In this document: positions 1 to 56,360 of the stretch, piece by piece | How positions within the stretch are numbered: position 1 is the first letter of the stretch | Layout: each line of letters starts with the position of its first letter | Assembly: GCA_025963965.1 (NCBI GenBank) | Contig: JAOPZS010000027.1 | Location: 1 to 56,360, forward strand | Direction: 5' to 3' | Length of the DNA stretch: 56,360 bases | Origin: Solirubrobacterales bacterium | Lineage (GTDB): Bacteria > Actinomycetota > Thermoleophilia > Solirubrobacterales > Solirubrobacteraceae | Translations under genes and position numbers: made by a program | The notes under the pieces: model-generated | The model's database searches: none | What the model was told of the DNA's origin: nothing | Seen by the model: only the letters and a program-made list of their open reading frames with translations

Positions 1-1
1 G

Positions 2-838
2 CGCCCGCCCGAGCGGGACACGACGAGGATCAACGAGCGTATCCGCGTGCCCGAGGTCCGCGTGATCGACGAGGAGGGCCAGCAGATCGGCGTCATGAAG
101 ACCGACGAGGCGCTCCGCTACGCCCAGCAGCGCGATCTCGACCTGGTCGAGGTCGCTCCCGAGGCGCGCCCGCCCGTCTGCCGGGTGCTCGACTACTCCA
201 AGTACAAGTACGAGCAGGCCCAGAAGCAGAAGGCCGCGCGCAAGCACCAGCAGCAGATCAACGTCCGCGAGATCAAGTTCCGGCCGAAGATCGCCGAGCA
301 CGACTACGCCACCAAGAAGGGCCACGTCGAGCGCTTCCTCAAGCACAAGGACAAGGTCAAGGTCACGATCATGTTCCGTGGCCGCGAGGTGACCCACCCC
401 GAGCGCGGCACGGCGATTCTCGACCGGCTCGCCGAGGAACTGCAGGAGCTTGGCGTCGTCGAGCAGCGCCCGATGCAGGAAGGGCGCAACATGACGATGA
501 TGATGGCCCCCTCGAAAGCGGTCCTGACCGGACGCCTCGAGAGCGATGGGGAGGGCACCGCAGCGGCCTCCGCCGCCGGTGAGGCCTCAAACGGTGAGGC
601 GCCCGCCGCTGGCGCTCCGGCCGAGTCCGCACCGGCGACCGTGGAGGGCGAGACCGCAGCGGGCGCCGAGTCCCCACCCGAGGCCGAGCCACCTGCCGCA
701 GCCGACGCCGAGCCACCTTCCGCGGCCGAGGCCGGGCCTGCAGCCGAGGCCGAGCCCGTCGCCGATACCGAGACGGACACGGCGGAGGCCGCGGCGACAC
801 CGCCTCAGCCCAGCGGCGAGCCGGCCTCAGCCGCCTGA
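2..838 (+). CDS. infC: Translation initiation factor IF-3, 5' end missing
   Basis: IF-3 binds the 30S subunit, blocks early 50S joining and checks the initiator tRNA-start codon pairing. The frame is open to the left edge and reads RINERIRVPEVRV before the first possible GTG at 47. This is the conserved IF-3 N-terminus, so the true start lies outside the window. The N-domain, the lysine-rich linker around the YSKYKYEQ motif and the C-domain ending at GRNMTMMMAPSK are all present. About 105 residues rich in Ala, Glu and Pro follow; this tail is longer than in typical IF-3 (about 170-180 residues in total) and looks disordered. The gene heads the usual infC-rpmI-rplT operon. Identity is secure; the role of the tail is unknown. 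Confidence 0.96.
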   Translation, partial: RPPERDTTRINERIRVPEVRVIDEEGQQIGVMKTDEALRYAQQRDLDLVEVAPEARPPVCRVLDYSKYKYEQAQKQKAARKHQQQINVREIKFRPKIAEHDYATKKGHVERFLKHKDKVKVTIMFRGREVTHPERGTAILDRLAEELQELGVVEQRPMQEGRNMTMMMAPSKAVLTGRLESDGEGTAAASAAGEASNGEAPAAGAPAESAPATVEGETAAGAESPPEAEPPAAADAEPPSAAEAGPAAEAEPVADTETDTAEAAATPPQPSGEPASAA

Positions 839-913
839 GCGGACCCTCGCTCCCGCCGCCGCGTCGCCGCTCCGGGCTCCGCACGCGGTCCATGCCATAA
901 TCATCGGCTCGCG

Positions 914-1114
914 ATGCCCAAGATGAAGACACACTCCGGCGCCAAGAAGCGCTTCAAAGTGACAGCCAAAGGCAAGGTCCGCGGCCGCCACCCCTTCACG
1001 AGCCACATTCTCGAGAAGAAGTCGCCGAAAAAGAAGCGCGCCCTCGGTCGCCCTGCGATCGTCCACGAGGACGACGTTCCGCGCATCAAGCGGATGCTCG
1101 GAGTGGGCAAGTGA
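914..1114 (+). CDS. rpmI: 50S ribosomal protein L35
   Basis: This 66-residue basic protein has the L35 start [15 protein letters not shown] and the later [12 protein letters not shown] segment, so it is complete and of normal family length. It is a structural protein of the large subunit. Its stop overlaps the GTG start of rplT by four bases (GTGA), which implies translational coupling. A CATAAT box lies 12 bases before the ATG and might give an internal promoter, but that is weak. In well-studied bacteria L20 represses this operon; the leader where it would bind is not in the window. Confidence 0.97.
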
Positions 1115-1470
1115 CCCGCGTCAAGCGCTCCGTCAGCGCCCGCAAGAAGCGTCGCTCGGTCCTCGAGCAGACCAAGGGGTTCCGCGGCGAGGCGAACTCC
1201 AACTACAAGCGCGCCAAGGAGGCTCTGCTCAAGGCAGACGCCTACGCCTACCGCGACCGGCGCAACCGCAAGCGCGACTTCCGCCGCCTGTGGATCACGC
1301 GCATCAACGCCGCCGCCCGCCAGAACGGCATGAGCTACTCGCAGATGATGCACGGCCTGAAACTGGCCGGTGTCGAGCTCGACCGGAAGGTGCTGGCCGA
1401 TATCGCCGTGCGCGACGCCGAGTCCTTCCGACGTTTTGCCGAGGTCGCCCGCGAGGCGTCGGCTGCCTGA
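1111..1470 (+). CDS. rplT: 50S ribosomal protein L20
   Basis: This 119-residue protein starts at a GTG and has the conserved L20 features: a very basic N-terminal helix ([19 protein letters not shown]), the [15 protein letters not shown] block and the [19 protein letters not shown]-terminal segment. It binds 23S rRNA early in 50S assembly and in other bacteria also acts as the translational repressor of infC-rpmI-rplT. The start is fixed by the GTGA overlap with rpmI. A strong terminator follows within 35 bases, so this is probably the last gene of the operon. Confidence 0.97.
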
Positions 1471-1502
1471 CTCCTGACGGCAGACGACACAGACAGCCTC
1501 CC

Positions 1503-1537
1503 GGGCGTCGCTCCTGACAAGGACGGCGCCCTTTTTT
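1503..1537 (+). terminator. Rho-independent terminator after rplT
   Basis: GGGCGTCG at 1503-1510 pairs with CGGCGCCC at 1524-1531, giving eight pairs with one G-U. The loop is 13 bases. Six T residues follow directly at 1532-1537. This is the only hairpin in the window with a clear T-run. Confidence 0.85.
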
Positions 1538-1567
1538 GTTGCCCGAGCGAGAACCGAGACCGAGACG

Positions 1568-2317
1568 ATGACCGAGATCAGATCCCTACAGAACCCCCGC
1601 CTGAAGGCGCTGCGAAAGCTCCACACCAAGCGGGGCCGGGCGAGCTCGCGACGCTTCCTCGCCGAGGGCGAGGATCTGGTGGCCGCGGCGGCGCGGGCGG
1701 GACGCGATCCCGTCGAGGGATACCGGCTGGGCGGGACCGAGCTCGGTCCCAGCGGGTTCCTCGACGTCGAGGCGGCAGCGCTCGGCGACGTCTCGAGCCT
1801 CGGCTCGGGCACGCGCGTGATCGGGGTCTACGAGCAGCGCTGGGGCAGCCCGCACGGGCCCCTCTGCGTGTACCTGCACGGCGTTGGCGATCCCGGCAAC
1901 GTGGGGACCGTGCTGCGCTCGGCGCAGGCCTTCGGCGCCTCGTGCGTGGTGCTCGGGCCGGGCTGCGCCGATCCCCACTCGCCGAAGGCCGTGCGGGCGA
2001 GCATGGGCGCGGTCTTCGCCGTGGAGCTGGCCCGCGCCGGCTCCGTCGCCGAGCTGCCGGGCCGGCGGATCGCGCTGTCGGCAGACGCGCCGGAGCCGCT
2101 GCGCGGCCCGGTCGGCCCCGGCGAGGAGGACGTCACGCTGCTGATCGGAGCCGAGCGAGGAGGTCTCCCGGCGGAGGTGGTGGCGGCCTGCGAGCAACAT
2201 GCCCGGATCCCGATCGACGCCGAGTCGCTGAACGCGGCGATGGCGGCCACGGTGGCGCTGTACGAGATGACGCGCACAAGGCAGGCCCTGCGTAGCGCTA
2301 GGGTCCCGGCGTCATGA
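1568..2317 (+). CDS. TrmH/SpoU-family RNA 2'-O-methyltransferase
   Basis: This 249-residue SPOUT enzyme methylates a ribose 2'-OH in tRNA or rRNA. An N-terminal substrate-binding part (EIRSLQNPRLKALRKL, then RFLAEGEDLV) precedes the knotted SpoU catalytic domain. Its three motifs are visible: GDPGNVGTVLRSAQAFGA, the LIGAERGGLP segment, and IPIDAESLNAAMAATVALYE. These form the deep trefoil knot that binds S-adenosylmethionine. A member of this family is often found between rplT and pheS in Actinobacteria, and it is here too. It overlaps pheS by four bases (ATGA). The exact RNA target cannot be read from sequence. Confidence 0.9.
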   Translation: MTEIRSLQNPRLKALRKLHTKRGRASSRRFLAEGEDLVAAAARAGRDPVEGYRLGGTELGPSGFLDVEAAALGDVSSLGSGTRVIGVYEQRWGSPHGPLCVYLHGVGDPGNVGTVLRSAQAFGASCVVLGPGCADPHSPKAVRASMGAVFAVELARAGSVAELPGRRIALSADAPEPLRGPVGPGEEDVTLLIGAERGGLPAEVVAACEQHARIPIDAESLNAAMAATVALYEMTRTRQALRSARVPAS

Positions 2318-3378
2318 CCGAACGGATCGAGCAGCTGCGGGGTGAGGCCGAGGCGGCGATCTCGAGCGCCGCGGACACGGCCACGCTCGAGGAGCTGCGG
2401 GTCCGCTACCTCGGGCGCAAGGCGGAGCTGCCGCGGCTCCTGCGCGAGGTCGCCTCGCTGCCAGCCGAGCAACGGGCCGCCGTCGGCAAGGCCGCCAACC
2501 AGGCGCGCCAGGCGCTCGAGGCGCTGATCGAGGCGCGCGGCGGCGAGCTCTCCGGCGCCGAGCTCCAGGCCCAGCTCGGGGAGGACCGCATCGATGTCAC
2601 CCTTCCGGGCGCGCCGCCGCAGCCGATCGGCGGCCTGCACGTTCTCTCCGCCACGCGGCGTGAGCTCGAAGACATCTTCCTCGGGCTCGGCTTCACCGTG
2701 ATGGAGGGCCCTGAGATCGAGACGGTCCACTACAACTTCGACGCGCTGAACCACGGTCCGACGCATCCCGCGCGGGCGCGCACCGACACCTTCTACGTCG
2801 CCGAGGAGACCGTGCTGCGGACGCACACCTCGCCGATGCAGGTGCGGGCGATGGAGCAGCACCCGCCGCCGCTGTACATCGTGATCCCCGGTCGCGTCTA
2901 CCGGCGCGACCTCGACGCCACCCACACGCCTCAGTTCCACCAGATCGAGGGCCTGGCCGTGGACGAGGACATCACGCTCGCGGACCTGAAGGGCACGCTG
3001 CTGCACTTCGCTCGCGCCGTCTTCGGCGATCAGCGCGACGTGCGCCTGCGCCCGCACTTCTTCCCCTTCACCGAGCCCTCCGTCGAGGTCGACGTGTCGT
3101 GCTTCAACTGCTCGGGCAAGGGCTACCTGCCCGACGGCTCGCGCTGCCACCTGTGCAAGGGCGAGGGCTGGCTGGAGATCCTCGGCGCCGGCGAGGTCGA
3201 CCCGAACGTCTACTCCCACGTCGCCACCACAGATGCCAACGCACCCGGCTATGACCCCGAGAAGGTGCAGGGCTTCGCCTGGGGCCTCGGCGTCGAGAGG
3301 ATCGCGATGCTCAAGCACGGGATCCCTGATCTGCGGCTGATGTACGAAAACGACCTGAGGTTCCTGGAGCAATGCTGA
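2314..3378 (+). CDS. pheS: Phenylalanine-tRNA ligase alpha subunit
   Basis: PheS is the catalytic subunit of the alpha2-beta2 synthetase that charges tRNA-Phe. The 354-residue protein has an N-terminal coiled-coil arm for tRNA binding (about 1-85) and the class II core with FLGLGFTVMEGPEIE, the THPARARTDTFY segment, RVYRRDLDATHTPQFHQIEG (motif 2), and GLGVERIAMLKHGIPDLR (motif 3). A CxxC-GKG-CxxC insert (CFNCSGKG then CHLCKGEGW) looks like a small zinc-binding loop of the sort seen in many PheS proteins. It overlaps the methyltransferase gene upstream by four bases. pheT follows after a 109-base spacer with a hairpin. Confidence 0.96.
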   Translation: MTERIEQLRGEAEAAISSAADTATLEELRVRYLGRKAELPRLLREVASLPAEQRAAVGKAANQARQALEALIEARGGELSGAELQAQLGEDRIDVTLPGAPPQPIGGLHVLSATRRELEDIFLGLGFTVMEGPEIETVHYNFDALNHGPTHPARARTDTFYVAEETVLRTHTSPMQVRAMEQHPPPLYIVIPGRVYRRDLDATHTPQFHQIEGLAVDEDITLADLKGTLLHFARAVFGDQRDVRLRPHFFPFTEPSVEVDVSCFNCSGKGYLPDGSRCHLCKGEGWLEILGAGEVDPNVYSHVATTDANAPGYDPEKVQGFAWGLGVERIAMLKHGIPDLRLMYENDLRFLEQC

Positions 3379-3416
3379 TGGGCCTTCCGACCATGCCGAG
3401 AGCGCTTCGGGTCATA

Positions 3417-3454
3417 CCGTCGAGACGTCGTGCTGACGTAGGCCGTCTCGACGG
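3417..3454 (+). repeat. 11-bp inverted repeat in the pheS-pheT spacer
   Basis: CCGTCGAGACG at 3417-3427 is exactly complementary to CGTCTCGACGG at 3444-3454, with a 16-base loop. A competing shorter hairpin pairs AGGCCGTC (3440-3447) with GACGGCCT (3450-3457), and the two cannot form together. There is no T-run. It could be a processing site, a weak terminator or a translation switch; function is unproven. Confidence 0.6.
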
Positions 3455-3487
3455 CCTGACCCTCCGCTGCGCCAAGGAGCGGAGGTC

Positions 3488-5953
3488 ATGAGGGTTCCGC
3501 TGCCGTGGCTGCGTGAGTTCTGCGACCCGCCGCTCGACGTCGCGCAGATCGAGGAGCGGCTGACGATGACCGGGACGAAGGTCGAGGCGATCCACCGCCA
3601 AGGTGCGCCGTCGGCCGAGAACTTCGTGGTCGGGCGGGTGCTGAGCGCCGAGAAGCACCCGGATGCCGACCGCCTGAAGGTCTGCACGGTCGACCTCGGC
3701 GAGGAGCAGCCGGCGACGATCGTCTGCGGCGCGCCGAACGTCGAGGCGGGGCAGACGGTCGCGGTCGCGCGGCCCGGGGCGGTGATGCCGGACGGGACGA
3801 AGCTCGGCAGCGCGAAGCTCCGGGGGATCGTCTCGGAGGGGATGATCCTCTCGGCCTCCGAGCTGGACCTCGAGCCGGCCGGCGAGAGCAGTGCCGGGAT
3901 CATGGTGCTCGACGACATGACACCCGACGCGGAGTTCGCCGCCGGCGCGCCGCTGGCCGAAGTGCTGCCGGTCTCGAGCGAGGTCCTCGAGCTGGAGATC
4001 ACACCGAACCGGCCCGACTGCCTCGGGATCTACGGAGTGGCGCGTGAGCTGCACGCGGCGACCGGCGCCGCGCTGGCGCCGGCACCGTGGGTCGAGGACG
4101 CGGGCGTGCCCGGAGACCCACCCGGCGTGCGGGTCCGCGTCGAGTGCCCTGACCTGTGCCCGCGCTTCACCGCGCGGGTCTTCGAGGACGTCACGGTCGC
4201 CCCGTCGCCGCTGTGGCTGAGGGCGCGCCTGCTCGCCGCCGGGCAGCGGCCGATCAACAACGTCGTCGACATCACCAACTACGCGATGCTGCTCAGCGGC
4301 CAGCCGCTGCACGCCTTCGACCTCGACCGTGTCGCCGGCGGCGAGCTGGTCGTCCGGCGCGCCGGCGAGGGCGAGCAGGTGCAGACGCTCGACGGCCAGA
4401 CGCGCACGCTCGATGCCGAGATGGTCGTGATCGAGGACGGCGCCGGGCCGACTTCGATCGCCGGCGTGATGGGCGGCGCCCGCTCGGAGGTCGAGGCAGG
4501 CACGACGCGCGTGCTGCTCGAGGTCGCCACGTGGAACGGCCCGAACATCCACCGCACCTCGTGGGCGCTGGGGCTGCGAAGCGAGGCCTCCTCGCGCTTC
4601 GAGAAGGGCCTGCAGCCGGAGCAGTGCATGCACGCGCAGGCACTCGCCACGACCCTGATGCTCGAGCTGTGCGGCGCGCGGATCGTGCCGGGCACGATCG
4701 ACATCGGTGGCGACGGGCCGCCGTTGCAGACGCTGCGCCTGCGCGAGCGGCGCGTCGAGGCGATCCTCGGCGTCCCTGTCGCCCTCGGGCGCCAGGCCGA
4801 GATCCTGCGCGCGCTCGACCTCGTCAACGCGCCCGCCGCCGACGGGCTGGACGTGACCGTGCCGGCGCTGCGTCGCGAGGACGTCACCAGGGAGATCGAC
4901 CTGATTGAGGAGGTCGCCCGCGTCGACGGCGTCGAGCGGCTGCCCGCGACGCTGCCGGCCCGCCGCGGCGCGGCCGGGCGCCTGACGCACGCTCAGCGCG
5001 TGCAGCGTGCGGCCGAGGACGCGATCGTCGGGCGCGGGCTGCGGGAGATCGTCGGCTGGAGCTTCGCCGACCCCGGGCTGCTGGACCGCCTGCGCCTGCC
5101 GGAGGAGCACCCTCTGCGCTCGGTCGTGATGGTCGAGAACCCGCTGTCGGAGGACCAGGCGATGATGCGCCCGACGCTGCTCGGCTCGTTGCTCGACGCG
5201 GCCCGCCACAACGTCTCCCGGGGGCTCCCCGATGTCGCGATCTTCGAGTCCGGCGGCGTGTACCGGGCCCGCATCGGCGACGACGCTCCGGGCGACTCGC
5301 CGGCGCAGGAGCACCACGCGCTCGGCGCGCTGCTGTGCGGAGGCCTCGGGCCGCGCTCCTGGCGCGGCGAGCGGCCGGAGGCGGACTTCTTCACCGCCAA
5401 GGCGCTGCTCGGCGGCATGCTGGAGCGCTTCAAGGTGGCCTGGGAGGTGAGGGCCGCCGCGCCCGAGCGCTGGCCGTTCCTGCACCCGGGGCGCAGCGCC
5501 GAGGTGCTCGCCGGCGACGGCGCAGGCGAGCCTGCGCTGCTCGGCTTCCTCGGCGAGGTCCACCCGCTCGTCGCAGGTCAGTGGGACGTGCCGCGCACCG
5601 CAGTGTTCGCCGTCGATCTCGCCAAGCTCGCCTCCGCCGTCCCGGAGGGGACGACGTTCGAGGCGTTCGGGGCGTTCCCCGTGCTGCGCCAGGACATCGC
5701 CGTGACGCTGCCCGAGTCCGTGCCGGCCCGCGAGGTCACCGACGCCGTGCGCCAGGCCGGCGGCGGGACTCTGGACACGGTCGAGATCTTCGACGTCTAC
5801 AGCGGCGAGCAGGTCGGCGAGGGCCGCCGCTCGCTCGCGCTGGCGCTGGCTTTCCGCTCGCTCGAGGGGACGCTGACCGACGAGGACGTCGCGCCCGTGC
5901 GCGAGCGGATCGTCGCCGAGCTCGAGCGGATCGGGGGCGAGCTTCGTGGCTGA
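3488..5953 (+). CDS. pheT: Phenylalanine-tRNA ligase beta subunit
   Basis: The 821-residue beta subunit is of normal length. In order it has the N-terminal B1 domain, an EMAP/OB-type tRNA-binding domain (HPDADRLKVCTVDLG, then VCGAPNVEAGQ), the B3/4 editing domain (ITPNRPDCLGIYGVARELHA) that hydrolyses Tyr-tRNA-Phe, the B5 domain, the catalytic-like core (LIEEVARVDGVERLP), and a C-terminal ferredoxin-like anticodon-binding domain (FPVLRQDIAVTLPE). Two good ribosome sites (AAGGAG and GGAGGT) precede the ATG. It overlaps argC by eight bases, so the translation block runs straight into arginine synthesis. Confidence 0.97.
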   Translation: MRVPLPWLREFCDPPLDVAQIEERLTMTGTKVEAIHRQGAPSAENFVVGRVLSAEKHPDADRLKVCTVDLGEEQPATIVCGAPNVEAGQTVAVARPGAVMPDGTKLGSAKLRGIVSEGMILSASELDLEPAGESSAGIMVLDDMTPDAEFAAGAPLAEVLPVSSEVLELEITPNRPDCLGIYGVARELHAATGAALAPAPWVEDAGVPGDPPGVRVRVECPDLCPRFTARVFEDVTVAPSPLWLRARLLAAGQRPINNVVDITNYAMLLSGQPLHAFDLDRVAGGELVVRRAGEGEQVQTLDGQTRTLDAEMVVIEDGAGPTSIAGVMGGARSEVEAGTTRVLLEVATWNGPNIHRTSWALGLRSEASSRFEKGLQPEQCMHAQALATTLMLELCGARIVPGTIDIGGDGPPLQTLRLRERRVEAILGVPVALGRQAEILRALDLVNAPAADGLDVTVPALRREDVTREIDLIEEVARVDGVERLPATLPARRGAAGRLTHAQRVQRAAEDAIVGRGLREIVGWSFADPGLLDRLRLPEEHPLRSVVMVENPLSEDQAMMRPTLLGSLLDAARHNVSRGLPDVAIFESGGVYRARIGDDAPGDSPAQEHHALGALLCGGLGPRSWRGERPEADFFTAKALLGGMLERFKVAWEVRAAAPERWPFLHPGRSAEVLAGDGAGEPALLGFLGEVHPLVAGQWDVPRTAVFAVDLAKLASAVPEGTTFEAFGAFPVLRQDIAVTLPESVPAREVTDAVRQAGGGTLDTVEIFDVYSGEQVGEGRRSLALALAFRSLEGTLTDEDVAPVRERIVAELERIGGELRG

Positions 5954-6974
5954 CTCGAGCGCACAGCCGGGGGCAGGCGGCAGGCGCGTGATCGTCGCAG
6001 GCGCGACGGGCTTCGCCGGCGCGCTCGCCGCGCACCTGCTCTGGCGCCACCCGGACTTCGAGCTGGTCGCTGTCACCGGTCGCTCGGACGTGGGGCGCCC
6101 GCTGCAGGAGCTCTACCCGCGCTACCGCGTCCCGCTGGCGATCACCGAGCTCGATCCCGGCTCGCTCGAGGCGATCGACGCCGCCGTCGTCGCATACCCG
6201 CACGCCGCCGCCGCGCCCACCGTCGGGACGCTGCTGGACTCCGGCGCGCGCGTCGTGGACCTCAGCGCCGACTTCCGCCTCGGCGCGCTCGAGACGTATG
6301 AGCGCTGGTACGGCCCGCACCCGCGGCCCGAGCTGATCGCCCGGGCGGCCTACGGCCTGACCGAGCTGCACCGCGAGGCGATCGCCGGCGCCGCGATCGT
6401 CGCCAACCCCGGCTGCTACCCGACGGCGACGGTGCTCGCGCTCGCCCCGCTCGCCCGTGCCGGGCTGATCGCCGACGTCGTCGTCGACGCGAAGCAGGGG
6501 ATCTCCGGGGCGGGGCGCGCCTTCGACGAGCAGACGCACCTGTCGATGGCCGGCGAGAACATCCTCCCGTACAAGGTCGCCTCCCATCGCCACACGCCGG
6601 AGATCGAGGAGCAGCTCGCGCAGCTCGGCTGCGACGTGCGGGTCCAGTTCCAGGCGTCGCTCGTGCCGCTCGATCAGGGCGAGATGGCCAGCTGCTACGT
6701 GACCCCGACGCGCCCGGTCGGCGAGCAGGAGCTGCACGAGCTGTTCGCCGACGCGTACGCCGCCGAGCCGTTCGTCGAGGTCGCCGGGACCGTGCCCGGC
6801 ACGCGCGAGGTGCTCGCCACGAACTACTGCCGCCTGTTCGCCGCCGCCGACGGCCACACGGGCAAGGTGCTCGTGTTCTCGGCGATAGACAACCTCTGGA
6901 AGGGCACCTCCTCGCAGGCCGTGCAGAACCTCAACGTGATGTTCGGGCTGCCCGAGACCCGGGGGCTGGCATGA
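5946..6974 (+). CDS. argC: N-acetyl-gamma-glutamyl-phosphate reductase
   Basis: ArgC catalyses the third step of arginine synthesis, the NADPH-dependent reduction of N-acetylglutamyl phosphate to the semialdehyde. The 342-residue protein begins at a GTG inside the end of pheT. It has the Rossmann start VIVAGATGFAGALAAHLLWRH and the catalytic cysteine near residue 157 in NPGCYPTATVLAL. The later HRHTPEIEEQL segment holds the conserved catalytic histidine region, and LWKGTSSQAVQNLN near the end is typical of the family. It is the first gene of argC-argJ-argB-argD. Confidence 0.96.
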   Translation: MADSSAQPGAGGRRVIVAGATGFAGALAAHLLWRHPDFELVAVTGRSDVGRPLQELYPRYRVPLAITELDPGSLEAIDAAVVAYPHAAAAPTVGTLLDSGARVVDLSADFRLGALETYERWYGPHPRPELIARAAYGLTELHREAIAGAAIVANPGCYPTATVLALAPLARAGLIADVVVDAKQGISGAGRAFDEQTHLSMAGENILPYKVASHRHTPEIEEQLAQLGCDVRVQFQASLVPLDQGEMASCYVTPTRPVGEQELHELFADAYAAEPFVEVAGTVPGTREVLATNYCRLFAAADGHTGKVLVFSAIDNLWKGTSSQAVQNLNVMFGLPETRGLA

Positions 6975-7008
6975 GTGCGCACGCGCGGCCTTCGTGCGAG
7001 GGACGGTC

Positions 7009-8259
7009 ATGACAGCCCAGCCTTTCTTCCGCTCGCGCTGGGTCCCGGCGCCCGGGCACGTGACCGAGCTGCGCGGCGATGCCGGCCTGCCGGGCGGGTT
7101 CCGCGCGGCAGGCGTCGCCGCCCAGATCAAGCCGAGCGGGCGGCCCGACGTGGGGCTGCTCGTCAACGACGGCGCCGAGCCGGTCAGCGCGGCGCGCTTC
7201 ACGGCCTCCGGCGCGGCCGCGGCGCCGGTGCTGGTCAACCGGCAGCGCTGCACGCTCGGAGCCCTGCGCGCTGTGCTCGTGAACTCGGGGTGCGCCAACG
7301 CGGCGACCGGCGGGCGCGGCCTCGACGACGCCGCAAAGACGCAGGGCGCGGCGGCGCTGGCCACCGGCGCCGATCCGGCCGAGGTCGCCCTGGCCTCGAC
7401 CGGCGGCATCAGCCAGTACCTGCCGGTCGAGAACGTCCTGAAGGGGATCCTCGCTGCTCGCGAGCGCCTCGCCCAGTCCGGAGACGTCGACTTCCAGGCG
7501 GCGATTCAGACGACCGACGCGTTCGAGAAGCGCGCCAACCTGTCGGTCGAGCTGCCCTCGGGAACGGTGCGCCTATGCGCGCAGTGCAAGGGCGCCGGGA
7601 TGATCTCGCCGCGCTTCGCGACGATGCTCTGCTTCGTCGAGACCGACGCCGCACTGCCGGCGGAGACCGCCGACCTGCTGCTCGGCGTGTGCGTGAAGCG
7701 CTCGTTCGACCGTGCGACGGTCGACGGTCAGCTGTCGACCAACGACACGGCGATCCTGATGTCCTCAGGGGCCTCCGGCGTGCGGGTCGCGCCCGAGAGC
7801 GAGGACGAGCTGCGCTTCGGCGAGGCGCTCGACGCGCTGCTGCGCCAGCTCGCCGTGATGATGGTCGTCGACGGCGAGGGCGCTGCGCGCGCCGCACGGG
7901 TCATCGTCCGCGGCGGCCATCAGGACGGGGTCGAGGCAGCCGCGCGCGCCGTGGCCAACTCGCCGCTGGTGAAGGCCGCGCTGCACGGCGGCGACCCCAA
8001 CTGGGGCCGGATCGTGCAGGCCGTCGGCGGTGCGCTCACCGGCACGGCGCCGCTGCCCGTCGACGTCACGATCGAGGGCATGCAGGTCTGCTCGGAAGGC
8101 GCCGCGATCCGCTACGACGAGGCGGAGCTCGACCGGCTCGTGCAGCGCGAGGAGGTCGAGTACGAGGTGGGCCTGCCCGGCGAGGGCGCCGAGACCGAGG
8201 TTTTCTTCTCGGACCTCTCGAAGCAGTACGTGACGGTCAACGCGGAGTACACAACCTGA
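7009..8259 (+). CDS. argJ: Bifunctional glutamate N-acetyltransferase / ornithine acetyltransferase
   Basis: ArgJ recycles the acetyl group from N-acetylornithine to glutamate and can also acetylate glutamate from acetyl-CoA. It is an Ntn-type enzyme that cleaves itself into two chains. Cleavage is expected between Ala and Thr of the FATML motif, with the Thr near residue 205 becoming the nucleophile. The oxyanion-hole region reads STGGIS instead of the more usual STGVIG. Other family motifs are LVNSGCANAATG, DGQLSTNDT and GDPNWGRI. I chose the ATG at 7009 because GAGGGA sits five bases upstream; a GTG at 6994 would add five residues. Because ArgJ recycles acetyl groups, no separate ArgE is needed. 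Confidence 0.95.
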   Translation: MTAQPFFRSRWVPAPGHVTELRGDAGLPGGFRAAGVAAQIKPSGRPDVGLLVNDGAEPVSAARFTASGAAAAPVLVNRQRCTLGALRAVLVNSGCANAATGGRGLDDAAKTQGAAALATGADPAEVALASTGGISQYLPVENVLKGILAARERLAQSGDVDFQAAIQTTDAFEKRANLSVELPSGTVRLCAQCKGAGMISPRFATMLCFVETDAALPAETADLLLGVCVKRSFDRATVDGQLSTNDTAILMSSGASGVRVAPESEDELRFGEALDALLRQLAVMMVVDGEGAARAARVIVRGGHQDGVEAAARAVANSPLVKAALHGGDPNWGRIVQAVGGALTGTAPLPVDVTIEGMQVCSEGAAIRYDEAELDRLVQREEVEYEVGLPGEGAETEVFFSDLSKQYVTVNAEYTT

Positions 8260-8264
8260 TGCTC

Positions 8265-8316
8265 GGGGTCGCCCTTTGCACTCAGGTGCTTCGCACGTCG
8301 TGCAAAGGGCGACCCC
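8265..8316 (+). repeat. Nested palindrome between argJ and argB
   Basis: A perfect 16-bp outer stem pairs 8265-8280 (GGGGTCGCCCTTTGCA) with 8301-8316. Its 20-base loop contains a second hairpin, GTGC-TTC-GCAC at 8286-8296. No T-run follows, and the argB ribosome site AAAGGA (8331-8336) lies just outside. The element sits between two co-oriented genes of one pathway. It resembles the element at 32171-32215 in plan and in the TTC inner loop. Confidence 0.8.
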
Positions 8317-8346
8317 TGCGCTCAGGACCGAAAGGACAAACAAACC

Positions 8347-9195
8347 ATGCGTGATGTAGGGACGCTTCTCGAGGCACTGCCTTACATCCGGGAGTTCCAC
8401 GGCAAGACGGTGGTGATCAAGTACGGGGGCGCGGCGATGGAGGATCCGGCGTTGCGCGAGGAGTTCGCGCGCGACGTGGTGCTGCTCAAGTACGTGGGGC
8501 TGAACCCGATCGTCGTGCACGGCGGCGGTCCGGAGATCACCGCCTACATGCAGCGGCTCGGCCTGCCCGTCGAGTTCGTCGCGGGCCTGCGCGTCTCCAG
8601 TGAGGAGACCGTCGAGGTGGCGAAGATGGTGCTCGTCGGCAAGGTCAACAAGGAGATCGTGCTGCGCCTGCAGCGCCATGGCCAGCCCGCCGTGGGCCTC
8701 TGCGGAGATGACGGCTCGCTGTTTCGCGTCGCTCGCCGCTCCGCGCCGGACGGAGCGGACATCGGCTTCGTCGGGCGCATCGAGCGCGTCAACGTCGGCG
8801 TGATCGAGCACGTCGCCAGCGACTACATCCCGGTGATCGCCTCCGTCGGCGCCGACCGCGAGGGGCACTCCTACAACGTCAACGCCGACGAGGCGGCCGG
8901 TGCCGTCGCTGGCGCCCTGGGCGCCTACAAGGTCGTGTTCCTGACCGACGTCCCGGGCTGGCTGGCCGACCCGGCCGACCAGAGCAGCCTGATCTCTCAC
9001 GCCGGCGCCGGTGAGGTGCGCGATTCACTCGGCTCGCTCGACGGCGGCATGCGCCCCAAGCTGGAGGCTTGCCTCGAGGCGATCGAGGCGGGCGTCAGCG
9101 CCGCGCACATCCTCGACGGCCGCACGCCTCACTCTTTGCTGCTCGAGCTGTTCACCGATGCGGGGATCGGCACGAAGATCGAGGAAGCATCGTGA
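8347..9195 (+). CDS. argB: Acetylglutamate kinase
   Basis: ArgB phosphorylates N-acetylglutamate, the second and usually arginine-inhibited step of the pathway. The 282-residue protein belongs to the amino acid kinase fold. It shows the ATP/phosphate loop VVIKYGGAAM, the substrate-binding IVVHGGGPEI, the GLCGDDGSLF region, NVNADEAAGAVAGAL and the FLTDVPGW nucleotide-binding segment. The N-terminal part (ALPYIREFHGKTVVIKYGG) may form the helix that mediates arginine-sensitive hexamers, but that is inference. AAAGGA ten bases upstream is the ribosome site. It lies 87 bases after argJ, beyond the palindrome. Confidence 0.97.
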   Translation: MRDVGTLLEALPYIREFHGKTVVIKYGGAAMEDPALREEFARDVVLLKYVGLNPIVVHGGGPEITAYMQRLGLPVEFVAGLRVSSEETVEVAKMVLVGKVNKEIVLRLQRHGQPAVGLCGDDGSLFRVARRSAPDGADIGFVGRIERVNVGVIEHVASDYIPVIASVGADREGHSYNVNADEAAGAVAGALGAYKVVFLTDVPGWLADPADQSSLISHAGAGEVRDSLGSLDGGMRPKLEACLEAIEAGVSAAHILDGRTPHSLLLELFTDAGIGTKIEEAS

Positions 9196-9241
9196 GCGCG
9201 TACGCGGGCTACGCGTCCACGACCGGCGCGGTCGGTCCGAG

Positions 9242-10402
9242 ATGAGCCTGGCCGAGCTGCAACGAATCGAGGCCGAGCGCGTGATCGGCTCCTACGCCCG
9301 CCAGCCCGTCGAGTTCGTCAGGGGCGAGGGCACGCTGCTGTGGGACGCCGAGGGCAATGAGTACCTCGACTTCCTGTGCGGCATCTCCGTGACCAGCCTC
9401 GGTCACTGCCACCCGGCGATCGTCGCCGCCGTGCGCGAGCAGGCGGGGCGTCTGATGCACACCAGCAATCTCTTCTACACGGAGCCCGCGATGCGTCTCG
9501 CCGAGCGGCTCTCCGCCGGCAGCCTCGGCGGGAAGGTGTTCTTCTGCAACTCCGGCACGGAGGCCAACGAGGCGGCGCTGAAGCTCGCGCGCAAGGCCCG
9601 CCGGGGCGGGGACATCGTGGTCGTGGAGGGGGCCTTCCACGGGCGTACCTACGGATCGCTGTCGGCGACGCCCCAGGAGGCCAAGCAGGCGCCGTTCGCG
9701 CCGCTCGTGCCCGGCTTCCGGGCCGTCGCGCCCGAGCCGGACGCGCTGCGTGCGGCGGTCGACGAGCGGACGGCGGCGGTGCTGCTCGAGCCGATCCAGG
9801 GAGAGTCCGGCGTGCACGTCCTGTCCGATGAGCTGCTGATGAGCGCCCGCGAGGCGTGCGACGAGCACGGGGCGTCGTTGATCTTCGACGAGATTCAGAC
9901 GGGCATGGGCCGCACGGGCACCCTGTGGGCCTACCAGCGCAGCGGAGTCGTGCCCGATGCGATGACCGTCGCCAAGGCGCTCGGCGGCGGCGTGCCGATC
10001 GGCGCGCTGATCACGGGCAAGCGCCTGGCGGACGTGTTCGCTCCGGGGGACCACGGCTCGACGTTCGCCGGAGGTCCGCTCGTGGCCGCGGCGGCGCTGA
10101 AGGCGCTCGAGCTGACCGACGACCCGGCGCTGCTCGCGCGCGTCGAGCAGTTGGGCGTAGAGCTGCGCGAGTCGCTGGCTGCGCTGCCACACGTGGTCGA
10201 GGTGCGCGGGCGCGGATTGATGCTCGCCTGCCGCCTGGATGTATCCGCGCCCGAGGTCGCCGCGCGGGCGCTGCGCGAGCAGCGCCTCGTGCTCAACGCG
10301 ACCGGCCCCGACACACTACGGCTGCTGCCGCCTTTGACCATCTCCGACGAGCAGGCGCGCGAGGGGATGGCGCGGTTGGAGGAGGCGCTTGCGGGCGGAT
10401 GA
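9242..10402 (+). CDS. argD: Acetylornithine aminotransferase
   Basis: ArgD is a PLP-dependent class III aminotransferase that converts N-acetylglutamate semialdehyde to N-acetylornithine. In many bacteria it also serves lysine synthesis. The reading frame is open for 77 codons upstream through argB, but homology begins at the ATG at 9242 (MSLAELQRIEAERVIGSY). The 386 residues contain FCNSGTEANEAALKLARK, the FDEIQTGMGRTG aspartate that contacts the PLP ring nitrogen, and the Schiff-base lysine near residue 245 in TVAKALGGG. It lies 46 bases after argB and overlaps the next gene by four bases. Confidence 0.95.
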   Translation: MSLAELQRIEAERVIGSYARQPVEFVRGEGTLLWDAEGNEYLDFLCGISVTSLGHCHPAIVAAVREQAGRLMHTSNLFYTEPAMRLAERLSAGSLGGKVFFCNSGTEANEAALKLARKARRGGDIVVVEGAFHGRTYGSLSATPQEAKQAPFAPLVPGFRAVAPEPDALRAAVDERTAAVLLEPIQGESGVHVLSDELLMSAREACDEHGASLIFDEIQTGMGRTGTLWAYQRSGVVPDAMTVAKALGGGVPIGALITGKRLADVFAPGDHGSTFAGGPLVAAAALKALELTDDPALLARVEQLGVELRESLAALPHVVEVRGRGLMLACRLDVSAPEVAARALREQRLVLNATGPDTLRLLPPLTISDEQAREGMARLEEALAGG

Positions 10403-10854
10403 TCAGGCGGCTGCCCGGAGGCTATGAGCTCGACGACGACCCGGCGCGGCTCGACATCGACGCGATCCACCATTTCATCAGCGAGCTTTCCTACTGGGGG
10501 CGCGGGCGCACCCGGGAGCGGGTCGTCGCGACGATCGAAGGCTCCCATCGCGTCGTCGGGCTGTACCGCGCCGCCGAGCAGGTCGGCTTCGCGCGCGGCG
10601 TCTCCGACGGCGTAACCGTCGCCTACCTGGCCGACGTGTACGTGCTCGAGGCCCACCGCGGCCGCGGCCTGGGCCTCGAGCTGGTCCGTGAGGCGCTGGA
10701 AGGCGACGGGGCGCCGGACGTCCACTGGCTGCTGCACACCGCAGATGCGGAGGGTCTCTACGAACGTTTCGGCTTCCGGCGCGGCCCGACGCGCTACCCG
10801 CTGATGGAACGCATGCGCCCGAACGCAGAGGCGCCACCGGCCTCCGCCGGATAG
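10399..10854 (+). CDS. GNAT-family N-acetyltransferase
   Basis: A 151-residue single-domain acetyltransferase begins at an ATG overlapping the argD stop (ATGA). The acetyl-CoA-binding motif A is YVLEAHRGRGLGLELVREAL, preceded by the beta strand VAYLADVY, and the end LYERFGFRRGPTRYPLME is typical. The N-terminal ISELSYWGRGRTRERV segment resembles the subgroup of small GNAT proteins often annotated as putative acetyltransferases. The substrate is unknown. Its place inside the arg cluster, where argF often lies, suggests co-expression rather than a proven role in arginine synthesis. Its stop codon TAG forms part of the argG -10 box. Confidence 0.85.
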   Translation: MIRRLPGGYELDDDPARLDIDAIHHFISELSYWGRGRTRERVVATIEGSHRVVGLYRAAEQVGFARGVSDGVTVAYLADVYVLEAHRGRGLGLELVREALEGDGAPDVHWLLHTADAEGLYERFGFRRGPTRYPLMERMRPNAEAPPASAG

Positions 10855-10857
10855 ATT
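10852..10857 (+). promoter_or_regulatory. argG -10 box overlapping a stop codon
   Basis: TAGATT lies seven bases before the GTG at 10865. Its first three bases are the stop codon of the acetyltransferase gene. The spacing puts the transcription start at or next to the GTG, so the argG mRNA from here would be leaderless. No good -35 was found. Confidence 0.55.
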
Positions 10858-10864
10858 GGCCGCC

Positions 10865-12145
10865 GTGAGCAGCCCCGAGCAGATCCACCAGCCCCGCACC
10901 GCCTCCTACGAGGCCGACCCGGCGCAGGTCCACCGCGTGCTGCTGCTGTACTCCGGCGGCCTCGACACGAGCGTGATGCTGAAGTGGATCCAGGACTCCT
11001 ACGGCGCCGAGGTCGTGTGCCTGACGGTCAACCTCGGCCAGCCCGGCGAGGACTACGAGGTGATCGAGGGCAAGGCGCGGATGCTCGGCGCTGCCGAGAC
11101 GCACGTGATCGACGCCCGCGAGGAGTTCGCCCGCGAGTACCTGGTCCCGGCGATCAAGGCGAACGCCGTCTACGGCGACGGCTACCCGCTGTTCACCTCG
11201 CTCGGCCGCCCGCTGATCGCCAAGCTCGCCGTCGAGCGTGCCCGCGAGAGCGGCTGCGACACGATCGCCCACGGCTGCACCGGCAAGGGCAACGACCAGG
11301 TGCGGATCGAGGCGACGATCGCGACGCTCGCGCCGGAGCTGAAGGTGATCGCGCCGGTGCGCTCCTGGCAGATGGGCCGCGAGGAGGAGATCGCCTACGC
11401 CCGCGAGCACGGCATCCCCGTCAAGGGCGGGACCGAGGCCGCCCCGTACTCGATAGACGACAACCTCTGGGGGCGCTCCTCGGAGGGACGCTGGATCGAG
11501 GATCTCGCTCACGCCCCCGACGACGACGTCTTCCAGCTCGTCACGCGTCCCGAGGAGGCTCCCGACGAGGCCGAGACGATCGAGCTGGGCTTCGAGCGCG
11601 GCGTGCCGGCTTCGCTGAACGGCCGGCGCCTCGGGCTCGTCGAGCTGATCGAAGCCACCGCAGAGATCGCCGCACGCCACGGTGTCGGCATCCTCGACCA
11701 CATCGAGGACCGGATCGTCGGCCTGAAGGTCCGCGACATCTACGAGGCGCCCGCCGCGACCGTGATCCTGGCCGCGCACAAGGAGCTCGAGCGGCTCGTC
11801 TGCACGATCCACCAGAACCAGTTCAAGGGCGAGCTCGACCGCCAGTGGGCGTATCTGGTCTACGCCGGACTGTGGTGGGAGCCGCTGCGCGAGGATCTCG
11901 ACGCCTACATGGATCACGTCAACGCCCACGTCACCGGCACGATCGGGCTGAAGCTGTACAAGGGCCACGTCCGCGTCCTCACGCGCTCCTCGCCGAACGC
12001 CGTCTACGACGCAGCGCTGGCCTCCTTCTCGGAGTCGGGCGGCTTGTTCTCGCAGAGCGCCTCGCCGGGCTTCATCGAGCTGTTCTCGCTGCAGTCGCGG
12101 ATGGCGTGGCGGCTGCACCATGAACCCCGGCCGGAGGTAGAGTGA
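10865..12145 (+). CDS. argG: Argininosuccinate synthase
   Basis: ArgG joins citrulline and aspartate with ATP to give argininosuccinate. The protein of about 426 residues has the PP-loop ATP site LLLYSGGLDTSVMLKW, the citrulline/aspartate-binding TGKGNDQVR segment and the region GTEAAPYSIDDNLWGRSSEG that lines the active site. The GTG at 10865 is favoured over a TTG at 10856 because the TAGATT -10 box sits seven bases upstream of the GTG, the same geometry as many genes here. The partner argH and the ornithine carbamoyltransferase gene argF are not in the window. Confidence 0.95.
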   Translation: MSSPEQIHQPRTASYEADPAQVHRVLLLYSGGLDTSVMLKWIQDSYGAEVVCLTVNLGQPGEDYEVIEGKARMLGAAETHVIDAREEFAREYLVPAIKANAVYGDGYPLFTSLGRPLIAKLAVERARESGCDTIAHGCTGKGNDQVRIEATIATLAPELKVIAPVRSWQMGREEEIAYAREHGIPVKGGTEAAPYSIDDNLWGRSSEGRWIEDLAHAPDDDVFQLVTRPEEAPDEAETIELGFERGVPASLNGRRLGLVELIEATAEIAARHGVGILDHIEDRIVGLKVRDIYEAPAATVILAAHKELERLVCTIHQNQFKGELDRQWAYLVYAGLWWEPLREDLDAYMDHVNAHVTGTIGLKLYKGHVRVLTRSSPNAVYDAALASFSESGGLFSQSASPGFIELFSLQSRMAWRLHHEPRPEVE

Positions 12146-12149
12146 GCGC

Positions 12150-12311
12150 ATGAGCGCCACCGGCTACAGGCTCCTCGGCATCGCCGTCTGGAACGGCGGC
12201 AAGTGGTACCTGCGCCGGCGCGTGGCCGTACGCCGCCTCGCGCTGAAGGGAGCCCTGGGCGCCGGCGCCCTGGCCGGCGCGGCGGTGCTCGTCAGGCGCC
12301 TGGCCGGCTAG
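12150..12311 (+). CDS. Small basic membrane protein, 53 residues
   Basis: An ATG five bases after the argG stop opens a 53-codon frame with GGAGG about 12 bases upstream. The N-terminal half has WNGGKWYLRRRVAVRRLALK, rich in Arg and aromatic residues. The C-terminal half is one hydrophobic Ala/Gly stretch (ALGAGALAGAAVLV) that could span the membrane, ending RRLAG. The charge pattern would place the basic N-terminal part inside by the positive-inside rule. No family is recognised. It ends 12 bases from the stop of a convergent gene. Codon use fits its neighbours, so it is probably real. Confidence 0.6.
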   Translation: MSATGYRLLGIAVWNGGKWYLRRRVAVRRLALKGALGAGALAGAAVLVRRLAG

Positions 12312-12323
12312 AGGTCCCGCCCG

Positions 12324-12947
12324 CTACAGAGGGCTGAGCATCACAGCCTGCTCGGTGCGGATCGTCTGGCGCTCCTCGGCGCCGAGCCCGGCCGCGAACT
12401 CGTCGAGCTTGCGCCTCGGGCCGGTCACCGTGAACGCGACCTGCGAGCTCAGCAGGTGGGGGTGCTCCACGATCTCGCAACGCAGCCCGAGCTGATCGGC
12501 CCAGCCGCGCATCGACTGCTCGAATTCCTCGCGGATCATCCTGCCGACGGTCGCCACGATCGTGCGTGTCTGCTGCGTGCTCGGGCCCGCTACGGCGGCT
12601 GCGCCGGAGCCCGCCGTGGGCGCGTCGGGATCGACCCACTCGTCGAGGTCACCGGAGAAATGGCTCAGCGCGAGCGTCGCACGCAGCGCGTCTCGCGCCA
12701 GCACGGCCTCGATCGTCACGCGAGCCCGCTCGATCGCGCGGCGGCCCGACGCATAGGCGAACAGGCGGCTGCCGTCGTGGGTGATCACGACATCCTCGGC
12801 GACGGCCGCGCGCACATCGCCCAGGACCGACGGGTCGCGGAGGCGCTCGACGAACGAATGCAGGGCGCGGTGCCCCTGCTGGTCGAGCAGCTCGCCCGTC
12901 AGGCGCCAGTCTCGATCGTCATCCTCGGGGGCGGAACGAGCCTCCAT
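12324..12947 (-). CDS. Conserved hypothetical protein
   Basis: A 207-residue soluble protein with no family I recognise. The chosen ATG at 12947 gives MEARSAPEDDDRDW and has TATCGT (12961-12956) eight bases upstream, the leaderless geometry common here. Residues about 25-110 are a mixed alpha/beta segment (VAEDVVITHDGSRLFAYASG). A Gly/Ala-rich linker follows, then a C-terminal part with helix EEFEQSMRGWADQLG and strand SSQVAFTVTGPRRKLDEFA. No signal peptide, membrane segment or catalytic motif is visible. It is divergent from the coiled-coil gene at 13025, with about 77 bases between starts. Confidence 0.75.
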   Translation of the reverse strand: MEARSAPEDDDRDWRLTGELLDQQGHRALHSFVERLRDPSVLGDVRAAVAEDVVITHDGSRLFAYASGRRAIERARVTIEAVLARDALRATLALSHFSGDLDEWVDPDAPTAGSGAAAVAGPSTQQTRTIVATVGRMIREEFEQSMRGWADQLGLRCEIVEHPHLLSSQVAFTVTGPRRKLDEFAAGLGAEERQTIRTEQAVMLSPL

Positions 12948-13024
12948 CGACCGCCACGATAGAGAACGGCGGGCCCCTGCGCGACGGTCTTGGACGTCCG
13001 GGCGGCGGTCTAGTTTGCACGCCG

Positions 13025-14263
13025 ATGGTCGAGGAGAGCGAGACACCTGGACAGGGCGGCAGGATGGGGGAGTCCGACTTCCTGGCCGAGCGTCGCGCGC
13101 GTCGCGCCACCGAGACCGGTGAGGCGGCGCTGCTGCGTCGCGCCGAGGCCGCCGAAGCGACCGTAAAGACGCTCGAAAGCCACGTCGCGAGCCTGCAGGC
13201 GCGCCTGCAGGAGGTCGAGGCCGAGCGCCGCCGCGCGGCGGCGCTGCTCGACGCGGAGCGCACGCACGGCGCCGAGCGCGAGAGCGAGCTGCGCCGCGTC
13301 AAGCAGCGCGAGTACGCCGAGCAGCAGCTCCGCGTCGAGGCCGAGGACCGCCTGTCGGGTCTCGAGCGCACCCAGCGGGCCGCCCCCTCCGCAGGCAGCG
13401 GCGAGCTGTCGCGCCGGATCGACGCGCTGCAGCGCCAGCTCTCAGAGGCCGAGCAGGCGGCCGGCGCCGAGCGCGCCTCCCTGCGCCGCGCCGAAGACGA
13501 GCTTCAGGCGCGCGTCGCCGAGCTCGAGCGCCGCGCCGCCGAGATCCAGCGCGGGCTGCTCGCCGAGCGCAGCGCACGCGAGCGCTCCGAACGCGAGCTG
13601 GCGACGATCCGCGAGGGGCACCGCCGCATGGAGGGACTGCTCTCGGAGATCCGCGCTCTGATCTCCCGGCTCGGCGCGATGTTCAGCAGCGCCCGCGCTC
13701 GTCCGGAGCCGCCGCCCGAGCCGCAGATGCCAAAGGCGTTCACGGTGGCCGAGACGAGCGCCGCCGCGGCGAGCGCCGCTCAGCAGCGCGGACTGGAGAT
13801 GGCCGATGCGCTGGCCGCGGCGGTCGAGCGGCTGCGGGCCCGAGCGCAGACGGCTCCGCCGCTGCCCGAGGACCCCGGAGAGCTGGAGGCGCTGCGGCCC
13901 GTCACGGCGGCGCCCCCACCCGATCCGGTGGCGCCGATCCCTCCGCCGGCAGAGGCGCCCGCGACGCCGCCCCAGGCCCCCGTCACGTCCCCCCAGCCGC
14001 CTGCGACGCCGCTCCGCCAGCCCACGTCCCCGCCGCTGCCGCCTGCGGCCGGCTTGCCGGCTGAGCCTGCCGTGGCGGAGGTGGGCACCGGGCGTGCTCC
14101 GCAGCCGCCCACGGCCCCCGCCGCCGCGCCGGACAGCTCCGCGCCGGCCGTAGAGGCGCCCGCCGGCCCAGCCGCGCCCGCTCCGTCGAAGCCGGCCAAC
14201 AAGCACAGCCAGTCGCTGATCGGGCGCATCCGTAATAGACGCAAACAGCGGCGCGGACGCTGA
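13025..14263 (+). CDS. Coiled-coil protein with Pro-rich linker and basic tail
   Basis: This 412-residue protein has no recognised family. Residues about 15-215 are almost wholly charged heptad-like helix rich in Glu, Arg and Ala, a long coiled coil. A short helix follows (SAAQQRGLEMADALAAAVERL), then about 110 residues dominated by Pro and Ala. The end is strongly basic (RIRNRRKQRRGR). TAGTTT at 13011-13016 lies eight bases before the ATG, so the mRNA may be leaderless. dnaE begins 36 bases downstream in the same direction but has its own -10 box. The shape suggests a scaffold or nucleic-acid-associated protein; that is only inference. Confidence 0.75.
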   Translation: MVEESETPGQGGRMGESDFLAERRARRATETGEAALLRRAEAAEATVKTLESHVASLQARLQEVEAERRRAAALLDAERTHGAERESELRRVKQREYAEQQLRVEAEDRLSGLERTQRAAPSAGSGELSRRIDALQRQLSEAEQAAGAERASLRRAEDELQARVAELERRAAEIQRGLLAERSARERSERELATIREGHRRMEGLLSEIRALISRLGAMFSSARARPEPPPEPQMPKAFTVAETSAAAASAAQQRGLEMADALAAAVERLRARAQTAPPLPEDPGELEALRPVTAAPPPDPVAPIPPPAEAPATPPQAPVTSPQPPATPLRQPTSPPLPPAAGLPAEPAVAEVGTGRAPQPPTAPAAAPDSSAPAVEAPAGPAAPAPSKPANKHSQSLIGRIRNRRKQRRGR

Positions 14264-14299
14264 GCCTCCGCCGCCCGGGCTCCTAGCATTGCGGTACCG

Positions 14300-17200
14300 G
14301 TGAGCAACCACTCCTGCGCCCATCTCCATGTGCACTCCGAGTACTCGCTGCTCGACGGGGCGTGCAAGATCGACGCCCTCGCCGAGCGCGCCGCGAAGTT
14401 CGGCCAGCCGGCGCTCGGGCTGACCGATCACGGCGTCATGAACGGCGCCGTCGAGCTCTACAAGGCCGCCAAGAAGCACGGTGTCAAGCCGATCGTGGGC
14501 TGTGAGATCTACCTCGTCGACGACCACACGGCGACCGGGCGGACCGAGCGCAACCACCTAACACTGCTCGCCGCCGACGACGAGGGCTACCGCAACCTCG
14601 TCAAGCTCTCCTCGGCCGGTTTTCTGGAGGGCCTGCAGCGCGGCAAGCCTACGGTCGACCTCGAGCAGGTCCAGCGCCACGCCGGTGGCGTGATCGCCCT
14701 CACCGGCTGCCTGGCCTCGCGCTTCTGCCAGCGGCTGCTGGAGGACCGCTACGACGATGCGCGCGGGCACGCCGACGATCTACTGCGGATCTTCGGGCGG
14801 GAGAACGTGTACTTCGAGGTGCAGAAGAACGGCCTCGTGCCACAGGACAAGTGCAACGAGGGGATCGTCCGGATCGCCCGCGAGGTCGGCGGCCCGCTGG
14901 TCGGCACGGGCGACGTGCACTACCTGCGCCGCGAGGACTACGTCCACCACTCGGCGCTGCTGTGCGTGCAGACGAAGAGCACGCTCGCCGAACCGAAGAT
15001 GAAGTTCGAGACGAACGAGTTCTACCTGCGCGACAGCGACGAGATGACGGCCGCCTTCGCCGAGTGGCCCGAGGCGATCGCCTCGACGCTCGAGATCGCC
15101 GAGCGCTGCTCGGTGGAGCTCGAGCTGGGGAAGCAGCTGATCCCGAGCTACCCGACGCCGGACGGAGCGGACGAGCACAGCTACCTGCGCGAGCAGGTGG
15201 AGCTGGGCCTGCGCCTGCGCTACGGCGACCCGCTGCCGGCGGTCGCCCGCGAGCGGGCCGAGATGGAGCTGTCGGTGATCGACAAGATGGGCTTCAACGC
15301 CTACTTCCTGATCGTCTGGGATTTCGTGCGCTACGCCAAGGAGAACGGCATCGCGGTCGGGCCGGGCAGAGGCTCGGCGGCCGGCTCGATCGTCGCCTAC
15401 TGCCTGGCGATCACCGACGTCGACCCGCTCGAGTACGACCTGCTGTTCGAGCGCTTCCTGAACCCCGAGCGCGTGTCGATGCCGGACATCGACATCGACT
15501 TCTCCGTGCGCGGGCGCGAGCGCGTGATGCGATACGTGACCGAGAAGTACGGGCGCGAGTCGGTCGCGCAGATCGTCACCTTCGGCAAGATGTTCCCGCG
15601 CGCGGCGACCCGCGACGCGGCCCGCGTGCTCGGTTTCGACTACGGCAGCGGAGACCGCCTCGCGAAGCTGATCCCCGACCCGATCATGGGCCGGGCGCCG
15701 TCCTTCGACGAGTGCCTCAAACAGGGGCAGCCGCTGCGCAAGGCCTACGACGAGGAGCCCCAGGCGAGACAGATCGTGGATGTCGCGAAGGGCCTCGAGG
15801 GGATCGTCCGCAACTCCTCGATCCACGCCGCGGCGGTCGTGATCGCCGACCGGCCGCTGACCGACATCGTGCCGCTGCAGCTGGCCGACGCCGGCACCGA
15901 CGAGAGCGGCGAAAAGGTCTACCGGACGGTGACCCAGTTCTCGATGAAGCCGATCGAGGAGATCGGCCTGCTCAAGATGGACTTCCTCGGACTGCGCAAC
16001 CTCGACGTGATCGAGGACGCGCTCGACATCATCGAGCGCTCGTCGGGGGCCAGGCCGGACATGACGACGCTGCCGCTCGATGACGGGAAGACCTACGAGA
16101 TGCTCGCCGCGGGCGACTCGACCGGGGTTTTCCAGTTCGAGTCCGAGGGGATGCGCGAGGCGCTCAAGAAGGTGCGCCCGGATGAATTCAACGACCTGGT
16201 CGCGCTGAACGCGCTGTACCGCCCGGGCGCGATGGACCAGATCCCCGTGTACGCGAAGGGCAAGCACAACCCCGATGCGATCTCCTACCCGGACGAGCGG
16301 CTGCGGCCGATCCTCGAGTCCTCCAAGGGAGTGATCCTCTACCAGGAGCAGGCGATGCAGATCTCCAAGGAGCTCGGCGGCTTCTCGGGGGCCAAGGCCG
16401 ATGACCTGCGCAAGGCGATCGGCAAGAAGAACCGCGAGGCGATGGGCGCGCTGAAGCCGGAGTTCGTGGAGGGCTGCCGCGCCTCGGGAACGCGCCCCGA
16501 GGTGATCGAGTTCCTCTGGCAGACCAACGAAAAGTCGGCCGACTACTCGTTCAACAAGAGCCACGCTGCCTGCTACGGGCTGATCGCCTACCGCACGGCG
16601 TGGCTGAAGGCGAACCACCCGGCCGAGTACATGGCCGCGCTGATCTCCTCGGTGATGTCGACCAAGGACAAGGTTCCGTTCTTCGTCGCGCGCTGCGAGG
16701 AGATGGGGATCGACATCCTGCCGCCGGACGTGAATCTCTCCGATCACGAGTTCACCGTGGGCCCGGCGACCGTCGAGGGCGGCATCGGGACGATCCGCTT
16801 CGGGCTCGACGCAGTCAAGGGCGTCGGCTACCAGGCCGTCGAGGCGATCAAGCGGGCGAGGGAGGAGCGCGAGTTCTCATCGCTGTGGGACTTCTGCGAA
16901 CGCGTCGACTGCCGCACCGTCAACAAGAAGGCGATCGAGGCGCTTATCAAGTGCGGCGCGTTCGGCTCGACCGGCGCGACCCGCAGCGGCATGATGAACG
17001 TCCTCGAAACGGCGCAGTCGCGGGGCCAGCAGGTCCAGCAGGACGCGCAGATCGGCCAGGGGTCGATCTTCGACCTTCAGGAGGACGGCGCCGGCTCGTC
17101 GGGCTCGAGCGCTCCGGCTCAGCAGATCCAGCACCCGCCGATCCTCGGCGGGGAGTACGACCAGCCGGACCTGCTCAAGTACGAGAAGGAGGCGATCGGG

Positions 17201-17863
17201 CTGTTCGTCTCCGAGCACCCGCTGAAGCCGCTCAAAGAGGTGCTGCGGACCCGGGTCGACTGCCGTATCTCCTCGCTGCCAGACCGCCGCGACAAGGATC
17301 ACGTTACTGTCGGCGGCATCATCACCGAGACCAAGCGGATCCGTACGCGCAACGGCGACCACATGATGTTCGCGACGCTCGACGACCTCGCCGGCGCGGT
17401 CGAGCTGCTCGTGTTCGGCAAGGCGCTCGGCGAGCACGAGGCCGCGCTGGTGGCCGACGAGATCGTGCTCGTGAAGGGCCGGGTGGACCACAAGGAAGCC
17501 GGCAGCACCTGCCTGGTCGTGCAGAGCGTGCAGCGCTTCGCGCCGACGCCGGAGGAGATCGAGCGCGCCGGGGCGAAGGCCAAGGCGGCGGCCGCCGCGG
17601 CGCAGGCCCAGGCGCAGCCCGTGCGCCTGCGGGTCAGCCTGAGTGCCCTGTCGGGCGGCGCGATCGACGGTCTCAAGCAGGCGATCGAGGACTTTCCGGG
17701 AGCCGCCGAGGTGCTCGTCGAGATCGACATGGGCAGCGGACCGCCGCGGCGGTTGCGACTCGGCGACGCCTACCGCGTGGCGCACACGCCGACGCTGCTC
17801 GCAGAGCTCGAGAGCGCGCTCACCCCGCGGGCGTCGGCGCCGGCTGCGGCGCTCGCAGGCTAG
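14300..17863 (+). CDS. dnaE: DNA polymerase III alpha subunit
   Basis: This is the replicative polymerase, 1187 residues and complete. Domains in order are the PHP domain (HLHVHSEYSLLDGA at the N-terminus), the palm with GPGRGSAAGSIVAYCL and the catalytic PDIDIDFS motif, the fingers with NKSHAACYGLIAYRTAWLK, a helix-hairpin-helix region (RTVNKKAIEALIKCGAFG), an OB-fold (VTVGGIITETKRIRTRNGD), and a C-terminal clamp- and tau-binding part. It is the DnaE rather than PolC type, as expected in Actinobacteria. The GTG at 14300 has TAGCAT ten bases upstream (14284-14289). The gene converges on nfo with three bases between stops. Confidence 0.97.
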   Translation: MSNHSCAHLHVHSEYSLLDGACKIDALAERAAKFGQPALGLTDHGVMNGAVELYKAAKKHGVKPIVGCEIYLVDDHTATGRTERNHLTLLAADDEGYRNLVKLSSAGFLEGLQRGKPTVDLEQVQRHAGGVIALTGCLASRFCQRLLEDRYDDARGHADDLLRIFGRENVYFEVQKNGLVPQDKCNEGIVRIAREVGGPLVGTGDVHYLRREDYVHHSALLCVQTKSTLAEPKMKFETNEFYLRDSDEMTAAFAEWPEAIASTLEIAERCSVELELGKQLIPSYPTPDGADEHSYLREQVELGLRLRYGDPLPAVARERAEMELSVIDKMGFNAYFLIVWDFVRYAKENGIAVGPGRGSAAGSIVAYCLAITDVDPLEYDLLFERFLNPERVSMPDIDIDFSVRGRERVMRYVTEKYGRESVAQIVTFGKMFPRAATRDAARVLGFDYGSGDRLAKLIPDPIMGRAPSFDECLKQGQPLRKAYDEEPQARQIVDVAKGLEGIVRNSSIHAAAVVIADRPLTDIVPLQLADAGTDESGEKVYRTVTQFSMKPIEEIGLLKMDFLGLRNLDVIEDALDIIERSSGARPDMTTLPLDDGKTYEMLAAGDSTGVFQFESEGMREALKKVRPDEFNDLVALNALYRPGAMDQIPVYAKGKHNPDAISYPDERLRPILESSKGVILYQEQAMQISKELGGFSGAKADDLRKAIGKKNREAMGALKPEFVEGCRASGTRPEVIEFLWQTNEKSADYSFNKSHAACYGLIAYRTAWLKANHPAEYMAALISSVMSTKDKVPFFVARCEEMGIDILPPDVNLSDHEFTVGPATVEGGIGTIRFGLDAVKGVGYQAVEAIKRAREEREFSSLWDFCERVDCRTVNKKAIEALIKCGAFGSTGATRSGMMNVLETAQSRGQQVQQDAQIGQGSIFDLQEDGAGSSGSSAPAQQIQHPPILGGEYDQPDLLKYEKEAIGLFVSEHPLKPLKEVLRTRVDCRISSLPDRRDKDHVTVGGIITETKRIRTRNGDHMMFATLDDLAGAVELLVFGKALGEHEAALVADEIVLVKGRVDHKEAGSTCLVVQSVQRFAPTPEEIERAGAKAKAAAAAAQAQAQPVRLRVSLSALSGGAIDGLKQAIEDFPGAAEVLVEIDMGSGPPRRLRLGDAYRVAHTPTLLAELESALTPRASAPAAALAG

Positions 17864-17866
17864 GCC

Positions 17867-18745
17867 TCAGCGGCCACGGCCGCGGCGGCGGCGGCGCGCC
17901 GCCAGCCCGCGCTCGCGGAGCTTCAGTGCCAGCTCGATTTCGCCGCGTCCCGGGCCTTCGCGGTTCTCGCCGGGGGTCTCGAGCACGCAGGCGAGCCGCT
18001 GGATGCCGGGTGCGGAGAGGAACGCCGCGCAGCCCGCCTCACCCAGCTCGCCGTCGCCGATGTTGGCGTGGCGGTCGCGGTTGGAGCCGAGCGGAGTCTG
18101 GGAGTCGTTGAGGTGAAGCGAGCGGATCCGCCCTGAGCCGAGCTCCCGCCGCGCCTCGCGCAGCACAGCGTCCGCTCCCTTCGGAGTGCGGATGTCATAG
18201 CCGGTTGCGAGCAGGTGGCAGGAGTCCAGGCAGACGCCGAGCCGCTCCGAGCCGCCGGCCGCCTCGATCAGGGCGGCGAGCTCGCCGAAGGAGCGGCCGA
18301 GCGTGCCGCCCGTGCCGGCCGTGTTCTCCAGGTGCAGCTCGGCGCCGTCGCTGTCGGACAGGGCCGAGGCGATCGTCTCGCCGGCGCGCGCGATCGCCTC
18401 GCCGACGTGGCCCTGCTTGGCCGAGCCCGGGTGCAGCACCACTGCGGCCCCGATCTCGTTCGCGATGCGCAGCGAGTTCGTCAGCGAGACCAGCGATTTC
18501 GCGCAGATGTCCGCGTCCTCGCTGGCGCAGTTGAGCAGGTACACGGCGTGGATCAGCACCGCCCGGATCGGGCTCGCCGCCCGCGCCTGGCGGAAGGCCG
18601 CGAAGTCCTCCTCGCCGTATGCCGTCGGCCGCCACATGCGAGGCGACTGGTTGAAGATCTGGATCGCCGTGCAGCCTCGCTCGACCCCGCGTTCGATCGC
18701 CTTGTAGAGCCCGCCGGCGGGGGAGACGTGCGCGCCGATTAGCAT
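17867..18745 (-). CDS. nfo: Endonuclease IV (AP endonuclease)
   Basis: This 292-residue TIM-barrel enzyme cuts DNA at abasic sites in base excision repair. The zinc ligands lie in the family motifs: GAHVSPAGG, LIHAVYLLN, LHLENTAGTGG, LGVCLDSCHL, SLHLNDSQTPLGSNRDRHAN and IGDG. The C-terminal end is an extra arginine-rich tail ([11 protein letters not shown]) that may add DNA affinity. The ATG at 18745 has TAGAAT eight bases upstream on this strand. That box includes the TAG stop of the preceding gene at 18757-19092. It is convergent with dnaE. Confidence 0.95.
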   Translation of the reverse strand: MLIGAHVSPAGGLYKAIERGVERGCTAIQIFNQSPRMWRPTAYGEEDFAAFRQARAASPIRAVLIHAVYLLNCASEDADICAKSLVSLTNSLRIANEIGAAVVLHPGSAKQGHVGEAIARAGETIASALSDSDGAELHLENTAGTGGTLGRSFGELAALIEAAGGSERLGVCLDSCHLLATGYDIRTPKGADAVLREARRELGSGRIRSLHLNDSQTPLGSNRDRHANIGDGELGEAGCAAFLSAPGIQRLACVLETPGENREGPGRGEIELALKLRERGLAARRRRRGRGR

Positions 18746-18753
18746 GGCGGCGC

Positions 18754-18759
18754 ATTCTA
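18754..18759 (-). promoter_or_regulatory. nfo -10 box overlapping a stop codon
   Basis: On the minus strand TAGAAT runs from 18759 to 18754, eight bases before the nfo ATG. Its TAG is also the stop codon of the upstream gene. This is the same arrangement as at argG and gatC. Confidence 0.55.
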
Positions 18760-19092
18760 GGGAGCCGGCCGTGCCGCCTCTTGCGAGTCCGCTGGGCCGT
18801 CCTGAAGACCCAGGAGTACCGCGAGCGCGCGCCGGAGGCCTTCGAGTTCGAGCGGGAGGTCCTCGGCAATGTCGCCCAGAGCCGCCGGACTGCTGACGGC
18901 CCGTTCGAAGGTGTGCAGCACCGCGGGGCTCGTCATGTCACTGAGAGCCTCGACGGTGTCTAGTGCCCACCGGTCCCGTCGCATCTTCCAAAACCGGTGG
19001 TCCTCGAGGTCGCCGACCATCGCTGCGGCCTTGAAGAGATCGTCGCCGCGTCGGATTTGAGCGCGTACCGTGTCGTCTTTGCTTGTCGGCAC
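18757..19092 (-). CDS. Orphan hypothetical protein in accessory pocket
   Basis: A 111-residue frame starts at a GTG (MPTSKDDTVRAQIRRGDDLF) and ends just before nfo. It is mostly helical and acidic to neutral, with no membrane segment and no recognised domain. Codon use is less extreme than in neighbours: several codons end in A or T (AAA, GTA, CAA, CGA, CTA, GCT, ATT). That suggests recent arrival or low expression. It adjoins a decayed recombinase at 19137-19304. It could be a passenger of a lost mobile element. That it is coding is likely but not certain. Confidence 0.55.
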   Translation of the reverse strand: MPTSKDDTVRAQIRRGDDLFKAAAMVGDLEDHRFWKMRRDRWALDTVEALSDMTSPAVLHTFERAVSSPAALGDIAEDLPLELEGLRRALAVLLGLQDGPADSQEAARPAP

Positions 19093-19136
19093 GGGATTAG
19101 GTTGTTCCCGGCTGCCATGCCCTCCAAACGGCGTAG

Positions 19137-19304
19137 ACGCGCTCGCAGTCGGGCTGCCGCGAAGCTTTGAGGCCGCGCTGGGCGCAGCGGGCTTGGAGGA
19201 AGGCGCAGCTCACGCCGATTACCCTGCACGAGTGCCGATGCACGTTCGCGAGCCTCATCATCGCCGCCGGGCTCAGCCCGAGCCACCCGGAAACGGCGCC
19301 GTAG
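19137..19304 (+). pseudogene. Remnant of a tyrosine recombinase (phage integrase)
   Basis: Between in-frame stops at 19134-19136 and 19302-19304 the translation includes RWAQRAWRKAQL and then ITLHECRCTFASLIIAAGL. This closely follows the C-terminal catalytic motif of tyrosine recombinases, usually TLHECRHTFASLMIAAGV, with the H-x-x-R box present as HECR. The reading breaks off at SPSHPETAP and a stop, so the following GH motif and the catalytic tyrosine are missing. No start codon or N-terminal domain was found. It is a dead fragment left by an integrated element. No tRNA was seen beside it. Confidence 0.65.
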
Positions 19305-19322
19305 AGCCACGGTGAACGAGCT

Positions 19323-20669
19323 ATGAGGGTTCGCTTCGCACCTTCGCCGACAGGCGCGCTGCACATCGGCGGCGCGCGCACGGCGCTGTTCAACTGGCTC
19401 CTGGCCCGCCACGAGGGCGGCGAGCTGGTGCTGCGCATCGAGGACACCGACCGGGAGCGCTCGACGCCCGAGAACGTCGAGCAGATCCTCGACGCGCTGC
19501 GCTGGCTGGAACTCGACTGGGACGAGGGCCCGATCCTGCAGACGGAGCGCAGCGCCCGCCACCAGGAGGCGCTGGCGGCGCTGCTCGAGGGCGGGCACGC
19601 CTACCGCTCGCAAGCGACCGCCGAGGACGTGAAGGCCTACAAGGAGCTCCACGGGTCCGAGCGGGGCTTCCGCGGCGAGGCGGAGGCGGAGGGCGCCGTG
19701 CGGCTGCGCGTGCCCGACGAGGGGGCGACGGTCGTGCAGGACGTCGTGCGCGGCGCGAACCGCTTCGAGCACGTGCACATGGACGATCCGGTGATCGCCC
19801 GCGCCGACGGCTCGGTCCTCTACAACTTCGCCGTCGCGATCGATGACCTGGACTCGGCCATCACGCACGTGGTGCGCGGCGAGGACCACGTCTCCAACAC
19901 GCCCAAGCAGCTGCTCGTGATCGAGGCTGCCCGTGCGGTCGGGCTGACCGACGCCGCCGACCCGCTCTACGCGCACCTGCCGCTGCTGCACGGCCCCGAC
20001 GGCAAGAAGCTCTCCAAGCGTCACGGCGCTGCGTCGGTGCAGGAGCTGCGCGACGCCGGCTACCTGCCTGAGGCCGTCCGCAACTACCTCGCGCTGCTCG
20101 GCTGGGGGGCGGGGGACGACAGCACCGTGCTCTCTACGCAGGAGCTGGTCGATCGCTTCACGCTCGAGCGGATCAGCCGCAACCCGGCGAGGTTCGACGA
20201 GACGAAGCTGAAATGGCTGAACGGCGTCTACATCCGAGAGCTCGACGAGGCGGAGCTGACGCGCCGCCTGGAGCAGTACACCGGCCGCGCCGATCTCGCC
20301 GAGGCGGCTCGCATCAGCCAGGAGAAGATCCACACCCTCGCCGACTTCATGCCGCTTGCCGGTGCACTGCTCGACGGACCCGGTGACGATCCGGCGGCCC
20401 GCGAGCGCTGGCTCGACGAGGACGGGCGCGCCGCCCTCGCGGACGCGCGCGAGGCGCTCGCACAGGCCCCGGACTTCGACCAGGCGTCGATCGAGGCTGC
20501 CCTCTCCGGCGTGATCGAGCGCCGCGCGGCCAAACCGCGGCAGGTCTACCAGCCGCTGCGCGTGGCGATCACCGGCACGACGATCTCACCGGGGATATTC
20601 GAGAGCCTTGCGCTGCTCGGCCGCGAGGAGACGCTGCGCCGCATCGATGCCGCTCTCGCGCGCAGCTGA
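19323..20669 (+). CDS. gltX: Glutamate-tRNA ligase
   Basis: This 448-residue class I synthetase attaches glutamate to tRNA-Glu. The ATP-binding HIGH-type motif is PTGALHIGGARTALFNWL and the KMSKS-type motif is KKLSKRHGA. The FAVAIDDLDSAITHVVRGEDH segment is typical of GluRS. The helical anticodon-binding part is somewhat short, which keeps the total under the more usual 470-490. Because gatCAB is present at 36070-39338, this enzyme may be non-discriminating and also charge tRNA-Gln, but a glnS gene elsewhere cannot be excluded. The ATG at 19323 lacks a strong ribosome site. The gene follows the recombinase remnant. Confidence 0.95.
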   Translation: MRVRFAPSPTGALHIGGARTALFNWLLARHEGGELVLRIEDTDRERSTPENVEQILDALRWLELDWDEGPILQTERSARHQEALAALLEGGHAYRSQATAEDVKAYKELHGSERGFRGEAEAEGAVRLRVPDEGATVVQDVVRGANRFEHVHMDDPVIARADGSVLYNFAVAIDDLDSAITHVVRGEDHVSNTPKQLLVIEAARAVGLTDAADPLYAHLPLLHGPDGKKLSKRHGAASVQELRDAGYLPEAVRNYLALLGWGAGDDSTVLSTQELVDRFTLERISRNPARFDETKLKWLNGVYIRELDEAELTRRLEQYTGRADLAEAARISQEKIHTLADFMPLAGALLDGPGDDPAARERWLDEDGRAALADAREALAQAPDFDQASIEAALSGVIERRAAKPRQVYQPLRVAITGTTISPGIFESLALLGREETLRRIDAALARS

Positions 20670-20709
20670 GCGCCCCGGGCGGGCAGTCGATGGGGCCTTG
20701 GTGATGGCG

Positions 20710-20735
20710 GAAACCCGCATCGCGATGCGGGTTTC
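20710..20735 (+). terminator. Perfect 26-base palindrome after gltX
   Basis: GAAACCCGCATCG (20710-20722) is followed at once by its exact reverse complement CGATGCGGGTTTC (20723-20735). In RNA this gives a strong GC-rich hairpin ending in TTTC, so it may end the gltX transcript. A regulator-binding site for the downstream HDOD gene is the alternative. Its centre CATCGCGATG resembles the half-sites of the Rrf2 operator at 22051-22071. Confidence 0.6.
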
Positions 20736-20836
20736 GCAACAGATCTAAGTTTCGCCGGCGTGGATGCCGATAGGGACTCGGAAGCGGACTCGCCGGCTTG
20801 GATGGCCGGAGAACCCAAGGAAGGGGAACCAATCGA

Positions 20837-21979
20837 ATGCAGGCAACGGCTGCGGCCAAGAAGGCCAACGGATCCAAGAAGGCGAGCAGCGCCAAGAGCA
20901 CACGCACGGCCACGGCCGAGAAGCGTGCGAGCGGCGCTGCGCCGGCATCCGGCGAGCGTCATCAGAACGAGGGGCACGGTCGCCGCCTGACGATGGCCTT
21001 CGAGGCCCTCGAGGCGTTCCCCGCCCTCGCCGAGTCCCGCAACCGGCTGCTGGCGGTGATCGCGAAGGAGAACGTCGCGACCGCCGACGTGGTCTCCGCG
21101 GTCGAGTCCGACGTGGCGCTGATCATCGCGGTGCTGCGACTCGCAAACCGCGCCCAGACCGCCGCCGGCAAGGTCGACACGGCGGTCAGCGCCGTCGAGC
21201 TGCTGAGCCCGCAGACGGTGCACGCCGTCGCCAACCGCGTGCGCACCTTCGACTTCTTCGAGCGGGCGAGCGTCTGGGATGCCGCGCCGGAGCGCTTCCG
21301 GCTGCACGCCCTCGCGACACAGCACGCGGCCGACCGCCTCGCGACCGAGGTCGGTTACGAGAACCGCGACCGGCTGACCGTCACGAGCCTGCTGCACGAC
21401 GTCGGCAAGCTCGTCCTTCTCCACGCCTACCCGGGCTACCCCTCTCAGGTGCACCGCGGCGCGCGCACGCCGGAGGAAAGGGTCCACGCCGAGCGCCGCG
21501 AGCTCGGCGTCGACCACGCCCTCGTCGGCGGCGTCCTGATCCGCCGCTGGGGGCTTCCCGCCTCGCTGGCCACGCCGATCGAGCGCCACCACAACCCCGA
21601 CGCCGAGGGCGAGGCCGCGTTCATCCGCCTCGCCGACATGCTCGCCCACTACGAGCAGGGCGGCAGGGTCAGCCCCACGGAGCTGCTGCAGACCGCTCGC
21701 GCGATCGGCCTCGGCCCGCAGGAGCTGCGCCGCGTGATGTACGAACTTCCCAACACGACCGTCCAGCGCCAGCGCCATGTCGACCCGTGCCCGCTGTCCG
21801 GGCGCGAGCTCGGCGTCCTGCAGCGCCTTGACGAGGGCAAGGTCTACAAGCAGATCGCCCACGAGCTGACGCTCTCGACGAGCACCGTGCGCACCCACCT
21901 GCACAACATCTACGGAAAGCTCGGCGCCGTCGACAGGGCACAGGCCGTCCTGATCGCCACCGAGCGCGGCTGGCTCTGA
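20837..21979 (+). CDS. HDOD-domain protein with C-terminal LuxR-type HTH
   Basis: A 380-residue protein with three parts. Residues 1-50 are a Lys/Ala/Ser-rich basic tail. Residues about 50-290 form an HDOD (degenerate HD phosphohydrolase) signalling domain; the LLHDVGKL motif keeps an HD pair and ERHHNPDAEGEAAFIRLADML follows. Residues about 315-380 are a LuxR/GerE helix-turn-helix (SGRELGVLQRLDEGKVYKQI, then STSTVRTHLHNIYGKL). The fusion would make it a DNA-binding regulator with an unknown input. No receiver domain is present. The ATG at 20837 has AAGGGG about ten bases upstream. The 167-base leader after gltX contains the palindrome at 20710-20735. Confidence 0.88.
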   Translation: MQATAAAKKANGSKKASSAKSTRTATAEKRASGAAPASGERHQNEGHGRRLTMAFEALEAFPALAESRNRLLAVIAKENVATADVVSAVESDVALIIAVLRLANRAQTAAGKVDTAVSAVELLSPQTVHAVANRVRTFDFFERASVWDAAPERFRLHALATQHAADRLATEVGYENRDRLTVTSLLHDVGKLVLLHAYPGYPSQVHRGARTPEERVHAERRELGVDHALVGGVLIRRWGLPASLATPIERHHNPDAEGEAAFIRLADMLAHYEQGGRVSPTELLQTARAIGLGPQELRRVMYELPNTTVQRQRHVDPCPLSGRELGVLQRLDEGKVYKQIAHELTLSTSTVRTHLHNIYGKLGAVDRAQAVLIATERGWL

Positions 21980-22050
21980 GGCACGCGTCGGCGCTCGGCC
22001 GGCACGCGACAGAGCACACCAACACGCGCCGATGCCGAGCCGTGGCCTAG

Positions 22051-22071
22051 CATCGCGCTGACAGCGCGATG
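22051..22071 (+). promoter_or_regulatory. Palindromic operator over the Rrf2 promoter and start codon
   Basis: CATCGCGCT (22051-22059) and AGCGCGATG (22063-22071) are exact inverted repeats around GAC. The left arm overlaps the -10 box TAGCAT (22048-22053) and the right arm ends in the gene's ATG. A repressor bound here would block its own promoter. Size and symmetry suit a dimeric Rrf2-family regulator. Confidence 0.65.
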
Positions 22072-22461
22072 ATCTCGATCACCACCAAGTCCCCGTACGC
22101 AGTCCTGGCCCTCGTCGAGCTCGGCCGGAGCGGCGGCTCGGAGCCGGTCCCGATCGGGGAGCTCGCACGGCGCCGCGAGGTTCCGGTGCAGTTCCTCGAG
22201 CAGCTGTTCGCGGTGCTGCGCCGCGCCGGCGTGATCAGCTCCCAGCGCGGCGTGAAGGGCGGCTACCGCTTCGCCCGCCCGCCGGAGGAGGTCACCGTCC
22301 TGGAGATCGTCGAGCTGCTCGACGGACCCCTCGGGCGGGATTCGCAGGGCATCTTCGCCGACGCCGCCGGCGCCGCCAGGCACGTCCTCGAGCAGACCAC
22401 GATCGCCGACGTGATCGAGCGAGAGATGCGCGAGGCCGGCGCGTCGATGTACCACATCTGA
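22069..22461 (+). CDS. Rrf2-family transcriptional regulator
   Basis: A 130-residue winged-helix regulator of the Rrf2/IscR/CymR family. The N-terminal ITTKSPYAVLALVEL, the recognition region PIGELARRREVPVQFLEQLF and the wing ISSQRGVKGGYRFARPPEEVTVLEIVE are all typical. The three cysteines that hold the Fe-S cluster in IscR, NsrR and RsrR are absent; there is no cysteine at all. It is therefore more like CymR, which acts through protein contacts, or responds to another signal. It probably represses itself through the palindrome overlapping its promoter. A link to the cysK and cysE genes 8 kb away is only a guess. The gene stands alone with 76 bases to the next start. Confidence 0.9.
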   Translation: MISITTKSPYAVLALVELGRSGGSEPVPIGELARRREVPVQFLEQLFAVLRRAGVISSQRGVKGGYRFARPPEEVTVLEIVELLDGPLGRDSQGIFADAAGAARHVLEQTTIADVIEREMREAGASMYHI

Positions 22462-22537
22462 ATTGGCGCGCCCGGCCGCGTGTCCTCGACCGGATCGGGT
22501 AGTCAAACGAGAACACCTTCGAGGCGAGGAGGACACC

Positions 22538-22768
22538 GTGTTCGGGAAAGGCAAGCGGCGGACCGGAAGGCCGCCGGAGACCGGTAACGAGGCCGAGGTA
22601 GAGAACGCGATCGCCGGCGACGGCGGGGAGGGGGCGCGGAACGCCGAGGCCACTCCGAAACTCAGCTCGGCTGCGCACCCAGGTCAGACCTCTCACCCGG
22701 CGCCGCCCGATGACGTCGGTGTTCCCCCCGACGAGGAGATCGGGCGCGAGGAGCGCGAAGCCGAGTAA
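22538..22768 (+). CDS. Small disordered hypothetical protein
   Basis: A 76-residue frame starts at a GTG with AGGAGG (22527-22532) five bases upstream, one of the better ribosome sites in this stretch. The product begins FGKGKRRTGRPPETGNEAEV and ends in an acidic stretch (PPDEEIGREEREAE). It is rich in Gly, Pro, Glu and Lys, lacks hydrophobic segments, and is likely to be disordered. No family is recognised. A frame open further upstream has no convincing start. Confidence 0.5.
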   Translation: MFGKGKRRTGRPPETGNEAEVENAIAGDGGEGARNAEATPKLSSAAHPGQTSHPAPPDDVGVPPDEEIGREEREAE

Positions 22769-22934
22769 CGCCCGGCGACGAACGGGGCCGTCGCGGTCCG
22801 GGCCCGGGGCCGTTGTCGGGCGGCCCAGGGTTTGCTACGGTCGCCGCAATCTGACTCATCGGCCCAGGAGGGAGCAGGGCCGGGTCGGATCAGTGCCGGG
22901 GAGGGCCCGGCGCGCAAACGGAGAGAGGGGAACC

Positions 22935-23792
22935 ATGGGAGCGAAACGTCTTTGGCTCGCTTTGACGGGCCTGGTCGTCGCGGCGCTGTGCGCGGTACCG
23001 GCGCTCGCCGGCGCCACGTCGTATGTCTCGATCGGAGATTCCTACACGTCCGGGCCGGGGATCACGCCTTACGCACCGACCGCGCCGGCAAACTGCGGGC
23101 AGTCCGAACTGAACTATCCGCACCTCGTCGCGAAAGCGCTGAACCTGACGCTGACCGACGTCAGCTGCGGCGGCGCGACCACGTCGGATGAGACCGAATC
23201 GCAGTTCGAAGGCCAGCCGCCGCAGGACGACGCGCTGAGCGAATCGACCGAAGTCGTGACGATCGGCATGGGCGGCAACGACAACGGCCTGTTCGGCACG
23301 CTGCTCAACGGCTGCACGCAGATCGACGTGATCGAAGGCTCGACGGCCAAGGCGCCCTGCAAGGACAAATACGAAACCTACGTGCAGGAAACCTTCGCGG
23401 CCGACAAAGGCCCGCAGGAAGCCGCGCTCGTGCACATCAAAGAACTGGCGCCACATGCCAAGGTGTTCGTCGTCGGCTATCCCGAAATCACGCCGAACCA
23501 CGGCCATTGTGCTGCGTTCCCGTGGCACGAAGCGGACCTGAAGTGGTTCCGCAACAAGGTCCAGAAGGTCGGCAACAAGTCGATCAAGGAAGGCGCGAAG
23601 GCGCACGGCGCGATCTTCGTCGACACCTTCAAGCCGAGTGAAGGCCACAACGCCTGCCAGCCGGTTGGGACGCGGTGGGTCGAACCGCTGATCGGCTCGC
23701 TGACCGGCGTGCCGGTGCACCCGAACGCGATCGGTGAGGAACAGGACTCCTACGACGTCGAGCTTGCGATGCTGAAGGCCGGCATCCGCTAG
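22935..23792 (+). CDS. Secreted SGNH/GDSL-family hydrolase
   Basis: A 285-residue exported esterase or lipase. A classic signal peptide (KRLWLALTGLVVAALCAVPA, cleavage near ALAGA) precedes the GDSL block VSIGDSYTSGPG with the catalytic serine near residue 36. IGMGGNDNGLF is block III and VHPNAIGEEQ near the end carries the catalytic histidine. Six cysteines in the mature part could form three disulfides. The ATG has GAGAGGGG just upstream. Codon use is unusual: I count 16 GAA to 3 GAG, while neighbouring genes use GAG almost only. GC stays high, so transfer from another GC-rich genome is possible. A 10-bp hairpin follows the stop. Confidence 0.88.
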   Translation: MGAKRLWLALTGLVVAALCAVPALAGATSYVSIGDSYTSGPGITPYAPTAPANCGQSELNYPHLVAKALNLTLTDVSCGGATTSDETESQFEGQPPQDDALSESTEVVTIGMGGNDNGLFGTLLNGCTQIDVIEGSTAKAPCKDKYETYVQETFAADKGPQEAALVHIKELAPHAKVFVVGYPEITPNHGHCAAFPWHEADLKWFRNKVQKVGNKSIKEGAKAHGAIFVDTFKPSEGHNACQPVGTRWVEPLIGSLTGVPVHPNAIGEEQDSYDVELAMLKAGIR

Positions 23793-23816
23793 GGAGCTCG
23801 CGCAACATCCGCCGTC

Positions 23817-23850
23817 CGCCCGCCCCGCGGCACCCAGCCTGGGGCGGGCG
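23817..23850 (+). terminator. GC-rich hairpin after the SGNH hydrolase gene
   Basis: CGCCCGCCCC (23817-23826) is exactly complementary to GGGGCGGGCG (23841-23850), with a 14-base loop. It lies 25 bases after the stop. No T-run follows, so termination is inferred from position and stability only. Confidence 0.5.
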
Positions 23851-23916
23851 CTCGGCACCGTCGCATGCCGTCACCGCCGCCTGCGATCCTGGCGCCCGGA
23901 TGAATCGGACGAGGAC

Positions 23917-24480
23917 TTGACGGGCGTATCGCTGATCGCCTCCGCAGCGCTCGCGCTGGTGGGCGGCGCCGCCCGCGTCGCGCCTTCCGGGCTCGTCTAC
24001 TCGAGCGCGAGCGCCCGCGCGGTGCAGCCCCAGCCCGCCGCCGGCAGCTGCCATCCGCGAGGCTCCGGGCTCAACCAGCGTCCGGACTCGCGCTGCACTC
24101 CCGGCGTCGTGAACCCGGCCGTCACGCAGGCGACGATCGGCTCGACGATCTGCAAGTCCGGCTGGACGAAATCGGTGCGTCCCTCCTCTTCGATCACCGC
24201 GACGGAGAAGCTCGGAAGCCTGCGCGCCTACGGCGAGACGCCGCCGTCGCGCTTCGAGTACGACCACCTCGTGCCGCTCGAGCTCGGCGGCGCCGTCAAC
24301 GACGCGCGCAACCTCTGGCCGGAGCCCGACTACCCGGCGAGGGCCGGCTTCTACCTGAACCCGAAGGACCGACTCGAGACGTCGCTCAAGCGGCGTGTCT
24401 GCGACGGGCGCATGACGCTCGCGATCGCGCAGCGCGAAATCGCCTCCAACCGGGTGTCTGCGATGGCACGCTACGGCTGA
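23917..24480 (+). CDS. Exported HNH-nuclease-like protein
   Basis: A 187-residue protein with a hydrophobic N-terminus (VSLIASAALALVGGAA), likely a signal peptide or anchor. The rest has C-H-P-x-S/G and C-T-P-G segments, then STICKSGWTKSVRP, and the core EYDHLVPLELGGAVNDARNLWPEP. The D-H pair near 116-117 and the N near 132 match the beta-beta-alpha-metal HNH pattern. NPKDRLE and a late cysteine (RRVCDG) follow. It may be a secreted nuclease, unproven. The only in-frame start is the TTG at 23917. An ATG at 23900 in another frame would give MNRTRT before a stop, so a start-region frameshift is worth checking. Confidence 0.7.
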   Translation: MTGVSLIASAALALVGGAARVAPSGLVYSSASARAVQPQPAAGSCHPRGSGLNQRPDSRCTPGVVNPAVTQATIGSTICKSGWTKSVRPSSSITATEKLGSLRAYGETPPSRFEYDHLVPLELGGAVNDARNLWPEPDYPARAGFYLNPKDRLETSLKRRVCDGRMTLAIAQREIASNRVSAMARYG

Positions 24481-24523
24481 GCGCGAACGGCCGGTGGCGC
24501 AGCGGGCGGCGCTGCGGTCGCGC

Positions 24524-24784
24524 TCAGGCCGGGCCGGGCGCGAGCTCGTAGTCGTCGAGCGCGTCCTGGCTCGAGATCACGGCGCCGCGGTAGGTCCACG
24601 ACCAGCCGGCGCGCGGCCGGCGGGGCAGCTGCGAGTCGCTCGCCCACGTCTCCCACCGCCACACGCACAGCCACCGTTCGACGATGCGGCCCGGGCCGCT
24701 CGTCCCGCGCGGGGACTCCAGCAGACGCGCCCGGCGGCGGGCGCGGGGCGATCGGGCGGCGGCTGTGGGAGTCGGCATGTCCAT
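24524..24784 (-). CDS. Small Trp-rich hypothetical protein
   Basis: An 86-residue frame starts at ATG 24784 (or a second ATG at 24778). The N-terminal part is Arg-rich and probably flexible. The C-terminal part is well formed: RWLCVWRWETWASDSQLP, then AGWSWTYRGAVISSQDALDD. No family is recognised and no signal peptide is seen. It is divergent from the PASTA-like gene at 24997, and the AT-rich stretch between them probably holds promoters for both. Codon use fits the genome (almost all codons end in G or C), which supports coding. Confidence 0.5.
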   Translation of the reverse strand: MDMPTPTAAARSPRARRRARLLESPRGTSGPGRIVERWLCVWRWETWASDSQLPRRPRAGWSWTYRGAVISSQDALDDYELAPGPA

Positions 24785-24946
24785 GCAGATATGTGGAGCT
24801 ATGAGTAGCTTTCCCAAAAGGATGTTGACACGCCACCCTTGGAGTCGTGCGCGAATCGGCTGAGCGGGGCGCTCTGGCCCCTCCCGGCGAAACCGATCCT
24901 CTGCACAGGATGCACCATCGAGCCCTCGCGCGGTTTTCCCGTCGCG

Positions 24947-24974
24947 TTTGCCGATGGACATGCTCGGTTAATAT
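24947..24974 (+). promoter_or_regulatory. Likely promoter of the PASTA-like gene
   Basis: TTTGCC at 24947-24952 and TAATAT at 24969-24974 are separated by 16 bases. Transcription would start near 24981, about 16 bases before the ATG at 24997. This is among the most AT-rich spots in the window. Confidence 0.5.
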
Positions 24975-24996
24975 TGTCAACTCCCCCCATCCAGCC

Positions 24997-25668
24997 ATGA
25001 AACAGGTCATCTCACGTCACAGCAGGTCCGCCGTGCCGCTCGCTCTTGCGGCGGTGGCCGGCGGGGCGCTCCCGGCGACCACCGCCGCCGACTCCGGGCA
25101 GCAGGGCTGCGTGGCGCCCGACGTGGTGGGCGTGACCCTGGCGATGGCGCGCCAAGCGCTCAGCGCCTCCGGCTGCGCCGTGCAGGTGCGACAGCTGCCC
25201 GCGCACGGCCAGTTCGTGACGCCCGGCAGCCCGGACGGGCGCCAGCTCGTCGCCACGCAGACCCCATCGGCAGGTGGGCACGCCGATGGCGTGACCCTGT
25301 CGCTGAAGCCGCTCTGCGCGCAGCCGGCTCAGCCCGGTCCCGACACGCAGGGCCCGGCGAGCAGCCAGGGTCCAACGGAGCTCGTCTCCGGCCTGTTCCT
25401 CAGCGGCGGCCCCGTTGTGACCTCGCCACACTGCCGCCACGGGATGCCGTCTAGCGGCGTCCTGACCGTGACCACCGCGACCGGGCAGCCGGTCGCGCGC
25501 CGCGCCGTGCGGTCCGGGCGCTTCGGAGTTTTCCCGCTGAAACCCGGCGCGTACCTGCTGGCCGGAACGATCTCCGGTCCGGCCGGCGAACGGCAGCTCG
25601 CCGCGCGGCCGGTGAAGATCGTGGCGCACCGGACGACGCGACTGAACCTCGTCGCCGACGTCAAGTAG
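24997..25668 (+). CDS. Exported PASTA-like domain protein
   Basis: The 223-residue protein starts at ATG 24997; the frame is open further upstream but that part lacks sense. A signal peptide (SAVPLALAAVAGGALPATTA) is followed by a PASTA-like domain at about 30-105, with the typical VAPDVVGVTLAMARQALSAS start and the VATQTPSAGGHADGVTLSL end. PASTA domains bind muropeptides or the cell wall in other proteins. A linker rich in Gln, Pro and Gly leads to a beta-rich C-terminal domain (SSGVLTVTTATGQPVARRAV then GVFPLKPGAYLLAGTISGP) that resembles carboxypeptidase-regulatory-like folds. It is convergent with the metzincin-like gene, with six bases between stops. Confidence 0.72.
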   Translation: MKQVISRHSRSAVPLALAAVAGGALPATTAADSGQQGCVAPDVVGVTLAMARQALSASGCAVQVRQLPAHGQFVTPGSPDGRQLVATQTPSAGGHADGVTLSLKPLCAQPAQPGPDTQGPASSQGPTELVSGLFLSGGPVVTSPHCRHGMPSSGVLTVTTATGQPVARRAVRSGRFGVFPLKPGAYLLAGTISGPAGERQLAARPVKIVAHRTTRLNLVADVK

Positions 25669-25674
25669 GGCGGC

Positions 25675-26301
25675 TCAGCGCCGGCGGCGGCGGACGTTGA
25701 GCCGTTGCTCTGCAGGTTGCACGGCGTAGAGCCGCTGCCCGTAGCGCAGCCGGTAGCGTTCGCACAGCGGCACGCGGGCCAGGTCGGGGCGTTCGTACTC
25801 GATCGTGTAGGGGGCGGCACCAACGTCGGGGTGGCCCTCGAAATGCCCGTACTCGTGCAGCATCTCCTTGCAGAAGGCCGGGAAGTTCGAGTCCTCGGCC
25901 TGCGTCGACGGCCAGATGCCACGGTTGACGTGCACGACGCACTCGCTGAAGCTCGCCGCCGGCTCGGTGAAGAGGTTGCGACCGCCCGGCGTCACCCACG
26001 TCGCCCACATCGCCGCGACATGGCCCGGTGCTCCCGGCGCGTTCTGGCCGGCCGCAGGCGCTTCGGAGTTCATGCCGGTGACGACGCTCACGGTCCCCCC
26101 GCACGGGCTCCCGCCCCAGTACTCCACGGCACGGCCGACCGCCTCGGCGATCGGGTCGGAGAAGATCAGCTGTGCGGCACGGTGCTGGCGCGTCGCGCCG
26201 CTCGCCGCGTGGGGATCGGCCGCTGTGGCGCCGACGGTCAGGGCGACGGCGGTTGCGAGGACCGTCGGGAGCGAGGTTCGCCGACGACGAGGACGGACCA
26301 T
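25675..26301 (-). CDS. Secreted metzincin-like zinc protease
   Basis: A 208-residue protein with an Arg-rich start and hydrophobic stretch (LPTVLATAVALTVGATAA) typical of an export signal. Residues about 149-159 read HEYGHFEGHPD. This fits H-E-x-x-H-x-x-G-x-x-D, the zinc-binding pattern of small metzincins such as snapalysin, where Asp replaces the third His. Three cysteines are in the mature part. The end is a basic tail (VRRRRR). The ATG at 26301 has TAGCGT six bases upstream (26313-26308), so the mRNA is probably leaderless. The substrate is unknown. Confidence 0.68.
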   Translation of the reverse strand: MVRPRRRRTSLPTVLATAVALTVGATAADPHAASGATRQHRAAQLIFSDPIAEAVGRAVEYWGGSPCGGTVSVVTGMNSEAPAAGQNAPGAPGHVAAMWATWVTPGGRNLFTEPAASFSECVVHVNRGIWPSTQAEDSNFPAFCKEMLHEYGHFEGHPDVGAAPYTIEYERPDLARVPLCERYRLRYGQRLYAVQPAEQRLNVRRRRR

Positions 26302-26534
26302 CGGCCGACGCTAACAGCCTGCGTACCGGCCGGCTCCGCCGCTTGCAGCCGACCGGGGGTTGTGTCCCGGCGTCGCGCCCTGTGAGCCTTGCGGCCGTGC
26401 GCCGAGCGCCGAGACAGCCCTCTCCTTGCGTTCCCACTCCTTGGGGACCTCCATCCCCGCCGGGAAGTGTAGCTGCCGCACGGACGTATTCCAAAACCCC
26501 CCGTTGCGGGCGGCGCCGTGTCATATTGAGCAGG

Positions 26535-26849
26535 ATGTCCGGCTGCGCGCACCTCGACACGATCACTGTCACCGAGCTGCCGCCCGAGGTGGACGGCTGC
26601 GAGGACTGCCTGCGCGACGGCGGCGTCTGGCTGCACCTGCGCATCTGCCTGGAGTGCGGGCACGTCGGCTGCTGCGACGACTCTCCCGGCAAACACGCCA
26701 GCGGCCATGCCCGAGCTGAGGACCATCCGCTGATCCGCTCGCTCGAGCCCGGCGAGACGTGGTCGTGGTGCTTCGTCGACGAGCTCGGCATGGTGATTCC
26801 GCAGATCACCGGCAGCACCCGGATACCACCGTCGCCGATGCTGAGCTGA
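26535..26849 (+). CDS. UBP-type zinc finger protein
   Basis: A 104-residue protein that is nearly all one ZnF-UBP domain. Ligand candidates follow the family order: C4 and H6, C22 and C25 (GCEDCLRDGG), C38 and C41 (ICLECGHVGCCDDS), C46/C47, then H54, H58 and H64 (SPGKHASGHARAEDHPLI). In eukaryotes this domain binds the free C-terminus of ubiquitin. Bacteria lack ubiquitin, so the ligand here is unknown. It is the first gene of a four-gene operon, with one gap of two bases to the next start. CATATT seven bases before the ATG is a possible -10 box. Confidence 0.87.
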   Translation: MSGCAHLDTITVTELPPEVDGCEDCLRDGGVWLHLRICLECGHVGCCDDSPGKHASGHARAEDHPLIRSLEPGETWSWCFVDELGMVIPQITGSTRIPPSPMLS

Positions 26850-26851
26850 CG

Positions 26852-28504
26852 ATGGCCGAACGGCGGCCCGCGATCCTCGCCGTCGATGACGAGCCGGCCG
26901 TCCTCGCTGCGGTCGCGCGGGACCTGCGCCGGCACTTCGGCGAGCGCTACCGCGTGCTGCGCGCCGGCTCCGGCGCGGACGGCCTCGATCTGCTCGGCGA
27001 GATGCGCACCCGCGGCGACTCCGTCGCGATGCTCGTCGCCGACCAGCGCATGCCCGGCATGGACGGCACCGACTACCTGCTCAAGGCCCGCGGGATCTAC
27101 CCGGAGGCCAAGCGTGTGCTGCTCACCGCATACGCCGACACAGCTGCCGCGATCGCGGCGATCAACGAGGTCTCACTCGACTACTACCTGCTGAAGCCGT
27201 GGGATCCGCCGGAGGAGCAGCTCTACCCGGTCGTCGAGGACCTGCTCACGACCTGGGAGGCCGGTGCCGCGCTCGAGTCGGGTGGCGTGCGCGTGATCGG
27301 CCATCGCTACTCCCGCGAGACTCACGAGCTTCGCGACTTCCTCGCTCGCAACCGTGTCCCGGCACGCTGGCTGGACATCGAGCGCGACGCCGAGGCGCGC
27401 GAACTGCTGAGCGCCGCCGGGGTCGGGGAGGATCGCCTGCCCGTGACGCTGCTCGAGGACGGAGCGGTGCTCCAGCGCCCAACCGTGCTGCAGCTGGCCG
27501 AGCGGCTCGGCGTCGCCGGGCAGCCGGCCGCCGATCACTACGACCTCGTGATCGTCGGCGGTGGACCCGCCGGCCTCGCCGCTGCCGTCTACGGCGCCTC
27601 CGAGGGGCTGCGCACGGTGCTCGTCGAGCGCGAGGCGCCCGGCGGTCAGGCCGGGCAGTCGAGCCGCATCGAGAACTACCTCGGCTTTCCCGCCGGGCTG
27701 TCCGGCTCGGATCTCGCGCGGCGGGCCACCGACCAGGCCCGGCGGCTCGGCGCCGAGCTGCTGAGCGTCAGCGACGCAGTCGCGCTGCGCGTCGAGGGCG
27801 CCGGGCGCTTCGTCGAGCTGACCGGCGGGGGAGAGCTGAGCGCGAACACGGTGCTCGTCGCCTCCGGAGTCTCCTACCGGATGATGGCCGCTCCCGGCTT
27901 CTCCGAGCTGACCGGCGCCGGCGTCTACTACGGCGCGGCCCTGACCGAGGCCCGCTCGTGCGCCGACCAGCACGTCGTCGTGATCGGCGGCGCCAACTCG
28001 GCCGGGCAGGCCGCCGTCTACTTCAGCGGCTACGCCAAGCGCGTCTCGATGCTCGTTCGCGGAGACTCGCTCGACAGGTCGATGTCGCACTACCTGATCG
28101 AGCAGATCGCGGCCCTGGAGAACGTCGAGGTGCGCACGGGCACCCAGGCGATCGCCGCCCACGGCGAGGACGGCCGGCTGAAGAGCCTCGAGATCCGCGA
28201 CGCCGAGGGCAACGTCGCTACCGAGGAGGCCGACGCGTGCTTCATCTTCATCGGCGCCGTGCCGCGCACCGACTGGCTCGACGGCGTCCTCGCGCGCGAT
28301 CAGGCCGGATTCATCCTCGCGGGCCCGGACGTGCGCGAGAACGGCTGGCCGCTGCCCCGTGAGCCCTACCCGCTCGAGACGAGCGTTCCGGGCGTGTTCG
28401 TCGCCGGAGACGTGCACTCGCGCTCGATCAAGCGCGTCGCGAGCGCCGTCGGCGAGGGATCGATGGCGGTGTCGCTGATCCACGAGTACCTGGCCAGCGC
28501 GTGA
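26852..28504 (+). CDS. Response regulator fused to glutaredoxin-like and thioredoxin-reductase-like domains
   Basis: The 550-residue protein has three parts. Residues 1-125 are a CheY-like receiver: acidic pair D12/D13, phosphoacceptor D64 in VADQRMPGMDG, T92 and K115 (YLLKPWD). Residues about 146-222 have a glutaredoxin-like outline with LPVTLLEDG at the cis-Pro position, but the CxxC is replaced by YSRE. Residues about 230-550 are a thioredoxin-reductase-like FAD/NAD(P)H fold: VIVGGGPAGLAAAVYG, GGQAGQSSRIENYLGFP, VVVIGGANSAGQAAVYFSG and GVFVAGDVHSRSIKRVASAV. The redox CxxC is missing here too (YYGAALTEA). Disulfide chemistry is therefore unlikely and flavin-based sensing or output is more plausible. 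It overlaps the kinase gene by four bases. Confidence 0.88.
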   Translation: MAERRPAILAVDDEPAVLAAVARDLRRHFGERYRVLRAGSGADGLDLLGEMRTRGDSVAMLVADQRMPGMDGTDYLLKARGIYPEAKRVLLTAYADTAAAIAAINEVSLDYYLLKPWDPPEEQLYPVVEDLLTTWEAGAALESGGVRVIGHRYSRETHELRDFLARNRVPARWLDIERDAEARELLSAAGVGEDRLPVTLLEDGAVLQRPTVLQLAERLGVAGQPAADHYDLVIVGGGPAGLAAAVYGASEGLRTVLVEREAPGGQAGQSSRIENYLGFPAGLSGSDLARRATDQARRLGAELLSVSDAVALRVEGAGRFVELTGGGELSANTVLVASGVSYRMMAAPGFSELTGAGVYYGAALTEARSCADQHVVVIGGANSAGQAAVYFSGYAKRVSMLVRGDSLDRSMSHYLIEQIAALENVEVRTGTQAIAAHGEDGRLKSLEIRDAEGNVATEEADACFIFIGAVPRTDWLDGVLARDQAGFILAGPDVRENGWPLPREPYPLETSVPGVFVAGDVHSRSIKRVASAVGEGSMAVSLIHEYLASA

Positions 28505-29904
28505 GCAACCCTACGATCGACGAGCTGCGCCCGATCGACCTGTTCGACGGCCTCGACGACGAGCACCTCGCCGAGTTCGCGGCCCGCGCCGAGTTGCGCG
28601 AGTACAAGGCGGGCGAGATGGTCGCCCGCGAGGGCGAGCGCGAGCCGGCCGTGTACCTGCTGCTCGACGGCATCGCCGAGGCTTTCCGGGACGTCAACGG
28701 GCGCCAGGAGCCCTCGGGCGAGCACGCCTCGCCGACCTGGATGGGAGCTATCGCGGCTCTGACCGGCTCGCCGCTGGGCGTCCAGATGCAGGCCAAGACC
28801 GACCTGCGCCTCGCGGCGATCGCGCCGGCGGACTTCCTGGACCTGGCCGTCGAGAACCGCTCGATCATGCAGCTCGTGCTCGCGCGCGTGCGCCCCGTCG
28901 TCGGGCGGATCACCGCGATCGAGCAGAACCGCGAGCGCCTCGAGTCGCTCGGGACGATGGCGGCGGGCCTCGCGCACGAGCTCAACAACCCGGCAGCCGC
29001 CGCCAAGCGCGCCTCCTCGGAGCTGGCCGAGGCGCTCGAGGTGCTCGGCTCCACGATCGGCCTGTTCGTCGAGTCCGGCGTCGAGCGCGGGGAGGCCGAG
29101 CAGCTCGTGGCGATACAGCGCCAGGTGCTGGCGGCCTGCAAGGCCCGCGCCTCGATCCCCCAGCTCGAGCTGGCCGACGCTGAGGACGCCCTGGGCGATG
29201 TGCTTGACGGCCTCGGCGTGAGCGACGGCTACAGGCTGGTCGAGCCGCTCGCACAGGCGGGCGTCGACGCCGAGCTGCTCGCCCGCGTCGCCGAGCTCGC
29301 CGGACCGGCGACGGAGGCAGCGGTCCGCTGGATCGCAGCCTCGCTGCTGGCGCGCGAGCTGGCCGCCGAGCTGGCCGAGTCGACGGAGCGGATGAGCAAG
29401 CTCGTCGGCGCCGTGAAGACCTATGCCTACATGGACCGCGGCGGCCTCGTCGAGGTCGACCTGCGCGAGGGGATCGACACGACGCTGACGATCCTCGGGC
29501 ACAAGCTCAAGCACACGACGATCGAGGTGCGCCGCGAGTTCGACCCGGAGCTGCCGCGCTTCCACGCCTACGGCGCCGAGCTCAACCAGGTGTGGACGAA
29601 CCTGCTCGACAACGCCATCGACGCGCTCGGCGACTCGGGGACGATCACGATCACGGCGCGCCGCGACGGCGACTGCGCCGAAGTCGAGATCCTCGACGAC
29701 GGCCCGGGCATCCCGGCCGATGTGCAGGAACGCATCTTCGACCCGTTCTTCACGACCAAGGAGGTCGGGCGCGGCACCGGTCTCGGCCTCGACACCGCGC
29801 GCCGGATCGTCGCCGATCGCCACGGCGGCAGTCTCGGCGTCGAGTCGGCGCCCGGGCGGACGCTGTTCCGCGTGCGCCTGCCGATCGACGTCCAGCCGGG
29901 GTGA
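28501..29904 (+). CDS. Sensor histidine kinase with N-terminal cNMP-binding domain
   Basis: The 467-residue soluble kinase has no membrane segment. Residues about 10-125 are a cyclic-nucleotide-binding-type beta barrel (LFDGLDDEHLAEFAARAEL, then YLLLDGIAEAFRD). The H-box is GLAHELNNPAAAAKRA with the phosphoacceptor near H159. A long helical insert follows (about 175-300). The catalytic HATPase domain has the N-box NLLDNAIDAL, DDGPGIP (G1), FDPFFTTK (F-box) and GRGTGLGL (G2). It is the obvious partner of the receiver fused to the flavoprotein just upstream. Start GTG overlaps that gene's stop by four bases, and its own stop overlaps the next start. Confidence 0.92.
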   Translation: MSNPTIDELRPIDLFDGLDDEHLAEFAARAELREYKAGEMVAREGEREPAVYLLLDGIAEAFRDVNGRQEPSGEHASPTWMGAIAALTGSPLGVQMQAKTDLRLAAIAPADFLDLAVENRSIMQLVLARVRPVVGRITAIEQNRERLESLGTMAAGLAHELNNPAAAAKRASSELAEALEVLGSTIGLFVESGVERGEAEQLVAIQRQVLAACKARASIPQLELADAEDALGDVLDGLGVSDGYRLVEPLAQAGVDAELLARVAELAGPATEAAVRWIAASLLARELAAELAESTERMSKLVGAVKTYAYMDRGGLVEVDLREGIDTTLTILGHKLKHTTIEVRREFDPELPRFHAYGAELNQVWTNLLDNAIDALGDSGTITITARRDGDCAEVEILDDGPGIPADVQERIFDPFFTTKEVGRGTGLGLDTARRIVADRHGGSLGVESAPGRTLFRVRLPIDVQPG

Positions 29905-30362
29905 GCGCCGGCGCCGGCGAGATCCGGGTGCTTGCCGTCGACGCCGCGCTCGGGCGCCCGCTTCGGATGGCCGTGCTGCGCCCGGAGGAGCCGGCCGACG
30001 GGCAGATGTACCCGCTCGAGGAGCACCCGGCGACGCTGCATTTCGCTGTGCTCGGCGAAGGGCAGGAGGTGCTGTCGGTGGGCAGCGTCATGCCCGAGGC
30101 CCACCCGCGTGATCCGCGCGAGCACGACTGGCGGGTCCGGGGGATGGCGACCCGCCCCGATCTGCGCGGGAGCGGGCTCGGCTCGAGGCTGCTCGAGGAG
30201 ATCGTGCGGGTCACGCGCGAGCGCCACGGTGCACGCCTGTGGTGCAACGCGCGCGCCGGCGCCCGCCAGTTCTACGAGCACGCCGGCTTCCGGATCGAAG
30301 GCGAGGAGTACGAGATCGCGGGAATCGGGCCGCACTTCCTGATGAGCAGGGCGCTCGACTGA
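29901..30362 (+). CDS. GNAT-family acetyltransferase, last gene of the signalling operon
   Basis: A 153-residue protein starting at a GTG that overlaps the kinase stop (GTGA). The N-terminal part has EHPATLHFAVLGEGQEVLSV; motif A is VRGMATRPDLRGSGLGSRLL with the acetyl-CoA pyrophosphate loop; FYEHAGFRIEGEEYEIAGIG is a usual C-terminal part. This order (DWRVRGMATRPDLRGSG) is common among small bacterial GNATs of unknown substrate. Tight coupling to the kinase suggests that it belongs to the same response. 42 bases separate it from cysK, which has its own -10 box. Confidence 0.86.
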   Translation: MSAGAGEIRVLAVDAALGRPLRMAVLRPEEPADGQMYPLEEHPATLHFAVLGEGQEVLSVGSVMPEAHPRDPREHDWRVRGMATRPDLRGSGLGSRLLEEIVRVTRERHGARLWCNARAGARQFYEHAGFRIEGEEYEIAGIGPHFLMSRALD

Positions 30363-30404
30363 GCCCGGCAGCCGGCCGCTCGGCCGCTGCACTATTGTCG
30401 GGCG

Positions 30405-31340
30405 ATGGCACGAATCCCGATCAACATTGCTGATCTTGTCGGGGAGACGCCGCTGGTGGAGCTGGGAACGCTGCTCGAGCAGGGGGCCGACGGAGCGCGC
30501 CTGTTCGCAAAGCTCGAGGCGTTCAACCCCGGCGGAAGCGTCAAGGATCGAATCGGCGTCGCGATGATCGAGGCGGCCGAGGCCGAAGGCCGCATCGAGC
30601 CCGGACGCACGACGATCGTCGAGGCCACCAGCGGCAACACCGGCATCGCGCTCGCCTTCGTGTGCGCCGCGAAGGGCTATGACCTGGTGCTGACGCTGCC
30701 GCAGGGCATGAGCCGCGAGCGCGAGAGCCTGCTGCGGCTCTACGGCGCGCGGGTCGACATCACCGAGTCACTTGGTGGGATGAGCGAGGCCGTTACAGCC
30801 GCTCAGGCGATGGCTCGCAGCGACGACGTGTTCCTGCCCGACCAGTTCTCCAATCCGGCCAATCCCGAGGCGCACCGGCGCACGACCGGACCGGAGATCG
30901 CCAGGGCGCTCGACGGCGACGTCGACGTGCTCGTCGCCGGCGTCGGCACGGGCGGCACGATCACGGGCGTCGGCGAGCACCTGCGCGAGCACTGCAACCC
31001 CAGCCTGAAGATCGTCGCCGTCGAGCCCGAGGGCTCTGCCGTGCTGTCCGGGGGGCGCCTCGGGCCGCACCGCATCCAGGGAATCGGCGCGGGCTTCGTT
31101 CCGCCGGTGCTCAACCGCGAGCTGATCGACGAGGTGATCGCCGTCTCAGACGACGACGCGATCCACGCCGCGTGGCGCTGCGCGCGTGTCGCCGGGCTGC
31201 TCGCCGGGATCTCAGGCGGCGCCGCGCTGCATGCCGCGCTGGAGATCGCCGCACGCCCGGAGTCGGCCGGAGCCCGCATCGTCGTCGTGATGCCCGACTC
31301 GGGCGAGCGTTACGTCTCGCAGCCGTTCTTCGCACCGTAG
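30405..31340 (+). CDS. cysK: Cysteine synthase A
   Basis: CysK makes cysteine from O-acetylserine and sulfide. The 311-residue PLP enzyme shows the N-terminal IADLVGETPLVEL, the Schiff-base lysine near residue 47 in FNPGGSVKDRIG, the substrate loop EATSGNTGIAL, the phosphate-binding GVGTGGTITGVGEHL and the C-terminal GISGGAALHAAL. TATTGT at 30393-30398 lies six bases before the ATG, so a leaderless mRNA is likely. cysE follows 78 bases downstream, beyond a hairpin and with its own promoter. CysE and CysK form the cysteine synthase complex in other bacteria. Confidence 0.96.
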   Translation: MARIPINIADLVGETPLVELGTLLEQGADGARLFAKLEAFNPGGSVKDRIGVAMIEAAEAEGRIEPGRTTIVEATSGNTGIALAFVCAAKGYDLVLTLPQGMSRERESLLRLYGARVDITESLGGMSEAVTAAQAMARSDDVFLPDQFSNPANPEAHRRTTGPEIARALDGDVDVLVAGVGTGGTITGVGEHLREHCNPSLKIVAVEPEGSAVLSGGRLGPHRIQGIGAGFVPPVLNRELIDEVIAVSDDDAIHAAWRCARVAGLLAGISGGAALHAALEIAARPESAGARIVVVMPDSGERYVSQPFFAP

Positions 31341-31359
31341 GCACCGCAGGCGGGCCGCG

Positions 31360-31373
31360 GGCCGTGCACGGCC
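31360..31373 (+). terminator. Hairpin between cysK and cysE
   Basis: GGCCGTGCACGGCC at 31360-31373 is a perfect 14-base palindrome, giving a five-bp stem with a TGCA loop that can extend with one bulged base. It lies 20 bases after the cysK stop. No T-run follows, so a terminator role is tentative. Confidence 0.35.
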
Positions 31374-31384
31374 GCGAGCATCGG

Positions 31385-31412
31385 TTGCGCACGCAAGGAT
31401 CCCCGCTACGCT
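31385..31412 (+). promoter_or_regulatory. cysE promoter with palindrome on the -35
   Basis: TTGCGC (31385-31390) and TACGCT (31407-31412) are 16 bases apart and the ATG is six bases further on. The -35 is the left half of TTGCG-CA-CGCAA (31385-31396), a small inverted repeat that could be an operator. Confidence 0.5.
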
Positions 31413-31418
31413 CTTGCC

Positions 31419-32156
31419 ATGGCCGGTTTCAGCGCCTTCGCAAGGGTGGCCAGTGAGGTCAGGCGCGACGTGGTCGCGGCACGCGACCGCGATCCGGCCT
31501 CGAGCGGCGTTTCCACCGCGGAGATCATCGCCACCTGGCCCGGCATCCACGCGCTGCTCGCCTATCGAGTCGCTCACGCGATGCACGTCTCCGGCGTGCC
31601 GCTGCTGCCCCGCCTGATCTCGATGCTGGCACGCATGGTCAGCGGGATCGAGATCCATCCCGCAGCGATCATCGGGCGCGGCCTGTTCATCGACCACGGC
31701 AGCGGCGTCGTGGTCGGCGAGACCGCAGAGGTCGGCGACAACGTCACCCTCTACCAGGGCGTCACGCTCGGCGGCACCGGATTCCAGACGGGCAAGCGCC
31801 ACCCGACCGTCCAGGACAACGTGACGATCGGCTCCGGCGCGAAGCTGCTCGGGCCGATCACGATCGGTCACGGCGCGAAGGTCGGCGCCAACAGCGTCGT
31901 GATCACCGACGTGCCACCGAACTCGACGGTCGTCGGCAACCCCGGGCATCCGGTGCGAGTCGACGGCCGCCGTCCCGAGGGTCCCGACGTCGACTGGATC
32001 CACCTGCCCGACCCGATCGCCGAGGCGATCCAGGCACTCTCCGGGCGCATAGCGACGCTCGAACGGATGGTCGCCGAGCTCTCCGACGAGCCACAGCCGG
32101 TCGCCGAGGTGCGCCCGCTGCGCACCGTTCGCGGGCCGAACCCGGCCGGCGGTTAG
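31419..32156 (+). CDS. cysE: Serine O-acetyltransferase
   Basis: CysE acetylates serine with acetyl-CoA to give the CysK substrate and is usually feedback-inhibited by cysteine. The 245-residue protein has the N-terminal helical part (TWPGIHALLAYRVAHAMHV), then a left-handed beta helix of hexapeptide repeats: IEIHPAAIIGRGLFIDHGSG, VVVGETAEVGDNVTLYQGVT, and KRHPTVQDNVTIGSGAKLLG. The catalytic His is in IDHG. About 60 residues follow the helix and include a probable coiled coil (IAEAIQALSGRIATLERMVA), longer than in the short-form enzymes. It lies just downstream of cysK. Confidence 0.95.
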   Translation: MAGFSAFARVASEVRRDVVAARDRDPASSGVSTAEIIATWPGIHALLAYRVAHAMHVSGVPLLPRLISMLARMVSGIEIHPAAIIGRGLFIDHGSGVVVGETAEVGDNVTLYQGVTLGGTGFQTGKRHPTVQDNVTIGSGAKLLGPITIGHGAKVGANSVVITDVPPNSTVVGNPGHPVRVDGRRPEGPDVDWIHLPDPIAEAIQALSGRIATLERMVAELSDEPQPVAEVRPLRTVRGPNPAGG

Positions 32157-32170
32157 GGTCGCTTCGTCCG

Positions 32171-32215
32171 TCAGCTGATCACGTTGTGCGCTTCGCGCAG
32201 GCCGTGATCAGTTGA
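32171..32215 (+). repeat. Nested palindrome between cysE and pcrA
   Basis: TCAGCTGATCACG (32171-32183) pairs with CGTGATCAGTTGA (32203-32215): 13 pairs with one G-U. The loop holds a second hairpin, TGCGC-TTC-GCGCA at 32187-32199. There is no T-run. The plan and the TTC inner loop match the element at 8265-8316. Confidence 0.72.
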
Positions 32216-32322
32216 AGGACTTCGCTCTGCCAAGGATCAGCCCCCGCGGGAGTCGCGGGGAGTCCCGGCGCGCATCACCTGGCCTCGCTCAGCACTTCCG
32301 CAGCCGCATCTATGCTCAGTGG

Positions 32323-34695
32323 GTGGCCGCGACCAACCCTCATGCAGCGCATCTCCAGGAGCTGCTGGAGGACCTCAACGAGCCCCAGCGCGAGGCTGTC
32401 ACGCATGGCGAGGGGCCGCTGCTGATCCTCGCCGGCGCCGGCAGCGGCAAGACCCGCGTGCTCGCCCATCGCATCGCGTTCCTGATCTACACCGACCAGG
32501 CCCAGGCCGGCGAGATCCTCGCGATCACCTTCACCAACAAGGCCGCCAGCGAGATGCGCGAGCGTGTGGAACGGCTGCTCGGCCACGCGACGCGCGGCAT
32601 GTGGCTGATGACATTCCACTCGGCCTGTGCGCGGATCCTGCGCGCCGAGGCCGCCCGGCTCGGCTACACGCGCCAGTTCACGATCTACGACCAGGCCGAC
32701 TCGCGGCGGCTGGCCAAGCGCTCGGCCGACGCCGTGGGGGTCGATCCCAAGCGCTACACGCCGGCCGCCGTGCTGAACCAGATCTCGGCCGCCAAGAACA
32801 AGCTGATCGACGCCGACTCCTACCGCCAGGCGGCCGGCTCGCCGTTCGAGGAGATGATCGCCGAGGTCTACGACATCTACGAGCGCGACCTGGTGCGGAT
32901 GAACGCGATGGACTTCGACGACCTGCTGTTCCGCACCGTCAACCTGCTCGAGCTCTTCGACGAGGTGCGCGAGCGCTACAGCGACACGTTCCGGCACGTG
33001 CTCGTCGACGAGTACCAGGACACCAACCACGCCCAGTACCGCCTGCTGCAGCTCCTCGTCGGAGGCGGCCCGCCGCCGAGACGAGGCGGCGAGCGGACGG
33101 GCGACCGGCCCTCCTACGCCGGGCCGGTCGGCCACAGGAACCTCGCGGTCGTCGGCGACGACGCCCAGTCGATCTACGGCTTTCGCCAGGCCGACATCCG
33201 CAACATCCTCGACTTCCAGGATGACTTCCCCGACGCGCGCGTCGTCAAGCTCGAGCAGAACTACCGCTCGACCGAGACGATCCTGGCGGCCGCCAACGCG
33301 GTGATCGCGAACAATCGCGGCCAGATCGCCAAGCGCCTGTGGAGCGAGCTCGGGCAGGGCGAGCAGATCGAGCTGCGGGCGATGAGCGACGAGCATGCCG
33401 AGGCGCGCTACGTCGTCGGTGAGATCCAGCGACTCCTCGACGAGGGCGCATCGCGCTCGGAGATCGCTGTGCTCTACCGGACCAATGCGATGTCGCGCGT
33501 GATCGAGGACACCCTCGTGCGAAATGAGATCGCATACCAGGTGATCGGCGGCACGAAGTTCTACGAGCGCGCCGAGGTCAAGGACGTGATCGCCTACCTG
33601 TCGCTGCTCGCGAACCCGTATGACGTCGTCAGCTTCACGCGCGTGGCGAACTCGCCGCGGCGCGGGATCGGGCAGACCTCCCTGGCCCGGATCACGAACC
33701 ATGCCGTCGCGACAGACGTCTCGGTGTGGGAGGCCGCCGCCTCGCCCCAGCAGGTGCCGGGGCTCGGCGCGGCGGCCGTCAAGGCGCTCGGTCGCTTCAT
33801 GTCGACGATGGCCGAGCTGCGGGCGATGACAGGTGCCGAGCCGCTCGGCGGCGAAGGCGACACGGCGCCCGATGAGCTCCCCGGCGTGGCCCCGGGCGCG
33901 GCGCGGCGCGCGGCGGCACCGATCGCCGAGCTGCTCGAAGCGGTGCTCGCGCAGAGCGGATACATCGAGGCGCTGGAAGCGGAGAGATCGATCGAGGCGC
34001 AGGGACGCATCGAGAACCTCGAGCAGCTCGTCGAGGTCGGGCGCGAGTTCGACGGCGGCGCGGCCGGCGGCGACGGCACGCTCGAGCGTTTCCTGCAGGA
34101 GGTCGCGCTCGTCGCCGACGCGGACACGCGCAGCGACGAGGCCGGACTCGTGACGCTGATGACCCTCCACAACGCCAAGGGTCTCGAGTACCCGACGGTT
34201 TTCATCACCGGCTGCGAGGACGGCGTGTTCCCGCACTCCCGAGCGATCGACGAGGGCGGCCTCGAGGAGGAGCGCCGCCTGTTCTACGTCGGCGTCACGC
34301 GAGCGATGCGCCGCCTGTATCTCACCTACGCCCGACGCCGAGCCGTGTTCGGCGCCCAGAGCTACGGGATGCCGAGCCGCTTCTTGACCGAGATCCCCGG
34401 GGAGCTGCTCGACGAGGGCGCCTCCGGCGGCTTCCGCCCGGGGGCGACGCTGACGCCCTCGCTCGCCCGCGCCGGCGCGACCGTCTGGGGCGAGACCGCC
34501 GGCGCGCGCGCCGGAGCCGCCCGCACGCAGCCGGCGGGCCAGTCCTTCCGGCTCGGCGAGGACGTCGTCCACGCGGCCTTCGGCGACGGAGTCGTGACGG
34601 GAGTCGAGGCGGACGGGGTGATCGTCGTGCGCTTCGCCGGCGACGGCTCCGAACGCAAGCTGATGGCCGAGTACGCCCCCGTCACACGACGCTGA
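32323..34695 (+). CDS. pcrA: UvrD/PcrA-type ATP-dependent DNA helicase
   Basis: A superfamily 1A helicase of 790 residues acting in nucleotide excision repair and replication restart. Motifs in order: Q-motif LNEPQREAV, Walker [10 protein letters not shown], Ia [79 protein letters not shown] Gly/Pro/Arg-rich loop of about 25 residues sits between motifs II and III. The C-terminus has the Tudor-like RNA polymerase-contact fold ([18 protein letters not shown]). I take the GTG at 32323, because TATGCT (32311-32316) is six bases upstream; an ATG-like start at 32212 would overlap the palindrome region. Confidence 0.93.
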
Positions 34696-34739
34696 GGCCG
34701 CTCCCGCCTTCCACCTCGCCAGGTCATAGCATCTGGCCA

Positions 34740-35630
34740 ATGGCCGCGAAGCTCATCGACGGGAAGGCGATCGCCGCGCGGGTCCGCGCCGAGGTCGCCG
34801 ACGAGGTGGCCGCCTTCACCGAGCAGCACGGCCGCCCGCCCGGCCTCGCGACGGTGCTCGTCGGCGAGGACCCGGCCTCGGCCGTCTACGTCGGCGGAAA
34901 GCAGCGCGCGAGCGAGGAGGTCGGGATCGTGCCGTTCGACCGCCGCCTGCCCGCCGACGCCGGTGCCGAGCTGATCGCCGAGGAGCTCCAATCGCTCAAC
35001 GACGATCCCGCCGTCAGCGGCATCCTCCTGCAGCTCCCGCTGCCCGCGCACCTCGACGGCCCGTCGCTGACCGCGCTGATCGCGCCGGAGAAGGACGTCG
35101 ACGGCCTGACGCCGATCAACGCAGGCCTGCTCGCGCTCGGAGCCCCCGGGCTGCGGCCGTGCACGCCCGCCGGCGTGATGGTGCTGCTGGACGACGCCGG
35201 GGTCGACCTGGAAGGCGCCGAGGCGGTGATCGTCGGTCGTTCGAACCTGTTCGGCAAGCCGATGGGCCAGCTGCTGCTCGCAGCCAACGCAACCGTCACG
35301 ACCTGCCACTCCCGCACGCGCGATCTCGCCGCCGTCTGCTCCCGCGCCGACGTCCTCGTCGCGGCGATCGGTCGGCCCCGCACGATCGGCGCCGCGCACG
35401 TCAAGCCGGGCGCGGTCGTGATCGACGTCGGCATCAACCGGCTCTCCCCGCAGGAGGCGGGGAACAGGAGCGGGCTCGTCGGCGACGTCGACCACGACGC
35501 CGTCTGCGAGCTGGCCTCGGCGATCACCCCAGTGCCGGGCGGGGTCGGCCCGATGACGATCGCGATGCTCCTGCGCAACACGCTGCAGGCAGCCCGCTCG
35601 CAGGCCGAGCTGGCGGGAGCGAGGACATGA
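34740..35630 (+). CDS. folD: Methylenetetrahydrofolate dehydrogenase / cyclohydrolase
   Basis: FolD interconverts 5,10-methylene- and 10-formyl-THF, feeding purine and formyl-Met synthesis. The 296-residue protein has the folate-site [14 protein letters not shown] with the catalytic lysine, the [12 protein letters not shown] strand, [14 protein letters not shown], the NADP-binding [17 protein letters not shown] and the end [19 protein letters not shown] (34727-34732) is seven bases before the ATG. It overlaps the next gene by four bases. ZTP riboswitches often control folD, but the short upstream region here has none. Confidence 0.96.
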
Positions 35631-36058
35631 AGCTGCGCGGGGGAGAGCTGACGGTGCTCGCCGGAATCGGCTGCGTGGTAGCCGCGCTGATCGTCCCGTC
35701 GTACGAGACCCCCGTCGGCAACCTCGACATCTGGGACACGTTCGGCGCGGCCGCCGTGCTGCTGCTCGCCACGCTCAGCGCGGCGCTCGCGCTGGTGCTC
35801 GCCGCGCTGCTCGAGCAGGAGAGCCCCGCCCTCCCGGTCTCGACGGCGGTCTGGGGCGTGCTGCTCGGCCTGATCGGCACGATCGCGGCATTCGTCCGGG
35901 TGCTCGAGCGGCCGGAGCACGCGAGCGGCCTGGCCGCAGGCGCCTGGCTCGGCCTCGGCGGCGCCATGCTGATCCTGCTCGGCGCCTGGCTGACGATCCG
36001 CGACGAACGCCCCTCGCGCTACCGGGCCGCTCGTCCCGAGCCGCGGCCGCGGCCCTAG
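35627..36058 (+). CDS. Four-helix membrane protein of unknown function
   Basis: A 143-residue protein starting at an ATG that overlaps the folD stop. Four hydrophobic stretches are visible: [53 protein letters not shown] and [19 protein letters not shown]. Both ends are charged, with an Arg/Pro-rich C-terminal tail ([11 protein letters not shown]). No family is recognised. Its TAG stop is also the first half of the gatC -10 box. Confidence 0.75.
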
Positions 36059-36061
36059 AAT
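36056..36061 (+). promoter_or_regulatory. gatC -10 box overlapping a stop codon
   Basis: TAGAAT lies eight bases before the gatC GTG at 36070. Its TAG is the stop of the membrane protein gene. The resulting transcript would have almost no 5' leader. Confidence 0.6.
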
Positions 36062-36069
36062 CACCCGCT

Positions 36070-36354
36070 GTGATCGACCGCGAAGAGGTCCTGCACGTCG
36101 CCCGCCTGGCCCGCCTGGCGCTGAGCGAGGAGGAGATCGAGCCGATGGCCCGCGAGCTCTCGGCCGTGCTCGACCACGTCGCCGCGATCGCCGAGCTCGA
36201 TCTCGAGAACGTTGCACCGACGTCGCACGTCGTCGAGGTCACCGGCCGTCTGCGCCCCGACGAGCCTCGCCCGTCGTGGACGCGCGAGGAGATCCTCGCC
36301 GCCGCACCCGACGCGAACGAGGACGGGTTTCTCGTGCCCAGCCCGCAGGCATGA
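36070..36354 (+). CDS. gatC: Asp/Glu-tRNA amidotransferase subunit C
   Basis: GatC is the small belt subunit that wraps around GatA and ties it to GatB. The 94-residue protein has the family's DREEVLHVARLARLALSEEE start, the ELSAVLDHVAAIAELD helix and the end LRPDEPRPSWTREEILAAAP. It starts at a GTG. It heads gatC-gatA-gatB, which turns Glu-tRNA-Gln into Gln-tRNA-Gln (and Asp-tRNA-Asn into Asn-tRNA-Asn). A hairpin fills the 106-base spacer before gatA. Confidence 0.94.
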   Translation: MIDREEVLHVARLARLALSEEEIEPMARELSAVLDHVAAIAELDLENVAPTSHVVEVTGRLRPDEPRPSWTREEILAAAPDANEDGFLVPSPQA

Positions 36355-36373
36355 AGGCGCTGCGCCGTCATCC

Positions 36374-36414
36374 GTCGATGCTTGGGGCCGCTGACGCGGC
36401 CGGCGAGCATCGAC
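36374..36414 (+). repeat. Nested hairpin between gatC and gatA
   Basis: GTCGATGCT (36374-36382) is exactly complementary to AGCATCGAC (36406-36414). Inside, GGCCGC (36386-36391) pairs with GCGGCC (36396-36401) around TGAC. A small internal loop separates the two stems. No T-run follows. It might tune the amount of GatA relative to GatC. Confidence 0.65.
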
Positions 36415-36460
36415 CGATAACGGCTCCGCTCACCGTGGCGTTCAAGCCAGGCGCCGCCGG

Positions 36461-37897
36461 GTGAGCTCGGATCTGCTCGAGCTCACCGCGGCGCAGGCTG
36501 CCGGGCGGATCGCCGCGGGAGAGCTCTCGGCGGCAGCGCTGTTCGCCTTCTACCGTGAGCGCGCCGCGGCTGACCGCGCCGGCGGTGAGGACGGGCTCAA
36601 CTGCTTCACCTGGGTCGCCGAGGGCGCCGCGGCCGACGCGCCTGCCGGCTCGCTCGGCGGTGTGCCGCTGGCGGTCAAGGACCTCTTCTGCACGCGCGGC
36701 GTGCCCAGCCAGTCAGGGTCGCGGATCCTCGAGGGCTATGAGCCGCCGTACACCGCGACGGCCGTCGAGCGCCTGCGCGAAGCGGGCGCGCCGCTGCTGG
36801 CGAAGACCAACCAGGACGAGTTCGCGATGGGCTCCTCGAATGAGAACTCCGCGTACGGCCCCGTCCGCAATCCCTGGGACCGCTCTCGTGTGCCCGGCGG
36901 CTCCTCCGGGGGCAGCGCGGCGGCTGTGGCGGCGGGTCTCGCGCCGTGGGCCCTCGGCACCGACACCGGTGGCTCGATCCGTCAGCCCGCGGCGCTGTGC
37001 GGGATCGTCGGTCTGAAACCGACGTACGGCTCCGTCTCCCGCTACGGGATGATCGCCTTCGCCTCCTCGCTCGACCAGGCCGGCCCCCTGACGCGTGACG
37101 TGCGCGACGCCGCGCTGATGCTCGCGCAGATGGTCGGCCAGGACAGCTGCGACGCGACGTCGCTGCAGTTCCCAGGGGAGATCGGCGTGCCGTCCGCCGA
37201 GCGCCTGGACGGCGTCAGGCTGGGCGTTCCCGCCGAGCTGAGCGGCGAGGGGATCGAAGCGGGTGTGAAGGAGGCATTCGACCGCTCACTCGAGCAGGCG
37301 GCCGCGCTCGGCGCCGAGCTCCTGGACGTCTCGCTGCCGCACGCCCCGCATGCGCTGTCGGCCTACTACGTGCTCGCGCCGGCCGAGTGCTCCTCGAACC
37401 TCGCCCGCTTCGACGGGGTCCGCTACGGGATCCGCGCCGAGGGTGCCGCCGACCTGCTCGACATGTACACGCGCACCCGCCACGACGGCTTCGGCCCGGA
37501 GGTCAAGCGGCGCATCATGCTCGGAACGTACGCGCTGTCCTCCGGCTATTACGACGCCTACTACGGTCGCGCGCAGCGCGTCAGGACGAAGATCGCCGAG
37601 GACTTCGCAGCCGCCTTCGAGCAGGTCGACTTCATCCTCACGCCGACCGCCCCGACCGTCGCCTTCGCGCTCGGCGAGAAGACGGGGGACCCCCTGGCGA
37701 TGTACCTGAACGACTACTGCACCGTGCCGATGTCCCTCGCGGGGATCCCGGCGATCTCGATCCCCTGCGGGCTGAGCGGCGGGCTGCCCGTCGGCCTGCA
37801 GCTCGCCGGGGCGGCGTTCAGCGAGAACAAGCTGCTCGACGCCGCCCACGCGCTCGAGCGGGCGCTGGCGTTCGACGGGAGCCCGGCCCATGTCTGA
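36461..37897 (+). CDS. gatA: Asp/Glu-tRNA amidotransferase subunit A
   Basis: GatA is the glutaminase subunit that frees ammonia from glutamine. The 478-residue amidase-signature protein keeps the Ser-cisSer-Lys triad: K73 in [13 protein letters not shown]148 in [14 protein letters not shown] and S172 in [13 protein letters not shown]. The [16 protein letters not shown] segment and the end [18 protein letters not shown] are typical. It starts at a GTG and overlaps gatB by eight bases. It is fully intact, in contrast to gatB. Confidence 0.96.
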
Positions 37898-38705
37898 GCA
37901 GGGCGGCGAGCTGGAGGCGGTGATCGGCCTGGAGATCCACATCCAGCTGGCGACCGCCACCAAGATGTTCTGCTCGTGCGCGCTGTCCTTCGGCGATCCC
38001 CCGAACACCCACACGTGCCCCGTCTGCCTCGGCCTGCCGGGCAGCCTCCCCGTCGCCAATGCACGCGCTGTGCACTTCGGGTTGATGATCGGGCTCGCGC
38101 TCGGCTCCGAGCTCGCGCCACGCTCGATCTTCCATCGCAAGAACTACTTCTATCCGGACCTGCCCAAGGGCTACCAGATCTCCCAGTACGACGAGCCGCT
38201 GTGCCGCGGCGGGCACCTCGGCGAGGTGCGCATCCACCGCGTGCACCTCGAGGAGGACGCCGCCAAGCTGACCCACCTCGGCGCCAGCGGGCGGATCCAC
38301 GGCTCCGACGCGAGCATCGTCGACTTCAACCGCGGCGGCACACCGCTCGCGGAGATCGTGACCGAGCCCGACCTGCGCTCCGCCGAGCAGGCAGGGGAGT
38401 GGCTGAAGCTGCTGCGAACGACGATGCGCCGCCTCGGCGTCAGCGACGTGAACATGGAGGAGGGCTCGCTGCGATGCGACGCCAACATCTCGCTGCGGGC
38501 GGCCGGCAGCGAGCAGCTGGGCGTGAAGACGGAGCTCAAGAACATGAACTCCTTCCGCTTCATCGAACGCGGCATCCGCGCCGAGATCGCCCGCCAGCAG
38601 AAGCTGATCGCCGGCGGCGGCACAGTCACGCAGGAGACGCTCCACTTCGACCCCGCCTCCGGCGCGATCACCTCGCTGCGCTCCAAGGAGGAGGCGCACG
38701 ACTAG
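37890..38705 (+). CDS. gatB: Asp/Glu-tRNA amidotransferase subunit B, N-terminal segment ended by in-frame TAG
   Basis: GatB phosphorylates the misacylated Glu or Asp and passes it to ammonia from GatA. This segment (271 residues) holds nearly all of the catalytic cradle: [18 protein letters not shown], the zinc site (CSCA and CPVCLG), [30 protein letters not shown] and [15 protein letters not shown]. It stops at TAG (38703-38705) inside the hallmark HDYRYFPEPDL motif, reading HD-stop-RYFPEPDL. The frame continues undamaged to 39338, giving a normal total of 482 codons. Changing TAG to TAC would restore the conserved Tyr. TAG is a normal stop for many genes here, so global recoding is excluded. 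Sequencing error, a true mutation, or readthrough remain. Confidence 0.93.
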
Positions 38706-38753
38706 CGCTACTTCCCCGAGCCCGATCTCGGGCCCGTCGCGATCGACGAGCAG

Positions 38754-39338
38754 ATGCGCTCGGCAGCCCGCGCGGAGATGTCCGAGCTCCCCGCCGACCG
38801 CGCCGCCCGGCTCGAACGCGAGACCGGCCTCAGCACCGAGACCGCGCAGCTGCTGGCCTTTCGCGGCGAGCTCGGCGACTACTTCGAGGCGGCCCTGGCC
38901 AGCGGCGCGGATCCCGCCCCGGCGCCCCAGCAGCTCGCCAACTGGGTCTCCGCTGAGCTCCTCGGCCGGCTCGACGATGTCGATGACCCGGCGCAGTCAC
39001 TCGTCACCCCGGCCGCGCTCGCCGCGCTCGTCGGGCTCCTCACGGCCAGGCAGGTGACCGCCGCTGCCGGGCGCACGGTGCTCGAGCGGCTGATCGCCGA
39101 GGGCGGCGAGCCGCAGGCGATCATCGAGGCCGAGGGCCTGGGGACGATGGACGGCGGGGACGAGCTGGCCGGGATCGTCGCCGCTGCGCTCGAGGCCAAT
39201 CCAGACGCCGCCCAGCGTGTGCGCGAAGGCAACGCCAAGGCGATCGGACCGATCGTCGGTCAGGTGATGCGCGAGACGAAGGGGCGGGCAGACGGCACCG
39301 AGGTCTCGCGGCTGATCAACGAGCAGCTCGCAGGCTGA
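38754..39338 (+). CDS. gatB: gatB C-terminal segment downstream of the TAG
   Basis: This continues the gatB frame. The codons from 38706 to 38753 give RYFPEPDLGPVAIDEQ; the first in-frame ATG is 38754, giving 194 residues if translation restarts. The segment covers the rest of GatB: the helical domain (RLERETGLSTETAQLLAFRG) and the YqeY-like tail that binds tRNA (VTPAALAALVGLLTARQVT, then VRQ-type GPIVGQVMRETKGRADG and the LINEQL end). No ribosome site precedes the ATG. A restart product would lack the RYFPEPDL strand, so a working GatB probably needs one uninterrupted chain. Sequence conservation shows no sign of decay. Confidence 0.8.
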   Translation: MRSAARAEMSELPADRAARLERETGLSTETAQLLAFRGELGDYFEAALASGADPAPAPQQLANWVSAELLGRLDDVDDPAQSLVTPAALAALVGLLTARQVTAAAGRTVLERLIAEGGEPQAIIEAEGLGTMDGGDELAGIVAAALEANPDAAQRVREGNAKAIGPIVGQVMRETKGRADGTEVSRLINEQLAG

Positions 39339-39744
39339 ACAGCCGTCTCGCACACATTTTGGACGCCCGGCTAAAGGCAGGAGGGCACCGGCACGCCAAT
39401 ATGCTCGGTATGAACCGGTCAGCAGGCACATCAAGAGCTTCAATCCTTCCTCGGCGGTTCATCCTCCTGCCCGAGGTCGAGGCGGATGTGGGACGGCACG
39501 GTCCTCGCATTCGTCGTTATCGCCTGACAAGTGTCGGGCTGGGGGCGGGTCGGCAGCGCTCCGGCCATAGCGGCGCGGACATCGTGACGGCACGGACAGC
39601 CCGCGATCTGGGTCCGCTCGGTCGCATGAGCTGAGCCCCTCCCAATGCGACGGGCGCGCGCTTCCCTCGGCGGGCGCCCAAGGCGTGCGGCCGGACAGGG
39701 GATTCCCTCTCTGTCCGGCCGCATTGCCGTTAAGCTGTGGTCAG
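39339..39744. other. Intergenic region without a convincing gene
   Basis: About 400 bases between gatB and a small membrane protein gene. Frames of 90-107 codons exist on both strands but show no family features or ribosome sites. The stretch holds an 8-bp inverted repeat (ATGAACCG at 39410-39417 with CGGTTCAT at 39455-39462), a short hairpin at 39522-39539, and the strong palindrome at 39687-39722. It may be the scar of a lost gene or element. Confidence 0.45.
39687..39722 (+). repeat. 12-bp inverted repeat upstream of a small membrane protein gene
   Basis: GCGGCCGGACAG (39687-39698) is exactly complementary to CTGTCCGGCCGC (39711-39722). The 12-base loop contains GGG-ATT-CCC, giving a nested hairpin. 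The -10 box TAAGCT begins nine bases downstream, so the element may be an operator or the end of an upstream transcript. Confidence 0.65.
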
Positions 39745-39921
39745 ATGAACGACTCGAAGTCACGATCCTTCGGTCGCACCGCCGTCGCGGCGCTGGTGCT
39801 GCTCGTCGCCGGGTGGCTGCTGCTCGGGGTGATCATCCACGTGATCTCCTTCCTGTTCAGCACCGTGCTCCTGATCGTCGCGGTGATCGCCGTGATCTGG
39901 GCACTGCGCATCCTGCTCTAG
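39745..39921 (+). CDS. Small two-helix membrane protein
   Basis: A 58-residue protein (MNDSKSRSFGRTAVAALVLL at its N-terminus). Two hydrophobic segments are separated by a short loop (VAALVLLVAGWLLLGVIIHV and FLFSTVLLIVAVIAVIWAL). No family is certain; it resembles the many short actinobacterial membrane proteins without known role. TAAGCT (39731-39736) is eight bases before the ATG, in the leaderless position. It lies 15 bases before the next gene and is probably co-transcribed with it. Confidence 0.7.
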   Translation: MNDSKSRSFGRTAVAALVLLVAGWLLLGVIIHVISFLFSTVLLIVAVIAVIWALRILL

Positions 39922-39936
39922 GGGCGCGGCCGGAGC

Positions 39937-40233
39937 ATGGCCTACATCGTCATCGCCGTCTGCTTCGGGCTCGCCGGGGGAGCGATCGGCAAGCTCAAGG
40001 GCAGCTCGTTCTTCCTCTGGTTCCTGATCTCCGGCCTGGTCCCCTTCTTCGGCTTGCTCGCCGCGATCGTCTACCGGTTCGAGCGCGACGAGCTGCGTCG
40101 CCAGTGCCCGCGCTGCGGCAAGGTCACGAAGATCTACGACGCGATCTGCACGCGCTGCGGCCAGGAGTTCGACTATCCCGACGTCGCGATCGCGCCGGAA
40201 TCCTGGGAGCGGACGCCCGCCTCGCGTCACTAG
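39937..40233 (+). CDS. Membrane protein with C-terminal zinc ribbon
   Basis: A 98-residue protein with two hydrophobic helices (AYIVIAVCFGLAGGAIG and FFLWFLISGLVPFFGLLAAI). They are followed by RFERDELRRQCPRCGKV and ICTRCGQEFDYP: four cysteines in two CxxC pairs, a zinc ribbon that would face the cytoplasm. The function is unknown. It follows the two-helix protein closely and has CCGGAG six bases before the ATG. Confidence 0.75.
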   Translation: MAYIVIAVCFGLAGGAIGKLKGSSFFLWFLISGLVPFFGLLAAIVYRFERDELRRQCPRCGKVTKIYDAICTRCGQEFDYPDVAIAPESWERTPASRH

Positions 40234-40297
40234 CGGTTCGGCTGCCCTAACCGGAGTTTGGCCGGCCTAAGCCGGTCCGTCACTTATGTTGTGGGCG

Positions 40298-40840
40298 ATG
40301 AGCACGCAAGTGAAGGCAGAGACTCGGCGGGGCGACTCGCTGATCGCGCGGATGATCCACAGGGCCGGCTTCAAGGACGAGCCCGAGTTCGTGCTGCGCG
40401 TCGTGCAGCCGGCGCTCGTCGGCATGATCGACGGCACCGTCTCCTCGCTGGCTCCGATCTTCGCCGCGGCGATCGCCTCGAGCTCGCACACGGCGCTGCT
40501 CGTCGGATTCTCCACCGCGCTCGGAGCGGGCGTCAGCATGGGCTGGTCGGAGGCGCTGTCGGACACCGGCGAGGAGACGGGACGAGGCTCCGCCGTCGTG
40601 CGCGGCTCGATCACGGGCGGCATGACGACGCTCGGCGGCCTGTTCCACACGCTCCCGTTCATCATCTCCGACGTGCACAAGGCGCTGATCGTCGCGGGGG
40701 CGGTCGTCGCCGTCGAGCTGTTCGCGATCGCGTGGATCCGCAACCGCTTCCTGAACGTCTCGATGCGCTCCTCGCTGCTCGTCGTCACAGTCGGCGGCGC
40801 GATCGTGCTCGCGATCGGCGTCGGCATCGGCAGCGCCTAG
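40298..40840 (+). CDS. VIT1/CCC1-family membrane transporter
   Basis: A 180-residue protein of the vacuolar-iron-transporter-like family, which exports or stores Fe or Mn in other organisms. PEFVLRVVQPALVGMIDGTV is the typical first segment, followed by FAAAIASSSHTALLVGFSTA, GAGVSMGWSEALSDTGE (acidic metal-site region) and ITGGMTTLGGLFHTLPFII, with two further helices. No ferritin-like N-terminal domain is fused. TATGTT (40285-40290) is seven bases before the ATG. Metal specificity cannot be read from sequence. Confidence 0.8.
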   Translation: MSTQVKAETRRGDSLIARMIHRAGFKDEPEFVLRVVQPALVGMIDGTVSSLAPIFAAAIASSSHTALLVGFSTALGAGVSMGWSEALSDTGEETGRGSAVVRGSITGGMTTLGGLFHTLPFIISDVHKALIVAGAVVAVELFAIAWIRNRFLNVSMRSSLLVVTVGGAIVLAIGVGIGSA

Positions 40841-40964
40841 GCCTCCGCTACCCACGCCGCGCTTCGTGTCCGCCGCGTGAGAACCTGCGCGTGAGCCCTC
40901 AGTCCGCCCGCGAGCGCGTCGCCAGGGCGCTGCGAATCCGGCATTTTGCCCGGAAACCCGCTGG

Positions 40965-41030
40965 TAGACTGATTTCCCCACGCGGGGAAGCCTCCCCGCA
41001 GTTGGTCGTTCTGGACCAGTGAAAGGAGGT
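40965..41030 (+). promoter_or_regulatory. ilvB leader: -10 box, two hairpins and a strong ribosome site
   Basis: TAGACT (40965-40970) may be a -10 box. Hairpin 1 pairs GCGGGGA (40982-40988) with TCCCCGC (40993-40999). Hairpin 2 pairs TGGTC (41003-41007) with GACCA (41014-41018). AAAGGAGGT (41022-41030) is a full-length ribosome site seven bases before the ilvB ATG. A frame through hairpin 2 reads Leu-Val-Val-Leu-Asp-Gln-stop, which could be a leader peptide for attenuation by branched-chain amino acids. Confidence 0.45.
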
Positions 41031-41037
41031 CGGTGAG

Positions 41038-42714
41038 ATGCGCGCAGTCGATGCGTTGATGGAATGTCTGAAGGCGGAGGGCGTCGACGTCGTCTTCGGC
41101 CTCCCCGGCGGGGCGAACCTGCCGACCTACGACGCGCTCGTCAACGGCGGCATCCGCCACATCCTCGTCCGCCACGAGGCCGGCGGCGGCCACGCCGCCG
41201 AGGGCTACGCAAAGGCCACCGGCAAGGTTGGTGTCGCTTTCGCCACGAGCGGCCCCGGCGCGACGAACTTGATCACGCCGATCACCGACGCGATGATGGA
41301 CTCGGTCCCGTGCGTGTTCGTGACCGGACAGGTGCGCACCGAGCTGCTCGGCACCGACGGCTTCCAGGAGGCCGACACGATCGGCATCACGATGCCGATC
41401 GTCAAGCACTCGATCATGATCCAGAGCCCCCAGGAACTGCCCCGCGCGATCCACGAGGCGTTCCACATCGCCCGTACCGGCCGGCCCGGCCCGGTGCTCG
41501 TCGACATCCCGATGGACCTGTCGCGAGCGGAGATCGACTACGAGCCGGTCTCCGACGTGCGCCTGCCCGGCTACCAGCCGCGCGTGGAGGGCAACCAGAA
41601 GCAGATCCGCCAGGCCGCCAAGGCGCTCGCCGCCGCGCAGCGCCCGGTGATCTACGCGGGCGGCGGTGTCGTCAACGCCGAAGGCTCTGAGGAGCTGATC
41701 GAGTTCGCGCGCAGCGATCGCTTCCCCGTCACCTGCACCCTGATGGGCCTCGGCGCCTACCCGGCGCCGGACGCGCAGTGGCTCGGGATGCTCGGCATGC
41801 ACGGCACGCGGGCGGCCAACTACGCGATGGACGAGGCCGACCTGATCTGCGCGGTCGGCGCACGCTTCGACGACCGCATCACAGGCAAGCTCTCAGAGTT
41901 CGCCCCGCGCGCCAAGTTCATCCACATCGACGTCGACCCGGCCGAGATCTCCAAGAACGTGCCCGCGCACATCCCGATCGTCGGCGACGCCAAGCACGTG
42001 CTGGCGAAGCTCGTCGTCGAGTACCGCGCGATCGGCGCCGACCCGGGTCGCCTGGAGGCTTGGTGGAGCCGCATCGAAGGCTGGAAAGCGAAGTACCCGC
42101 TCTCCTATGAGGACTCTGCCGACAGCGAGATCAAGCCGCAGTTCCTGATCCAGGCGCTGGCGGAGGCGACCGGCGGCGAGGCGATCCTCACCAGCGACGT
42201 CGGCCAGCATCAGATGTGGGCTGCCCAGCACTACGACTTCCCGGCGCCCAGGCGCTGGATCAACTCGGGCGGCCTCGGCACGATGGGCTTCGGGCTGCCC
42301 GCGGCGATGGGCGCTGCCGTCGGCTGCCCCGATCGGCTCGTCTGCTGCATCGCCGGCGACGGCTCGGTGCAGATGAACGCCCAGGAGCTCGCCACCTGCG
42401 CGCAGAACGGCATCCCGATCAAGGTCTTCATCATGAACAACGGCTACCTCGGCATGGTGCGCCAGTGGCAGGAGCTGTTCTGGGATGGCAAATACAGCCA
42501 GGTCGACATGGGCGAGTTCCCCGACTTCGTCAAGCTCGCCGAGGCCTACGGCGTCACCGGGCTGCGCTTCGCCGACAAGACGACGCTCGTCGAGGACATC
42601 AAGCGCGCGATCGCGATCGACGGGCCCGTGCTGGTCGACGTGCGAGTCACGCGCGAGGAGAACACCTATCCGATGATCCCGGCCGGGCACGCCGCTCGCG
42701 AGATGGTGGGGTGA
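41038..42714 (+). CDS. ilvB: Acetolactate synthase large subunit
   Basis: IlvB joins pyruvate with pyruvate or 2-oxobutyrate, the first common step to Val, Leu and Ile. The 558-residue ThDP enzyme has the catalytic-Glu region (ILVRHEAGGGHAAEGYAKAT), the FAD-fold middle domain and the C-terminal ThDP motif IAGDGSVQMNAQELATC through MNNGYLGMVRQWQE. It is shorter at the N-terminus than many homologues because no leader extension is present. Its ribosome site is among the best in the window. The GTGA at its end is shared with ilvN. Confidence 0.96.
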   Translation: MRAVDALMECLKAEGVDVVFGLPGGANLPTYDALVNGGIRHILVRHEAGGGHAAEGYAKATGKVGVAFATSGPGATNLITPITDAMMDSVPCVFVTGQVRTELLGTDGFQEADTIGITMPIVKHSIMIQSPQELPRAIHEAFHIARTGRPGPVLVDIPMDLSRAEIDYEPVSDVRLPGYQPRVEGNQKQIRQAAKALAAAQRPVIYAGGGVVNAEGSEELIEFARSDRFPVTCTLMGLGAYPAPDAQWLGMLGMHGTRAANYAMDEADLICAVGARFDDRITGKLSEFAPRAKFIHIDVDPAEISKNVPAHIPIVGDAKHVLAKLVVEYRAIGADPGRLEAWWSRIEGWKAKYPLSYEDSADSEIKPQFLIQALAEATGGEAILTSDVGQHQMWAAQHYDFPAPRRWINSGGLGTMGFGLPAAMGAAVGCPDRLVCCIAGDGSVQMNAQELATCAQNGIPIKVFIMNNGYLGMVRQWQELFWDGKYSQVDMGEFPDFVKLAEAYGVTGLRFADKTTLVEDIKRAIAIDGPVLVDVRVTREENTYPMIPAGHAAREMVG

Positions 42715-43280
42715 GCCCCGTCATGGGTGAACCGGGCACCAAGGAGCCGCTCAGCCTCGAAGAGCTCGAGGCCGCCACGAACATGCGCACCGGACGCAAG
42801 CACGTCCTGTCAATCCTCGTCGAAAACAAGTCGGGCGTGCTGACGCGGATCGCAGGCTTGTTCGCGCGACGCGGCTTCAACATCGCGACGCTCACCGTCG
42901 GGCCGACCGAGGACACCGAGATATCGCGTGTGACGCTGACCGTCGACGGGGCCCTGCATCCGATCGACCAGGTCACCAAGCAGCTGCACAAGCTCGTCAA
43001 CGTCTTGAAGATCCGCGATCTTGAGCCGGGAGACACGGTCGCGCGCGAGCTCGCCCTGTTCAAGGTCACAGCCGACGGAGCGCAGCGCGGCGAGCTGATG
43101 CAGATCGCCGAGATCTTCCGTGGCAAGGTCGTCGACGTCACGAAGCGGGCGATCATCATCGAGGTGACCGGGACCACGGACAAGATCGAGGCGTTCGAGA
43201 CGATGGTCCGGCCGTTCGGCCTGATCGAGATGATGCGGACCGGCGAGATCGCGATCTCGCGCGGGCGGAGCGAGACCTGA
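42711..43280 (+). CDS. ilvN: Acetolactate synthase small (regulatory) subunit
   Basis: IlvN activates IlvB and gives it feedback inhibition by valine. The protein of about 189 residues has an N-terminal extension (GEPGTKEPLSLEELEAATNM), then the ACT domain HVLSILVENKSGVLTRIAGL with GFNIATLTVGPTED, and the C-terminal ACT-like domain (AEIFRGKVVDVTKRAIIIEV). I use the GTG at 42711 that overlaps the ilvB stop; an ATG at 42723 is an equally good alternative. ilvC is not next but lies 9 kb away, beyond the men cluster. Confidence 0.93.
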   Translation: MSPVMGEPGTKEPLSLEELEAATNMRTGRKHVLSILVENKSGVLTRIAGLFARRGFNIATLTVGPTEDTEISRVTLTVDGALHPIDQVTKQLHKLVNVLKIRDLEPGDTVARELALFKVTADGAQRGELMQIAEIFRGKVVDVTKRAIIIEVTGTTDKIEAFETMVRPFGLIEMMRTGEIAISRGRSET

Positions 43281-43284
43281 TCGC

Positions 43285-44736
43285 TTGAGGACGGCGGCCG
43301 CGGCAGACTCTCCCTTCGCGTTGCACGACGCGGAGCGCGAGCGTCTCTCGCGCCGGCTCGCCGGAGCGCTCGCCGCCGCGCGAAGCACCGGACGCGCGCA
43401 CCTCGCCTCGATCACCGTCGCGCTGCCCTCCGGCGGGGACCCCGCCGCCGTCGTCTGCGCCTCGCGCCGCGCCGGCGAGCCGTGGTTCGTGCTCGAGCAG
43501 CCCGAACGGGGCTCGCGAGCGCTCGCCGCGGTCGGCGAGGCGGTCGAGCTGCGCGCGAGCGGGGCGGGTCGCTTCTCCGCGCTGGCCGCTCGCTGGCGCG
43601 AGCTGGCGGCGGATGCCTTCGCCGAGCCCTCCGGCGGGAGCCACGCCGCCGGGCCGCTGGCCCTCGGCGGCCTCAGCTTCGCCCCCGACGGCGCGCAGTC
43701 CCCTCACTGGCGGGGGTTCGGCCCGGCCAGCCTTGTGGTCCCGGAGCTGAGCCTCGCACGCGGCGAGCGGGGCGGGGAGCTTCTCGCCACGATGACGCTG
43801 ACCGCCCTCATGCAGCCCGACGACGATCCGGATCGCGTGCTCGAGCGGCTGCTCGAGCGGCTCGAGGGCCTGCGCGCCGAGCCGCTGCCACTGCTCGACC
43901 CGTCGCCGACAGGGCGGTTCGAGGTGATCAGCGCGATGCCTCCCGAGCACTACGAGCAGGCCGTCGCCCGTGCCGTCGAGCTGATCAGGGCGGGGCGGAT
44001 GCGCAAGATCGTGCTCTCGCGGGAGGTCCAGGTCCACGCGCCACGCGCGTATGACCCCGCGGCGATCTTCGGCGTGCTGCGGGACGAGTTCCCCTCCTGC
44101 TTCGTGTTCTGCGCCGGACGCGGCGACTCGACTCTGATCGCCGCGAGCCCGGAGCTGCTGCTGCGCCGCGAGGGGCAGCGGGTCTCGACGCTCGCGCTCG
44201 CCGCCTCCTCACGGCGAAGCGCCGACCCGGCCGTCGACGCGCACCTCGGCGAGCAGCTGCTGCGCGACCCGAGCTACCGCGAAGAGCACGCGATCGTCGC
44301 GCGCCGGATCGAGCGGATGCTGCGCCCTCACTCGGTCTGGGTGGCCTCGGCGCCCGAGCCCGAGCTCGCGCGGATCGCGAACATCCAGCACCTCGCGACG
44401 CCGATCCGCGCCCAGCTGGCCGCTCCGATCGAGGCGCTCGAGCTGGCCGGGCTGATGCACCCGACCCCCGCCGTCGGCGGCGAGCCGCTGTCGGCGGCCG
44501 CGCCGCTGATCCCGGCGCTCGAGGGCCTGGACCGCGGCTGGTATCTGGGCCCGGTCGGCTGGACGGACACCGCCGGCGACGGCGAGTTCTGCGTGGCGCT
44601 TCGCTGCGCGCTGCTGAGCGGTGCCGTTGCCCGCTGCTACGCCGGCGGCGGAATCGTGCGCGACTCGGTGCCCGAGCGCGAGCTCGCCGAGACCGAGGTC
44701 AAGCTGGCGGCGCTGCTGCCCCTGCTCGCCGGCTGA
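43285..44736 (+). CDS. menF: Isochorismate synthase
   Basis: MenF converts chorismate to isochorismate, the entry to menaquinone. The 483-residue protein belongs to the chorismate-utilising family: an N-terminal variable half, then RAGRMRKIVLSREV, FCAGRGDSTLIAASPELLLR, the metal-site EEHAIVARRIERML and HLATPIRAQL, and the end VGWTDTAGDGEF with CYAGGGIVRDS. The start is a TTG four bases after ilvN. It converges with menD and overlaps its end by 38 bases. Salicylate or anthranilate synthases are related, but the men genes around it decide for MenF. Confidence 0.9.
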   Translation: MRTAAAADSPFALHDAERERLSRRLAGALAAARSTGRAHLASITVALPSGGDPAAVVCASRRAGEPWFVLEQPERGSRALAAVGEAVELRASGAGRFSALAARWRELAADAFAEPSGGSHAAGPLALGGLSFAPDGAQSPHWRGFGPASLVVPELSLARGERGGELLATMTLTALMQPDDDPDRVLERLLERLEGLRAEPLPLLDPSPTGRFEVISAMPPEHYEQAVARAVELIRAGRMRKIVLSREVQVHAPRAYDPAAIFGVLRDEFPSCFVFCAGRGDSTLIAASPELLLRREGQRVSTLALAASSRRSADPAVDAHLGEQLLRDPSYREEHAIVARRIERMLRPHSVWVASAPEPELARIANIQHLATPIRAQLAAPIEALELAGLMHPTPAVGGEPLSAAAPLIPALEGLDRGWYLGPVGWTDTAGDGEFCVALRCALLSGAVARCYAGGGIVRDSVPERELAETEVKLAALLPLLAG

Positions 44737-46486
44737 GCGCCGTCCCGACGGCCTCCCAGACGCGTCCGTGCAGCCGGACATTCGCCTCGCGTTCGCACGG
44801 CACGTGCACGAGCGCCGCGCGTGGCGCGTCGAGCGCGCGCTCGAGCGCCGCGCGGAATCCCGGTCCGTCCTGGACCCGCTCGTAGGCGATCCCGTACAGC
44901 GAAGCCGCCTCTCCGAAGTCCAGTCCTGTCGGCGTCGCGATGTGGCGCGTGTACAGATCGGCGCTGCCTGCGGCGCCCGGCTCGTCGATCCTGGCCATCG
45001 GCGAGTGCGCGACCGGGAGGAAGTCGAAGATCCCGCCCCCGGCGTTGTCGAGCAGCACGATCGTCAGATCGAGGCCGAGGCGCCCGGCGGCCAGCAGGCC
45101 GCCGATATCGTGCGCGAGCGCGACGTCCCCGATCAGCAACAGCGCCGGCCCGTCGCTCGCCGCGGCCGCGCCGAAGGCGCTCGAGACGATCCCGTCGATG
45201 CCGTTGGCGCCGCGGTTGCAGAGCACCCGCGGCGGATCCGGCCGGGCCGGCCAGAAGGTCTCGATGTCTCGCACCGGCATCGAGGAGGCGACGAACAGCG
45301 TTGCCGCCGCCGGCAGCAGCGCGCCCAGCTCGGCCGCGACGGCCGGCTCGCTCAGCGCCGCCGGGCCGATCACGCCGCCGATCGCCTCTGCGGCCAGCTC
45401 ATCGGCGGTGCGCCACCCCTCGAGCCACCCCGGATCCCCGGCGGCGAGCTCGAGGGCGAGCCGCTCGCAGGCCCTTGCGGGCTCGATCGCGAGGCTCGCC
45501 GAGAGCGTGCTCGCCGGATCCTGCCAGGCACCCTCCGGGTCGAGCGCGACCTGCTGTATTCCCGCCAGCGACGCGAGCCACTCCCGCAACGGCTTTGACA
45601 CCGGCAGGTCTCCGACGCGCAGGACGAGGTCGGGGGCGAGATCCTCCAGCGCCGCCGGATGGCGCAGGATCGCGTCGTAGTGCGCGATCGCCGACGAGCC
45701 GCGTCGAGCGCCCGAGAGCGGATCCGCGAGCAGCGGCCAGCCGGCCGCGCGCGCCAGCTCGGCCGCTGCCGGCCCGAGCGGCTCCTCGCGCTCATGCCGT
45801 CCCGCCACGATCACACCGCGGCGCGAGGCGCCGGCCAGCCGGCTGAGCGTCTCGAGGTCGACGTCGGCCGGCGGCGTGCGGTGGCGACGGACGAACGGGC
45901 CCCCGTCGGCCCTGCCGCTGGCGTCCGGCGGCGGCTCGTCAGCTCCGACGAGGGGCTCACGCAGGGGGAAGTTCAGGTGCACCGCCCCGGGCCTGCCCTC
46001 GTGCGCCGTCGCGTAGGCGCGACACGCGAGCGTGCGGATCCAGCGAAGCTGGGCCGCACCCGCCGCCGGCGGCAGCTCGACCTCGAAGAACCACTTCGCG
46101 GCGTCCCCGTAGAGCTTCAGCTGGTCGATCGCCTGGCCGGCGCCGTTCTCGCGCAGCTCGGCCGGCCGGTCGGCCGTCAGCAGCAGCAACGGCACGCGTG
46201 CCTCGCGCGCCTCGACTGCCGGGGCGAGCAGCTGTGCGGCGGCGGTGCCCGACGTGCAGGCGACCGCGACGGGACGGCCCGACGCCTTGGCCATGCCGAG
46301 CGCGAAGAACCCGGCGCAGCGCTCGTCGATGTGCGAGAAGCAGCGCAGGCGCGGCTCGCGCGCGAGCGACAGCACGAGCGGCGCGCTGCGCGAGCCGGGC
46401 GAGGTGCAGGCTGCCCGCATCCCGCAGCGCGCCAGCTCGTCGACGAAGGCCCGGAGCAGCAGATGGGTGTCGGTTGTGCTCGTCAT
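44699..46486 (-). CDS. menD: SEPHCHC synthase
   Basis: MenD is a ThDP enzyme that adds succinic semialdehyde from 2-oxoglutarate to isochorismate. The 595-residue protein has the N-terminal CTSPGSRSAPLVLSLAR with the HIDERCAGFFALGMAKASGR catalytic Glu region, VPLLLLTADRPAELRENGAG, and the C-terminal ThDP motif (LLLIGDVALAHDIGGLLA then LDNAGGGIFDFLP). It is on the minus strand, and only 11 bases separate its ATG from the menH GTG. The menH -10 box overlaps the menD start codon. Its 3' end overlaps menF. Confidence 0.95.
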   Translation of the reverse strand: MTSTTDTHLLLRAFVDELARCGMRAACTSPGSRSAPLVLSLAREPRLRCFSHIDERCAGFFALGMAKASGRPVAVACTSGTAAAQLLAPAVEAREARVPLLLLTADRPAELRENGAGQAIDQLKLYGDAAKWFFEVELPPAAGAAQLRWIRTLACRAYATAHEGRPGAVHLNFPLREPLVGADEPPPDASGRADGGPFVRRHRTPPADVDLETLSRLAGASRRGVIVAGRHEREEPLGPAAAELARAAGWPLLADPLSGARRGSSAIAHYDAILRHPAALEDLAPDLVLRVGDLPVSKPLREWLASLAGIQQVALDPEGAWQDPASTLSASLAIEPARACERLALELAAGDPGWLEGWRTADELAAEAIGGVIGPAALSEPAVAAELGALLPAAATLFVASSMPVRDIETFWPARPDPPRVLCNRGANGIDGIVSSAFGAAAASDGPALLLIGDVALAHDIGGLLAAGRLGLDLTIVLLDNAGGGIFDFLPVAHSPMARIDEPGAAGSADLYTRHIATPTGLDFGEAASLYGIAYERVQDGPGFRAALERALDAPRAALVHVPCEREANVRLHGRVWEAVGTALSRRAGAAAPPA

Positions 46487-46491
46487 AGGAT
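46486..46491 (+). promoter_or_regulatory. menH -10 box over the menD start codon
   Basis: TAGGAT lies six bases before the menH GTG. Its first base is the first base of the divergent menD ATG. Polymerase here and ribosome initiation for menD use overlapping DNA, so expression of the two genes is likely to interfere or be coordinated. Confidence 0.55.
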
Positions 46492-46497
46492 GCGGCC

Positions 46498-47238
46498 GTG
46501 CCAGAGACGCTCGTCCTGCTCCACGGCTTCAGCGGGACGCACCGAGCATGGGACGGCGTCGTCGGGCGCCTGGACCCCGAACGCTACCGCCCGCTCGCCA
46601 TCGACCTCCCGGGGCACGGCGTCGCCTCCGATCATCCATGGCCGATCCGCTTCGAGGACTGCACGCGGGCTGTGCTCGCGGCGGCGCCGGAGCGCTTCGC
46701 GCTGTGCGGCTACTCGCTGGGAGGCAGGGTGGCGCTGCACGTGGCGCTTGCCGCGCCCGAGCGCGTCACTCGCCTGTATCTGATCGCGGCGAACCCGGGC
46801 ATCGAGGACGGCGGGGAGCGGGCTGCGCGGCTCGCCGCCGACGAGCGGCTCGCCCAGCGCCTGGAAGGCGAGCCGTTCGAGCAGTTCATCGAGTCGTGGC
46901 GGACCCAGCCGCTGTTCGCCGCCGATCCGCCCGCGGTCGGCGAGCTGGCGCGCGCCGACCAGCGGCGCAACGAGCCGCTCGCGCTGGCGGCCGTGATGCG
47001 CGGCCTCAGCACCGGCGCGATGACCCCCCTGTGGACGCGCCTCGGCGAGCTCGAGATACCCGTCGCGCTGATCGCTGGCGAGCGCGACGAGAAGTTCGTG
47101 GCGCTCGCGCGCCGCACGCTGGCACTGTTGCGAGACGGGTCGCTGAGCGTGCTGGCGGGCGGTCATGGCCTGCCGCTCGAGGATCCCGGCGGCGTCGCGG
47201 CGGTCCTAGAAGCCCGCGACCCCGAGCCCCGGGGCTGA
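46498..47238 (+). CDS. menH: SHCHC synthase (alpha/beta hydrolase)
   Basis: MenH removes pyruvate from SEPHCHC to give SHCHC. The 246-residue alpha/beta hydrolase has the oxyanion region LVLLHGFSGTHRAWDGV, AIDLPGHGVASDH, the nucleophile elbow LCGYSLGGRVALHVAL, the VALIAGERDEKFVALAR strand with the acid and the catalytic His in VLAGGHGLPLEDPGG. The start GTG has TAGGAT six bases upstream. It converges with menC and overlaps its end by 33 bases. Family members vary in substrate; the gene context decides. Confidence 0.88.
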   Translation: MPETLVLLHGFSGTHRAWDGVVGRLDPERYRPLAIDLPGHGVASDHPWPIRFEDCTRAVLAAAPERFALCGYSLGGRVALHVALAAPERVTRLYLIAANPGIEDGGERAARLAADERLAQRLEGEPFEQFIESWRTQPLFAADPPAVGELARADQRRNEPLALAAVMRGLSTGAMTPLWTRLGELEIPVALIAGERDEKFVALARRTLALLRDGSLSVLAGGHGLPLEDPGGVAAVLEARDPEPRG

Positions 47239-48246
47239 GGGCAGCTCGATCGCGCCTTCCCGCGGCGCCAGCGGGTCCTCCAGGTCCTCGAACAGCCCGA
47301 GTGTCGCCAGCCCGCAATGCGGAAGCGGGCCACGAGAAGCCAGCGCGGCAGCCGCCTGCAGCGCCGCGGCGACGCCGAGGGGGCCGTCGAGGGTCGAGGC
47401 GAGGTAGATCTCGGCTCCCGTGGCGCGGACCAGCGCGGCCGCCGCGAGCAGCGGGCCGATCCCGCCGCAGCGTGAGACCTTCAGGCACACGGCGTCCGCG
47501 ACGCCGGCCGCGAGCGCTCCCGGCTCCCCCGCCGTCTCGTCGATCGCGACCCGCACGGGAACGCGCTCGCGCACCTCGCGGACCGCCGTGAGGCCATGGC
47601 ACGGCTCCTCGACGAGCTCGAGTCCGGCCGGCGCCAGCGCCTCGATCGCGTGCACGGCCTGCTCCACGTCCCAGCCGCCGTTCGCATCGAGCCGCAGCAG
47701 CGCATCCTGGCCGGCGGCGGCGCGCACCGCGGCGATGCGACCGGCGTCGTCGCCGACGCCGACCTTGACCTTCAGGCAGTCGAATCCGTCAGCGACGGCG
47801 CGCGCAGCCTGCTCGGCGGCGCCCGCGCGGTCGACGGCGGTCAGCGTCGCGTTGACCGGGACACGCGTCGCGTGCGCCTCGGTGATCAATGCGGCGACGG
47901 GCTTTCCGGCGCGTTGACCGGCGCGGTCCCAGAGCGCCATGTCGAGTGCGGCGATCGCCTCGGGCAGGTCCTCGACGGCGCGGCAGGCTTCGATCATCTG
48001 CACGCCGGCCATCGGCCCGGAGTCCTCGGCGGCGGCGGCGACCGCGACATATGACTCGAGTGCGCTCCACACGCGGTCCATGTCCGGCCCGTCGTACGCC
48101 GGCAGGGGCGCGGCCTCGCCGTGGCCGGTCACGCCGTCCTCGCCGCTCAGCGTGACGATCGCCAGCTCGCGCTGCGCGATCTCGCCGTAGGAGGTCACGA
48201 TCGGCTCGGTGAGGTGCAGCGTGCGGCGGCGAAGCTCGAGCTTCAC
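47206..48246 (-). CDS. menC: o-Succinylbenzoate synthase
   Basis: MenC dehydrates SHCHC to o-succinylbenzoate. The 346-residue protein is of the enolase superfamily: the N-terminal cap, the catalytic KxK motif in DCLKVKVGVG, metal ligands in LRLDANGGWD, LVEEPC and VRVAIDETAG, and the second lysine in VCLKVSRCGGIG. It starts at a GTG overlapping the menA stop by four bases (GTGA). Related dipeptide epimerases share these residues, but the position in the men cluster supports MenC. Confidence 0.9.
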   Translation of the reverse strand: MKLELRRRTLHLTEPIVTSYGEIAQRELAIVTLSGEDGVTGHGEAAPLPAYDGPDMDRVWSALESYVAVAAAAEDSGPMAGVQMIEACRAVEDLPEAIAALDMALWDRAGQRAGKPVAALITEAHATRVPVNATLTAVDRAGAAEQAARAVADGFDCLKVKVGVGDDAGRIAAVRAAAGQDALLRLDANGGWDVEQAVHAIEALAPAGLELVEEPCHGLTAVREVRERVPVRVAIDETAGEPGALAAGVADAVCLKVSRCGGIGPLLAAAALVRATGAEIYLASTLDGPLGVAAALQAAAALASRGPLPHCGLATLGLFEDLEDPLAPREGAIELPSAPGLGVAGF

Positions 48247-49139
48247 GGGCTGATGCCGCCGCTGGCGAGGATCCCGGCCGCGTACAGCAGGCAGAACAGG
48301 AGCTGAAGCTGACCGGTTCCCGCCAGCGCGGCGTTCAGCGACGGGCCGTCGACGCGGGACCGCACGACCTGGACGAGACGCAGCGCGAGCGGCGCCGAGA
48401 GCCAGGGCAGCAGCAGCCAGGCGGTCATCGAACCCGCGACCCACGGCACCGGCGCGATCACGTAGGCCAGCGCCAGCAGCGCCACGTAGAGGACGCGGGT
48501 GCGCTCGCGGCCGAGCCGCACGGCCAGCGTGCGCTTGCCCGCGCGCCGGTCGGTCTCGAGGTCGCGCACGTTGTTGACGACGAGGATCGCGCTCGCCAGC
48601 AGCCCGACCGGGACCGCGCACACGAACGCCTCCCACGGCAGCTTCTGGACCTGCACGTAGTAAGAGCCCGTGACCGCGACGATCCCGAAGAACAGGAACA
48701 CGAAGAGCTCGCCGAGACCCTCATAGCCGTAGGGGCGGGGCCCGCCCGTGTAGAGCACCCCGGCGAGGATCGAGGCGGCGCCGACGGCCAGCAGCTCCCA
48801 CCCGGCGACGGCGATCAGGTAGGCGCCGCACGCGACGGCCAGCCCGAACGTCACGTACGTCGCGACGAGCACCTGGCTGGGCGGCACGAGCCCGCCGGCC
48901 GTCACGCGAACCGGCCCCAGCCGATCGTCGGTGTCGGCGCCGCGCCGTGCATCTGAGTAGTCGTTGGAGAGGTTCGTGCCGACCTGGATGAAGATCGCTC
49001 CGAGCAGCGCGGCGACGAAGGCGAGCGGATGGAAGTCGCCGTCGCCGAGCGCGAGCGAGGTGCCGACGAGCACCGGCGCGATCGCGGCGGGCAGCGTGCG
49101 CGGCCGTGCGGCCATCAGCCAGATGCGGACCGCTCCCAT
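48243..49139 (-). CDS. menA: 1,4-Dihydroxy-2-naphthoate polyprenyltransferase
   Basis: MenA attaches the prenyl tail to 1,4-dihydroxy-2-naphthoate in the membrane. The 298-residue UbiA-family protein starts at ATG 49139 and has about eight hydrophobic helices. The first Asp-rich motif is [17 protein letters not shown] and the second is [15 protein letters not shown]; both bind the diphosphate through magnesium. [14 protein letters not shown] is typical of bacterial MenA. It starts eight bases after the end of menB and runs into menC. Confidence 0.94.
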
Positions 49140-49147
49140 CGCGACTC

Positions 49148-49996
49148 CTAGGCCCGCTTGGGAAACCGGGAGAAGTCGGGCGGGCGCTTCTCGCGGTATG
49201 CGTCGCGACCCTCCTGGGCCTCCTCGCTGCCGTAGAACAGCAGGTTCGCGTCGTGGGCGAGCTGCTGGATGCCGGCGAGCCCGTCTTCGGCCGCGTTGAA
49301 GCTGGCCTTGAGCAGGCGCAGGGCGAAGGGGGAGAGGGCGAGCATCTCCCGGCACCACTGCACCGTCTCCTGCTCGAGGCGCTCGAGCGGGACGACCGTG
49401 TTGACGAGACCCATCTCGAGCGCCTCCTGCGCCGAGTACTGGCGGCACAGAAACCAGATCTCCTTGGCCTTCTTCGGGCCGACAAGGTTCGCGAGCAGGC
49501 CGGCCCCGAAGCCGCCGTCGAACGAGCCGACCTTGGGCCCGACCTGGCCGAAGCGCGCGTTGTCGGCGGCGATCGTGAGGTCACAGACGAGGTGCAGCAC
49601 GTGCCCGCCGCCGATCGCGTAGCCGGCGACCATCGCCACCACGGGCTTGGGCAGGCGGCGCATCTGGATGTGCAGGTCGGTGACGTGGAAGCGTCCGACG
49701 CCGGCCCGGCCGGCCTCGTCGTCGTTGAGGTACCCGGAGTCGCCGCGCACGCGCTGATCGCCGCCCGAGCAGAACGCGTCGGGCCCCTCGCCGGTGAGCA
49801 CGATCACGCCGACCGACGTGTCCTCGCGAGCCCGCTCGAGCGCTTCGGAGATCTCGATCACCGTGCGCGGGCGGAAGGCGTTTCGGACCTCCGGCCGCGC
49901 GATCGTGATCTTCGCGATGCCCGCGTCGGCGCCCGTCGAGAGCTCATAGCGGATGTCGGTGTACTCACCCGGCCCGGCGAGGAAGTCGGTGCTCAT
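49148..49996 (-). CDS. menB: 1,4-Dihydroxy-2-naphthoyl-CoA synthase
   Basis: MenB closes the second naphthoquinone ring. The 282-residue crotonase-fold protein has [31 protein letters not shown] (oxyanion hole), [20 protein letters not shown] and the C-terminal [15 protein letters not shown], which is a signature of MenB. It starts at ATG 49996. TAGCCT (50009-50004) lies seven bases upstream and is the minus-strand half of a palindrome whose other half serves menE. Confidence 0.96.
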
Positions 49997-50003
49997 CGCG
50001 CGA

Positions 50004-50013
50004 AGGCTAGCCT
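50004..50013. promoter_or_regulatory. Palindromic -10 box driving menB and menE in both directions
   Basis: AGGCTAGCCT is its own reverse complement. On the plus strand it gives TAGCCT at 50008-50013, seven bases before the menE ATG (50021). On the minus strand it gives TAGCCT at 50009-50004, seven bases before the menB ATG (49996). Both starts are in the leaderless position. Bidirectional promoters based on symmetrical -10 boxes are known in bacteria. Confidence 0.75.
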
Positions 50014-50020
50014 GTGCGCC

Positions 50021-51339
50021 ATGGAGATCGAGGCATGGCTCGAGCGGGCCGCGTCGCGCACGCCCGGTCGCGTGGCCATCGAGACCCCGGACGTCAGCGC
50101 GACATACGGCGAGCTGCTGGCGCTCGCGCGGGTCGGCGCCGCACGTCTGCTCGAGCTCGGCGTCGAGCGCGGCGATCGAGTCGCGATCGCACTGCCCCCG
50201 GGCCTCGCCTTCGCCCAGGCGCTGCACGCCTGCCTGCTGCTCGGCGCCGTCGCCGTGCCCGTCGACCTGCGCCTCGCGTCGGCCGAGCGCGAGCGCGTCG
50301 CGGCGGGCGCCGAGGTGCTGGTCGAGGAGCCGCTTCCACAGCAGGGACGCTCCGGCGGGCCGCCCGCCCGGCACGACCTCGACGCGAGCGCCCTGATCGT
50401 GCACACGTCCGGGACGACCTCCGCGCCACGGCCGGTCCGCCTCAGCTACGCCAACCTGCTGTGGAGCGCGCTCGGCTCGGGGGTCGCGCTCGGCAGCGAC
50501 CCCGACGAGCGCTGGCTGTGCGCGATGCCGCTCTCGCACGTGGGCGGCCTCTCGATCCTGATCCGCTCGGCGATCTACGGGACGACCGCCGTGGTCCACG
50601 AGCGCTTCGAGACCGACCGGGTGCTCGCGGCGCTGCGCAATGAGCGAGTGACGCTCGTGAGCCTCGTGGCGACGACGCTGGGGCGACTGCTCGACGCGGG
50701 CCTCGAGCGCCCGCCGGCGCTGCGCTGCGCGCTCACCGGCGGCGGTCCCGTGCCGGCCGCGCTCGTGCGACGGGCGGCGCTGGCGGGCGTGCCGGTCTCG
50801 CTCACATACGGCCTCACCGAGACGTGCTCGCAGGTGACGACGACGCCGCTCTCCGAAGCGCACGCCGGCCGGCCCACCGCGGGGCCGCCGCTGTTCTGCA
50901 CCGTCGTGGATCTCGCCGCGGACGGCGAGATCCTCGTCGCGGGGCCGACGGTTGCGCCGTCGGCGACGCTGCAGGAGGGGTGGCTGGCGACAGGCGATCT
51001 CGGCGAGCTCGACGAGCGCGGGCGGCTGCAGGTGCTCGGGCGCAAGGCGGACACGATCGTCACCGGAGGCGAGAACGTCGCTCCCGCCGAGGTCGAGGCT
51101 GTGATCGAGGCGCACCCGGACGTGCTCGAGGCCGCCGTCGTGGGGCGAGCAGACGAGGATTGGGGAGAGTCGCTGTTCGCCTGGGTCGTGCCGCGCCCGG
51201 GCGCCAGGCTCGACCCGGCCGATCTCGCCGCGCACTGCCGCCGCTCGCTCGCCGGATACAAGGTTCCGAAGGGCTGGACCGCGCGCGATCAGCCGCTGCC
51301 CCGGACCGCTTCGGGCAAGCTGCTGCGCCGGGAGCTGGC

Positions 51340-51343
<4 letters not shown>
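50021..51343 (+). CDS. menE: o-Succinylbenzoate-CoA ligase
   Basis: MenE activates o-succinylbenzoate with ATP and CoA. The 440-residue protein is an ANL-superfamily ligase: the phosphate-binding loop is [16 protein letters not shown], followed by [53 protein letters not shown] and the hinge region [20 protein letters not shown]. The catalytic lysine is in the end [12 protein letters not shown]. It is shorter than most acyl-CoA ligases, as MenE usually is. It overlaps the following methyltransferase gene by four bases. Confidence 0.93.
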
Positions 51344-53215
<1,872 letters not shown>

Positions 53216-53236
53216 GCGGACCGGGCGCCGCGCGGG

Positions 53237-53832
53237 ATGCTCGCCTACGTCTTCTGGCACAGGGCCGCCGGCGGTGTCGACGTCGAGGACTACGAGCAGG
53301 CGCTGAGCCGCTTTCACCGCTCGCTGGCGCACCGGCCGCCGTGCGGACTGCTGGGCTCCGTCACGCTGCGCGCCGAGCAGCTGCCGTGGCTTCCGGCGGC
53401 GGGCGCCGGAGACTCAGGCGGCTACGAGGACTGGTACCTCGTCGAGAACTGGAGCGCAGTGGGCGTGCTCGAGCTGGCGGCCGTGTCGCGCGGCCATCAG
53501 ACGGCGCACGGCGAGGCGGCGCGGCGGATGGGCCAGGGCGCCGGCGCGATCTACAAGCGACTGGAGGGCGAGGCGGCGCCGGGCGACGCGCGCCTGGCGG
53601 TTTGGGTGACGCGCCCGCGCGGGCAACGCGACCCGACGATCGCCGAGCTGCTCGACGACGGCGTGGGACCGCACGACGGAGCGCTGTGGCAGCGCACGCT
53701 GGTGCTCGGGCCGGCGCCGGAGCTCTGCCTGCTTCACAGCGCCGCTGAGCTTCCGCCGGGAACGGGCCTCGCCGAGTCCCGCCTGCCGCCGGGCTGGCAG
53801 GCGGCGTCGGCCGGGCGCGAGCGCCTCGCGGG

Positions 53833-53836
<4 letters not shown>
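53237..53836 (+). CDS. Conserved hypothetical protein
   Basis: A 199-residue soluble protein beginning MLAYVFWHRAAGGVDVEDYE. It looks like a folded alpha/beta protein without signal or membrane segments; YEDWYLVENWSAVGVLELAA and GQGAGAIYKRLEGEA are notable. It contains two halves of similar size, each opening with a short strand (LAYVFWHR and LAVWVTRPRG), as in dimeric alpha-beta barrel proteins. I cannot assign a function. It lies 21 bases after ilvC and overlaps the next start by four bases (ATGA), so the three genes may be one transcript. Confidence 0.78.

Positions 53837-56360
<2,524 letters not shown>

Follow-up and report, generated by a model that had tools for sequence, protein, structure and literature searches.

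The window analysed here, a stretch of 56,360 nucleotides from a Solirubrobacterales bacterium (contig JAOPZS010000027.1), contains an operon whose first three genes encode a UBP-type zinc finger protein, a receiver-bearing flavoprotein and a histidine kinase. We interpret these genes, with moderate confidence, as a conserved three-part module in which a phosphorelay-controlled, dithiol-free NAD(P)H flavoprotein acts through a bacterial UBP adaptor. The architecture, its conservation, the loss of the dithiols, the gene company and the fusions of kinase with UBP finger can be read directly from the sequences. The recurrence of these genes in distant bacteria makes the set look like a real module of redox signalling.

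Operon layout and encoded proteins

Four open reading frames were confirmed on the forward strand of the window between positions 26535 and 30362, all free of stop codons. The stop codon of the UBP gene (26847-26849) is separated from the ATG of the fusion gene (26852) by 2 bases, and 4-base GTGA overlaps are found between the fusion and the kinase (28501-28504) and between the kinase and the acetyltransferase (29901-29904). These junctions indicate that the four genes are read as one unit, in agreement with the first-pass annotation of this DNA. The features are:

26535..26849, + strand: UBP-type zinc finger protein P0001, 104 aa (Pfam zf-UBP 51.1 bits, cut-off 22.7)
26852..28504, + strand: fusion P0002 of receiver, glutaredoxin (Grx)-like and thioredoxin reductase (TrxR)-like domains, ATG at 26852 (Pfam Response_reg, Pyr_redox_2)
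26873..27211, + strand: receiver domain, P0002 residues 10-122 (Pfam; conserved acidic pair, D66, T94, K117)
27041..27043, + strand: putative receiver phospho-acceptor Asp, D66 of P0002, which is D64 counted from the ATG (alignment, 99 rows)
27284..27523, + strand: Grx-like domain without CxxC (profile match to 2lqo; secondary structure of the model)
27311..27322, + strand: SRET at the place of Grx CPDC (aligned to relatives L141-L145)
27533..28501, + strand: TrxR-like FAD/NAD(P)H domain
27932..27943, + strand: GAAL at the place of TrxR CATC (aligned to L141-L145)
28501..29904, + strand: cNMP-fold histidine kinase P0003, 467 aa (Pfam cNMP_binding, HATPase_c)
28975..28977, + strand: putative kinase phospho-acceptor His159, in HELNNP (kept in 93/94 kinases)
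29901..30362, + strand: GNAT acetyltransferase, in the same unit and outside the conserved module (Pfam Acetyltransf_1)

Pfam places Response_reg (49.8 bits, cut-off 30.2) and Pyr_redox_2 (118.4, cut-off 26.1) on the single protein P0002, HATPase_c on P0003 (91.4, cut-off 26.4) and a GNAT domain on the product of the fourth gene (44.4, cut-off 20.7). HisKA is below its cut-off in the kinase (20.1 versus 26.9), and H159 within HELNNP is kept in 93 of the 94 aligned kinases. The two-component features are present, namely the kinase His, the ATP-binding boxes, and the Asp and Lys/Thr of the receiver. The receiver acidic pair, D66, T94 and K117 are kept in 89-92 of 99 rows; the phospho-acceptor place itself holds Asp in 89 rows, a gap in five and a different residue in five. 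The kinase model (mean pLDDT 92.9) has a helical insert at about 196-252 between two long helices, and kinase structures are among the Foldseek matches listed for it. That kinase and receiver are a likely pair, as had been proposed, is supported by the adjacency of the two genes in 64 of the best 80 fusion loci.

The cNMP-type input domain assigned earlier to the kinase is indeed present (46.1 bits, cut-off 27.5), but cyclic-nucleotide sensing is doubtful, since the phosphate-binding motif is missing. Cyclic-nucleotide-binding regulators have a Glu and an Arg in the phosphate-binding cassette; about these places the window kinase has Ala and Gln. Glu occurs at one phosphate-binding place in 31 of the 94 kinases. 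A loose motif pattern matches 5 of the 94, one of which (L124) was judged convincing, and a stricter pattern requiring an aromatic residue first matches none. Because the usual Glu and Arg are missing here and in most relatives, the ligand of the cNMP-fold domain is probably something other than cAMP.

A flavoprotein branch without dithiols

The stretch between the receiver and the flavin domain is unnamed by Pfam. Its profile matches mycoredoxin Rv3198.1 (2lqo, E 4e-6), and in the AlphaFold model of P0002 (mean pLDDT 87.4) it takes the order beta-alpha-beta-alpha-beta-beta-alpha, which fits the degenerate Grx fold suggested previously. Judged by profile and model, this stretch is a degenerate glutaredoxin: it agrees with the Grx fold and has SRET at the active site, neither CxxC nor CxxS. 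The FAD (GGGPAG) and NAD(P)H (GGxNSA) loops and the TrxR fold are present in P0002.

In the alignment of 136 distinct members, window included, Cys is found at neither TrxR active-site place, the first Grx Cys is absent from all and the second is present in three (L092, L165, L167); a CxxC pair at either active site occurs in none. The two Grx Cys places hold Ser in 86 and Ser/Thr in 90 of 99 rows, and the site is mostly SxxS. Stray C..C outside the active-site places was seen in three members. Fixed motifs that set the branch apart include GGQAGxSSRIENYLGFP, NSAGQA and KRVASAVGEG, Cys372 is present in 91 of 99 rows, and more than 60 columns are invariant in 73 sequences. The first-pass description of a protein that lost both CxxC pairs and kept its FAD and NAD(P)H loops is supported, and the outcome that would have spoken against it, homologous fusions with CxxC pairs and decay in this copy, was not found, as members of the fusion branch also have no pairs. 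Pseudogene decay was rejected on the invariant columns and on a dithiol loss common to the branch; from the alignment, this loss is a fixed trait.

The closest comparison is with the fused Grx-TrxR proteins L141-L145, which have the same domain order (identity with L141 is 35% across 406 columns) and keep WCxDC in Grx and CATC in TrxR in all five. In the three scanned with Pfam, neither a receiver nor a cNMP domain was detected, and no UBP was found in the 4-4.5 kb fetched for each. Against the thioredoxin reductase model TIGR01292 (NCBIfam), P0002 scores 200.7 bits, below the equivalog cut-off of 343.45, and the real TrxR of the source genome scores 370.8. The AhpF model TIGR03140 gives 161.1 bits (cut-off 502.9) and covers the TrxR part alone. 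AhpF likewise has a Trx/Grx-fold domain ahead of a TrxR-like FAD/NAD(P)H domain, and 4o5q is the first Foldseek match listed for P0002, with a poor overall superposition. AhpF keeps its redox cysteines, whereas P0002 has both Cys pairs gone and a receiver added. Proteins named in RefSeq as "cyclic nucleotide-binding domain-containing thioredoxin-disulfide reductase" have the same dithiol-free Grx-TrxR part with a cNMP domain replacing the receiver, and two of four have a UBP neighbour; with the cysteines missing, the activity implied by this name is unlikely.

The model of P0002 fits the Lactococcus TrxR at 1.9 A on 5mh4 (titled FR, flavin-reducing) and at 8.0 A on 5mjk (titled FO); nine further structures among the first ten listed fit at 1.7-2.4 A, with conformations pooled. 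The model suggests that an enzyme that no longer swings for disulfide reduction might remain in the flavin-reducing form. The predicted flavin-reducing shape could also be an AlphaFold bias.

A different reading takes P0002 as an ordinary enzyme of the TrxR-like ferredoxin/flavodoxin-NAD(P)+ reductase kind switched by its receiver, the UBP finger being merely stress-related company. We consider this unlikely, as P0002 is nearer in sequence to true TrxR, by its TIGR01292 score, and to the fused Grx-TrxR with both CxxC pairs, and this reading explains neither why the Grx-like domain was retained nor why kinase and UBP finger can be fused. Those reductases are not known to have a Grx or receiver part.

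Recurrence of the genes and the UBP finger as third partner

In the best 80 full-fusion loci from a scan of named bacterial genomes, the receiver is always present. The kinase is directly downstream of the fusion in 64, anywhere in the locus in 73, and not directly adjacent in 16; a UBP gene lies within 31 of these loci. When the count is confined to the 68 loci flanked by 3 kb or more on each side, the kinase is adjacent in 53 and present in 62, and UBP is found in 27. With kinase and fusion side by side in 64 of the best 80 loci, the pairing is not due to chance. The gene-order search across genomes thus bears out the expected company of the genes: the rare co-occurrence that would have spoken against a dedicated system was not found, and they are often together.

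The best 80 loci come from Actinomycetota, Cyanobacteriota, Chloroflexota, Acidobacteriota and Bacteroidota, the last three represented by one assembled metagenome each, that of Bacteroidota lacking a kinase next to the fusion. Deinococcota and Pseudomonadota are represented on plasmids, in both cases with the kinase adjacent to the fusion. The commonest three-gene order is fusion-kinase-UBP; the UBP-first order of the window is also found in L096, L124 and L146. A Streptomyces plasmid record has overlapping fusion, kinase and UBP genes under general names.

Another reading is that unrelated genes have come together by chance and are decaying. The acetyltransferase does have the look of a chance neighbour, and a close copy of the fusion is present in just 4 of the 41 genomes of a set of relatives, source genome included, which makes the module accessory. 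Against this, the frames have no stops, the flavoprotein columns are conserved as described and the gene pair is kept across phyla, which refutes a chance cluster for the first three genes and leaves it a close to negligible probability. For the fourth gene, the acetyltransferase, a phmmer comparison with the ORFs of 98 loci gave no hit at E<=1e-3. A homologue exists in 6 of the 41 genomes, source included, and just the source genome has both it and the fusion. In a Deinococcus record, a gene annotated as GNAT lies about 2 kb upstream of the fusion; it has no BLASTP match to the window acetyltransferase. The acetylation output imagined earlier was rejected on the absence from the 98 loci and the 6/41 count, and the gene is not taken as a member. 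A fourth recurrent neighbour was also rejected, from 4467 neighbouring ORFs in 130 loci of which the 28 largest clusters had their families judged by eye; besides a chaperone group, these clusters are mostly broad families, antisense frames and near-identical Streptomyces blocks.

The UBP finger counts as a genuine third partner. Among 198 genomes from the window's phylum, the flavoprotein is present in 44 (with at most seven candidates scored per genome), UBP in 45 and both in 31, so that UBP occurs in 31/44 genomes with the flavoprotein and 14/154 without it (Fisher p 2e-15, or 5e-15 without the window's genome, shared ancestry ignored in both). Five of the 44 hold just CxxC-bearing relatives, and none of the five has UBP; when they are moved out, the proportions are 31/39 and 14/159 (Fisher p 3e-18, shared ancestry ignored). 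Of 117 cyanobacterial genomes, eight have the flavoprotein, five UBP and four both; minus the seed genome, UBP is found in 3/7 with the flavoprotein versus 1/109 without (p 5e-4, shared ancestry ignored). The association is looser in position: a flavoprotein gene is no more than 10 kb away for 15 of 61 UBPs, in many genomes the two are unlinked, and 14 of the 45 UBP genomes have no flavoprotein. For the 49 loci without UBP, 26 genomes were examined, in which UBP is present elsewhere in 20 and absent from six (receiver-type). In L091 and L160, the cNMP domain, the kinase and the UBP finger form one frame. L151 has a UBP finger at the end of a Na+/H+ exchanger.

A sister branch of the flavoprotein has a cNMP domain in place of the receiver. 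A set of 140 distinct domains, from which the window's own copies, identical domains and domains shorter than 330 residues were excluded (P0002 being restored for the 136-member alignment), comprises 118 of receiver type, 15 of cNMP type, two with neither and five CxxC-bearing relatives. UBP lies within 2.5 kb in 11/15 of the cNMP type, 1/2 with neither, 0/5 of the CxxC-bearing group and at least 34/118 of the receiver type, a lower bound because many receiver-type rows come from short loci. In a tree from a quick search with midpoint root, in which 47 of 137 inner branches are open, the CxxC-bearing group is set apart (SH-aLRT 100) and four changes of type are needed. In the source genome, a cNMP paralogue and a second UBP gene face each other, and for a third paralogue (L114) UBP is absent from the fetched stretch. 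Since the cNMP domain is fused straight onto the flavoprotein, the flavoprotein-UBP pair would be the output and the N-terminal part the input.

The direction could be reversed, with the flavoprotein as a sensor whose NAD(P)H/FAD state alters receiver phosphorylation, and the kinase or its fused UBP as the output. The C-terminal UBP on the kinase in L091 and L160 suggests that the kinase may have a binding output of its own. Two to three kinase frames are found in 7 of the 73 kinase-bearing loci, as if several inputs met on one output, with the count for L091 taking in short frames that are possibly pieces; this is also compatible with the sensor reading. We regard the latter as quite unlikely, because cNMP-flavoproteins with UBP and no such kinase beside them suggest that the pair works without the kinase.

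Ligand of the UBP finger, stress context and proposed mechanism

The closest solved chain to P0001 is 2ida (E 6.9e-28), which we take to be RPA1320 of Rhodopseudomonas. Both P0001 and 2ida have the bacterial signature around GCCD and share the zf-UBP family with the eukaryotic UBP fingers. Bacterial zf-UBP mini-proteins have already been published (PMC2602986), and no mention of UBP was found in the accessible part of PMC11354881. No publication on the gene set is among the matches listed, nor was a literature match found for the RefSeq names or RPA1320; literature coverage of prokaryotic UBP fingers is incomplete.

The first-pass annotation treated P0001 as a ubiquitin-tail binder, with Pup among the candidate tails. 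The fold is that of a UBP finger and the near-end aromatic residue is mostly kept, both of which would suit a finger that holds the C-terminal tail of Pup or of some ubiquitin-like bacterial protein. The tail-holding Arg, however, is replaced: USP16 has GCGR and bacterial UBPs have GCCD or a similar motif, so that among 68 readable sequences (of 69 distinct ones, L193 being a fragment that lacks the place) the residue is Asp in 66, Asn in one, Glu in one and Arg in none, preceded in all 68 by Cys where USP16 has Gly. The place was taken from USP16 GCGR, and its match to HDAC6 R1155 is our inference. In HDAC6, the R1155A-Y1156A change abolished binding of the RLRGG tail (PMC12000391). With Asp, Asn or Glu at this place, ubiquitin-tail binding by the bacterial finger appears unlikely. 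Pup has no match in the one source draft genome (89.7% complete), on which ground it was rejected as the ligand. The cassette also occurs in Cyanobacteria and Deinococcus, neither of which is known for Pup. Altogether, we give binding of either kind of tail a very small probability.

Several relatives lie among chaperone genes. On four plasmids (two of Rhodococcus, one of Nocardia and one of Streptomyces) grpE, a dnaJ-type gene, cbpM and clpB stand in a row followed by trxA-UBP-cNMP-flavoprotein, with dnaK within the stretch in three. The second pair of the source genome is downstream of grpE-dnaJ-clpB, with a PucR-type gene between and the UBP gene encoded on the opposite strand. On a Paraburkholderia dioscoreae plasmid, an unfused flavoprotein and UBP lie beside Clp ATPase, Hsp20, HdeD and PsiE genes, which resemble those of the stress-tolerance island tLST (PMC8290217); the accessible part of this review names a thioredoxin, and the flavoprotein-UBP pair was not found there. 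No tLST-like genes were noted next to the window's operon. In Rhizobium and Agrobacterium plasmids, UBP precedes a cNMP-flavoprotein, in some cases beside a kinase and response regulators, and other cNMP or unfused copies have neither UBP nor chaperones nearby. The ClpB-type neighbour cluster covers 7 of the 130 loci, several of them near-duplicates and all with cNMP-type or unfused flavoproteins. Since none of the 130 is a receiver-type locus in this cluster, a stress role is extended to the window's operon by analogy, and a role in oxidative or protein-folding stress is probable in that sense.

Phosphotransfer, cofactor binding, signal direction and UBP binding are predicted from conserved residues and gene arrangement. 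In the phosphorelay-controlled module that we favour, the kinase, through its cNMP-fold input, would phosphorylate itself on His159 and pass the phosphate to the receiver of the Grx-TrxR flavoprotein. The latter would bind FAD and NAD(P)H and, having lost both dithiols, would not be a thioredoxin or glutaredoxin reductase. It would probably stay in the flavin-reducing shape, and may either give electrons to a non-disulfide acceptor or report the NAD(P)H/flavin state. The small UBP zinc finger would be its partner or adaptor, via a bacterial pocket in which Cys-Asp replaces the ubiquitin-binding Gly-Arg. A bolder and rather doubtful extension is that electrons pass from NAD(P)H through the kinase-gated flavoprotein, perhaps by its Cys372, to the Cys-Asp site of UBP, and that the adaptor so switched tunes chaperones, ion exchangers and the kinase. 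If true, a ubiquitin-tail-binding fold would have been put to a redox purpose in bacteria.

In public records the branch members are named thioredoxin-disulfide reductase or FAD-dependent oxidoreductase, and the dithiol for the first of these reactions is absent. The members share fixed motifs of their own, come under two kinds of control domain and are accompanied by a zinc finger of a type known chiefly from ubiquitin biology in eukaryotes. Knowing their function would put this labelling right and explain bacterial UBP fingers in the absence of ubiquitin, and would offer a link, open to experiment, of two-component signalling with NAD(P)H state and with protein-folding stress.

Kinases at the fusion loci

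The cNMP-fold histidine kinase of the window (28501-29904, +) has a helical insert within its dimer domain (residues 196-252), and near-invariant residues are present in this insert. Loci elsewhere that carry the receiver-glutaredoxin-thioredoxin reductase fusion can encode more than one such kinase, with two to three cNMP-kinase frames per locus in L044, L046, L054, L062, L079, L090 and L091, which suggests that several inputs converge on one output at these loci.

Relatives of the flavoprotein and neighbouring genes

Grx-TrxR fusions that retain both CxxC pairs were found at loci L141-L145, in the same phylum as the window, and possibly represent the ancestral form. Downstream of the operon, the window contains:

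30405-34695, pyridoxal-phosphate enzyme (of the cysteine synthase type), hexapeptide transferase (of the serine acetyltransferase type) and UvrD-type helicase

The UBP finger in other settings

In the stress region of a Paraburkholderia plasmid (L169:3719-8152), a Clp ATPase gene is faced by an unfused flavoprotein and a UBP-type zinc finger protein.

Because a single open frame at another locus (L151:5207-7120) encodes a Na+/H+ exchanger with a C-terminal UBP finger, the UBP of bacteria looks like a portable domain.
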